Virus record (IMG/VR): IMGVR_UViG_3300005613_000197
Location: 1-37,529 of that record
Reading direction: 5' to 3' (one strand)
Source of the DNA: a virus
Length of the DNA: 37,529 nucleotides
Shown one piece after another: positions 1 to 37,529 of the stretch (its first letter is position 1; every line of letters starts with the position of its first letter). The translations under genes were made by a program, and so were the position numbers. The notes beneath the pieces are model-generated. The model was not told the DNA's origin. It searched no databases and saw nothing but the letters and a program-made list of their open reading frames with translations.

Positions 1-227
1 TCATAGGTACTTAACAACTTACTACCAAAACCGAACCTGTTCCATTCTCGTACCTTAAAATCGTTGTGTGTATCATGAATGTATTTCCGTGGTGCTACGC
101 CATTCGGTGTTGTCGTTTCATCTCCTCCAAATTCTCGCACAAATTCAGCGTAGGTGCATTGCTCAACATCTCCGTTGTCATTACGAAAATATACTAGTTT
201 GTTTCTGTTTTTGTAGTTTAGTTCCAT
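1..227 (-). CDS. Conserved phage hypothetical protein, 3' end cut by window
   Basis: The reading frame opens with ATG at 227 on the minus strand and stays open for 75 codons to the window edge, so the C-terminus is missing. The protein starts MELNYKNRNKLVYF and contains an EFVREFGG segment, a PRKYIHD segment, an FKVREW segment and GSKLL near the cut end. From memory this arrangement recurs in small uncharacterised phage proteins; no function is known to me. The A-rich leader before the ATG and a promoter at 248-278 support this strand; a plus-strand frame over the same bases is a shadow. Confidence 0.75.
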   Translation of the reverse strand, partial: MELNYKNRNKLVYFRNDNGDVEQCTYAEFVREFGGDETTTPNGVAPRKYIHDTHNDFKVREWNRFGFGSKLLSTY

Positions 228-247
228 TGTTGTTTTTTTTACTGTGG

Positions 248-278
248 TGAAGATACTAAATATCTCACAAACGAACAA
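248..278 (-). promoter_or_regulatory. Promoter for the gene starting at 227
   Basis: Minus strand reads TTG, 20 nt, TATCTTCA, close to the Bacteroidota vegetative form TTG-N19/21-TAnnTTTG. It sits about 20 nt upstream of the ATG at 227, with an A-run leader between. Confidence 0.5.
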
Positions 279-429
279 ATATTTTACCTGAAAAATGATA
301 AACGCCTGCAAATTCATTTAGAAAATGATTTTTAAAAGCATTGAATGTACCGTTATCAACTTCAAATACTGATCCGTTCGCTATCCAGTCTAATAACTGA
401 CAAACTTCATTAATAGATGTTATTTGCAT
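265..429 (-). CDS. Small hypothetical protein (54 aa)
   Basis: Start chosen at ATG 429 because it shares bases with the stop of the upstream 176-aa gene (TAATG), a typical coupling arrangement; a longer frame to 462 would overlap that gene. The product MQITSINEVCQLLDWIANG... is a small soluble protein with no motif I recognise. It should be co-transcribed with, and translationally coupled to, the upstream gene, whose mRNA is predicted to be released by the hammerhead ribozyme. Function unknown. Confidence 0.65.
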   Translation of the reverse strand: MQITSINEVCQLLDWIANGSVFEVDNGTFNAFKNHFLNEFAGVYHFSGKIFVRL

Positions 430-959
430 TATATTAGTTCCCCCTTTTCTGTAAACTCCCAAGCGTTGGAAAGTATACTTTCAATTATAGCATCTTCACT
501 AGTTAGATAAGCGTATTCTTCACCTAATAACTTAAGATAAGCACGTTCCAGATCTTTGGTAAATTTCTCCAGTAGATAGTGATAATCTTCGCAAGCACCA
601 TCAAAACTATTAATACCTTCTTGATCTTCGCGGTCTCGATATTTATCTATTTCATTAGATAGATCTTTTTCTTTCCTTAAAAACGTTTCCGCTATTTGGT
701 ATGTTTCACAAGATACACCATGTTGCTTTACGATGTTATTAGCCACATCAGTCGAAAAACCACTAATAACTATTTTACAAAAGTTACCACGACCAATATC
801 AAATTTCTGTATCTCAATACCTACGTCCTTTGCATCATCATAAACCTGATCCCACCAGTCAAAACTTACGTTTATCTGTGAGCAGTTCTCAATGGCTGTT
901 GCCTTTGCTTCGGTGCTTAGCTCATCATATTGATAAGCGTGTACAATTATCTCTCTCAT
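429..959 (-). CDS. Conserved phage protein of unknown function (176 aa)
   Basis: A 176-aa acidic, mostly helical protein. The N-terminal half carries YDELSTEAKATAIE and FDWWDQVYDDAKDVGIEI; the C-terminus carries EEYAYLTSEDAIIESI followed by EFTEKGEL. From memory this order (an N-terminal 'ELS-AK-A' helix, 'WW-VY-DAK', a C-terminal 'EYxYLTSDEAI..EFTEDG') marks a family spread over many tailed phages, without an assigned role. Its 5' leader begins, if the ribozyme at 972-1031 cleaves, only about 20 nt upstream of the ATG, so its mRNA would carry a 5'-hydroxyl end. Confidence 0.85.
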   Translation of the reverse strand: MREIIVHAYQYDELSTEAKATAIENCSQINVSFDWWDQVYDDAKDVGIEIQKFDIGRGNFCKIVISGFSTDVANNIVKQHGVSCETYQIAETFLRKEKDLSNEIDKYRDREDQEGINSFDGACEDYHYLLEKFTKDLERAYLKLLGEEYAYLTSEDAIIESILSNAWEFTEKGELI

Positions 960-971
960 TATAACCGTTTT

Positions 972-1031
972 AAGTTAAGACACAGGTAAATTAGTACCTG
1001 TGTTTCGTCCTTTTGGACTCATCAGTTAACT
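972..1031 (-). ncRNA. Type I hammerhead ribozyme (self-cleaving RNA)
   Basis: On the minus strand every conserved core element is present in order. Stem I 5' arm AGTTAA (1031-1026); core CTGATGA (1025-1019); stem II GTCC (1018-1015), loop AAAA, GGAC (1010-1007); core GAAA (1006-1003); stem III CACAGGT (1002-996), 8-nt loop (995-988), ACCTGTG (987-981); cleavage triplet GUC ending at C979; stem I 3' arm TTAACT (978-973). All stem pairs are Watson-Crick: 6 bp in stem I, 4 bp in stem II, 7 bp plus the A15.1-U16.1 pair in stem III. Stem I is the open end, which defines type I. Predicted cleavage is between 979 and 978. It lies between a 34-aa ORF and the 176-aa gene. Confidence 0.93.
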
Positions 1032-1130
1032 ACGTTTACAGAAATGTTTTTCAGCGGTCGCCCTTGCGCCTTTGTTTTTATAAACTTTGTGTGTCTTAAA
1101 ACTGTAATAACCTACGATTTTAATCTCCAT
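1026..1130 (-). CDS. Small basic hypothetical protein (34 aa) ending in ribozyme stem I
   Basis: ATG at 1130 opens 34 codons to TAA at 1028-1026. The product MEIKIVGYYSFKTHKVYKNK... is Lys/Arg rich with one Cys near the C-terminus (HFCKRS). The stop codon bases are also the first three pairs of hammerhead stem I, so a ribosome terminating here would cover the ribozyme core. Upstream, 1163-1193 carries an element repeated before the 100-aa gene. No homologue recognised; coding status rests on start, length and placement only. Confidence 0.5.
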   Translation of the reverse strand: MEIKIVGYYSFKTHKVYKNKGARATAEKHFCKRS

Positions 1131-1188
1131 GATGTTAGGTTTTAATGATGAAAATATATTTTAAGGTGTGTAAATACGTAGGCTTATT

Positions 1189-1464
1189 TTAGGCTTCTTC
1201 AATACTTTCTAGTTCACTTAGCGGAATTAACCAAACGTCTTCGATGTGGCATATAGCGTGTTCCATGTGGTTAAACATTACGGTGGTGTTGTCGATAAGG
1301 TCGATCCATACTTCCCAATATTCGGCATGTTCCGGATCGCTAAGTATAGCGCGATCATTATCGGTCAATTCTACGCCTAACGTGTCCGCGTATTGTTCTG
1401 CGAATATCTGCGGAATATACTTTCCGAATCCGCTGTTAATCAAAAATGTTGCGTTGTCTGTCAT
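1189..1464 (-). CDS. Acidic hypothetical protein (91 aa)
   Basis: Start chosen at ATG 1464 (MTDNATFLINSGFGKYIPQIF); the longer frame to 1515 would run through the promoter at 1485-1515. The protein has FAEQYADTLGVELTDND, then EHAEYWEVWIDLIDN and a C-terminal HIEDVWLIPLSEL. Proteins with this N-terminal 'GFGKYIPQ.F' opening are known to me as uncharacterised phage products. The gene has its own promoter and an A-rich leader. Confidence 0.75.
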   Translation of the reverse strand: MTDNATFLINSGFGKYIPQIFAEQYADTLGVELTDNDRAILSDPEHAEYWEVWIDLIDNTTVMFNHMEHAICHIEDVWLIPLSELESIEEA

Positions 1465-1484
1465 AGTTCTTTTTTTTGTTTGTG

Positions 1485-1515
1485 CTAAGATACAAATAAT
1501 TATTGAGACCGTCAA
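1485..1515 (-). promoter_or_regulatory. Promoter for the gene starting at 1464
   Basis: Minus strand: TTG at 1515-1513, 20-nt spacer, TATCTTAG at 1492-1485. The upstream half TTGACGGTCTCAATAATTAT is repeated almost exactly at 3388-3410 and, with one change, at 4226-4248, marking a promoter family of the left arm. Confidence 0.65.
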
Positions 1516-1522
1516 ATATTAA

Positions 1523-1825
1523 TTATTTAACTACGTCAAAATAATCTATTTTAGTTTCTACTGTTTCAACTTTCAAATGTAGTTTTTTAAACCAGTCATT
1601 ATAATTATCTGACATATGTCCTAATAGATGAGAGTGAAATAAACTATTTTCACTATCTTCTAAAGTGGTTATAAATAAAGCTTTACTATCCTTTTCTATT
1701 CGTGCAAAAAGATTAGTATAATCAAATGCAATAATATGTATATCTGCAAAACTAAAACCATTTTCAGATATGTCATCAAAAGTATATTCTAGCCTATCTA
1801 ACCAGTAATAATAAAGTTGTTCCAT
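1523..1825 (-). CDS. Hypothetical protein (100 aa)
   Basis: ATG at 1825 begins MEQLYYYWLDRLEYTFDD. The protein is aromatic-rich, with FARIEKDSKALFITTLED in the middle and FKKLHLKVETVETKIDYFDVV at the C-terminus. No domain recognised. Its 3' end abuts the promoter of the next gene. Its leader contains the left arm of a large inverted repeat (1841-1857), so expression may depend on RNA structure there. Confidence 0.7.
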   Translation of the reverse strand: MEQLYYYWLDRLEYTFDDISENGFSFADIHIIAFDYTNLFARIEKDSKALFITTLEDSENSLFHSHLLGHMSDNYNDWFKKLHLKVETVETKIDYFDVVK

Positions 1826-1840
1826 AACTATATTTTTTAG

Positions 1841-1929
1841 GTGTGTTAGTACGTAGGCTTATTTTAGTTTTTGTACTTAGCTAGGTTTAACTATACGATC
1901 ACTCTAGTACCTACGTACCTACCACACAC
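1841..1929 (-). repeat. Imperfect inverted repeat: long hairpin in the leader of the 100-aa gene
   Basis: Plus-strand arm GTGTGTTAGTACGTAGG (1841-1857) pairs with 1910-1929 (CCTACGTAC, 1-nt bulge, TA, 2-nt bulge, ACACAC): 17 pairs around a 52-nt loop. It fills most of the gap between the 122-aa and 100-aa genes. The left arm and the following GCTTATTTTAG are repeated with few changes at 1163-1193, upstream of the 34-aa ORF. Likely a regulatory RNA structure or protein site; no known class recognised. Confidence 0.5.
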
Positions 1930-1931
1930 GT

Positions 1932-2300
1932 TTATTTAAGTTCTTCAATAATAGCTTCTGCTATCTCTTCGGTAAGCTCTTCATCTAAACTATCCTGAAC
2001 GGATTGAATGTCATACAAAGCCTGTTCACCTAGTATATATACTAGCATATTTACGACACGCTCCGGATCTGAAAGATCTGTGGTAACAGTTCCAAAATTA
2101 TCGTTCTCATATTCCTGAACAATACCAATGGCCTCAAATACGCTAGAGTGTTTTAATATTTCCTGCTCGGCTTGGTAGGTGCCAATTACCCAATAACTGG
2201 TATTAAATAAGTTGTGATGAAGCTCATTAATAGGCAGATCAATATAATTGTCCACGTTGTCAATAATGTACTGTTGAATTTCTTTCTCTAAAGTTGTCAT
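1932..2300 (-). CDS. Conserved phage hypothetical protein (122 aa)
   Basis: Starts MTTLEKEIQQYIIDNVDNY at ATG 2300, directly after an A-run leader and a promoter at 2326-2356. Visible conserved-looking blocks are HHNLFNTSYWVIGTYQAEQE, VQEYENDNFGTV, and DPERVVNMLVYILGEQAL, ending in an acidic helix. From memory the 'LFN.dY.iiG...A...l' and 'NML.YilGE' blocks define a widespread phage family with no known function. Predicted soluble and helical. Confidence 0.8.
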   Translation of the reverse strand: MTTLEKEIQQYIIDNVDNYIDLPINELHHNLFNTSYWVIGTYQAEQEILKHSSVFEAIGIVQEYENDNFGTVTTDLSDPERVVNMLVYILGEQALYDIQSVQDSLDEELTEEIAEAIIEELK

Positions 2301-2325
2301 AAGCGTATTTTTTTTTAGTGCACTA

Positions 2326-2356
2326 CGAAGTTAAGTAAAAAAGGTGATATTATCAA
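2326..2356 (-). promoter_or_regulatory. Promoter for the 122-aa gene
   Basis: Minus strand TTG (2356-2354), 20-nt spacer, TAACTTCG (2333-2326). Overlaps the last bases of the 80-aa gene upstream. Leader contains an A9 tract before ATG 2300. Confidence 0.55.
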
Positions 2357-2595
2357 ACTGTATTAAGATACTTTTTATACTTATTTGGTGTATTGTTGTA
2401 AAATCTTAAAGTATGCCCGCTTGACCACTCATTGATATAAACCTCTGTTATAATAACAGTTTTTAATTCATTACCTACAAGTATATTTTTGCCGTATCCT
2501 AATACACCCTCTTCTATATTAATAATAGTTCCCCCTTTATTAATATAATTATCAATAAGTTTTTCAACTGTCTTTAACGAAAATAATCGCATCAT
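2353..2595 (-). CDS. Conserved small phage/bacterial protein (80 aa)
   Basis: MMRLFSLKTVEKLIDNYINK then GGTIINIEEGVLGYGKNIL, LKTVIITEVYINEWSSGHTL and a C-terminal YNNTPNKYKKYL. The blocks 'GG.i..ieeGvLGyG', 'lKt.vI.EvylneWsS.hT.r.Y' are familiar to me from small phage proteins of unknown role. Either of two adjacent Met codons could be the start. It follows the 87-aa gene by 21 nt and probably shares its transcript. Confidence 0.8.
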   Translation of the reverse strand: MMRLFSLKTVEKLIDNYINKGGTIINIEEGVLGYGKNILVGNELKTVIITEVYINEWSSGHTLRFYNNTPNKYKKYLNTV

Positions 2596-2616
2596 GTATA
2601 GCTTTTAATAACCAAA

Positions 2617-2880
2617 TTAATCGAATGAAAAAATTCGTTCTGTACGTTGTTGTTTGTCTGGTGAAGTACTTAGAAGCCTTACAACATTGTAACCTCGTGA
2701 AGTATAACCACGTTCCACATATTCTGAGCCACCTAAACTCCTAAAAAACTTTAGTGTTTCATCGCTTGTTATATTACGATATTGCTCTGTTGTTATCTCC
2801 TTTGTTTGCCGTTCCAGCTCCTGCCATGTTTTAGAAGTTCCTGGTTTGATACCATACTTTTTTTTGGTCATTGTTATCAT
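2617..2880 (-). CDS. Conserved small phage protein (87 aa)
   Basis: Start at ATG 2880 or the fourth codon (MTKKKYG). Contains SKTWQELERQ, ITTEQYRNITSDETLKFFRS, LGGSEYVERGYTSRGYNV and LLSTSPDKQQRTERIFSFD; the 'LGGSE', 'GY.vv.L.StsPd' and 'R.F.F' blocks recur in small uncharacterised phage proteins I know of. The first eleven codons lie inside a 123-bp tandem duplication, so an identical start is repeated 123 bp upstream. Confidence 0.8.
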   Translation of the reverse strand: MITMTKKKYGIKPGTSKTWQELERQTKEITTEQYRNITSDETLKFFRSLGGSEYVERGYTSRGYNVVRLLSTSPDKQQRTERIFSFD

Positions 2881-2901
2881 GGTGCTACTGTTTTGTTTGT
2901 G

Positions 2902-2932
2902 CTAAGATACAAATAATTATCGGTAAAATCAA
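2902..2932 (-). promoter_or_regulatory. Promoter for the 87-aa gene
   Basis: Minus strand TTG (2932-2930), 20 nt, TATCTTAG (2909-2902). An exact second copy lies at 3025-3055 because of the tandem duplication. Confidence 0.6.
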
Positions 2933-3003
2933 AAGTTATCTAAGTAAGTTAATAAATAAAAAGGCTTATTGATACCATACTTTTTTTTGGTCATTGTTAT
3001 CAT
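2929..3003 (-). CDS. Chimeric minigene made by the tandem duplication (24 aa)
   Basis: From ATG 3003 the frame reads the 11-residue start of the 87-aa protein (MITMTKKKYGI), a junction Asn, then KPFYLLTYLDNF, the C-terminus of the 101-aa protein, and its TGA stop. The duplication joined both parts in frame, and a full promoter and leader copy precede it (3025-3055). Whether the 24-aa peptide is made or matters is unknown; it may simply be a scar. Confidence 0.45.
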   Translation of the reverse strand: MITMTKKKYGINKPFYLLTYLDNF

Positions 3004-3024
3004 GGTGCTACTGTTTTGTTTGTG

Positions 3025-3055
3025 CTAAGATACAAATAATTATCGGTAAAATCAA
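3025..3055 (-). promoter_or_regulatory. Duplicated promoter copy for the chimeric minigene
   Basis: Identical to the promoter at 2902-2932 (TTG, 20 nt, TATCTTAG), overlapping the stop codon of the 101-aa gene. It gives the 87-aa gene two tandem promoters. Confidence 0.55.
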
Positions 3056-3357
3056 AAGTTATCTAAGTAAGTTAATAAATAAAAAGGCTTATCGACACGA
3101 TCATAATCTTTAAATCTATCAATAAGATTTAACATATTCTCTCTTGTATAGTCAACGCCCTCAATAGTGCAAGATCCATCCCCATAAATTAAAAAGGCAT
3201 TTCGTCTAAATACAATTTCCTTCACTACTTTTATAGCAGATTTTGGGGCTAACTCTTTAGTTAGTATCGTTGATATAGCTTCCTTTGCCGTTTCAGCTCT
3301 TACATTAATCGTGTAATGTCCGTTATCGTGTGCTAGTTCAATGTTAAACTGTTTCAT
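3052..3357 (-). CDS. Hypothetical protein (101 aa)
   Basis: ATG 3357 starts MKQFNIELAHDNGHYTINVR, followed by ETAKEAISTILTKELAP and AIKVVKEI. The 'fnie..hdnG.ytI.vrA...eeAi..i...E..P..Ai' pattern resembles small uncharacterised phage proteins. C-terminus KPFYLLTYLDNF is the part copied into the chimeric minigene. It has its own promoter at 3380-3410. Confidence 0.75.
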   Translation of the reverse strand: MKQFNIELAHDNGHYTINVRAETAKEAISTILTKELAPKSAIKVVKEIVFRRNAFLIYGDGSCTIEGVDYTRENMLNLIDRFKDYDRVDKPFYLLTYLDNF

Positions 3358-3379
3358 GATGTTGTTTTTTTTGTTACCA

Positions 3380-3410
3380 CAAATATAATGATAATTATTG
3401 AGACCGTCAA
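3380..3410 (-). promoter_or_regulatory. Promoter for the 101-aa gene
   Basis: Minus strand TTG (3410-3408), 20 nt, TATATTTG (3387-3380): an exact match to TAnnTTTG. The upstream half is shared with the promoters at 1485-1515 and 4218-4248. Confidence 0.7.
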
Positions 3411-3436
3411 ATGTTTATTACTCTAAAAAATTACTT

Positions 3437-3613
3437 TTATTCATTAGTGATAATATCCGCTAACAGTTTAATATTTGTTTCATTCCCAAACTCAACCAAA
3501 TCAATTAAGTAGGTCTCATTTTCATTAACAAGTGTTTCAGCTTGTTCTTTAGTTAGTTGGTAGTTATCAACTAATTCAGCTATCAAATCACTATAAAGTT
3601 CAAAAAATTTCAT
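3437..3613 (-). CDS. Hypothetical acidic protein (58 aa)
   Basis: Start chosen at ATG 3613 (MKFFELYSDLIAEL) because the longer frame to 3649 overlaps the upstream gene's end and the shorter one has an A-rich leader. The protein is helical and acidic (LTKEQAETLVNENETYLIDL). Third gene of a short leftward unit with 3640-3852 and 3861-4196. Function unknown. Confidence 0.65.
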   Translation of the reverse strand: MKFFELYSDLIAELVDNYQLTKEQAETLVNENETYLIDLVEFGNETNIKLLADIITNE

Positions 3614-3639
3614 ACTTATCTTTTTTGTTGATGAGTTAA

Positions 3640-3852
3640 TTATTTGCAAATGTTATCGGCTGCGGCATGGGTTGAATTTATTACATCCCATACGGCAAAC
3701 TCTCGCGCGTCCTCCTGCTGTATCTCTTCTTGTATGGTACTATACCTTACATTTAGCCTTATGCGCTCTGACAGGGCGTAAAACAAGCCCGTTGAGCATT
3801 GGAAGAATAGTATAGAGCCAAGTATTAGTATTAGTGCGTTATGTGTTCTCAT
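3640..3852 (-). CDS. Small single-pass membrane protein (70 aa)
   Basis: MRTHN then a hydrophobic stretch at residues 6-27 (ALILILGSILFFQCSTGLFY), then a charged helical tail (ERIRLNVRYSTIQEEIQQED) ending DNICK. This looks like one N-terminal membrane helix with a cytoplasmic or periplasmic tail; the Cys within the hydrophobic segment is not in a clear lipobox. Lies 8 nt from the 111-aa gene, so probably co-transcribed. Function unknown. Confidence 0.65.
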   Translation of the reverse strand: MRTHNALILILGSILFFQCSTGLFYALSERIRLNVRYSTIQEEIQQEDAREFAVWDVINSTHAAADNICK

Positions 3853-3860
3853 GGTGTGTT

Positions 3861-4196
3861 TTATTGTAGGCCAATATAAGCGTTAATGTCACTAGCTAGG
3901 TTTAAAAAATCAAAGTATGTGGGTTTTTCAAAATTAACATGCTGGTTAGTATCACAACATTTATTTATGCCTATCTCGTGCCTTTCATATATTTCTACTA
4001 ACTCGTTGAAAGTTATTTCTATGTCTATATGAATAGTATTTTCACGTGCTCCTATCTCTTTGGCAATGTAATTTGGCAAATATCCAAACACTCTATAATA
4101 CCTGTTTGGATCAAACTTTCTTCTTCCGTCATATTCGGCCATTAAATAGCCCTCTTCCTTACATACTTTTAACGACACATCAGTTCCAATTATCAT
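3861..4196 (-). CDS. Hypothetical protein (111 aa)
   Basis: ATG 4196 begins MIIGTDVSLKVCKEEGYLM. The protein has FDPNRYYRVFGYLPNYIAKE and IHIDIEITFNELVEIYERHE, with two adjacent Cys (NKCCD). No domain recognised. First gene of a short unit driven by the promoter at 4218-4248. Confidence 0.7.
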   Translation of the reverse strand: MIIGTDVSLKVCKEEGYLMAEYDGRRKFDPNRYYRVFGYLPNYIAKEIGARENTIHIDIEITFNELVEIYERHEIGINKCCDTNQHVNFEKPTYFDFLNLASDINAYIGLQ

Positions 4197-4217
4197 AATT
4201 CTTTTTTTTTGTTACCA

Positions 4218-4248
4218 CAAATCTAACGATAATTATTGATACCGTCAA
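4218..4248 (-). promoter_or_regulatory. Promoter for the 111-aa gene unit
   Basis: Minus strand TTG (4248-4246), 20 nt, TAGATTTG (4225-4218), matching TAnnTTTG. Leader carries an A9 run before ATG 4196. Confidence 0.7.
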
Positions 4249-4595
4249 ATTTTAATCAATATTTTTAGATAAAAAGGTTCAGCATCCAAACCATAATCAC
4301 AAGTGAAACCTAATTTTTCCAGTTGTGATACAAGCAATGCACAGCTTTTATAACCGTCCATAGTGCCTTCTTCAAAACGTTTTTCAAACTTAGCTATTAC
4401 CTGTTGAACTGGTCTTGGTAGTTGTTCCAGATATTCAAACAGATCAACCTCAGCTAACTTGTTTAATTCCTGTTGTGCCTCTATTTCTGTAAAAGTACCA
4501 CCACAACTAAACAACGAATATAACGATATATTAGCTGCCGTTATCGGTTCGCCTTTTTCTACTAATTTCCCTATTAATACCAGTAGTCTATCCAT
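4245..4595 (-). CDS. Hypothetical protein (116 aa)
   Basis: Start chosen at ATG 4595 (MDRLLVLIGKLVEKGEPI); the frame extends to a GTG at 4625, but that falls in the promoter -7 element. Helical protein with FTEIEAQQELNKLAEVDLFEY, PRPVQQVIAKFEKRFEEG and a C-terminal YGLDAEPFYLKILIKI. No recognised domain. First leftward gene of the divergent promoter region. Confidence 0.7.
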   Translation of the reverse strand: MDRLLVLIGKLVEKGEPITAANISLYSLFSCGGTFTEIEAQQELNKLAEVDLFEYLEQLPRPVQQVIAKFEKRFEEGTMDGYKSCALLVSQLEKLGFTCDYGLDAEPFYLKILIKI

Positions 4596-4624
4596 AACCG
4601 TGTATCTGTTTGTTAGTGATACCA

Positions 4625-4655
4625 CAAAGTACGTAATAATTTATGACATACGCAA
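4625..4655 (-). promoter_or_regulatory. Leftward promoter of the divergent pair
   Basis: Minus strand TTG (4655-4653), 21-nt spacer, TACTTTG (4631-4625) followed by TGGTA. This is the same TACTTTGT variant used by the three rightward cassettes at 4734, 5138 and 5714. Confidence 0.6.
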
Positions 4656-4733
4656 GCACAATGATAAACAAAATTGTAATTTATTGAAAATCAAGACAAT
4701 AAAATGATAATGAATTTTTTTTTGTGCTAACTA

Positions 4734-4764
4734 TTGACAATGTCAATTTAATTACCGTACTTTG
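4734..4764 (+). promoter_or_regulatory. Rightward cassette promoter 1 with palindromic operator
   Basis: TTG (4734-4736), 21-nt spacer, TACTTTG (4758-4764). The TTG begins a perfect 13-bp palindrome TTGACAATGTCAA (4734-4746), a likely repressor or activator site overlapping the -33 element. Bases 4715-4766 are repeated at 5119-5170. Confidence 0.65.
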
Positions 4765-4794
4765 TATTATACTTTAACAGTTAAACAAGACATT

Positions 4795-5070
4795 ATGCTT
4801 ACCCTAATTAATAAAAAAGAAACAGAAAAAGAATTAGCCCATATTGACGTAATTGTTAAGGGTAAAGTTATTGGCTACATTATGAAAAATCATAGCCCAA
4901 ATGTAAATACACAAAATGCTTTTGTATTTACTTCTAAGGTGGAACATTTACCTACGTTCTATTACAGGTCTAAAAAGGGTTTAATAGGTCTTATTGAGGA
5001 AATATTAAAAGGTAATACCACCACTGTTTTATGTGGTTTTGGTATAGAAAAAACTATTACACTTAGTTAG
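4795..5070 (+). CDS. Hypothetical protein (91 aa)
   Basis: Start chosen at ATG 4795 (MLTLINKKETEKELAHIDV); a TTG-initiated longer frame would begin in the promoter. The protein has VIVKGKVIGYIMKNHSPN, FVFTSKVEHLPTF and KGLIGLIEEILKGNT. No recognised domain. First gene of the rightward cluster, with its own promoter and followed by a strong terminator at 5092-5127, so it forms a single-gene unit. Confidence 0.7.
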   Translation: MLTLINKKETEKELAHIDVIVKGKVIGYIMKNHSPNVNTQNAFVFTSKVEHLPTFYYRSKKGLIGLIEEILKGNTTTVLCGFGIEKTITLS

Positions 5071-5091
5071 TCCCACATAAACCTATTATCT

Positions 5092-5127
5092 AAACCATAA
5101 CCAATAAAACGGTTATGGTTTTTTTTT
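5092..5127 (+). terminator. Rho-independent terminator after the 91-aa gene
   Basis: Perfect 11-bp stem AAACCATAACC (5092-5102) / GGTTATGGTTT (5111-5121), 8-nt loop, then a run of T. Nearly the same hairpin recurs at 6029-6063. Confidence 0.85.
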
Positions 5128-5137
5128 GTGCTAACTA

Positions 5138-5168
5138 TTGACAATGTCAATTTAATTACCGTACTTTG
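5138..5168 (+). promoter_or_regulatory. Rightward cassette promoter 2 with palindromic operator
   Basis: TTG (5138-5140), 21 nt, TACTTTG (5162-5168), and the same palindrome TTGACAATGTCAA (5138-5150). It starts just after the terminator T-run, so the terminator-promoter pair looks copied as one block. Confidence 0.65.
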
Positions 5169-5201
5169 TACTACATTATTTAATAACATAACTTACACAC
5201 T

Positions 5202-5540
5202 ATGTATAAACAAAAATTGGTTAATGTAATTAATAGCAGAAAAAGTTATAAGCCTGTTATTAAAGAAAAATTACTAGCACAAGTTAGTAGATTAGCAGAA
5301 GACCTAACAGAACCACAATTTAAAACCGTTCTAAAATCATTACCAAAGGTATATAAAGCATTGGCTAAACTTGATAGTTGGAAATATCAACAACTTAAAA
5401 AAGTTGTAAAGCTAGAACGACACACTAACGCTCCTGAATTAAATAAACTTCACTTTAATAATGGTTCAATAAAACCAGTTCCACAAATGACCGATATAGA
5501 TAATGCTTTAACTTACCTTTACTATAATCAAAAAACATGA
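5202..5540 (+). CDS. Basic hypothetical protein (112 aa)
   Basis: MYKQKLVNVINSRKSYKPVI then a Lys-rich helical body (LAEDLTEPQFKTVLKSLPKV, DSWKYQQLKKVVKLERH). Net positive and helical, compatible with nucleic-acid binding, but no motif is decisive. Its TGA overlaps the ATG of the next 54-aa gene (ATGA), implying translational coupling. Confidence 0.7.
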   Translation: MYKQKLVNVINSRKSYKPVIKEKLLAQVSRLAEDLTEPQFKTVLKSLPKVYKALAKLDSWKYQQLKKVVKLERHTNAPELNKLHFNNGSIKPVPQMTDIDNALTYLYYNQKT

Positions 5541-5701
5541 AAAGGAAACAATATAAAGCGGATCTAAAGGCTGCAATTATAAAGTATGGTTACTGGTCTA
5601 AAGAAGTAAATGAATTAAACAACAAGGCTTTAAAACACTTTAGTTTAGTAGTTTATACAAGCCTTCAAAATAGTGTTAGATCTGCGCTAGTTAAAAAATA
5701 G
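5537..5701 (+). CDS. Small basic hypothetical protein (54 aa)
   Basis: ATG 5537 overlaps the stop of the upstream gene (ATGA) and the frame runs 54 codons to TAG at 5699-5701. The product MKRKQYKADLKAAIIKYGYW... is strongly basic and helical, ending SVRSALVKK. Coupling to the basic 112-aa protein suggests the two act together. Function unknown. Confidence 0.65.
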   Translation: MKRKQYKADLKAAIIKYGYWSKEVNELNNKALKHFSLVVYTSLQNSVRSALVKK

Positions 5702-5713
5702 TTTTGCTAACAC

Positions 5714-5744
5714 TTGTATAAGTTAATTTAATTACCGTACTTTG
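5714..5744 (+). promoter_or_regulatory. Rightward cassette promoter 3
   Basis: TTG (5714-5716), 21 nt, TACTTTG (5738-5744) with the downstream block TTAATTTAATTACCGTACTTTGT shared in part with the other cassettes. The palindrome is replaced by a different inverted repeat, ACTT-GTAT-AAGT (5713-5724), so the operator may differ. Confidence 0.6.
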
Positions 5745-5782
5745 TGGTACATTAATTAATAACAACAAAAAACATTAAGGCA

Positions 5783-5974
5783 ATGGAACACAGCAAAATT
5801 TTTAAAGCGATGATTAAGATTGATTATTTCGAGTTTACAAAAACTTATGAGTTGTGGGACGTGCAAAACGACTGTAAATATCCTTCGAGAGAGTTTAAAA
5901 GCCTAAAAGCTGCTGAAAATTTTTGTAGACGTAATGGGTTAAATTACGAATTTGGTATTAGTTGTGACGGATAA
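5783..5974 (+). CDS. Hypothetical protein (63 aa)
   Basis: MEHSKIFKAMIKIDYFEFTK, then ELWDVQNDCKYPSREFKSLKAAENFCRRNGLNYEFGI. The 'F.sLkaAe.fc..nGl' segment resembles the second half of small double-wing or DNA-mimic type folds, but this is only a loose resemblance. Own promoter upstream and a terminator (6029-6063) downstream. Function unknown. Confidence 0.65.
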   Translation: MEHSKIFKAMIKIDYFEFTKTYELWDVQNDCKYPSREFKSLKAAENFCRRNGLNYEFGISCDG

Positions 5975-6028
5975 AAAAGCTTGTATCTGCTAAGGCTTGT
6001 CTAAAGGTACTTATTAGCTAATTAAACA

Positions 6029-6063
6029 AAACCCTAACCCATAAAACGGTTATGGTTTTTTTT
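6029..6063 (+). terminator. Rho-independent terminator after the 63-aa gene
   Basis: Stem AACC-C-TAACC / GGTTA-T-GGTT with one mismatch, 8-nt loop region, then eight T. Sequence, loop and the following GTGCT are near copies of the terminator at 5092-5127. Confidence 0.75.
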
Positions 6064-6361
6064 GTGCTTATCATATTAGCGATTATAATAATAAATAATA
6101 GATTATATATTTAATTAATGATAAGTAACTAATGTTATATTTGTTAGAAGTACCTCAGATAATTTTAATACCTATACATTTATTTTAGTATACTTATCAA
6201 CTGGTATAAACATATTCTTAAATTAATTATCTTATGAATGCTTTAAAAATCAAATTAATTTTATCTTATATATATTATGGGGGGTATCTCTGGATTTTGT
6301 AGGGTGGGGAGTATTTTGTATGTATTGTTTGTGTCTGATGTGTGCGAGGTGGGGTGTACCC

Positions 6362-6484
6362 AAAAAAGGAACATTAAAAACATTCTTAAAACGCCCTTAA
6401 AATTCAAAAAAAAAAAGGAACATTAAAAACCTTTTCAACCACTAAAAAAACATTCTTAAAATTGAAAAAAGGAACATTAAAAAC
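6362..6484. repeat. Three iteron-like direct repeats
   Basis: AAAAAAGGAACATTAAAAAC occurs exactly at 6362-6381, 6411-6430 and 6465-6484 (spacing 49 and 54 bp). A second short unit, ACATTCTTAAAA, occurs twice between them (near 6380 and 6450). No hairpin is formed. Possible protein-binding array. Confidence 0.8.
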
Positions 6485-6502
6485 CATTATACAGTGTATA
6501 AA

Positions 6503-6526
6503 TAAAAAAGACCCACATGGGGTCTT
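6503..6526 (-). terminator. Terminator of the large leftward operon
   Basis: Perfect 7-bp stem AAGACCC (6508-6514) / GGGTCTT (6520-6526) with a 5-nt loop; read leftward it is followed by a T-run (6507-6504). It lies 44 nt past the stop of the last leftward gene. Confidence 0.8.
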
Positions 6527-6569
6527 AGATTGATCGTAAGGGGTTTAAATTGTATTTTAGTAGGTAGGG

Positions 6570-6830
6570 TTAGGTACGTTGATTATCGTCCGTTAGAACC
6601 TCTCTGGTAAGGTCTAGTAGTTTATCCTTTTTTAAATTCAAATAATATTGCATGATAAGAATGTTCATCTGATGGTTGAATCCTAACATGTCCTGTTCTT
6701 CTCCTGTTATTTGTTCTAGTATCATCATAGGGACTACCGTTGATAGCTCCAGGAAGAACTCATTTAGGTTTTCATCTGTTAATTGTTTTTCGTATATTGG
6801 TTTCAGGGCTTCTAGTATCTGTTCTCTCAT
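6570..6830 (-). CDS. Hypothetical protein (86 aa)
   Basis: MREQILEALKPIYEKQLTDE, then NLNEFFLELSTVVPMMILEQ and FNHQMNILIMQYYLNLKKDK: an all-helical acidic protein without recognised motifs. Its ATG overlaps the stop of the 75-aa gene (4-bp overlap), and it is the last gene before the operon terminator. Function unknown. Confidence 0.7.
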   Translation of the reverse strand: MREQILEALKPIYEKQLTDENLNEFFLELSTVVPMMILEQITGEEQDMLGFNHQMNILIMQYYLNLKKDKLLDLTREVLTDDNQRT

Positions 6831-7054
6831 GGTTTATTATTTTTGGTTAAAGATTGCACATACCACTTGTCCTCACCGATTTTTTTCCTAAAAGTCAACT
6901 CAGAATTTTCTTCTAAGTTTATGTAGTCAACAGTATCTGATAAATAAAAAGGTCTACTACTTTGAAACTTTGTATTAATAGGATGGCTAGATATAGTTTC
7001 CACACTTATACCGTCTAACAAGTCAACGTCTTTTAATTTAATAGTTTTTTCCAT
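6827..7054 (-). CDS. Hypothetical protein (75 aa)
   Basis: MEKTIKLKDVDLLDGISVET, then PFYLSDTVDYINLEENSELT and DKWYVQSLTKNN. Predicted mostly beta. It follows the 100-aa gene by 2 nt and overlaps the next by 4 nt, so it is translated within a tightly coupled set. No function recognised. Confidence 0.7.
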   Translation of the reverse strand: MEKTIKLKDVDLLDGISVETISSHPINTKFQSSRPFYLSDTVDYINLEENSELTFRKKIGEDKWYVQSLTKNNKP

Positions 7055-7056
7055 TA

Positions 7057-7359
7057 TTAAAACCTATAGTCAGTAAGCCTTTCATTTAGTTGTTTTTCGG
7101 GATTACTGGCTAATGAATACATTATAGCACCTTTAATTCTTTCAATATCCTTTATATACTGCATTTTAGTTTCTCTGATAAGCTCTACGTAATCAGCAGT
7201 AGGTCCTAAGTTCTCTATTAGTGACCGTATGTAATGAATGCCTTCTACTGAATATGTTAAAGGCAAATGACCTAAGCCTTGATTTTCGTCATATCTGAAT
7301 GTACCATTTGTAGCTAAGTAACTTTCATAAAATTTCTTACCTATTTCTCTATCTCTCAT
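7057..7359 (-). CDS. Hypothetical protein (100 aa)
   Basis: MRDREIGKKFYESYLATNGT then LPLTYSVEGIHYIRSLIENL and a long helix (ELIRETKMQYIKDIERIKGA). Overlaps the upstream 73-aa gene by 4 nt. No domain recognised; probably soluble and helical. Confidence 0.7.
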   Translation of the reverse strand: MRDREIGKKFYESYLATNGTFRYDENQGLGHLPLTYSVEGIHYIRSLIENLGPTADYVELIRETKMQYIKDIERIKGAIMYSLASNPEKQLNERLTDYRF

Positions 7360-7577
7360 AATTCTTGTTTTTCTGCCGAGGAAATGTACAGTTGAACTAA
7401 GTTTAAGTCACCACCAGTCCTAAACTGTGAGAAAAGTTCTTCAAATGAGTTTATTAAATCATTATCATAACCACTTTCTTCTATTTTATTAGATTGTTTG
7501 TTAAACTCCATGTACAATTCGTTAGGTACTAAATACCAATGTCCACTTTCGTCTCTTACTGCTTTAACTGGTGTCAT
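7356..7577 (-). CDS. Conserved small phage protein (73 aa)
   Basis: MTPVKAVRDESGHWYLVPNE followed by an acidic helical part (LINSFEELFSQFRTGGDLN). The opening 'kAv.DesGHWY.vPnel...F' is familiar to me from short phage proteins of unknown role. Nine nt downstream of the PGDYG-type gene. Confidence 0.75.
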   Translation of the reverse strand: MTPVKAVRDESGHWYLVPNELYMEFNKQSNKIEESGYDNDLINSFEELFSQFRTGGDLNLVQLYISSAEKQEL

Positions 7578-7586
7578 AATTATTTT

Positions 7587-7892
7587 TTAATCTACTTTTT
7601 CATAAGTCATGTGAAAAATATCTGGTTTACAAGGGTAATACTCCCCCTTAACCCCTTTAATTATATAGTCACCAATTGAAGCATGTATATTACCCTCTAA
7701 AGTTTTTATATTCATACCATCTCTTTTAACTACAGTACAGTAATCATCCCACTTATCGTTAACCATTAAATTCCAACTTTCCATTGACTTATCACCTGGA
7801 TGTATAAATTGGTAACATTCTTTTATACTTTGATCGTTATCTAAAAGTTGTATTGCTTCTATTTCCACAGGTTTTTTTCTATATTTTTCCAT
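7587..7892 (-). CDS. PGDYG-type phage protein (101 aa)
   Basis: MEKYRKKPVEIEAIQLL at the N-terminus and IGDYIIKGVKGEYYPCKPD followed by IFHMTYE at the C-terminus (residues about 78-98). The pair 'Y.KKPV.ieA.q' and 'GDyIIkGvkGE.YPCKPDIF..TY' identifies the small family usually called PGDYG, very common in tailed phages; function unknown. Central YCTVVKRDGMNIKTLEGN is the usual connecting strand region. Confidence 0.85.
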   Translation of the reverse strand: MEKYRKKPVEIEAIQLLDNDQSIKECYQFIHPGDKSMESWNLMVNDKWDDYCTVVKRDGMNIKTLEGNIHASIGDYIIKGVKGEYYPCKPDIFHMTYEKVD

Positions 7893-7903
7893 GTAATTAG
7901 TTT

Positions 7904-8047
7904 CTATAACAATAATAATTCCAATGCCTTTATATAATTACGTTGAATTTCAATTTGTTCTCGTTCAATTGAATTATTCCAAATCTGATTACCATCATAA
8001 AAAGATTTTGATTGTATTGTATAAAAAGGGTGTTCTATTTGGCACAT
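7904..8047 (-). CDS. Small hypothetical protein (47 aa)
   Basis: ATG 8047 opens MCQIEHPFYTIQSKSFYDGN, then QIWNNSIEREQIEIQRNYIK and ALELLLL before TAG at 7906-7904. The frame starts 8 nt after the end of the frameshifted gene and ends 12 nt before the PGDYG gene, filling the gap without loss of space, which argues it is real. No function recognised. Confidence 0.65.
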   Translation of the reverse strand: MCQIEHPFYTIQSKSFYDGNQIWNNSIEREQIEIQRNYIKALELLLL

Positions 8048-8054
8048 ATAAATA

Positions 8055-8257
8055 TCATAGTTTAGTTACTTCATCATTTTTACCAACACCAAATCTCATA
8101 CCATTGGTAACTGGTATATCATTTACTTCAATTTCCATAGCATCATCCTCACTTTCCTTAACACACTTTAACCACGTAGGGAAACATAGTTACTAAACCA
8201 ATCCCCCCAACAATAAAAAGTATCACCAACTTCTAATTCTTTAAATTTTACTTTCAT
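8055..8257 (-). pseudogene. Frameshifted small phage gene
   Basis: From ATG 8257 the frame reads MKVKFKELEVGDTFYCWGDW... and stops after 29 codons. The -1 frame then continues WLKCVKESEDDAMEIEVN, DIPVTNGMRFGVGKNDEVTK to TGA 8057-8055. From memory the two halves fit one family ('kFk.LkvGDtFy..g..w.Kv.es.AmEi', then 'vpv..GmrF.v..ndEV'). So this is one gene split by a frameshift near 8175-8195, by mutation, sequencing error or recoding; I see no classic slippery heptamer in the right frame. Confidence 0.6.
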
Positions 8258-8301
8258 TATATAGTAATTTACTTATAATCATGTACTATCCGATACTTTA
8301 G

Positions 8302-8370
8302 TGGATGGGGTAGGAATCAAACCTACACGCTCTAATAGACTTGATTTTCCCACCTTTGTTCAGCCCATCC
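8302..8370 (-). tRNA. tRNA-like element, acceptor and T arms only
   Basis: Minus strand starts GGATGGG (8370-8364) and closes with CCCATCC (8308-8302), a perfect 7-bp acceptor stem. Directly inside the 3' arm is a T arm: GTAGG, loop TTTGATT, CCTAC, with no spacer, as in tRNA. The 37 nt between do not form a normal D arm or a 5-bp anticodon stem with U33, and are about 4 nt short. No CCA is encoded. It starts 1 nt after the T-run of the terminator at 8371-8404. Either a decayed tRNA or a tRNA mimic. Confidence 0.45.
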
Positions 8371-8404
8371 AAAAAATAACAGGGGACTTGTACTTCATCC
8401 CCTG
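8371..8404 (-). terminator. Leftward terminator after the chaperonin segment
   Basis: Stem CAGGGGA (8380-8386) / TCCCCTG (8398-8404), 11-nt loop; leftward it is followed by TTATTTTTT (8379-8371). It would end or weaken transcripts from groEL before the tRNA-like element. Confidence 0.75.
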
Positions 8405-8413
8405 CTGTTACTC

Positions 8414-8500
8414 TTACAACATATCAAGGTGTTGTTTAGCCTGTATAAGACCTACCCCGTTGCGCATCATTACCTTGTGAGAGAGGCGTAGTAGGTTCAT
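8414..8500 (-). CDS. Small ORF before a terminator (28 aa)
   Basis: ATG 8500 opens MNLLRLSHKVMMRNGVGLIQ and ends QAKQHLDML at TAA 8416-8414. It begins 2 nt after the stop of the 60-aa gene and ends just before the hairpin at 8404. Placement supports it, but length is short and no homologue is recognised. Confidence 0.4.
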   Translation of the reverse strand: MNLLRLSHKVMMRNGVGLIQAKQHLDML

Positions 8501-8502
8501 TA

Positions 8503-10457
<1,955 letters not shown>

Positions 10458-10480
<23 letters not shown>

Positions 10481-10667
10481 TTTTCCAATTTGTTTTTAGG
10501 TTTGGTTGGTTTTGGTTTTGGTCGGGGGTCTTTACATCCTTTACATCCCATACGTCTATAAATTTAAGTTCTAAAAATTCTTTCCATGTACCTTGATACC
10601 CATTAGCCTTTAATCTCTTAAAGTCAGCACGTGCTTCGTAATATAGGTGTTCAGGAATTGGTTTCAT
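10458..10667 (-). CDS. Hypothetical protein (69 aa) overlapping groES start
   Basis: MKPIPEHLYYEARADFKRLK then NGYQGTWKEFLELKFIDVWD and a polar, Asn/Gln-rich tail. Its 3' end overlaps the groES start by 23 bp and its own start overlaps the 63-aa gene by 17 bp, so it is embedded in the chaperonin operon. The structured part is the first 40 residues. Function unknown. Confidence 0.65.
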
Positions 10668-10842
10668 GTGTTCTTAGAAGTTCTATAACTCGATTTCCAT
10701 CAGGCTGTTCATTTTCCTGAACTAACTGACATAATATTTTTACAATTTCACTCATTTGTGCTGCATTAACTTGTACTTTCTTCTTTTCCCTTGAACATAA
10801 TTCACTAACTAACTGAGTGAAAGGTATTTTGTCTACGTTCAT
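10651..10842 (-). CDS. Hypothetical protein (63 aa)
   Basis: MNVDKIPFTQLVSELCSREK, then a basic stretch and helices (QMSEIVKILCQLVQENEQPD, RVIELLRTHE). Two Cys residues, no metal motif. Lies 3 nt after the 133-aa gene and overlaps the next gene, part of the segment behind the promoter at 11315-11345. Confidence 0.65.
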   Translation of the reverse strand: MNVDKIPFTQLVSELCSREKKKVQVNAAQMSEIVKILCQLVQENEQPDGNRVIELLRTHETNS

Positions 10843-10845
10843 ATG

Positions 10846-11247
10846 TTAAATTTTAGTGTTTGCTATGCCCCAAGTAAAATCATCTTGATCTTGAGGCTTA
10901 AACCATGAAATAATTTCCTCTGCTACTTTTTCAGCTTCTTCTTTTGAGTTAAAGGCAATTGAAAACCCATCTTGGTTAAGATCGATATTTAATACCCAAT
11001 TACTACTTTTATTTAGGTAGTAAACTTCAACGCATACTATTTTATTTTTAAAAATATACTTGGTATTATAATAGTATTTTACTTCTTTACTTACTAAACC
11101 TAAATCCTCATCTTCCTCAGAAACTTCTACTTCTACTTCACTTCTTATAACTATAAAAGAACCTTCATTAGATATTTTTATATCCCTAGCAGATAAAATG
11201 GTTTCTTCTGTGTCCGTAGGTACATATTTTACCTTAATTTGCTGCAT
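10846..11247 (-). CDS. Hypothetical beta-rich protein (133 aa)
   Basis: MQQIKVKYVPTDTEETILSA, then long beta-rich stretches with acidic insert (VEVEVSEEDEDLGLVSKE) and KYIFKNKIVCVEVYYLNK, closing with an amphipathic helix EEAEKVAEEIISWFKPQD. No family recognised. First gene downstream of an internal late-type promoter, so it leads the groES-groEL transcript. Confidence 0.7.
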   Translation of the reverse strand: MQQIKVKYVPTDTEETILSARDIKISNEGSFIVIRSEVEVEVSEEDEDLGLVSKEVKYYYNTKYIFKNKIVCVEVYYLNKSSNWVLNIDLNQDGFSIAFNSKEEAEKVAEEIISWFKPQDQDDFTWGIANTKI

Positions 11248-11314
11248 AGTAATGCTATTTTGTCTTTTATAATAGAAATTCTAGGTAAATACCACCCTGA
11301 AAAACTTGTATCTG

Positions 11315-11345
11315 CAATTATAATAAAAATTTCTGTCATTTCCAA
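11315..11345 (-). promoter_or_regulatory. Internal late-type promoter ahead of the chaperonin segment
   Basis: Minus strand TTG (11345-11343), 20-nt spacer, TATAATTG (11322-11315) followed by CA. Same form as the rightward promoters at 15117, 19422 and 22212. It overlaps the end of the 125-aa gene and leaves a leader of about 60 nt before ATG 11247; 11248-11335 holds nothing else. Confidence 0.65.
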
Positions 11346-11713
11346 ATTTTTACCCCATTATTTTCTAACTTTTTTAGAAATTCATCATATGTGATGTCAA
11401 AAAAATTAGGAATATGAGTTATTACATTATCTTCGTCTAAACCTTTATCGCTTTTTAAGTAAAGAATTAACTTGTTATCAACAGTAGGGGTAGCTTTAAG
11501 AATGTCTTTAACATTTATTAACTGCGGTTGTAAGTTTAAATCCTCCATTTTATAAATTGTTTCTATACATTCCTCTTCACAACCCATTTCAGTAGGGGTT
11601 AACCCTATTTGTTCAGCAGTTTTTCTACATTTTTCACATTCTTCATTATTAGCTGTTTTTTCTAATTCCTCAAATGGAATAACAAATCTTTGTAGTTCTA
11701 TAAAATTCATCAA
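11336..11713 (-). CDS. Hypothetical protein with Cys cluster (125 aa)
   Basis: MMNFIELQRFVIPFEELEKT then ECEKCRKTAEQIGLTPTEMG and CEEEC: four Cys as CxxC plus CxxxC (residues about 26-51), a possible metal site. C-terminal half has NKLILYLKSDKGLDEDN and FDITYDEFLKKLENNGVKIW. Overlaps the exonuclease gene start region by 4 bp on its upstream side, suggesting a joint role in nucleic-acid metabolism, unproven. Confidence 0.65.
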   Translation of the reverse strand: MMNFIELQRFVIPFEELEKTANNEECEKCRKTAEQIGLTPTEMGCEEECIETIYKMEDLNLQPQLINVKDILKATPTVDNKLILYLKSDKGLDEDNVITHIPNFFDITYDEFLKKLENNGVKIWK

Positions 11714-12672
11714 GATGGGGTTGAATAGGTTATTGATTTATTTACGGTGTTTGATTTCTTACTTCTTCCAGTAGCACCACAAGAAGAGCATCTATAAGCT
11801 GCGTAGGTATTAGCATATGTTGCATAATTACCACTCCACTCAAGTTCTTCAGAGCCGCATGTTGCACAGCAGCTAACTTCTTTCCCTATAAATAACCCTA
11901 CATTTGGATGAGGCTTGATCCACGGTCTCATTTCCAAGTAAACATCTTCCAATATTTTTACATCTTGGATATTATACTCTTCCATTTCATCTAATGCCTG
12001 TTGCTCACCATCCAAACATCTAGCCCAAAGAGGAAAACCACCATGCTCTAACTTACCATCTAAGTTAAGAAACCTTTTAGCAATGAAATCTAATTTATTA
12101 GAGGTAATAGCAAAATTCTTTCTTGCATGTATTAATGTATCAATTAGTTGATATGGCATTGGTGGTGGTAATCTATGAGCTAAAAATCTAGTATTAATTT
12201 TCTTAATATCAAACTTCTTCCCATTATGTGCAATAACCACATCAGCTTCCTCCAACAAATTCCATAGCTCTTCTACTATTCTTTCATCATCACCTGTTTT
12301 TGCTTCATTAGGAGTTACCTTACCTGAAAGTACTTCTTCTTGAAATAACCACTTTGCAGACCATGTAAGAATAAACCAGTCCTCCAAGAACATGTCTAGG
12401 TTATGACCAATATTCTGCTGCCAAATACCCCAAATATAAGCTTTTGATGGAGCTGTTTCAATATCAAGAATAAGTATTTTAGGAAATTCCTTAGTCTCGG
12501 CTTTTTCTAATTCAGCATTTACTACTTTTGACAACGCTCTACGGAATGAATCCGTGTACTCCAATCCTAATTCAGTACATAACAACTTAGCTGCTTCTGT
12601 GTAAGTATCAGTACTATCAAGAAAAGATTTAACCCTTTCCCAATTTTCTTTTATTGTTTGTTTTAAACCCAT
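11710..12672 (-). CDS. DEDD-family 3'-5' exonuclease with zinc ribbon
   Basis: 320 aa. A helical N-terminal part (1-62), then an RNase H-like exonuclease: Exo I KILILDIETAPS (Asp70, Glu72), Exo II VVIAHNGKKFDIKKINTRF (about 145-163), Exo III EEYNIQDVKILEDVY (about 234-248) with Tyr four residues before Asp, i.e. DEDDy type. The C-terminus has two CxxC pairs (CATCG and CSSCG) forming a zinc ribbon, then a polar tail. Such proteins, related to the exonuclease domain of family B polymerases, trim DNA ends; here the partner RecA and PhoH genes lie directly upstream. Proofreading or recombination roles are both possible. Confidence 0.9.
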   Translation of the reverse strand: MGLKQTIKENWERVKSFLDSTDTYTEAAKLLCTELGLEYTDSFRRALSKVVNAELEKAETKEFPKILILDIETAPSKAYIWGIWQQNIGHNLDMFLEDWFILTWSAKWLFQEEVLSGKVTPNEAKTGDDERIVEELWNLLEEADVVIAHNGKKFDIKKINTRFLAHRLPPPMPYQLIDTLIHARKNFAITSNKLDFIAKRFLNLDGKLEHGGFPLWARCLDGEQQALDEMEEYNIQDVKILEDVYLEMRPWIKPHPNVGLFIGKEVSCCATCGSEELEWSGNYATYANTYAAYRCSSCGATGRSKKSNTVNKSITYSTPS

Positions 12673-13128
12673 TTAGCAATTTATATCTCGTGGAAAAAAT
12701 TTGCCTAAGATGTTACCGTTATAGAAATTTTCAGGTTCTCTTAGTACATTCATATTTATTTGGTATTCAAGTTCCAAGAATGTAAGTTGTTTTTGACAAC
12801 TTGCATAATCAAGTATTTCTTTTTTTATTTTATGCCCGTTTTTAAAGTCTTTTTGTAGGTCTTTATTTGAACCTACGTAATTCAACCAATCACTTTCTAA
12901 CTTAGCTTTGTAAGTCCAACCAGTTCCTTTCCTTGTTTTCTTAACTTCTATACCCGACTCTTTAAGCTCGTCATATTTTTTCCTACCTACGACTTTCCAA
13001 GTATGAGTAACTTTTTTACCAATGTAGTTTTTTTCAGTTGTTTCATTGTGAATATTATACACAAATCCAACTACATCTTTTGGCATCTGCTCTAACTTAC
13101 TTACCTTCTTTCCATTATATACCCACAT
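12673..13128 (-). CDS. GIY-YIG-like endonuclease
   Basis: 151 aa. GFVYNIHNETTEKNYIGKK (residues 21-39) matches the GIY-YIG signature (here GFVY and NYIG). Next are KTRKGTGWTYKAKLESDW, NYVGSNKDL and ELEYQINMNVL, the last with the expected metal-binding Glu. Matches the stand-alone phage GIY-YIG proteins often called SegE-like. Could act in recombination or as a selfish nuclease, but its place inside the operon, 1 nt from the exonuclease and overlapping phoH by 14 bp, favours a core role. Confidence 0.8.
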   Translation of the reverse strand: MWVYNGKKVSKLEQMPKDVVGFVYNIHNETTEKNYIGKKVTHTWKVVGRKKYDELKESGIEVKKTRKGTGWTYKAKLESDWLNYVGSNKDLQKDFKNGHKIKKEILDYASCQKQLTFLELEYQINMNVLREPENFYNGNILGKFFPRDINC

Positions 13129-13819
13129 TAGCCGCTTTCTTTAAATTTTCAGGTAAATACTTCTCATAGTGTTTCATGAAATCCACTATAATTGGATCAC
13201 GATAATTTTCTTTCATTTCTACATGAACCATTCCATCTACTTTAGATGAAGTCTCTATTAAAGCTTTTAATCCGTTACTAGATGGGTTTTTAAGATCTGA
13301 TTGAATTATATCCCCAGTGAAGATCATAAGAGAACCTTTACCTAATCTTGTAACGAAAGTATATATTTGTTCAGGGGTTAAATTTTGTGCTTCGTCTATA
13401 ATAAAAACCGAATTTAAAGCCGTTCTTCCACGTAGGAATTGGATAGGTACAAGTTTTATTTCACCTAGTTCCAATAACTTTGCTATTTCTTTTTTACCGT
13501 TACTTCGTAGATTTTCCATATTCTCAATAACAGGTGCTACAAATCCTTCCATTTTAGCGTTAACATCTCCTGGTAGAAAACCTATATCTTCCTTTGAAAC
13601 AGAACTTCTTGAAATAAATATTTCATCTATACAGCCTTTTAGTTTCAGGTCTAAAGCTATTTGAGCTGCAAGGAATGTTTTAGAAGTTCCTGCTTTTCCC
13701 GTTATAATAGCTATCTTACTTTCAAGTATTAACTTCTTAGCAGCCTTTTGTTCATCTGAAAGACTATGCTCAAATTTAGGACTTGTTTTTGTTTTTTGTG
13801 GTCTTAAATCTTCCCTCAT
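13115..13819 (-). CDS. phoH: PhoH-like P-loop ATPase
   Basis: 234 aa, the length of the ATPase core of PhoH. Walker A is IITGKAGTSKTFLAAQIA (residues 41-48 GKAGTSKT, Ser in place of the usual Gly before Lys); Walker B is VFIIDEAQNLTPEQ; a further motif IFTGDIIQSDL matches the TGDxxQ element of the family; the C-terminus has ENYRDPIIVDF. PhoH proteins are related to superfamily 1 helicases and are common in marine phages; the exact function is unsettled (RNA or DNA metabolism). It overlaps recA by 4 bp. Confidence 0.93.
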   Translation of the reverse strand: MREDLRPQKTKTSPKFEHSLSDEQKAAKKLILESKIAIITGKAGTSKTFLAAQIALDLKLKGCIDEIFISRSSVSKEDIGFLPGDVNAKMEGFVAPVIENMENLRSNGKKEIAKLLELGEIKLVPIQFLRGRTALNSVFIIDEAQNLTPEQIYTFVTRLGKGSLMIFTGDIIQSDLKNPSSNGLKALIETSSKVDGMVHVEMKENYRDPIIVDFMKHYEKYLPENLKKAANVGI

Positions 13820-14808
13820 TTATCTAAACTTTTTTTAACTCGATCAAGTAGTTCCTCATAGTAATCTTGGTTATCTAGTAAAAATTCTCGTACTTTTAAA
13901 GCTCCTTGACCAAGTTTAGTTTCTCCATCTGAATACCAACTACCTTTTTTATCAATAACTTTTAATTTGTCTGCTAATTCTACTAATTCCAAATAGTTAT
14001 CAAATCCAAGTGCATAATAATAGGGTATTTCAGCTGTGTTTCCTACTGCGGAAGCTGATATTTTAGACTTTATTAATTTGGCTTTAACAATACGTCCTTG
14101 TTCCTCTGCCCCCTGCATTTTAGATGATTGAAACCTAACTCTTAATGATGAGTAGAATTTCAAGGCATTTCCTCCTGTGGTGGTTTCAGGTGAGCCATAA
14201 ACGACCCCTATCTTATCACGAGTTTGATTTATAAACACCGTGGTACATTTATTTTTGTTTATAGCCCCATTTATTTTTCTCATACCCTGTGACATTAAAC
14301 GAGCTTGTACCCCTATTTTATTATCACCAAAATCCCCTTCAAGTTCTGATTTAGGTATCATAGCAGCAACTGAGTCTACAATAGCATAACCAAATTCACC
14401 TGTTTGGATAAAATCCTCCAATAATTGAAGGGTATCTTCAGTGGTTTCAGGTTGAGTAAAAACAACCTTAGATGGGTCTATACCTATCATATAGGCAAGA
14501 TTTTTATCAAAAGCCTGCTCAACATCCAAAAACAAGCCTAATTTTGTAGGGTTAGCATCTAAGTATTTTTTCATTCCATATAATGCAGTGGTGGTTTTCA
14601 TACTTGCTTCAGGTCCATAAAACTCAATTATCCGACCTTCAGGTAGACCACTTAAACATGTTCCACCAATACATTTATCTAGCAGTAAAGACCCTGTAGA
14701 TGTGGTTTTAACGTCCGCTAAGAAACTTTCTGATAGTAAACCTATACTACCATTACCATGTTCTTTTTTGTACTTGTTTATTACACTTAAATACTTTGGT
14801 TCTGACAT
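13816..14808 (-). CDS. recA: RecA/UvsX-type recombinase
   Basis: 330 aa, near full RecA length without the acidic tail. Forms filaments on single-stranded DNA and pairs homologous strands. Motifs: Walker A GPEASMKTT (65-73), catalytic Glu in FLDVEQAFD (E97), Walker B YAIVDSVAAM, L1 region PKSELEGDFGDNKIG and L2 region NQTRDKIGVVYGSPETTTGG, which is almost identical to cellular RecA. The Walker A has Met where cellular RecA has Gly before Lys, closer to the UvsX style. Starts the functional part of the leftward operon; with the exonuclease it gives a recombination-replication module. Confidence 0.95.
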   Translation of the reverse strand: MSEPKYLSVINKYKKEHGNGSIGLLSESFLADVKTTSTGSLLLDKCIGGTCLSGLPEGRIIEFYGPEASMKTTTALYGMKKYLDANPTKLGLFLDVEQAFDKNLAYMIGIDPSKVVFTQPETTEDTLQLLEDFIQTGEFGYAIVDSVAAMIPKSELEGDFGDNKIGVQARLMSQGMRKINGAINKNKCTTVFINQTRDKIGVVYGSPETTTGGNALKFYSSLRVRFQSSKMQGAEEQGRIVKAKLIKSKISASAVGNTAEIPYYYALGFDNYLELVELADKLKVIDKKGSWYSDGETKLGQGALKVREFLLDNQDYYEELLDRVKKSLDK

Positions 14809-14809
14809 T

Positions 14810-15013
14810 TTACTTATTTAGTAGTTGCGAAAAAATACATAATAACTTTGCTGTGTCCTCACAAGTTATTTTTGACTTATAACAGTAAGTCATAAAGTTT
14901 TCTATCAAATCTCTGTTGTTGTCGTAAACAAAGTCTGATATGACCTCATCAGGGATACAACGCATCACACAATCTGCGTAATTGTTGTAATATATGCTAT
15001 ATTGTTTGTTCAT
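14810..15013 (-). CDS. Hypothetical protein (67 aa) leading the recA operon
   Basis: Start chosen at ATG 15013 (MNKQYSIYYNNYADCVMRCI); the frame extends to 15058 but that covers the promoter. Contains four Cys spread through an otherwise acidic helical protein (FMTYCYKSKITCEDTAKLLC). One nt from recA, so surely co-transcribed. No motif recognised. Confidence 0.65.
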   Translation of the reverse strand: MNKQYSIYYNNYADCVMRCIPDEVISDFVYDNNRDLIENFMTYCYKSKITCEDTAKLLCIFSQLLNK

Positions 15014-15018
15014 GGATA

Positions 15019-15049
15019 CAATAATAAGTAAAATTATTGAGAAATCCAA
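15019..15049 (-). promoter_or_regulatory. Promoter of the leftward recA-groEL operon
   Basis: Minus strand TTG (15049-15047), 20-nt spacer, TATTATTG (15026-15019), one change from TAnnTTTG. ATG 15013 follows the -7 element by 5 nt, so the transcript would have almost no leader. Confidence 0.6.
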
Positions 15050-15070
15050 ATAAATCATGAAATAAATTTT

Positions 15071-15116
15071 AAAAGTGTTAAAAAATGTTAAATTTTGAAA
15101 AAAAGTGTTAAAAAAT
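15071..15116. repeat. Direct repeat upstream of the rightward promoter
   Basis: AAAAGTGTTAAAAAAT occurs at 15071-15086 and 15101-15116, exactly 30 bp apart (about three helical turns), immediately upstream of the TTG at 15117. A plausible activator site for the morphogenesis operon. Confidence 0.65.
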
Positions 15117-15147
15117 TTGGAATTGTGAAAAATTTTTACTATACTTG
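15117..15147 (+). promoter_or_regulatory. Rightward morphogenesis-operon promoter
   Basis: TTG (15117-15119), 20-nt spacer, TATACTTG (15140-15147) followed by CA: the late-type form. The leader to ATG 15303 is about 150 nt and contains the G-quadruplex motif. Confidence 0.65.
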
Positions 15148-15161
15148 CATTTCTTCCTAAA

Positions 15162-15195
15162 GGGGAGAGGGGGGAAAGGGGGGTATGGGGTTGGG
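15162..15195 (+). promoter_or_regulatory. G-quadruplex motif in the rightward leader
   Basis: Five G-runs on the coding strand: GGGG (15162-15165), GGGGGG (15169-15174), GGGGGG (15178-15183), GGGG (15187-15190), GGG (15193-15195), with loops of 3, 3, 3 and 2 nt. A sixth run GGGGGG lies at 15239. In a genome this AT-rich the motif is not chance background. It would fold in the mRNA leader and in the non-template DNA strand. Confidence 0.75.
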
Positions 15196-15302
15196 TTTCA
15201 AGGATAAGTAATATAATTAGAAGTTAATTGGTAATAAAGGGGGGTAGGATAGTTTAATAAGTAATATAACTTTTTGCCCTAACTCTGCCTAAAAAATACT
15301 AA

Positions 15303-15677
15303 ATGAAGGAATTTAAGACTTTACCTGTACAATTAAGTTACACTGATAAATTAGATCTTACCCAAAAATTGCTAAAGATCTATTCGGTTACAGTTAATAA
15401 TTTAACTAAAAGAGAAATTGATATTATTTCTTTGTGCATTTTGTTTGACATGAATGATAAAGGGTTCAATAGAATGATCATAGATGCTGATATGGGTTAT
15501 AATAATCCTGCGCACATTTATACGATCATTCATAACTTGAAACAAAAGGGTTTAGTTGTTAAGGACAGCACAAAGAATAGAAAACATTTAAATCCAGGGT
15601 TACAGGCTATAAAAGATCTTGTTAATAGTTCAAATGAAGTTTCCATTCAATTATGTTACACTAATGAAGTACGATAA
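15303..15677 (+). CDS. Winged-helix-like regulator candidate (124 aa)
   Basis: MKEFKTLPVQLSYTDKLDLT, then LTKREIDIISLCILFDMNDK, HIYTIIHNLKQKGLVVKD and RKHLNPGLQAIKDL. The order helix - helix - 'IYTIIHNLKQKGLVVKD' recognition helix - basic wing fits a winged helix-turn-helix DNA-binding protein of the kind found at the start of Bacteroidota phage structural operons. First gene behind the rightward promoter, so it may regulate late genes or act as a small terminase subunit. Confidence 0.6.
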   Translation: MKEFKTLPVQLSYTDKLDLTQKLLKIYSVTVNNLTKREIDIISLCILFDMNDKGFNRMIIDADMGYNNPAHIYTIIHNLKQKGLVVKDSTKNRKHLNPGLQAIKDLVNSSNEVSIQLCYTNEVR

Positions 15678-16065
15678 TAAGATTTACTTTCTTTCAGATA
15701 TTTTAGATGAGTTTGAAAAGCAAGGTGGTAATAGAGAGTTAGCTGAAATAATGTACGAATATAATTTGGATGAACTAAGGAAGTATGCCTATGAAACAGA
15801 TGAAGTAGCTTTTAAGTTAGGTACATTTGGAATTTTACATTATACTTTATCAGGTATAAATGATGTTGAAAAAAGATTAAATATTGTATTGGAAAGAGGA
15901 ACTAATCCACCTAATGAAAAAAGTATAAATAAAAGGTTAGCTACTTTAGACTCTAAAAGAAGTAAAATAATGAAACTAACTGAACGAGCAGATAAGTTTG
16001 GAGTTAAGAAGAATTTTTTTAAATGTATCAGATTTAATCCCATAACAATAAAAAATGAACCCTAA
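15664..16065 (+). CDS. Hypothetical protein (133 aa)
   Basis: Start chosen at ATG 15664 (MKYDNKIYFLSDILDEFEKQ), overlapping the upstream gene by 14 bp; the longer frame would overlap it more. Acidic helical N-terminal half, then a basic C-terminal half (KSINKRLATLDSKRSKIMKL, VKKNFFKCIRF). Overlaps the next gene by 11 bp. Function unknown. Confidence 0.65.
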   Translation: MKYDNKIYFLSDILDEFEKQGGNRELAEIMYEYNLDELRKYAYETDEVAFKLGTFGILHYTLSGINDVEKRLNIVLERGTNPPNEKSINKRLATLDSKRSKIMKLTERADKFGVKKNFFKCIRFNPITIKNEP

Positions 16066-16252
16066 AAAAATAACAAAAGGGGCTTTAAATGCCCTTACAG
16101 GATCAGAAGAGGAGCTGAGCAAGCAGCGTATGGAAATATGTAATAAGTGCCCTCACAAGGTAGGAAATCCAGCGAGATGTGGTGTTTGTCAATGCTTCTT
16201 AAATTGGAAAACAAGAGTTCCTAGTGAAACTTGCCCTAAAAATAAATGGTAA
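16055..16252 (+). CDS. Small Cys-rich zinc-binding-type protein (65 aa)
   Basis: Cys at 29, 32, 42, 45, 47 and 60: CNKCPH, CGVCQC and a C-terminal ETCPKNKW. The pattern CxxC...CGxCxCfl..Kt....eTCP...W is known to me from small phage and Bacteroidota proteins and suggests a zinc knuckle. Its stop overlaps the next start (TAATG). Role unknown, possibly a structural or regulatory zinc protein. Confidence 0.75.
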   Translation: MNPKKITKGALNALTGSEEELSKQRMEICNKCPHKVGNPARCGVCQCFLNWKTRVPSETCPKNKW

Positions 16253-16695
16253 TGGAATATAAAGAATTTGCATATCAAGAAGGAAGCCCTATTTATGTAG
16301 GTAAAGGAGTTTGGTTAAAGGTATTGGAAGGAGATGTAACTTTATTACAGAAGTACGATAACATACAAGTCATTTACAATGAAACCCTTAAAGCTAAAAT
16401 CCCATTTATTCAAAGTGAATTATTAGATGAGTCTTATGTTAAACTAGAAATACTTAACCGAAGGGGTGAGAAATTTAGGAATGATATAGATCTTACTGGT
16501 TTAAAAATGGAGGGTTGCGGTTGTACTTATAAGACCATCAACAAAAAGTCTCTTAAAAACAACGAGAGTGCTATAATAGAATTAAAATACTCTAAGATAG
16601 TAGGGGAGATAAATATGAATGTAAAAGTACTTAGTAATGAAGATAATTTTGTAATAACATTAAAAGGTAAAATTGAAGTAGATGAACAGTATTAG
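16252..16695 (+). CDS. DUF1573-like Ig-fold protein (147 aa)
   Basis: Start set at the ATG at 16252, coupled to the previous stop; a start two codons earlier is also possible. The second half has KMEGCGCTYKTINKKSLKNN, then an ES-I-LKY strand and VKVLSNEDNFVITLKGKIEV, matching the DUF1573 pattern (a CGCT turn, a basic strand pair, 'v.SNd....L.l.G.v'), an Ig-like fold common in secreted Bacteroidota proteins. No signal peptide is seen, so here it is likely an intracellular or virion protein. Confidence 0.55.
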   Translation: MEYKEFAYQEGSPIYVGKGVWLKVLEGDVTLLQKYDNIQVIYNETLKAKIPFIQSELLDESYVKLEILNRRGEKFRNDIDLTGLKMEGCGCTYKTINKKSLKNNESAIIELKYSKIVGEINMNVKVLSNEDNFVITLKGKIEVDEQY

Positions 16696-16894
16696 AAGAG
16701 CAAAGATCATATCTGATCTAAGTAAGGTAGGGAGACTTTTACCTGATAGTGAGTTTTCTGATATATTGAAGTTAGTGCTTAGAAATAGCAACTATCAAAA
16801 TGAAATAGTAGAAGGAAAATTCCATATGGAAGTGACTGATGAAAGTCTTTCAATGGTTATTGAAAAAACATTAAAAGAATTAGAAGATGAGTGA
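16682..16894 (+). CDS. Hypothetical protein (70 aa)
   Basis: MNSIRRAKIISDLSKVGRLL then DILKLVLRNSNYQNEIVEGK and an acidic helix ending KTLKELEDE. Overlaps both neighbours by 8-14 bp in a tight string leading to terminase. A small terminase subunit is possible from position, but no helix-turn-helix is evident. Confidence 0.6.
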   Translation: MNSIRRAKIISDLSKVGRLLPDSEFSDILKLVLRNSNYQNEIVEGKFHMEVTDESLSMVIEKTLKELEDE

Positions 16895-17270
16895 TACTAA
16901 ATACGTAGACAATGCTATTAGTTACTACACTGAAATAGTTGACTTATTGGTCAAGGAAAAACAATCTCTGAAAAAAGAGGAACATGTAGATAATATAATA
17001 TTACCTTTTATTATTGGTGGTATATCTCATTACCTAATTTCGATAAGAGAAATTGTAAAGGTATCTCAACAATCTTTGGATTATAGTCCTAAAGTGAGAG
17101 AAGATATTGAAAAAATGATAAAAGATGAAGTACCACAAGCCTTTATTCTTAAAGAGGATAAACTTTATGTAAATAATGGTGAGATGCTATTTGAAGATTT
17201 CAAGAAACTTCTTGTAGAAGGATTTAAACAATCAAATGACAAAAAACAATCAAATGACAAAAAACAATAA
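16887..17270 (+). CDS. Hypothetical helical protein before terminase (127 aa)
   Basis: MSDTKYVDNAISYYTEIVDL, helical acidic body, then KDEVPQAFILKEDKLYVNN. The C-terminus KQSNDKKQSNDKKQ comes from an 18-bp tandem repeat that also encodes the N-terminus of TerL in another frame; the two genes overlap by 35 bp. Placement just before TerL makes it a small-terminase candidate, without sequence proof. Confidence 0.65.
   Translation: MSDTKYVDNAISYYTEIVDLLVKEKQSLKKEEHVDNIILPFIIGGISHYLISIREIVKVSQQSLDYSPKVREDIEKMIKDEVPQAFILKEDKLYVNNGEMLFEDFKKLLVEGFKQSNDKKQSNDKKQ
17228..17263 (+). repeat. 18-bp tandem repeat spanning the terminase start
   Basis: The unit CAATCAAATGACAAAAAA occurs twice in tandem, each copy carrying an ATG for TerL (17236 and 17254) and a QSNDKK block for the upstream gene. 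It duplicates the start site. Confidence 0.85.
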
Positions 17271-19404
17271 CATACCAAAAATAAAATTTTCTGACTTTCT
17301 AATAAATCAGAAAGAACCAAAAATTACTAGTCCTTCTTATGTAAAGTTTTGGCTAAAACATATCGAATATTGTAAGTCAGGCGTTATTGTGGGTGGAGTA
17401 TATTTTTCACCTTGGTTATATTGGCATATTAACTTTTTTAAAATACCAATGGATGCTGAGGATGAATATGGTTCAATGACGAGAGTAGTTGGAACACCTC
17501 CATTACGAGATAATGAATGGTACATTAATTGGGGGATAGAACAGTCTGTTAAACAACAGAGACCTATTACTATATTTGGTAGTAGACGTATTGCAAAATC
17601 AGTTACAGAAGCATCTAAAATATGTCATGAAGCTTGGATAAAGAAAAATAGTGAGTCATTATCTTTTGGTGCGGACTCAAAAGATCTAAAAAATATTGCG
17701 GATTATATTGATTATTTTTATGCAAACAGACCTAGTTGTTTCTCTGATTTAAGAAAATTTGGTAATTTTACTTCATTAGTTGAAATAGCTGTAAATAAAA
17801 AAGAATCAACAAAAAAAGACCCAGTAACAGGCGAAAAAGGACAAATAAACCCTATAACTAAACACCTATTAGATTTAGGTAAAGAAAATAAGGTTTTGTT
17901 TTCAAAAATAGCTATTAGGAACTTGGAACATGGGCAAAAAGTTTCCAAAGAGGAGCTACTAGCAGGTCTAACACCATCTTGTGTTATTGCAGATGAGGTA
18001 GGTAAGTATTCTTATAAATTAGCACTAGCTGCCCTTAAACCAGCAATTGTGGCTTCTAATGGTAAATACAGAACTTTACCTATACTAGCAGGTACTGGTG
18101 GTAATACTACTTTATCAGCAGATGCAAAAGACAATTTCCTTGATGCTGAGAAAACAGGTTTTACTGTTATAAATGTAGAGGAATATAAGAAGATAGTTAA
18201 ACCAAAATATTTTCAATATACCCAAAAATCAGACAAAAAAGTAGGTTTATTCCCACCTGGTGCTATGTCTTTTGGAGGTGGTGAAAAAATAGGGATACCA
18301 ATATATGAATACTTAAATAGGGAGTTTACAGAAGAAGAAAAAAAAGATCTTGAGGGTTGTATTATACAAGTTACTGATTGGGAAAATGCTAATGAGAGGG
18401 TTAAAGCTCAAATTGAAATAGATAAGTATAGTTCAGATGAAGAGGGTAAGAAAGCACAAATGTATTACCCATTCCAACCTGAAGATTGTTTTCTTAGTAG
18501 AGGTATAAACATATTTCCAGCAGATGATGCTAAAAGAACACGTGATAAGTTAGAAGGTGAAGATAACTGGGGGGAATTTGTTGAATTAGACATGGAAAAA
18601 ACAGGTGTTATTACTGTACATGAATCAAAAGAACAACCAGTTAAAGCTTATCCTTTTGCAGGTGGTGGAGTAGAAACACCTATATGTATATATGAGAGAC
18701 CTATATTTGAAGATCCAAGAGAAATAAAATACGGTACTTATGTTGCTGGATTTGATGGTGTTAAAATAGACACATCAAATACCACAGACTCTTTAAATGC
18801 TCTTTACATATTTAAAAGACAGGCAGGAGTTAGTGGGTTTCAAAATCAGATTGTAGCTTCTTATATTGGTAGACCTAATATAGATACAAAGTTTTATAGA
18901 CAAGCTATGTTGTTATTAAAACTTTATAGGGCAGAATGTTTACCTGAAAGTGACGTAAATTTTACGAAATACTTAAAAGGACAAAAAGCAGAATATCTTC
19001 TAGCACAAGCTCAAGGTACAAATATGAGGATAAATGCTTCCTCTAATGCTAATTCAACAAATGGATTACCAGCAACAGCAAACAATAAAAGACATTTACT
19101 AAAACTTGTTAAAGATTACTGTTGGCAAGAATTTCCTACTGAAAATTATGATGATGTTGGAAATCCAATAATGGAATTAGGAGTTCAAAGAATACCAGAT
19201 CCAATGTTGTTAAAGGAGATAGAAGAGTTTGGTACACAAGATAACTATGATAGAATTATGGCATTTGGACATGCTTTAATATGGGATGAGGAATTGTCTA
19301 TAAATAATATTAGAGGGTCTGAGAGGGCGATTGGTGTCGATATAGTCAAACAATATGATAAGCTTATAAGCGGTACTTTAGGTAGAAATAAAAAATACTT
19401 ATAA
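17236..19404 (+). CDS. terL: Terminase large subunit (packaging ATPase/nuclease)
   Basis: 722 aa. Motor that drives genome into the prohead and cuts the concatemer. ATPase domain: Walker A-like GSRRIAKS (residues 115-122) after RPITIF, Walker B SCVIADEVGK. Nuclease domain: a beta-strand ending in Asp, YVAGFDGVK (about 500-510) followed by DSLNALYIF, then the C-terminal catalytic region. The first Met of the repeat (17236) or the second (17254) may start translation. The length and the N-terminal sequence before Walker A (SPWLYWHINFF) resemble the long TerL forms of Bacteroidota podoviruses, including crAss-like phages, but I cannot confirm that. Confidence 0.88.
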   Translation: MTKNNQMTKNNNIPKIKFSDFLINQKEPKITSPSYVKFWLKHIEYCKSGVIVGGVYFSPWLYWHINFFKIPMDAEDEYGSMTRVVGTPPLRDNEWYINWGIEQSVKQQRPITIFGSRRIAKSVTEASKICHEAWIKKNSESLSFGADSKDLKNIADYIDYFYANRPSCFSDLRKFGNFTSLVEIAVNKKESTKKDPVTGEKGQINPITKHLLDLGKENKVLFSKIAIRNLEHGQKVSKEELLAGLTPSCVIADEVGKYSYKLALAALKPAIVASNGKYRTLPILAGTGGNTTLSADAKDNFLDAEKTGFTVINVEEYKKIVKPKYFQYTQKSDKKVGLFPPGAMSFGGGEKIGIPIYEYLNREFTEEEKKDLEGCIIQVTDWENANERVKAQIEIDKYSSDEEGKKAQMYYPFQPEDCFLSRGINIFPADDAKRTRDKLEGEDNWGEFVELDMEKTGVITVHESKEQPVKAYPFAGGGVETPICIYERPIFEDPREIKYGTYVAGFDGVKIDTSNTTDSLNALYIFKRQAGVSGFQNQIVASYIGRPNIDTKFYRQAMLLLKLYRAECLPESDVNFTKYLKGQKAEYLLAQAQGTNMRINASSNANSTNGLPATANNKRHLLKLVKDYCWQEFPTENYDDVGNPIMELGVQRIPDPMLLKEIEEFGTQDNYDRIMAFGHALIWDEELSINNIRGSERAIGVDIVKQYDKLISGTLGRNKKYL

Positions 19405-19421
19405 TACCTTTTGTTAGATTT

Positions 19422-19452
19422 TTGGATAATATAAAAATTATTCTTATATTGC
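19422..19452 (+). promoter_or_regulatory. Late-type promoter for the portal gene
   Basis: TTG (19422-19424), 20-nt spacer, TATATTGC (19445-19452) followed by ACCCC. ATG 19459 begins only 6 nt after the -7 element, so the mRNA should be leaderless or nearly so. Confidence 0.6.
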
Positions 19453-19458
19453 ACCCCT

Positions 19459-22173
19459 ATGTTCAACTACGATTATAAGGATATTCCGTATATTGGGGGA
19501 GACTTCAATTTCACAGCACAGGCATTACCATCTAATAAGAAAACTAAACAGTGGATAAAAGATACTTTAGATTCTTTAGAAACTATTGGTTTATCTCAGA
19601 TTAGAGTTAATAGGGCAAGGTTTGAAGATGCTTACCGTATTGTAGAGGGGTCTTATAAACCCTCTGATATTGCTAATACTTCTTTATTTCTTTCTGAAGT
19701 TGATAATCTTAGAAATCAATCTAACTTCTCAGAGGAGTTAAAACACTATTCATTTGTTGAACCTATTATAAACACATTAATAGGGGAGTTTATAAAAAAA
19801 CCAAATGCTAGTGTTGTATATGCAGACGACCCTATCTCAACAAATGATTATCTAAGGACTAGAAAAGATCAATTATGGGAAAGAACTTCAAAGGCAATAA
19901 ACGCTGAAATAGAGTTGAAGTTAATTAAAATGGGTGTAGACCCAAATAAAGATAACTTTAGCTCCGAAGAAGAAAGACAACAATACCTGCAAGAATTAGA
20001 TAATTTTAGGCAACAAAATATACCAGAGGATGTAAACAAATATATGAACTCTGAGTGGAAGCCTATCTATATAGATTGGGCAGAAAGAACCTTAGAAAGT
20101 AGTACGGTCAGATTTTCAAAAGATGAATTAGACAGAGATTTATATAGGGATTACTTAATAACGGGTAGGTGTTTTCAACATTGGAGAGTAGGTTTTGATT
20201 ATTACCGCCCTGAAAGATGGTCTCCACTCAACACATTTACCTCAATAGACCAAGAAATAAAATATCCTGAATTAGGGGATTATGTTGGTAGGATACAAAA
20301 TCTACCAGCTAGTACAGTCATTACCAACTGGGGGCAGGACCTTAATGAAGAACAAAAAGTACAAATACTAAAGTCTAAATATTACAAAGGAAATGCTGTT
20401 AAAGGTTCTTCAAGTAACAGTAGTTTACAAGGTTGGGTTCAGAACATGGGTTCTGAGTTAAGATTAGTTCCACAACAGTACCACACTCAATATGAAAATG
20501 CTGGGTTAATACAAGAAAAAACTGGAATTGATTTAGGGTATCGTGGATATTTTCCTAATGGGGATTATAACCTCCAACATTTGTTTTCAGCTAATCAAAT
20601 ACAAAGGGATTTGGTTAGAACTATGGAAGCTTATTGGGTATCTTATAAAAGGGTCGGTTACTTATCTTATAGGAAAGAAGGTGATGATGTGGTAACAGAA
20701 GAAGTAGTTACCGATAAGATTCTAAAGGAAATAATCAATAAGTATAAAATCAAACAACTTAAGACTGTAAGTCTTGAACAACATATTAAAAACCCACAAG
20801 AGAACACTATTGTTTGGGACTATGTGAAAGAAGTACGCTATGGTGTTAAAATAAGTAAAGACAATACAGACCTAGATGAAGATCTTTACCTTTATGGTAA
20901 TGAGATGAATTACCAACTTCGTGGGGAAAGTTCGATATTTGATACGGTTCTTCCTGTGACTGGAATAGTTGAAAATACTTCACTTGTATCAAGAGTAGAG
21001 AATGATCAAGTGGAATATTCTATGGCTATGAATATGGCTAGAGATTACATGTCTAAGGAATTAGGGGTGGCTTTTTTAATGGACGTTGCTTATATGCCAC
21101 AGTTCTTAAAAGATAGTGGTGGACCAGAAGCTGTAAATAAATTTGCTGAATTAGCAAGGAATGTGGGATTAATGTTAGTTGATTCAACAGAAGCTAGGGG
21201 AGCATCTTTTAATCAGTTTCAAAAAGTTGATATGGACCTCACCAATGCAATGCTTGGTAAACTTCAAGTTGGGGAGGCTATTAGGAGGAGAGCTTATGAT
21301 AAGCTTGGTCTTTCTCCTGAGAGGATGTTATTACCTACTGAACAAACGTCAGCCACTGGGGTTAAGCAGTCTGTTAGTTCTTCTTTTGCTCAAACAGAGG
21401 TATGGACAGATAAATTTGCCCAGTTCCAAAGAAGGAATGATGAAATGTGTATTAATATAGCGCAGTGGGTTCAATATGAAGGAAAAGACGTAACAGTAAA
21501 TTATACAGATAGTGATTTAAATAAACATTTTATATCACTAAATGACCCATATCTTAGCATGAGAAGGCTTAGGGTTTACACACAAAATAATGCTAAAAGA
21601 AGAAGTGAGCTTGAACTATTAAAACAAACCTACTTCCAAGATAATACTATTGAGAAGGATCTTATTTCTATGGCAAATGTCATATCTGCTGATTCTACTG
21701 CTACTATACTAAAATTAGCTAAATTAGGCAGACAAGAAGCAGAATTAGCCCAAGCTCAAGCTCAACAACAGCAACTTCAACTAATGGAGCAACAAGCTAA
21801 GCAGCAAGAAGCATTTATGGAGAAAGAGCATCAAAATGCAATGGAAATAGAATACCTAAAAGGACAAATTGCATTAAGTAAACAAGCATTGTTAGGTTTA
21901 GGTTTTGCTACTGACAAGGATATAGATAAAGACAAAATACCTGATATTGTTGAGCAAGCTAAGTTGGAAATTGATCGATTAGATAAAGAGTTTAATAAGT
22001 CTTTAAAAGAACGAGAGTTAAACTTAAAACAAATGAGTGAAAATAGACAATTTATCACTAAACAAAGGGAGTTACAACTTAAACAAGAAGAATTAAATAC
22101 TAAACAGAATATAGCAGATAAACAATTAAAAATAGCGAAAACTAACAAAAATCGTTATGATGATAAAAACTAA
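19459..22173 (+). CDS. Portal protein with long C-terminal coiled coil
   Basis: 904 aa. Dodecameric ring at the capsid vertex through which DNA passes. The position right after TerL, the size, and portal-like stretches (EPIINTLIGEFIKKP, DRDLYRDYLITGRCFQHWR, SPLNTFTSIDQEIKYPELGD, YVGRIQNLPAST, ARDYMSKELGVAFLMD) support the call. From about residue 745 the protein becomes a Gln/Glu-rich coiled coil (AELAQAQAQQQQLQLMEQQA) running some 150 residues to a Lys-rich end. That long tail is reminiscent of portals from crAss-like and related phages, and may reach into the capsid. Confidence 0.85.
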   Translation: MFNYDYKDIPYIGGDFNFTAQALPSNKKTKQWIKDTLDSLETIGLSQIRVNRARFEDAYRIVEGSYKPSDIANTSLFLSEVDNLRNQSNFSEELKHYSFVEPIINTLIGEFIKKPNASVVYADDPISTNDYLRTRKDQLWERTSKAINAEIELKLIKMGVDPNKDNFSSEEERQQYLQELDNFRQQNIPEDVNKYMNSEWKPIYIDWAERTLESSTVRFSKDELDRDLYRDYLITGRCFQHWRVGFDYYRPERWSPLNTFTSIDQEIKYPELGDYVGRIQNLPASTVITNWGQDLNEEQKVQILKSKYYKGNAVKGSSSNSSLQGWVQNMGSELRLVPQQYHTQYENAGLIQEKTGIDLGYRGYFPNGDYNLQHLFSANQIQRDLVRTMEAYWVSYKRVGYLSYRKEGDDVVTEEVVTDKILKEIINKYKIKQLKTVSLEQHIKNPQENTIVWDYVKEVRYGVKISKDNTDLDEDLYLYGNEMNYQLRGESSIFDTVLPVTGIVENTSLVSRVENDQVEYSMAMNMARDYMSKELGVAFLMDVAYMPQFLKDSGGPEAVNKFAELARNVGLMLVDSTEARGASFNQFQKVDMDLTNAMLGKLQVGEAIRRRAYDKLGLSPERMLLPTEQTSATGVKQSVSSSFAQTEVWTDKFAQFQRRNDEMCINIAQWVQYEGKDVTVNYTDSDLNKHFISLNDPYLSMRRLRVYTQNNAKRRSELELLKQTYFQDNTIEKDLISMANVISADSTATILKLAKLGRQEAELAQAQAQQQQLQLMEQQAKQQEAFMEKEHQNAMEIEYLKGQIALSKQALLGLGFATDKDIDKDKIPDIVEQAKLEIDRLDKEFNKSLKERELNLKQMSENRQFITKQRELQLKQEELNTKQNIADKQLKIAKTNKNRYDDKN

Positions 22174-22211
22174 CAAACAGTGTAATTAATACATTACAAT
22201 TGTTAGATATT

Positions 22212-22241
22212 TTGAAAAAACAAATATTATTACTATAATTG
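22212..22241 (+). promoter_or_regulatory. Late-type promoter for scaffold and capsid genes
   Basis: TTG (22212-22214), 19-nt spacer, TATAATTG (22234-22241) followed by CATTACC. Leader about 25 nt to ATG 22270. Expected to drive the abundant capsid transcript. Confidence 0.65.
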
Positions 22242-22269
22242 CATTACCAAAATAAACAACCAAAACATT

Positions 22270-23361
22270 ATGAGTACTAAAGATCCATTTGCAGCCATAC
22301 CTTCGTTTAACAACACATTATCTTTTGAAGATCCTAAAGTTGATGAAATAGAAGAGGTACTAGAAGAAAAGGATAAGGAAGAAGTCATAGTAGATGAGGA
22401 TAAAGATAAAGAAGCAGAAATTGAGGATGTATTAGATACTACTAATTATACATTTGCTTCTGATGATGACGAGGAAATATCTGAAGCCATCGCAGAAGGG
22501 TTAGAGACAGATGAGAAGGATTTTGATTATAAAAAGTTGTACCAAAGTTTAGTTGATATTGGTACTTGGGTAGAAGTTGAGGGAATTGATGATATTTCTT
22601 TAGATAAAGAAACCTTTACAAAGATAGTTAAACTTCAGGAAGAGGAAAAAACTAAGGAAATAGAAGAGAAAATCTACTCTAATATAACAGATGAAGAAAA
22701 AGAGTTCTTTGATTTTAAAAGTAAGGGTGAGGGTGATTTAGCTGCATATATGCAAAATTTTATGCAAACTAAAAGATTGGAATCTATTCCAATGGAAACT
22801 GATCAAGATAAACTAAATGTTATTTTTTCATATTATACTACTGAACTAGGTAGGGATGAAAAATGGGCAAATAAGCAAATAGAAAGACTTATTAAAGATA
22901 TGGAAGTAGATGATGAGGCTACTTTAGCATACAATAAGTTAAATGAAAAGCTTAAAAAAGAGAAAGAACAGATATTAGCTCACCAACAACAACAAATTGA
23001 GTTAAAAGAGGCTGCTATAAAAGAGTATAAAAAAGGACTAAAAGATACCCTAAAAAGTAAAAATTTCGATAGTTCTAAAATTAATAATATAGTAAAGGGA
23101 TTGACGGAGGTTGATAAAACAGGATTTACAACCGTTGATAAGGCTTACTTAGAATTTAGAAATAACCCAGAGAAGTCTGTTCAGTTATTTCAATTTTTAA
23201 CAGATTATGATAAATTTGTTGAATCTATAACTTCTAATAAAGTTAATACCGAAAAGAAAAGGTTATTTCTTGAATTGAAAAACTCAAAAAATACCCCACA
23301 AGAGAGATTATACACTGAACAAAATAATAATACAAGGAAAATTAAAAACCCTTTAGGTTAA
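22270..23361 (+). CDS. Scaffolding-like protein (363 aa)
   Basis: Directly precedes the capsid gene. The N-terminal 90 residues are extremely acidic (repeated E/D/K stretches such as VDEIEEVLEEKDKEEVIVDE). The middle is helical with a coiled coil (KEKEQILAHQQQQIELKEAA), and the C-terminus is basic (NNNTRKIKNPLG), typical of scaffold proteins whose end binds the capsid. No protease motif seen. The call rests on composition and position, not on sequence similarity. Confidence 0.65.
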   Translation: MSTKDPFAAIPSFNNTLSFEDPKVDEIEEVLEEKDKEEVIVDEDKDKEAEIEDVLDTTNYTFASDDDEEISEAIAEGLETDEKDFDYKKLYQSLVDIGTWVEVEGIDDISLDKETFTKIVKLQEEEKTKEIEEKIYSNITDEEKEFFDFKSKGEGDLAAYMQNFMQTKRLESIPMETDQDKLNVIFSYYTTELGRDEKWANKQIERLIKDMEVDDEATLAYNKLNEKLKKEKEQILAHQQQQIELKEAAIKEYKKGLKDTLKSKNFDSSKINNIVKGLTEVDKTGFTTVDKAYLEFRNNPEKSVQLFQFLTDYDKFVESITSNKVNTEKKRLFLELKNSKNTPQERLYTEQNNNTRKIKNPLG

Positions 23362-23372
23362 AAAAGTAAACA

Positions 23373-25037
23373 ATGGGAAAAGAAGGATTTGATGCTAAAA
23401 TTTTAGGTAGAAACTTTAATGGAAGCACAGTAATTGGGGTAACACATAAGAAAGCCCTTGAAACTCAATTTGGTTATCTTGATCAAGTGTCTCTTACAGA
23501 GGCTGATTATGCTGATAACACTAAATCTATGGGTATGCTTGATTTATTTGAGCGTTCTCAATTGATTAGTACACCATTTTTGAGTGGTCCACTTAGGAAT
23601 CATGATGTTATTCTAGTAAATGGATTAAAAGGTGGTTTCCATTATGATGTGGAAATGGAGATAGAGAAACCAATCGTGGTTGAAGATGTTTCAGAAGGTG
23701 ACAATCTAGGTTTAGACGGTGCTGTTTTTCCTATAAAACTATCTTATCCTTTCTCCCCTGGTGATATAATTGGTTATGACCCTGTTGATGGTGTTCCTGT
23801 TATTGTGTCTGAGGATGAAGAAGTAGTTGATGAAGGTAATGGTTATGTACATTATGTACAAATAGCTATGGAGGGACGTGATTTGTCATTTCCAAAACAA
23901 AAACTTAAACCTGGTACAGAGTTCTTCAAAATTGATACACTTCAAAATGAATACTCTAAACAATTCTCAGCACCTGATCTTGGTGGTTTAAATCAAAGTA
24001 AAGTTACTTTGGAATACCGTTTGGGTGACATCAGGGGTACACAAGTTGGTTGGTCAGAATACGCTAACGTTCTAAATATAGATGGTAAGCAGTCTGATAA
24101 ACTTTCTAAACGTATTAACAACGTTAAAGAGAAATTAGGTGGTGAGTTTTTTATGTATGCAGGTCTTACTAAAAATAACAAACTAGACCCGCAAGCTACA
24201 AGGATTCAGCCTATTATGGAAGGGTTGGTTGTTGCTGAAAACATGAAACTTACTGCAATGGGTTTGATGTTTAACAGAGGCGCAACTATTACTGGTGTTA
24301 ATGGTAGTAAAACTGTTAATGAAGGTTTGTATCACCAACTACGTAGAGGACATAGGTTTACCTATAATAATATCGATGAGTTGCGTTTGTTGCTTCAAAA
24401 AGCAGCAGATGTTATGTTCCAAGGTACAGGTATTGCTCCTACTGATCGTCAAATTATGTTTGATGCTGGTACTAATGCTTATCACCTAGTACGTGAACTA
24501 TTTAAAAATGAATTTGTTTCAACAGTTCCATTCCATGTAGACCAAGATGTAGTTCCTGTACCTGTATTGATGGGTTCTGATAGACATAATTTGGAGTATG
24601 AGTCTTTCACAATTGGTAAAGCTTTCTTAAATGGTATAGGTCACGTAACTGTACGAGAAGAATCATCTTTGAATCATGATCATTTAGGTGATTATATTGA
24701 GCGTGGTTATAGTAGTGGTTATAGTAAACGTTCATGGACTTTAGTTATATGGGATATAACAGATACCAATTATTCAAACGCTCGTGATAGTAAATTACTA
24801 CCTGATGGTGTTAAAGTTGAAGAAGGTTCATTAGGTAAATCAAATATTTACTTAGTTCGACCTGAAAACATGCCTAACTTCCAAGTTAGTCGTACAAATG
24901 GTCCAAGTTTTAATGGTGGACCATACAGCCGTGCAACTATGGGTCATGAAATAACTTGTCTATCTTCTTTGTCAGGATTTGTTGCAGATAAGAGTAGAGT
25001 AGTTATTATCGAGAAAAACGATACTGATACATTTTAA
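23373..25037 (+). CDS. Major capsid protein
   Basis: 554 aa, between a scaffold-like gene and a strong intercistronic hairpin, as expected for the most abundant virion protein. The N-terminal arm (KALETQFGYLDQVSLTEADY) is followed by an insert-like acidic part (EDEEVVDEGNG), then LGGEFFMYAGLTKNNKLDPQ, AENMKLTAMGLMFNRGA, and a conserved-looking ATRIQPIMEGLV. C-terminal strands include GHVTVREESSLNHDHLGDYI. An HK97-type fold is expected by context; I do not recognise a diagnostic motif. Confidence 0.8.
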   Translation: MGKEGFDAKILGRNFNGSTVIGVTHKKALETQFGYLDQVSLTEADYADNTKSMGMLDLFERSQLISTPFLSGPLRNHDVILVNGLKGGFHYDVEMEIEKPIVVEDVSEGDNLGLDGAVFPIKLSYPFSPGDIIGYDPVDGVPVIVSEDEEVVDEGNGYVHYVQIAMEGRDLSFPKQKLKPGTEFFKIDTLQNEYSKQFSAPDLGGLNQSKVTLEYRLGDIRGTQVGWSEYANVLNIDGKQSDKLSKRINNVKEKLGGEFFMYAGLTKNNKLDPQATRIQPIMEGLVVAENMKLTAMGLMFNRGATITGVNGSKTVNEGLYHQLRRGHRFTYNNIDELRLLLQKAADVMFQGTGIAPTDRQIMFDAGTNAYHLVRELFKNEFVSTVPFHVDQDVVPVPVLMGSDRHNLEYESFTIGKAFLNGIGHVTVREESSLNHDHLGDYIERGYSSGYSKRSWTLVIWDITDTNYSNARDSKLLPDGVKVEEGSLGKSNIYLVRPENMPNFQVSRTNGPSFNGGPYSRATMGHEITCLSSLSGFVADKSRVVIIEKNDTDTF

Positions 25038-25040
25038 TAA

Positions 25041-25066
25041 ATAGGTGGGATTAATTTCCCACCTAT
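25041..25066 (+). terminator. Strong hairpin after the capsid gene
   Basis: Perfect 10-bp stem ATAGGTGGGA (25041-25050) / TCCCACCTAT (25057-25066), 6-nt loop. Followed by AAAA, not T, so it is more likely an mRNA 3'-end protector or attenuator than a standard terminator. Related hairpin at 29230. Confidence 0.65.
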
Positions 25067-25086
25067 AAAACCAAACCAAACCAAAA

Positions 25087-25977
25087 ATGGAAGTACAACC
25101 AAATAAAATTTATAGAATACAAGAAAAAGTTACATCAAATACCCCATCAGGATTAAAAGAAAGGGGTAGGTTTAAGATGGTTGGAGATACATCAGAACCA
25201 GCAAAATGTAAATACGTAGGTAATTCACAATTTGGACATTACGATACAGGTTTAGATGAATCCTCATTGGAATTTAATGGTAAATCTAAGCAAGAGGTCA
25301 CTAAAATTCTTAAAGATAGAAAGACTCTTATTGACCACTTTAATAGAAAAAAAGAAGCATTTTTTAAATCAAATCCATCTGCAACTGAAACACAGTTTGT
25401 ATCCTTGCTAGGTGTGGAAATGCGACATGATACAGTTATTGATACATCTAGTTTAGATAACTATCTAAATTTATTTCTAGCGTTACGTGGTAATAAATTA
25501 ACCCCAGAAAGTGAAATAAATAACCCATTATATAACTCTTCTTTTTATGTATTAAAAGATACCGAAGGTAAAGAAGATAATGTAGATGAGTTCCTAGAGA
25601 AAAAACTTGCTGTTAATACTTGGTTTGGTAGTACCGTTAAAGATAATTCAGATAAAGTTAAAGAGTACTTACAGTATGTTGGGGCTTTATCAATAGGTAG
25701 AAAAGCATCTTTATCGGTTTTGATGGGAATATTTGATCACTTTATTAGTGATGTATCTAAGTTAGAGAAACTATATGATGCAATAACTAAAGACCCTTAT
25801 GAAAAGGTCAAAATAATTAACAAAGTTAGGAAGCTTAAGAAAAGTAAAGTAATTACTGTTAGTGCTGGTATTTGGTATTTTGAAGGAGAGGCTATTGGTA
25901 GAAGTGATGAAGAGTCTTATAGTATCTTAACTAAGGAAGGTAATGAAAATTTACTTGATACTTTGATCGATAAATAA
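25087..25977 (+). CDS. Putative virion protein (296 aa)
   Basis: MEVQPNKIYRIQEKVTSNTP, then KQEVTKILKDRKTLIDHFNR, SATETQFVSLLGVEMRHDTV and a C-terminal KLKKSKVITVSAGIWYFEGE followed by EAIGRSDEESYSILTKEGN. The C-terminal beta segment with 'G.w.f.g..iG.s.e.s' looks like a small beta domain. Located between capsid and connector-like genes, so likely a head or connector protein. Its stop overlaps the next start by 1 nt. Confidence 0.6.
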   Translation: MEVQPNKIYRIQEKVTSNTPSGLKERGRFKMVGDTSEPAKCKYVGNSQFGHYDTGLDESSLEFNGKSKQEVTKILKDRKTLIDHFNRKKEAFFKSNPSATETQFVSLLGVEMRHDTVIDTSSLDNYLNLFLALRGNKLTPESEINNPLYNSSFYVLKDTEGKEDNVDEFLEKKLAVNTWFGSTVKDNSDKVKEYLQYVGALSIGRKASLSVLMGIFDHFISDVSKLEKLYDAITKDPYEKVKIINKVRKLKKSKVITVSAGIWYFEGEAIGRSDEESYSILTKEGNENLLDTLIDK

Positions 25978-26645
25978 TGACGATAAGTGAGGCTTATATA
26001 AGTTTTTTAACAAAAGTAAACCAAAATTATAAATCTAATAATATAACAGCATCCAAAGATCGTTTTATTAGGCTTTATAATGAGGAGCAAGTTAGATATA
26101 TTGAGCTTATATTAGAGAGAAAGAATGATGATGAAATAAGGCAAATAAATAAGTTTTTAACTTCTAAAGTCTTAAATACATCAACAATTCAAGATACTAA
26201 ATTTACATTCAGTTTACCAGATGATTTTCTTGACTTTTCAAGTGCATTTAGTAAAGTTTCTACAACAAATTGTAAAGATATAAGAGTCAGTCTTTTTGAA
26301 ATAAAAGATTTTAATACCGAACAAGTTCTTTTAGATAATAACAATAAGCCATCTTTATCATATAGAGAAGCTCCTTGTTATATAGGAAATGAATCTATAA
26401 ATATATTTACAGAAGGATTTAATGTTGATAGTGTTACGTTATCATATTATAGGTATCCAAATAATGTAGATATAGAGGGGTACATTCATATAGGCTCAAA
26501 TATTGCCTCAAGTAATGTAGATCCAGAGGGAGATAACGCTTTTATAAACAAAGTTATTTCGGGATGTGCTGAAAGTTTCTTTAGAAATTATGGAGATACA
26601 ACACAAGTTCAAATAAACAAAGATAGAATAATTAACAATAACTAA
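25977..26645 (+). CDS. Head-tail connector-like protein (222 aa)
   Basis: MTISEAYISFLTKVNQNYKS, helical first part (KDRFIRLYNEEQVRYIELIL), then beta-rich FTFSLPDDFLDFSSAFSKVS and VDSVTLSYYRYPNNVDIEGY. The 'ea...fl.....n...nrf...i.....' helices followed by 'lP.Dfl......' and 'l.YyryP..vd' are the pattern of connector/adaptor proteins in Bacteroidota phages, known by context. Position after capsid fits. Confidence 0.65.
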   Translation: MTISEAYISFLTKVNQNYKSNNITASKDRFIRLYNEEQVRYIELILERKNDDEIRQINKFLTSKVLNTSTIQDTKFTFSLPDDFLDFSSAFSKVSTTNCKDIRVSLFEIKDFNTEQVLLDNNNKPSLSYREAPCYIGNESINIFTEGFNVDSVTLSYYRYPNNVDIEGYIHIGSNIASSNVDPEGDNAFINKVISGCAESFFRNYGDTTQVQINKDRIINNN

Positions 26646-26671
26646 AAATTTAACTTAAACAAAAGATTATT

Positions 26672-29215
26672 ATGATTCGAGGACACAATAGCTCGTACAG
26701 TCACCAATTCGTATTATCCCCAACTACCCCTCTAACTTCTGGAGGTTCACTACAATTAGTAGATGGTCAGATAGGTTTGTTTTCAGTAGACAAAACTAAT
26801 GCTAACGGATTAGAGGCAAAAGCTTCTCTTGCTGGTGCAACAAAAAAAGACAAGTTTGTATTAAGAGTTGGACATGGAAAAACCCAGTTTGCTGGTGATT
26901 CTTCTAACCGACCTTATCAAACAATTACTTTCACTAAAGATGATTTACTTGATGTAACCTTTGACCCTGCTAAACCAGTAGTACAATCACAGGTAACACT
27001 TGGTTACAATGGTGTACCAGGTACAGGTATTCAACTTCGTAAAAAACAAGCTACTACCATTTCAATGCGTTTGGTAGGGGATGCTATTTCTTGGATAGGT
27101 TATCCAAAAGGTCAAGCTGATCTAGTTTTCACATTATTTGGTGGTAATCCAGATGAGTGCGTTGATTGTGATGATCGTTGTGAAAATGTAAGTTGTAAGC
27201 CACTTATTGAGGACTTAGTAGAACGAATTAAAAATCATCAACTACGTCCAGGATCAACAGCTTCACCAACAGGTGTAAAAGTTTCTGATGGTGCTGCTTA
27301 TAAAGTGTCAGACGTTATAGATGTAATTCCTAATTACTCTTGTAGCCCAGCACCAACTCCAACTGCAACAGCTACTTATTATACTTTGAAACTTCAGGAT
27401 GAAGGTACACAAGAAGCCCTAGCGCAAGTTCAAGCTCAATATGTAGGTGAATCAATTGCCCGTACTTGGAGAGAAGGTATTACTTCAACTTATGAACTAC
27501 TAACTACTGGTTCTGCACCTGCTGCTTATTCCCCAACAACTCAAAATGAGTTATTGTTCGGTTGTGAATGTCCAAATGGTTATACACTAGCTGATGGTGG
27601 TTGGGTTTATGTAATGCAAACTGAAGATGATGGTGTTGATATTTCTGCAACCATCCTTGACGGTATCTTAGGTGTGTCTGACCATGCTGGTGCTATTTAT
27701 ACACTTACTAATCTAGGTGCTGCTGATGCTAGTCGTTCTGCTGGTACTTATACTGCTGTTGCATCAACTGCTAGTGCTTCTGGTACTGGTGCTACATTTA
27801 ATGTAGTTGTTAACGGCTCAGGTGCTGTTACTTCCCTTGAAGTAGTTGCAGAAGGTACTGGATATGTTGTAGGTGAAACTATCACTATTGCAGATAGTGT
27901 TTTAGGTAATGGTGGTGGTGCTGATTTTACATTTGATGTAGCCACACTAGCAACTGCCTCTTCAAGCATCACTAAAACTGTTTCAGATGCTGGTTTTGGT
28001 ACTTATGTTATAGTATTCCCAACGGAACTTACTGAAACACAAGAAGCTGCTATCCTAGCTGAGAATGGTTCTAATACTCTTACTGCTGAGGGTGAACAAA
28101 CTTCATTATGTATCCCTGATTCACAACCAAGTGATGTTGCTTGGGTTGCTGGTGATACTTGTACTGTTTCAACTAAGCAATTTCAAATAGACCTTAAAGA
28201 TACAGAGTGTGGTTTAAGTCGTTTGACTGAACTTCAAGAAACTTATACATCTTTAACTATTACAGAGGATACTTCAGTTACATTTGATAATTGTCGTAGA
28301 CGTTATTTGACAACTGTTACTAGTAATGTTGTATGTGAGGGTTGTGAAACTCCTGAGTACGAATTTGAAGCACCTTCTCCATTTGGTAGTTTTAAATGGG
28401 TAGAAGTACCAGTTGTAGCAACCGCTGTAACATCTTATACTTTTGCAGAGGCTACTGGGTTTGGTGTAACAGGAAGTACTGTAAGTGATATAGCTTCAAC
28501 TACATCTTCTGGATCAGGTACAGGTGCAACTTTCCAAGTAACTTCAAATGCTGCTGGCGATGCGCTTACTAAAATCACAATTACTAGTGCTGGTTCAGGT
28601 TATGCAGTAGGTGATACTATTACAATCGATGGTGGCGACATTTCAGGTGGTACATCAACTACTGATGATGTTACACTAACTATAACTGGTGTTGGGGGTT
28701 CTTACCCAACAAATTGTGAATGTGGTATTACTTTCAAAGCCAAGGAGTCATTCTTCTGTACTGATGCTAAACTAGCAGAAATGGTAGGTAACTTTACCCC
28801 ATCAGGAGTAACTATCCAAGTTTCAGGAGGTGAAGCACCATCTAAATTGATGGAAGGTTACGAATTTGTAACTATGCCTTTTAATGTATCTTATGATGCT
28901 CGTCATTACCGTGGTAGTGGTTGGGGTATGGATATTATGCCAAAAGAACGTACAACTTCTGCTAGACAGTTAGGTATTAGTACAGATGGTTCTTATGGAC
29001 AGAATTACATGCGAGGTTTTGAAACAAAATTAGAACCATGTTCTCAATATGATGCAATTACTATCCGTATCAAGAGAAACACCTTTGCTGGAACTCAAAG
29101 TCGTAGACAAGGGGAAGAGATACGTTATGTATTCTATTTTGATAGTGGTCGAATTTGTGACTATGCTACTTTCTTTAATGGGTTAGGTGGGGCACTTGAA
29201 TGTCCAACTACATAA
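26672..29215 (+). CDS. Large virion (tail or appendage) protein with duplicated domain (847 aa)
   Basis: An 847-aa beta-rich protein with high Thr/Ser/Gly/Ala content. Two copies of a small domain occur: SASGTGATFNVVVNGSGAV with GTGYVVGETITIAD (about 365-420) and SGSGTGATFQVTSNAAGDA with SGSGYAVGDTITIDGG (about 610-665), the 'GTGATF.V....G....v.i...GtGY.vGDtitI' unit known from phage tail and neck proteins. Cys-rich patches such as CVDCDDRCENVSCKP and TNCECGITF. The C-terminus has HYRGSGWGMDIMPKERTTSA. Likely a major tail or appendage protein. Confidence 0.7.
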   Translation: MIRGHNSSYSHQFVLSPTTPLTSGGSLQLVDGQIGLFSVDKTNANGLEAKASLAGATKKDKFVLRVGHGKTQFAGDSSNRPYQTITFTKDDLLDVTFDPAKPVVQSQVTLGYNGVPGTGIQLRKKQATTISMRLVGDAISWIGYPKGQADLVFTLFGGNPDECVDCDDRCENVSCKPLIEDLVERIKNHQLRPGSTASPTGVKVSDGAAYKVSDVIDVIPNYSCSPAPTPTATATYYTLKLQDEGTQEALAQVQAQYVGESIARTWREGITSTYELLTTGSAPAAYSPTTQNELLFGCECPNGYTLADGGWVYVMQTEDDGVDISATILDGILGVSDHAGAIYTLTNLGAADASRSAGTYTAVASTASASGTGATFNVVVNGSGAVTSLEVVAEGTGYVVGETITIADSVLGNGGGADFTFDVATLATASSSITKTVSDAGFGTYVIVFPTELTETQEAAILAENGSNTLTAEGEQTSLCIPDSQPSDVAWVAGDTCTVSTKQFQIDLKDTECGLSRLTELQETYTSLTITEDTSVTFDNCRRRYLTTVTSNVVCEGCETPEYEFEAPSPFGSFKWVEVPVVATAVTSYTFAEATGFGVTGSTVSDIASTTSSGSGTGATFQVTSNAAGDALTKITITSAGSGYAVGDTITIDGGDISGGTSTTDDVTLTITGVGGSYPTNCECGITFKAKESFFCTDAKLAEMVGNFTPSGVTIQVSGGEAPSKLMEGYEFVTMPFNVSYDARHYRGSGWGMDIMPKERTTSARQLGISTDGSYGQNYMRGFETKLEPCSQYDAITIRIKRNTFAGTQSRRQGEEIRYVFYFDSGRICDYATFFNGLGGALECPTT

Positions 29216-29229
29216 TTAAACAATTTAAT

Positions 29230-29260
29230 GGTGGGGGAGTAAAATCCCTCACCTATTTTT
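29230..29260 (+). terminator. Terminator after the 847-aa virion gene
   Basis: Stem GGTGGGGGA (29230-29238) / TCCCTCACC (29245-29253) with one G-U pair, 6-nt loop, then TATTTTT. Resembles the post-capsid hairpin but with a T-run. Confidence 0.7.
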
Positions 29261-29282
29261 AGACATTCATAAAAGAATAGTA

Positions 29283-29567
29283 ATGATAAATTATGATATA
29301 GAAATTCCAAAAGAGTCTCTTAAAAAAGGTTGTGATTATAAAACACGTGGTTATGTACGTCTTAGTTGCTACTTCCTAAAGAAAGGTGAAACTATTTATA
29401 ATAGTTTTGGAAATTGGTATGTTAGTAAAGGACCTAGTAACGTAGGAAATACTGACGAAGTAGGTGATTGGAGAGAAGGAGTAGATACCGATGGAAAATG
29501 GAAGTTACAGTATAATAAACCTGTTGAAGGGTGGACTACTGTGAAAGAATATGATATACCTGCATAA
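29283..29567 (+). CDS. Hypothetical protein (94 aa)
   Basis: MINYDIEIPKESLKKGCDYK, then TRGYVRLSCYFLKKGETIYN and KWKLQYNKPVEGWTTVKEYD. Small beta-rich protein, possibly a virion accessory piece given its place between two virion genes. No recognised family. Confidence 0.6.
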   Translation: MINYDIEIPKESLKKGCDYKTRGYVRLSCYFLKKGETIYNSFGNWYVSKGPSNVGNTDEVGDWREGVDTDGKWKLQYNKPVEGWTTVKEYDIPA

Positions 29568-29576
29568 AACTTAGAC

Positions 29577-29939
29577 ATGAAATATATATTAACTATACTA
29601 ATAGCCTTTTTAGGTTTTAACGTTTTTGCTCAAAGTTATGAACAAGGTGAGGAACTTGTTGGAGATGTGGGGGTTGACTCTTCTATAACATTTACCGTAG
29701 TAAATACAGATACCACAGGTTTAGCTAAAACATTAATAACTAATTCAGAAGATAGCTGTTATATTTTAGTTGATTCCACACAATCAACAATTTATACTAG
29801 TAATAATCTATTTATTAATTCTGAAAATATAATGGTACTATTACCAACTTATGCAGATGATGCGGCAGCAGGTTCAGGAGGTTTAATAACAGGACAACTA
29901 TATAAAACAGCTACTGGTGAGGTTCGTATTAAACTATAA
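29577..29939 (+). CDS. Short secreted-type protein, paralogue of the fiber N-terminus (120 aa)
   Basis: N-terminal signal peptide MKYILTILIAFLGFNVFAQ with predicted signal peptidase I cleavage after Gln19, then SYEQGEELVGDVGVDSSI. The same signal and mature start appear in the next 825-aa protein (GYEQGEKLEGDVGADSSI), so the two are paralogues. The rest is beta-rich and ends TGQLYKTATGEVRIKL. A Sec signal in a virion gene cluster is unusual; a secreted or periplasmic role is possible. Confidence 0.7.
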   Translation: MKYILTILIAFLGFNVFAQSYEQGEELVGDVGVDSSITFTVVNTDTTGLAKTLITNSEDSCYILVDSTQSTIYTSNNLFINSENIMVLLPTYADDAAAGSGGLITGQLYKTATGEVRIKL

Positions 29940-29958
29940 TACAATTATTAAATTACTA

Positions 29959-30039
29959 TTGATCTTTACCTTACTTATTTCTATAAATTCCTGTAAAGTC
30001 ATAAAACAAAAGAAACAGGATGAATGTCCTGTTTTTTAG
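29959..30039 (+). CDS. Doubtful lipoprotein-like mini-ORF (26 aa)
   Basis: From TTG 29959 the frame reads MIFTLLISINSCKVIKQKKQ and ends DECPVF at TAG 30037-30039. It looks like a lipoprotein signal with Cys at 12 and a basic tail, but the start is non-ATG and the end overlaps the terminator at 30014-30037. Could be the remnant of a lipoprotein gene. Confidence 0.25.
   Translation: MIFTLLISINSCKVIKQKKQDECPVF
30014..30037 (+). terminator. Rho-independent terminator before the fiber gene
   Basis: Stem AACAGGA (30014-30020) / TCCTGTT (30027-30033), 6-nt loop, T-run to 30037. Separates the 120-aa paralogue from the 825-aa gene. Confidence 0.8.
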
Positions 30040-30055
30040 TTTATAAATAAAACCA

Positions 30056-32533
30056 ATGAAAAAACATATATTATTTCTATTTACTTTACTTCCATTCACT
30101 ATTTTTGCACAAGGGTATGAACAAGGTGAAAAATTGGAAGGTGATGTTGGTGCTGATTCATCTATAACTTATAAAGTAGAGAATACAGCTAATGGAATGG
30201 CGGGATTTAAAGCTAAAACTCCAACTGATAGTACAAGTATATACCAAGATACAGATACCTCTGAATTAAAAAGTTCTACCCCTTTTGTAGTTAGACCCCC
30301 ATTTATCATAGAAAATGGTTTACAAATTACTAGTGGAAATCCTGGATCAGGTAAAGTTTTGACATCTGACGGAGTGGGTAATGTTACTTTTCAATCACCT
30401 ACTGTTGGTACAGGTGGAATTATATTCTATTCTATTACTTATGCTGAAGCAGAAGATAGTGTATCACAAGCTACTTTAGTTAAAGGTGCTTATTACTCTA
30501 TAACGGATAAAAATGTTATAATACAAGCTGTTACTGATACCTCCTTTAGTTTGTACGGGACTTATATTAGATCAGGTACTGAATTTTCTTCTTGTCTTTA
30601 TGATTTTACAAATGATTTTGTATTAGAAGAAACTGCAAATAATAGTGGTACTGTTGGGGCTGATAAACTAGCTTTGGATTATGGTTTGGTGGATACAGAC
30701 CCAAGAACCGTTTATAGATGGTCAGATGCCTCAGTGCTTTCAAATTATGTAAAAAATGCTACTTTTGATATTGGAGGTAGTTCAGGACAAGTATTTTTTA
30801 ATACAATTACCAATGGGGCAGTAGTCACTATATCGGGTGATGGTAACTTTGCAAATAACGATATATCTGGTGAGGTCACTGCAACATTATTGACAGGTGA
30901 TTTTGGCGTAAATACAGTTGATGGCACATCGACCGTAGATATTAGTGGAATGTCTGGAGAAGTATCTGTAGGGCATTTTTTAATGATAAGTGATGCCGAT
31001 TTCACAGGGTACACAGGCACTTCATACGGCATTACTAGCAAAGGTGGAAATATTACAGCAGCAGGTAATACCAATTTAACACATAGCACCGTTCATGCTG
31101 GTTTATTAGATATATCTGGAACAGCAGATTTTAGTGGCGGTACAGTTTTGAGTAACGGTTCTGCTTATTTAAGCGGGAATACAGATGCTTCTGATTCACA
31201 AATTGGTGGAACTGTTATAGGAACTGGTGGGAGTATCGCAAAGGCTAAGCTTTTTGGAGACACAGTTATTATTTCGGGCAATGCTGATGCAACGGGTCTT
31301 AATATGACCGTGTTTTCTGATGCCTTTATAAGCGACAATGCTAATGCTAGCAACACAGGAATGTATGGGGGGAATAGGTTAACAATATCGGGGAATGTTG
31401 ATGCAAGAAGCGTTAGCATGTACACAGGCGCACAAGTAGTGGCAACTGATGATGCTTTTATTGAAGGAACAATTTTTAGGAATGTTTCAGATTGCCTTTT
31501 TGAGGATGATGTAATATTATCACCCGGTGAAATTGAAAACCAATCTACATTAAGATTATCAGGAACAGGAAACTATGGGAATGCACATTGGCACAGGGTG
31601 GAAGTTTATGGAGCGGACAGTGTAACGGCTGTAAATGGACATTTTTACAACCTTCGACTTAGCTTAGACAGTGCAGCTAATGTGCGCGATAGCTATTTTT
31701 CACTTGCGGGCACAGGGGGTCCAGTTCTTTACTATAATAACGAACAACCAAATCAGTATGTTACGACACAAAGGTCAACAAAAACTGAACGTCTTATCAT
31801 GACGGCAGACACGGTTGATTTTATGCTTGATAGTTTATTCCACTGGGTTGGAAACTTTAATTGGCAAGATGGGGTAGTTACTATTAATGCGTTCAAAAAC
31901 TTGGTGGCAGCACCTGTTCACTTTAGAGTATATGCATCATCAGCATCTGATACTATTAAATTAAATGAGCTTAGTGCCTCCGCTGATATTATTTTGCCAT
32001 TTGGGGTTAGTGAAGTGATCGCAAGTAGTGGTCAATATATAGATTTTGAGCATAAGAATGGTAAAGTGTATGTTGTAAGAGGTACCAGTAATGCTATTTT
32101 TACAGGTTTTATTGGAGGAGAGATGGGGTTTGGGGACTCTTTATCTACCCAGGCACTAACTCAAAATGTATGGAAGGTAGTTACTAATGGAAATAATGAC
32201 CTATGGGCAAGTTCAGCAGTAGATTTAAACGATGTAACATATAGTAATGATAGCTTGATCATTGGGGTTTCGGGTTACTATAGTATTAACGCTCAATTAT
32301 CTGTTGATGGTTCTAGTAGTAGTATAATCAGGTTAGGTGTTTACCTTAATGGTTCTTTAGCTTGTACTTGTACTGGGTATCAGGAGTTATTTAATAATCG
32401 TATAATTCAACTTGGCTATATAGATATTGACTACCTTAATAAAGGTGACGTATTGCAAGTAGTTGTAATGAATACGGCAAACGATGATGATCTTAGTGCT
32501 GTTGGAGGTAAAATAACAGTTGTAAAACAATAG
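30056..32533 (+). CDS. Large secreted-type fiber/adhesin protein (825 aa)
   Basis: Signal peptide MKKHILFLFTLLPFTIFAQ, predicted cleavage after Gln19. Next, GIIFYSITYAEAEDSVSQAT suggests a fiber-shaft start. From about 250 to 480 it is a right-handed beta-helix-like repeat region rich in 'isGnadasg...' units (LTISGNVDARSVSM, AFISDNANASNTGM). The C-terminal 130 residues (TQALTQNVWKVVTNGNN, GYYSINAQLSVDGSSS, RLGVYLNGSLACTC, YLNKGDVLQVVVMN) match a C1q/TNF-like jelly-roll head. The helix coding region (about 30880-31720) looks richer in G+C than its flanks, hinting at exchange. Likely host-binding. Confidence 0.7.
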   Translation: MKKHILFLFTLLPFTIFAQGYEQGEKLEGDVGADSSITYKVENTANGMAGFKAKTPTDSTSIYQDTDTSELKSSTPFVVRPPFIIENGLQITSGNPGSGKVLTSDGVGNVTFQSPTVGTGGIIFYSITYAEAEDSVSQATLVKGAYYSITDKNVIIQAVTDTSFSLYGTYIRSGTEFSSCLYDFTNDFVLEETANNSGTVGADKLALDYGLVDTDPRTVYRWSDASVLSNYVKNATFDIGGSSGQVFFNTITNGAVVTISGDGNFANNDISGEVTATLLTGDFGVNTVDGTSTVDISGMSGEVSVGHFLMISDADFTGYTGTSYGITSKGGNITAAGNTNLTHSTVHAGLLDISGTADFSGGTVLSNGSAYLSGNTDASDSQIGGTVIGTGGSIAKAKLFGDTVIISGNADATGLNMTVFSDAFISDNANASNTGMYGGNRLTISGNVDARSVSMYTGAQVVATDDAFIEGTIFRNVSDCLFEDDVILSPGEIENQSTLRLSGTGNYGNAHWHRVEVYGADSVTAVNGHFYNLRLSLDSAANVRDSYFSLAGTGGPVLYYNNEQPNQYVTTQRSTKTERLIMTADTVDFMLDSLFHWVGNFNWQDGVVTINAFKNLVAAPVHFRVYASSASDTIKLNELSASADIILPFGVSEVIASSGQYIDFEHKNGKVYVVRGTSNAIFTGFIGGEMGFGDSLSTQALTQNVWKVVTNGNNDLWASSAVDLNDVTYSNDSLIIGVSGYYSINAQLSVDGSSSSIIRLGVYLNGSLACTCTGYQELFNNRIIQLGYIDIDYLNKGDVLQVVVMNTANDDDLSAVGGKITVVKQ

Positions 32534-32536
32534 AAT

Positions 32537-32827
32537 ATGGAAAATAAAATAGATTTTTTAGAAGAAGAAAGTGGGGTAAAGAGTAGTACAAGAAAGAAAT
32601 CATGGTATCTTCTTTGGTTCTTTTTCTTTTTTAATACTATATTGTTAGGTTATATTGGTATGATAAAGTATAATAACCCAGCAGACAGCATATTAGATTT
32701 ATCCACTTTTGCACTTACTAGTAATATGATACTTCTTACAGGAGCTTTTACACCACAGTACCTACATAAGAGACAGGAGGTAACTAAGTATTTAGAGTCA
32801 ATGAAAGAAAATAAATCAAAACCATGA
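32537..32827 (+). CDS. Two-helix membrane protein, holin candidate (96 aa)
   Basis: Charged N-terminus, then two hydrophobic segments: WYLLWFFFFFNTILLGYIGM (about 23-42) and STFALTSNMILLTGAFT (about 57-73), and a basic tail (HKRQEVTKYLESMKENK). Size and topology fit a small holin or holin-like protein. It begins a run of four membrane genes, overlapping the next by 4 bp. Holin role is inferred from topology and neighbours only. Confidence 0.55.
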   Translation: MENKIDFLEEESGVKSSTRKKSWYLLWFFFFFNTILLGYIGMIKYNNPADSILDLSTFALTSNMILLTGAFTPQYLHKRQEVTKYLESMKENKSKP

Positions 32828-33417
32828 CAGAATTATTTGTAGGGGCTTTTGTAGCAATAACAGTGGCTTTAACAGGTTTAGTTAGTCATAATTTTAGTTT
32901 TTTCAGGGAGAAGTTAAGTGTGTGGATCCCATTTTTAAAATATAAAGTAGATTTTGAAAAAGTAGTATCTGCAAAAATTCATATGGATGTACTTACAAAA
33001 TCTCTTCAAAATAGACCAACTATAAAAAGGGCTTACTTAGTTGTTATAACAAATGGAGGCAGCATTGTAAAACCCGAAGGAAATCTATATGGGACTATTA
33101 TACACCCAACTGAACTTACTCACACTTTTGATAAACAAGCTATAAACAGTGAATTTATGCAAATGGTTCAAAATGTTTATACTAATGATTATACTGAAGC
33201 AACTGTTGATGATTTAAAGGAACATGGTTTATTAGGTACAATGTTAATGGCATTAAATCTTTATAAGACACATTGGTATTCTGTAAAAGCTATTACATCT
33301 GAAACTTCTTTTTCTTATGTTTTTTTAGCAGTTGATACAGAAAAAGGACAAGAACTTTCTTTTGATGATAACGATGATATAAGGCAAGTTGTTAATGTAG
33401 TTCAAAAATTACTGTAA
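32824..33417 (+). CDS. Membrane-anchored GAF-like protein (197 aa)
   Basis: N-terminal hydrophobic helix (ELFVGAFVAITVALTGLV), then a soluble domain with RPTIKRAYLVVITNGGSIVK and YGTIIHPTELTHTF. From memory, phage proteins next to holins show 'aDRa.ii.fHNGg.....y..i..E', and this is a diverged member of that kind; a GAF-like fold is possible. No catalytic residues of an endolysin are seen. The stop overlaps the next start (TAATGA). Confidence 0.5.
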   Translation: MTELFVGAFVAITVALTGLVSHNFSFFREKLSVWIPFLKYKVDFEKVVSAKIHMDVLTKSLQNRPTIKRAYLVVITNGGSIVKPEGNLYGTIIHPTELTHTFDKQAINSEFMQMVQNVYTNDYTEATVDDLKEHGLLGTMLMALNLYKTHWYSVKAITSETSFSYVFLAVDTEKGQELSFDDNDDIRQVVNVVQKLL

Positions 33418-33818
33418 TGAAACCACAAGATGTAAAAGATAAAATCATTGTTATAACACAAGAGGATTGGTTTAAAAAGGGTTTATTTATACTATCCATA
33501 CTACTAATTTTTACTGTTATTGGTGTAGTAAGTTTTAATATATATGAAAATAAAAAAACTAAAAAGAGAAAAGAAAGTCTTGAAAAAGTAGAGATAACTT
33601 TACAAAAACTTAATATACTAAAAAGCTTATCTGATACTATAAATGTAGACTTAGATTCCTCTAAAAAACATATTAAGGTTCTCTTGACAGATTATAAAAA
33701 TTTAATAACAACCAACCATTATGAAAACGATTCTAACCTTACTTATATTAACAATGTCCATATCGATACTTTACTGTCAAGACTCCCAGAATTTAGTGGA
33801 GAAGTTGACAGCATATAA
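33417..33818 (+). CDS. Single-pass membrane coiled-coil protein, i-spanin-like (133 aa)
   Basis: Short N-terminus, a membrane helix GLFILSILLIFTVIGVVSFN (about 22-41), a basic stretch (YENKKTKKRKESLEKVE), then a coiled-coil-like tail. That is the i-spanin (Rz) layout. The last 98 bp overlap the next gene in another frame, as in Rz/Rz1 pairs. Assignment is structural inference. Confidence 0.55.
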   Translation: MKPQDVKDKIIVITQEDWFKKGLFILSILLIFTVIGVVSFNIYENKKTKKRKESLEKVEITLQKLNILKSLSDTINVDLDSSKKHIKVLLTDYKNLITTNHYENDSNLTYINNVHIDTLLSRLPEFSGEVDSI

Positions 33819-34179
33819 GTACACAATTAAAGGTAAGCCTTATGTTATGTTTGAGCCTGAGGATTATAGGGAGTTAGTAAAAATAGGAAGAAAATTAGAA
33901 ATAAGTGAGTTAATAGTAGATTCTTTATCTGTTTCATACAAAAAATTAGAAAATGAAATAACTGTTTATATAATGCAGGTAGAAGATTTTCAACGTGTTA
34001 CAGATCAAATGCACACTGAAATAATTGATTTAAAGCGCAATTTCAAAGATTACACTGAAAGGACAGAAAAGCAACTTGCTAGACAATTTAAAGTTTCTAA
34101 GTTTTGGAGAACTTCAGCTTTAGTAACCGTTGGAATTTTAGTAATAGAAACAATTGTATTAATCGCAATAATTAAGTAA
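33721..34179 (+). CDS. Signal-peptide plus C-terminal TM protein, spanin-like (152 aa)
   Basis: N-terminal signal MKTILTLLILTMSISILYCQ with Cys at 19, then helical coiled coil (LSVSYKKLENEITVYIMQ, VTDQMHTEIIDLKRNFKDY), then a C-terminal membrane helix TSALVTVGILVIETIVLIAI. A lipoprotein-type N-terminus with a C-terminal TM is the unimolecular spanin layout (as in phage T1 gp11). The Tyr before Cys is not ideal for a lipobox, so anchoring by lipid is uncertain. It starts inside the previous gene by 98 bp. Confidence 0.55.
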   Translation: MKTILTLLILTMSISILYCQDSQNLVEKLTAYKYTIKGKPYVMFEPEDYRELVKIGRKLEISELIVDSLSVSYKKLENEITVYIMQVEDFQRVTDQMHTEIIDLKRNFKDYTERTEKQLARQFKVSKFWRTSALVTVGILVIETIVLIAIIK

Positions 34180-34748
34180 TGAAACCAAATCTAAGTTATC
34201 AAGTATTTCCATCTTATGATAGTAGAGTTTTAATTATTGCAGATACCTCTACATGGGCACATCTAATTGAAGAGCCAACATACATAGATATAACTTTACC
34301 AGGGTCTAAAACAGCTAAAACTTTACCCTATCAAAAAGAAAAGGTAAATGTATTTAACTCCTCTAATTTAGGTTATGGATGTGAAGCTTTATGTGAGGAT
34401 GACTTAATATCTTTACCTGATGGTATTTATTGCTTAAAAGTTTATGTTTGTGAAGGTAATAAATTCTTTTTAGAAAATCATTACCTACGAACAGTAAATT
34501 TGGAGCTTAAATTAAACAAGTTATTAGTTGATGTGGGATTGGGGTGTAATCCTAATACTAACTGTGTTAATCAAATTATAGAAGCTGAAATGTTATTGAA
34601 AGGAGCAAAAGCTGATATTTTATTTGGTAATTTACAGGATGCTGGTAAAAAATATGAGCAAGCATTTGAAATAGTGGAAGATTTAGAAAATTGTGATTGC
34701 AGTAAAATAAAAGGAAATAATAATGGATACTCTTCAACAATTTACTAA
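34179..34748 (+). CDS. Hypothetical virion-region protein (189 aa)
   Basis: MKPNLSYQVFPSYDSRVLII, then a jelly-roll-like first half (EPTYIDITLPGSKTAKTL, LPDGIYCLKVYVCEGNKFF) and a helical Cys-rich second half (GLGCNPNTNCVNQIIEAEML, GNLQDAGKKYEQAFEI). Start overlaps the previous stop by 1 nt. I do not recognise the family; likely part of the tail or baseplate. Confidence 0.6.
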   Translation: MKPNLSYQVFPSYDSRVLIIADTSTWAHLIEEPTYIDITLPGSKTAKTLPYQKEKVNVFNSSNLGYGCEALCEDDLISLPDGIYCLKVYVCEGNKFFLENHYLRTVNLELKLNKLLVDVGLGCNPNTNCVNQIIEAEMLLKGAKADILFGNLQDAGKKYEQAFEIVEDLENCDCSKIKGNNNGYSSTIY

Positions 34749-34971
34749 TTCCGAGTCAACTACAAGAAAAGCAGTGGATAAATGGCTTTCAGATAATTCA
34801 ACTAAAATTTTGCATAGGTATATGTTTGATAAACCATATTATCCTAATTTAACAAAGTATGTAATAATTGATGCTATGAGATTTATGTTGTGTGCTGATA
34901 TGGATTGTGATTTTTCTTTATGTGAGAGTACCTTAGAAAAAATAACAAAATACGCTAGTAATGGGTTGTAA
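34723..34971 (+). CDS. Hypothetical protein (82 aa)
   Basis: MDTLQQFTNSESTTRKAVDK, helical, then YPNLTKYVIIDAMRFMLCAD followed by CDFSLCESTLEKI. It overlaps both neighbours (26 and 11 bp), so it belongs to the virion operon. No recognised domain. Confidence 0.6.
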   Translation: MDTLQQFTNSESTTRKAVDKWLSDNSTKILHRYMFDKPYYPNLTKYVIIDAMRFMLCADMDCDFSLCESTLEKITKYASNGL

Positions 34972-35389
34972 TAATTATAAATATAGTAATTCATGTGGGC
35001 AAACTTTATTTGCACCATGTGTTTTTGTTGAGCAGGATTTTCCAGAAATATCAAGCTTATCCAATGAAACTTGTAAGGATTTAGATTCTGTTATATCAGA
35101 CCTTTATACCCTTGTAAACGCATCTTATGTTGATATGAGTTTATATGACAAAGGTTGCCTAGATTATTCACCAATAGCAGATGCAGATATAAAACCAGTT
35201 GATGTACTTAATAAATTAACAACTGAATTATGTGCTTTAAAGACCGTTGTAGATGGTATTGACAACGTAGACATAGCTGACTTAGACTATAGTTGTTTAG
35301 GACCTTTAGACCCATGCGGAGAACCTATTTCAGTAACGAATTTAACAGACCTCATCCAATTAATGATAAATAAAATTTGTGCATTATGA
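34961..35389 (+). CDS. Cys-rich appendage protein (142 aa)
   Basis: N-terminus MGCNNYKYSNSCGQTLFAPC, with four more Cys later; a helical segment (CKDLDSVISDLYTLVNASYV) and a C-terminal LTDLIQLMINKICAL. The layout (Cys-rich head then a 'sl..vl..l...ic.l' helix) is shared with the next two large genes, suggesting a common virion-attachment module. Overlaps the next gene by 13 bp. Confidence 0.6.
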   Translation: MGCNNYKYSNSCGQTLFAPCVFVEQDFPEISSLSNETCKDLDSVISDLYTLVNASYVDMSLYDKGCLDYSPIADADIKPVDVLNKLTTELCALKTVVDGIDNVDIADLDYSCLGPLDPCGEPISVTNLTDLIQLMINKICAL

Positions 35390-36249
35390 GTTGTAAGAAT
35401 TGTGAAGAAGTAGTTATAGCTGGGTGTGAGGAAACATTATGTGACGGTTCAATTAGTTTACCATGTGATGAAATTATTGGAGCGCAATGTGTGAAAGTTA
35501 CTAGTGCATATACTAATATAGGAAGTTCAGCTTGTGATAATCTAACAGATGTATTAACTGATATAGACAGTAAAATCAATGTAGATGTCTTTCTTGAATC
35601 TGCTGCATTAGATGGTTCAACTTTAACACTTACCCTTAATGATGCTACTGAAATTGATGTTGATCTATCTACACTAACTCCGTCTACATTTTGGGATAGA
35701 AATTCAGGAAGTGGTTTTATATTTCCAAGTACCCTTACCGACAAAGTTGGTATCGGCACTAATATACCTCAACATTTTCTTGATGTTAATGGTACTTTTG
35801 GAAACAATACTACCCCCACTTTAAATGAACAGATTGAAATAGTAAATGATGAATATACATTAACATCTTTATCAGGTGTATCAGCACCTCTTACAGCTGA
35901 TATGGCTATACTAAGATATGGTACAGCAGCTACACAACAATCCATAGTTTATGCCTCTAAAAATTTAGCAGCAATAGTATTTGATGATACTAGTGCTGTT
36001 TCAACTTTTGGGGTAAACTCTGGAATTGCTTCAGCTAAAGTTAGTAGTACAGCCACAGCGTATGGTTCTTCTATAACTACTGCTATTGATACTAAACTAG
36101 AAGTAACCGATGGTATTGATATGACTACCCTTAGAGTTACCAAAGATAATTTAATTATAGATAGTAATAATGGGTGGAGTGGTACATTCACAAATGGAGA
36201 TGGTGATACAGTAACAGTAACTAAAGGAATAATAACCAACGTAGTATAA
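35377..36249 (+). CDS. Fiber-like protein with Cys-rich head (290 aa)
   Basis: N-terminus MSCKNCEEVVIAGCEETLCD, then VKVTSAYTNIGSSACDNLTD and a helix (VLTDIDSKI). The rest is beta-rich, ordered DGSTLTLTLNDATEIDVDLS, SGSGFIFPSTLTDKVGIGTN, IPQHFLDVNGTFGNN. The segment 'dkVGIGTniPqh.LdVnG' is the signature repeat of fiber and spike proteins. Ends DGDTVTVTKGIITNVV. Most likely a tail or baseplate fiber. Confidence 0.7.
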   Translation: MCIMSCKNCEEVVIAGCEETLCDGSISLPCDEIIGAQCVKVTSAYTNIGSSACDNLTDVLTDIDSKINVDVFLESAALDGSTLTLTLNDATEIDVDLSTLTPSTFWDRNSGSGFIFPSTLTDKVGIGTNIPQHFLDVNGTFGNNTTPTLNEQIEIVNDEYTLTSLSGVSAPLTADMAILRYGTAATQQSIVYASKNLAAIVFDDTSAVSTFGVNSGIASAKVSSTATAYGSSITTAIDTKLEVTDGIDMTTLRVTKDNLIIDSNNGWSGTFTNGDGDTVTVTKGIITNVV

Positions 36250-36250
36250 T

Positions 36251-36397
36251 ATGAAATTTGAAATTGACCAACAAACAATTAATGATATTAAGGTTATAAT
36301 ACTTAATGCCAAACAAGAGGCAGCAACAACACAGCAGGTAATAACTTTACTTAATAAATTACAGAACCTACCCAAAATAGAACAGGATGAGTTGTAA
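36251..36397 (+). CDS. Small helical protein (48 aa)
   Basis: ATG 36251 opens MKFEIDQQTINDIKVIILNA, then KQEAATTQQVITLLNKLQNL and PKIEQDEL before TAA 36395-36397. It starts 1 nt after the previous gene and overlaps the next by 11 bp, leaving no gap, so it is probably real. One long amphipathic helix; may be a small chaperone or coiled-coil partner of the fiber. Confidence 0.6.
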   Translation: MKFEIDQQTINDIKVIILNAKQEAATTQQVITLLNKLQNLPKIEQDEL

Positions 36398-37220
36398 TAA
36401 ATGTGAAACTAGTTCTACTGGTTGTAATTGTGGGAGCTTAGGTTGTCCATCAATTGTATCTGATAAATGTGTTACAATATCTAAATCTTTAGATGTCTGT
36501 GGTGTAAAAACTATACCAGCAGGTACATCATTAGATACAACATTGAAAGATACTTTAGCTAAGTTATGTGAGCTTATTGATGATGCATCAGGATCTACTG
36601 GACCAACAGGAGCTACTGGAGCTACTGGGGCTACAGGTGCAGCAGGAGCAGATGGTGCTGATGGTAAGGGAATAAGTAGCATAGTGGATAATGGTAATGG
36701 TACAATGACAATTACCTACACTGATGCTTCCACTGATATAGTTCCATTTATAGATACTAACAAATATTATCTATTATTTAATAAGGTTGATGTTGATCAA
36801 AATACAACTACAACCCCGACAGCTTTAAAAACATATACATTACCCTCTTCAACACTATCTAATAATGGGGATTATATAAAAATAACAGCAAATTATTGGA
36901 CACCCTCAAGTTCTACTTCTTATAGTGTTTCAGGTTCTATAACAATTGGAGGAGTTACACTTATAACAGCAGTTTGGAGTAGTGCTTCATCTTTAAGTGC
37001 AGTATGGGAAATATATGTAACTAGAATATCAGCAAATAGTATAAGTTACTACACAAAATCTGTATTTCCAAATGGTAATATAGACACATCACCTGTAAAC
37101 ACAGCAACCCTTAATTTGAATTTAGATCAAGATATTATATCTTATGGTAACTTAGCAGTTGTTGCATCAGGAACAGCAATTAATAGCGGAGTACTTAGAG
37201 TAGAACATTTTAAACAATAG
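36387..37220 (+). CDS. Collagen-like fiber protein (277 aa)
   Basis: Cys-rich start MSCNKCETSSTGCNCGS, then VTISKSLDVCGVKTIPAGTS and a helix (DTTLKDTLAKLCELID). Next a collagen-like Gly-X-Y stretch (GPTGATGATGATGAAGADGA, about residues 71-92) ending GKGISSI. The C-terminal 170 residues are beta-rich with regular strands (YSVSGSITIGGVTLIT), a receptor-binding-type head. Collagen-like linkers are typical of trimeric phage fibers. Confidence 0.75.
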   Translation: MSCNKCETSSTGCNCGSLGCPSIVSDKCVTISKSLDVCGVKTIPAGTSLDTTLKDTLAKLCELIDDASGSTGPTGATGATGATGAAGADGADGKGISSIVDNGNGTMTITYTDASTDIVPFIDTNKYYLLFNKVDVDQNTTTTPTALKTYTLPSSTLSNNGDYIKITANYWTPSSSTSYSVSGSITIGGVTLITAVWSSASSLSAVWEIYVTRISANSISYYTKSVFPNGNIDTSPVNTATLNLNLDQDIISYGNLAVVASGTAINSGVLRVEHFKQ

Positions 37221-37223
37221 AAA

Positions 37224-37529
37224 ATGCCAACAAAAAGTAATATAAATTATATAGATATAGATGACACTGGAGGTAACTATGTATTAAATAATAGTTATAC
37301 CCCAGGGGTAAATAAATATATTATTAGAATTGCTTCAGGGGATACTGGAACATTAACAGGTAATGTAACTATTACATCTACTAATTTAGAAGATGGTGTT
37401 TATTATTATCTACAATTTGAAGATGTTTTCACAAAAGGAGCTAATAATTTTACTGTATTTGGTAATTCATTAACTCAATTACAACTAACAAATAAGTCTA
37501 ATATACAGGCTTATGACAACGGTTCTTCT
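37224..37529 (+). CDS. Beta-rich appendage protein, 3' end beyond window
   Basis: ATG 37224 begins MPTKSNINYIDIDDTGGNYV and the frame stays open for 102 codons to the window end. Polar and beta-rich, rich in Thr/Asn, with strands such as NKYIIRIASGDTGTLTGNVT. Similar in composition to the preceding fiber proteins, so likely another fiber or appendage part. C-terminus not seen. Confidence 0.65.
   Translation, partial: MPTKSNINYIDIDDTGGNYVLNNSYTPGVNKYIIRIASGDTGTLTGNVTITSTNLEDGVYYYLQFEDVFTKGANNFTVFGNSLTQLQLTNKSNIQAYDNGSS

Follow-up and report, generated by a model that had tools for sequence, protein, structure and literature searches.

What is a complete self-cleaving ribozyme for when it lies between two small genes of a phage? 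The question arises in a viral DNA of 37,529 nucleotides (IMG/VR record IMGVR_UViG_3300005613_000197; the whole of this stretch is referred to as the window), in which a type I hammerhead had been predicted from the letters alone. Hammerheads of phages and prophages, including clusters that flank genes and active tandem arrays, were reported by Perreault et al. 2011 (PMC3088659), and the processing of long phage transcripts into gene- or operon-length mRNAs was already proposed there for prophage hammerheads. As both the ribozymes and the transcript-processing idea date from 2011, the element described here adds a new member to a class already known. The role of phage hammerheads has nevertheless been open since that year, and a review of 2017 still called it so (PMC6155905). 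By sequence and predicted fold, the element is a true type I hammerhead. We consider it likely that it sits at the junction of two cistrons in a crAss-like phage and constitutively cuts the leftward message between an ORF of 34 aa and a gene of 176 aa.

Sequence and predicted fold of the element

Read directly on the minus strand, positions 1031 to 973 form a canonical and complete type I hammerhead, AGUUAA CUGAUGA GUCC AAAA GGAC GAA ACACAGGUA CUAAUU UACCUGUGU C/UUAACU, where the slash marks the predicted cut (Table 1). What a type I hammerhead requires is present in the proper order: the CUGA-N-GA core (CUGAUGA), GAAA, and an NUH triplet, here GUC (G981, U980, C979). Stem I pairs 1031-1026 with 978-973 over 6 bp and ends in an outermost A-U pair, stem II pairs 1018-1015 with 1010-1007 (4 bp, AAAA loop at 1014-1011), and stem III pairs 1003-995 with 988-980, all nine pairs being perfect, around a loop at 994-989. 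G12 to A14 correspond to 1006-1004 and A15.1 to 1003. The RNA energy minimum is the hammerhead fold itself (-22.9 kcal/mol, z -3.4), and none of 200 shuffles was as good. By direct reading and by fold, the original prediction was therefore correct as to type, strand, core motifs and the three paired stems, and its cut between 979 and 978 agrees with the hammerhead numbering; of its extent, 972 to 1031, base 972 lies outside and 973 to 1031 is the element.

Table 1. Coordinates of the hammerhead, its parts and the flanking genes in the window
Feature	Position	Strand	Basis
Upstream small ORF, 34 aa, stop inside stem I	1026..1130	-	sequence; putative coding
Type I hammerhead (open stem I; closed stems II and III)	973..1031	-	sequence, fold, model R1, sub-threshold Rfam
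Stem I, 5' strand AGUUAA	1026..1031	-	sequence
Catalytic core C3-A9, CUGAUGA	1019..1025	-	sequence
Stem-loop II, GUCC-AAAA-GGAC	1007..1018	-	sequence and fold
G12-A13-A14 and A15.1 (GAAA)	1003..1006	-	sequence
Stem-loop III, 9 bp, 6-nt loop	980..1003	-	sequence and fold
Cleavage triplet GUC; predicted cut 979/978	979..981	-	sequence; cut position from hammerhead numbering
3' strand of stem I (UUAACU), with which the 5'-OH product would begin	973..978	-	sequence
5'-OH leader predicted for the 176-aa gene, 19 nt	960..978	-	sequence
Downstream gene, 176 aa	429..959	-	PHROG 5162 (E 7.5e-12), a PHROG of no known function

Self-cleavage would be expected by analogy, the core being identical to that of hammerheads proven active elsewhere. 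According to PMC3088659, the tandem arrays of C. scindens, A. caulinodans and A. tumefaciens cut in vitro, that of A. tumefaciens also in E. coli, but not every hammerhead that matches the consensus is active (14 of 18 tested were). With regard to a possible tertiary contact between the periphery of stem I and loop II, a bulged extension of stem I folds in the window, but own flanks (-3.43 kcal/mol) pair no better than swapped ones (-3.39 kcal/mol), and a general lengthening of stem I past 6 bp is not supported.

The hairpin might instead be a transcription terminator or attenuator and no ribozyme at all. A consensus scan indeed labels stem III as terminator-like on the plus strand, but shuffled sequence yields a mean of 0.9 such sites, so that one is no more than chance would give. 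Both flanking ORFs moreover lie on the minus strand, and on that strand the hairpin is not followed by a U-tract. A terminator would also leave the hammerhead core unexplained, and we regard this reading as extremely improbable.

Chance expectation and family models

A strict descriptor (stems of at least 5, 4 and 5 bp) has a single match in the window. It has none in a simulation of 175 Mb searched on both strands, where a loose descriptor (3/3/4) found three matches, equivalent to 0.0006 per window. Model R1, for which 43 type I hammerheads from viruses served as training set, gives the element 53.6 bits (E 3.9e-14), a score to be read with the element's own membership in that set in mind. 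Simulation, shuffles and model score all uphold the earlier statement that a random origin is very unlikely. No second hammerhead was found in the window, the next R1 match (13.8 bits, E 0.17) lacking a complete core.

A covariance search with the Rfam models, proposed together with the original prediction, gave matches below the curated thresholds. Hammerhead_1 (RF00163) matches the element with 26.5 bits and RAGATH-1-hammerhead (RF03152), the best complete Rfam match, with 31.5 bits, but both scores stay under the respective gathering scores of 34 and 56.3, and at curated thresholds Rfam has no match in the window. In four loci with about 30 hammerheads according to R1, Rfam reports two. Curated family thresholds thus overlook most phage hammerheads of such arrays, and the Hammerhead_1 cut-off that misses them is a limit set by the database and not a trait that defines the ribozyme.

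A motif family in viral contigs

IMG/VR was scanned for the core plus stem II with the pattern CTGATGAGTCC-N3-7-GGACGAAAC, in which stem II is fixed. The pattern occurs in at least 119 stretches of viral contigs, and a control pattern with the AT of the core changed to TA had no match in the same scan. Stems I and III can also be formed in nearly all matches; by a simple pairing test, the 129 pattern sites (window included) comprise 90 type I and 32 type III hammerheads. Further members with different stem II sequences are found by R1. Across 149 model hits, 97% of the cells are paired and 563 double-sided changes stand against 129 in shuffles, counts that lean towards the structure because the alignment was fitted to it, with training sequences picked for pairing. 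Changes on both sides affect 13 of the 15 stem pairs in the motif-family alignment, and pairing falls to 29-39% when partner columns are slid by one. The expectation that the stems are conserved by compensatory change is thus borne out for the motif family; at the orthologous locus this check is not applicable, because the nearest relatives carry no ribozyme there.

Flanking genes and the stop-ribozyme-start layout

The UAA of the 34-aa ORF (1028-1026) makes up the last three bases of the 5' strand of stem I, directly before C3, a feature absent from the original prediction. No relatives of this ORF turned up among phages or the retrieved loci, and the 176-aa protein has no Pfam match. Counted from the predicted cut at 978 to the ATG at 959, the leader of the 176-aa gene measures 19 nt, which fits the short leader of about 20 nt foreseen for it. 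The leader is A/U-rich and without a Shine-Dalgarno sequence; leaders lacking this sequence are expected in a Bacteroidetes host. A 34-nt element is present at 1159-1192 and 1834-1867 in copies that are 91% identical, each preceding a leftward ORF, one of which is the 34-aa ORF. With its minus-strand motif CTAAAATAAGCCTACGTA..ACACACCT, it is possibly a promoter or leader motif.

The arrangement around the ribozyme was compared among 93 non-redundant viral type I hits, using ORFs of at least 30 aa and, as controls, random positions and the antisense strand. An ATG-started ORF begins 10-40 nt past the cut in 59 of the 93 (random 20%, antisense 6%). In 55, an upstream ORF has its stop within -12 to +10 of C3 (random 11%, antisense 19%); stop codons supplied by the ribozyme itself are covered by the controls only in part. 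Both features coincide at 40 of the 93 sites as opposed to 2.6% of random positions, and a minimum ORF length of 80 aa still gives 35/93 and 3.5%. The window has both, with the start 19 nt past the cut and the stop at -3. The recurring layout is a stop in stem I, the cut, and a start codon about 20-30 nt further on; 22 of 29 type III members likewise lie within 45 nt ahead of a start codon. Found in many phages, this layout suggests that hammerheads cut long phage messages into single-gene pieces, and it provides the general processing proposal with exact predicted 5' ends. Relative to the published descriptions consulted, which represent the literature in part, the measured stop/start geometry is new and the arrays described below are longer.

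The stop codon in stem I could also make the ribozyme a translation-sensitive switch. A ribosome terminating on the UAA in stem I, and thereby covering the core, would block the fold, and cutting would be tied to how much the upstream ORF is translated. The position of the UAA in the window, the 55 stops close to C3 and the UAA triplet that directly precedes C3 in 35 of the 93 hits are in line with this idea. The same overlap is accounted for by compact packing of stop codon and ribozyme, however, and the offset of the stop from C3 is not constant but varies from -12 to +1. As the 34-aa ORF moreover has no relatives in the sequences searched, a switch appears unlikely.

Proposed role of the ribozyme

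Intercistronic mRNA cleavage is the likeliest role. A leftward polycistronic message would be cut co-transcriptionally and constitutively at the border of the 34-aa ORF and the 176-aa gene. The message of the latter would then begin with the 19-nt 5'-OH leader directly ahead of the start codon. The upstream piece would receive a new 3' end with a 2',3'-cyclic phosphate just past its stop codon, capped by stem-loops II and III, which would remain on this piece because stem I is the open stem. Each gene would become a separate mRNA, with stability and translation set independently. To judge from bacterial mRNA decay in general, the hairpins and the cyclic phosphate would protect the 3' end of the upstream piece, and the 5'-OH would protect the downstream piece from pyrophosphohydrolase- and RNase E-type decay. 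From the sequence, the predicted fold and the recurrent geometry, we infer that this molecule is catalytic, that both ORFs are co-transcribed, and that cutting takes place in the cell and would affect message stability. Unmasking of the start codon by cutting was also considered; in folding predictions, the unpaired probability of the start region barely shifts (from 0.63 to 0.59), and start-site unmasking is therefore unsupported.

Hammerhead arrays and apparent exchange of neighboring genes

Several contigs contain arrays of type I hammerheads on one strand, with eight members in G002, 15 in G065 and seven each in G066, G067 and G073, nearly all of them at gene junctions. In G002 (locus L136), the longest upstream ORF ends in a UAA immediately before C3 in six of eight cases, and the next ATG follows 20-22 nt past the cut in seven of eight. 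The 15 hammerheads of G065 (IMGVR_UViG_3300042884_000166, loci L252/L253) are spread over 39.8 kb, from a series of small genes across the gene of an N4-like RNA polymerase to replication genes. Single type I hammerheads in tRNA-containing regions were seen in GenBank records of two Schitoviridae (N4-like phages), Agrobacterium phage OLIVR1 (L222, 3959-4010) and Xanthomonas phage RiverRider (L223, ~1489-1550).

A nearly constant ribozyme is shared by six loci (L048, L101, L114, L258, L260 and L261). Upstream sequence differs between members of this family that have the same downstream gene, and L260 and L261 have the upstream end and the ribozyme in common but different downstream genes. These junctions look like products of recombination at the ribozyme. 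Hammerheads might accordingly serve as standard joints between phage gene cassettes: since the ribozyme brings a stop codon for the gene before it and a ready leader for the gene after it, an inserted gene would form its own mRNA, and the conserved core would offer the homology for neighbor exchange. We assign this idea a low probability. An anti-restriction protein comes after a hammerhead in L115, and an association of hammerheads with ardA is reported in PMC3088659.

The phage and its relatives

Over 92-94% of its length, the large terminase shares 32-34% identity with those of Cellulophaga phages phi17:2 and phi4:1 and of a Leptolyngbya phage, with weaker similarity to gut crAss-like phages. 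Searches with the 176-aa protein or the terminase alone retrieved no close relatives, and a profile from four aligned terminases led to 18 contigs whose terminases are about 47-55% identical. One of these contigs has 130,638 bp and a 46-base terminal repeat. Judged from the terminase relatives and this contig, the window therefore probably represents part of a crAss-like genome that measures about 130 kb. No paper on hammerheads in crAss-like phages was found in the literature searched.

Model R1, which gave hits in 13 of 13 records of a positive set, had none in the 18 same-family contigs or in 43 more distant crAss-like contigs, most of these contigs being fragments, or in four GenBank phage records. 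The one ortholog found of the 176-aa gene (37% identity) resides in the 130.6-kb relative, and its locus has no hammerhead. The place equivalent to that of the ribozyme is taken by a promoter-like TATCTTTAC whose end lies 22 nt ahead of the likely start codon. In this one pair compared, the short leader may be set by a promoter in the ortholog and by the ribozyme in the window. With no hit in the family contigs searched, this copy of the hammerhead looks dispensable. It could even have little or no function, being recently acquired or on its way out, and neutral since the cut is harmless. The lack of hits in the family contigs and at the orthologous locus would fit such a history, but all core bases and all pairs of the three stems are intact, which counts against decay, since mismatches should by then have appeared, and the stop/start geometry is the same as in the arrays. 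A ribozyme of little consequence is thus quite improbable, and intercistronic cleavage remains the preferred reading.

Elsewhere in the window, a GroEL-like chaperonin of 523 aa is encoded at 8667-10238 (PHROG 5725, E 7e-147). Two head-to-tail units of 123 bp at 2846-3091 are 100% identical and cover the start of an 87-aa ORF together with its promoter-like upstream region; they represent either a recent duplication or an assembly artefact. An intergenic repeat of 55 nt occurs at 4715-4769, 5119-5173 and 5695-5749, two copies of which contain TTGACA..TACTTTGTA, similar to a promoter of the Bacteroidetes type. At 6362-6492, a 28-nt repeat (AAAAAAGGAACATTAAAAAC...) occurs in three similar copies about 50 nt apart.

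Comparison with known hammerheads

The closest counterparts belong to Hammerhead_1 (RF00163), including its phage and prophage members in PMC3088659, with which the element shares the core, the GUC triplet, the open stem I and the closed stems II and III, as well as the place between phage genes just before a start codon. Its stem III of 9 bp is longer than in most phage relatives, and its flanking genes are new. RAGATH-1 hammerheads (RF03152) have the same overall layout, with a stem I of 5 bp and a long stem III, but the upstream hairpin of that family is not clearly present in the window, where stem II has 4 bp. In Cellulophaga phage phi18:3 (KC821620), a hammerhead separates gp050 from gp049, and ardA follows about 0.9 kb downstream within the same gene run. 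This hammerhead resembles that of the window in belonging to a phage of a Bacteroidetes host, in its small genes, and in a leader that is A/U-rich and lacks a Shine-Dalgarno sequence ahead of the next ATG; it differs in its core (CUGAAGA), a leader of 34 nt, and an upstream stop just outside stem I. HHphage of haloviruses HF1 and HF2 differs in coming from an archaeal virus, in being a core variant and in a proposed salt-dependent activity (PMC3088659). It is similar in its place ahead of a start codon: HHphage lies 13 nt before that of a helicase, at the head of a message, and the 5' end of the transcript maps to within 3 nt of the cut.
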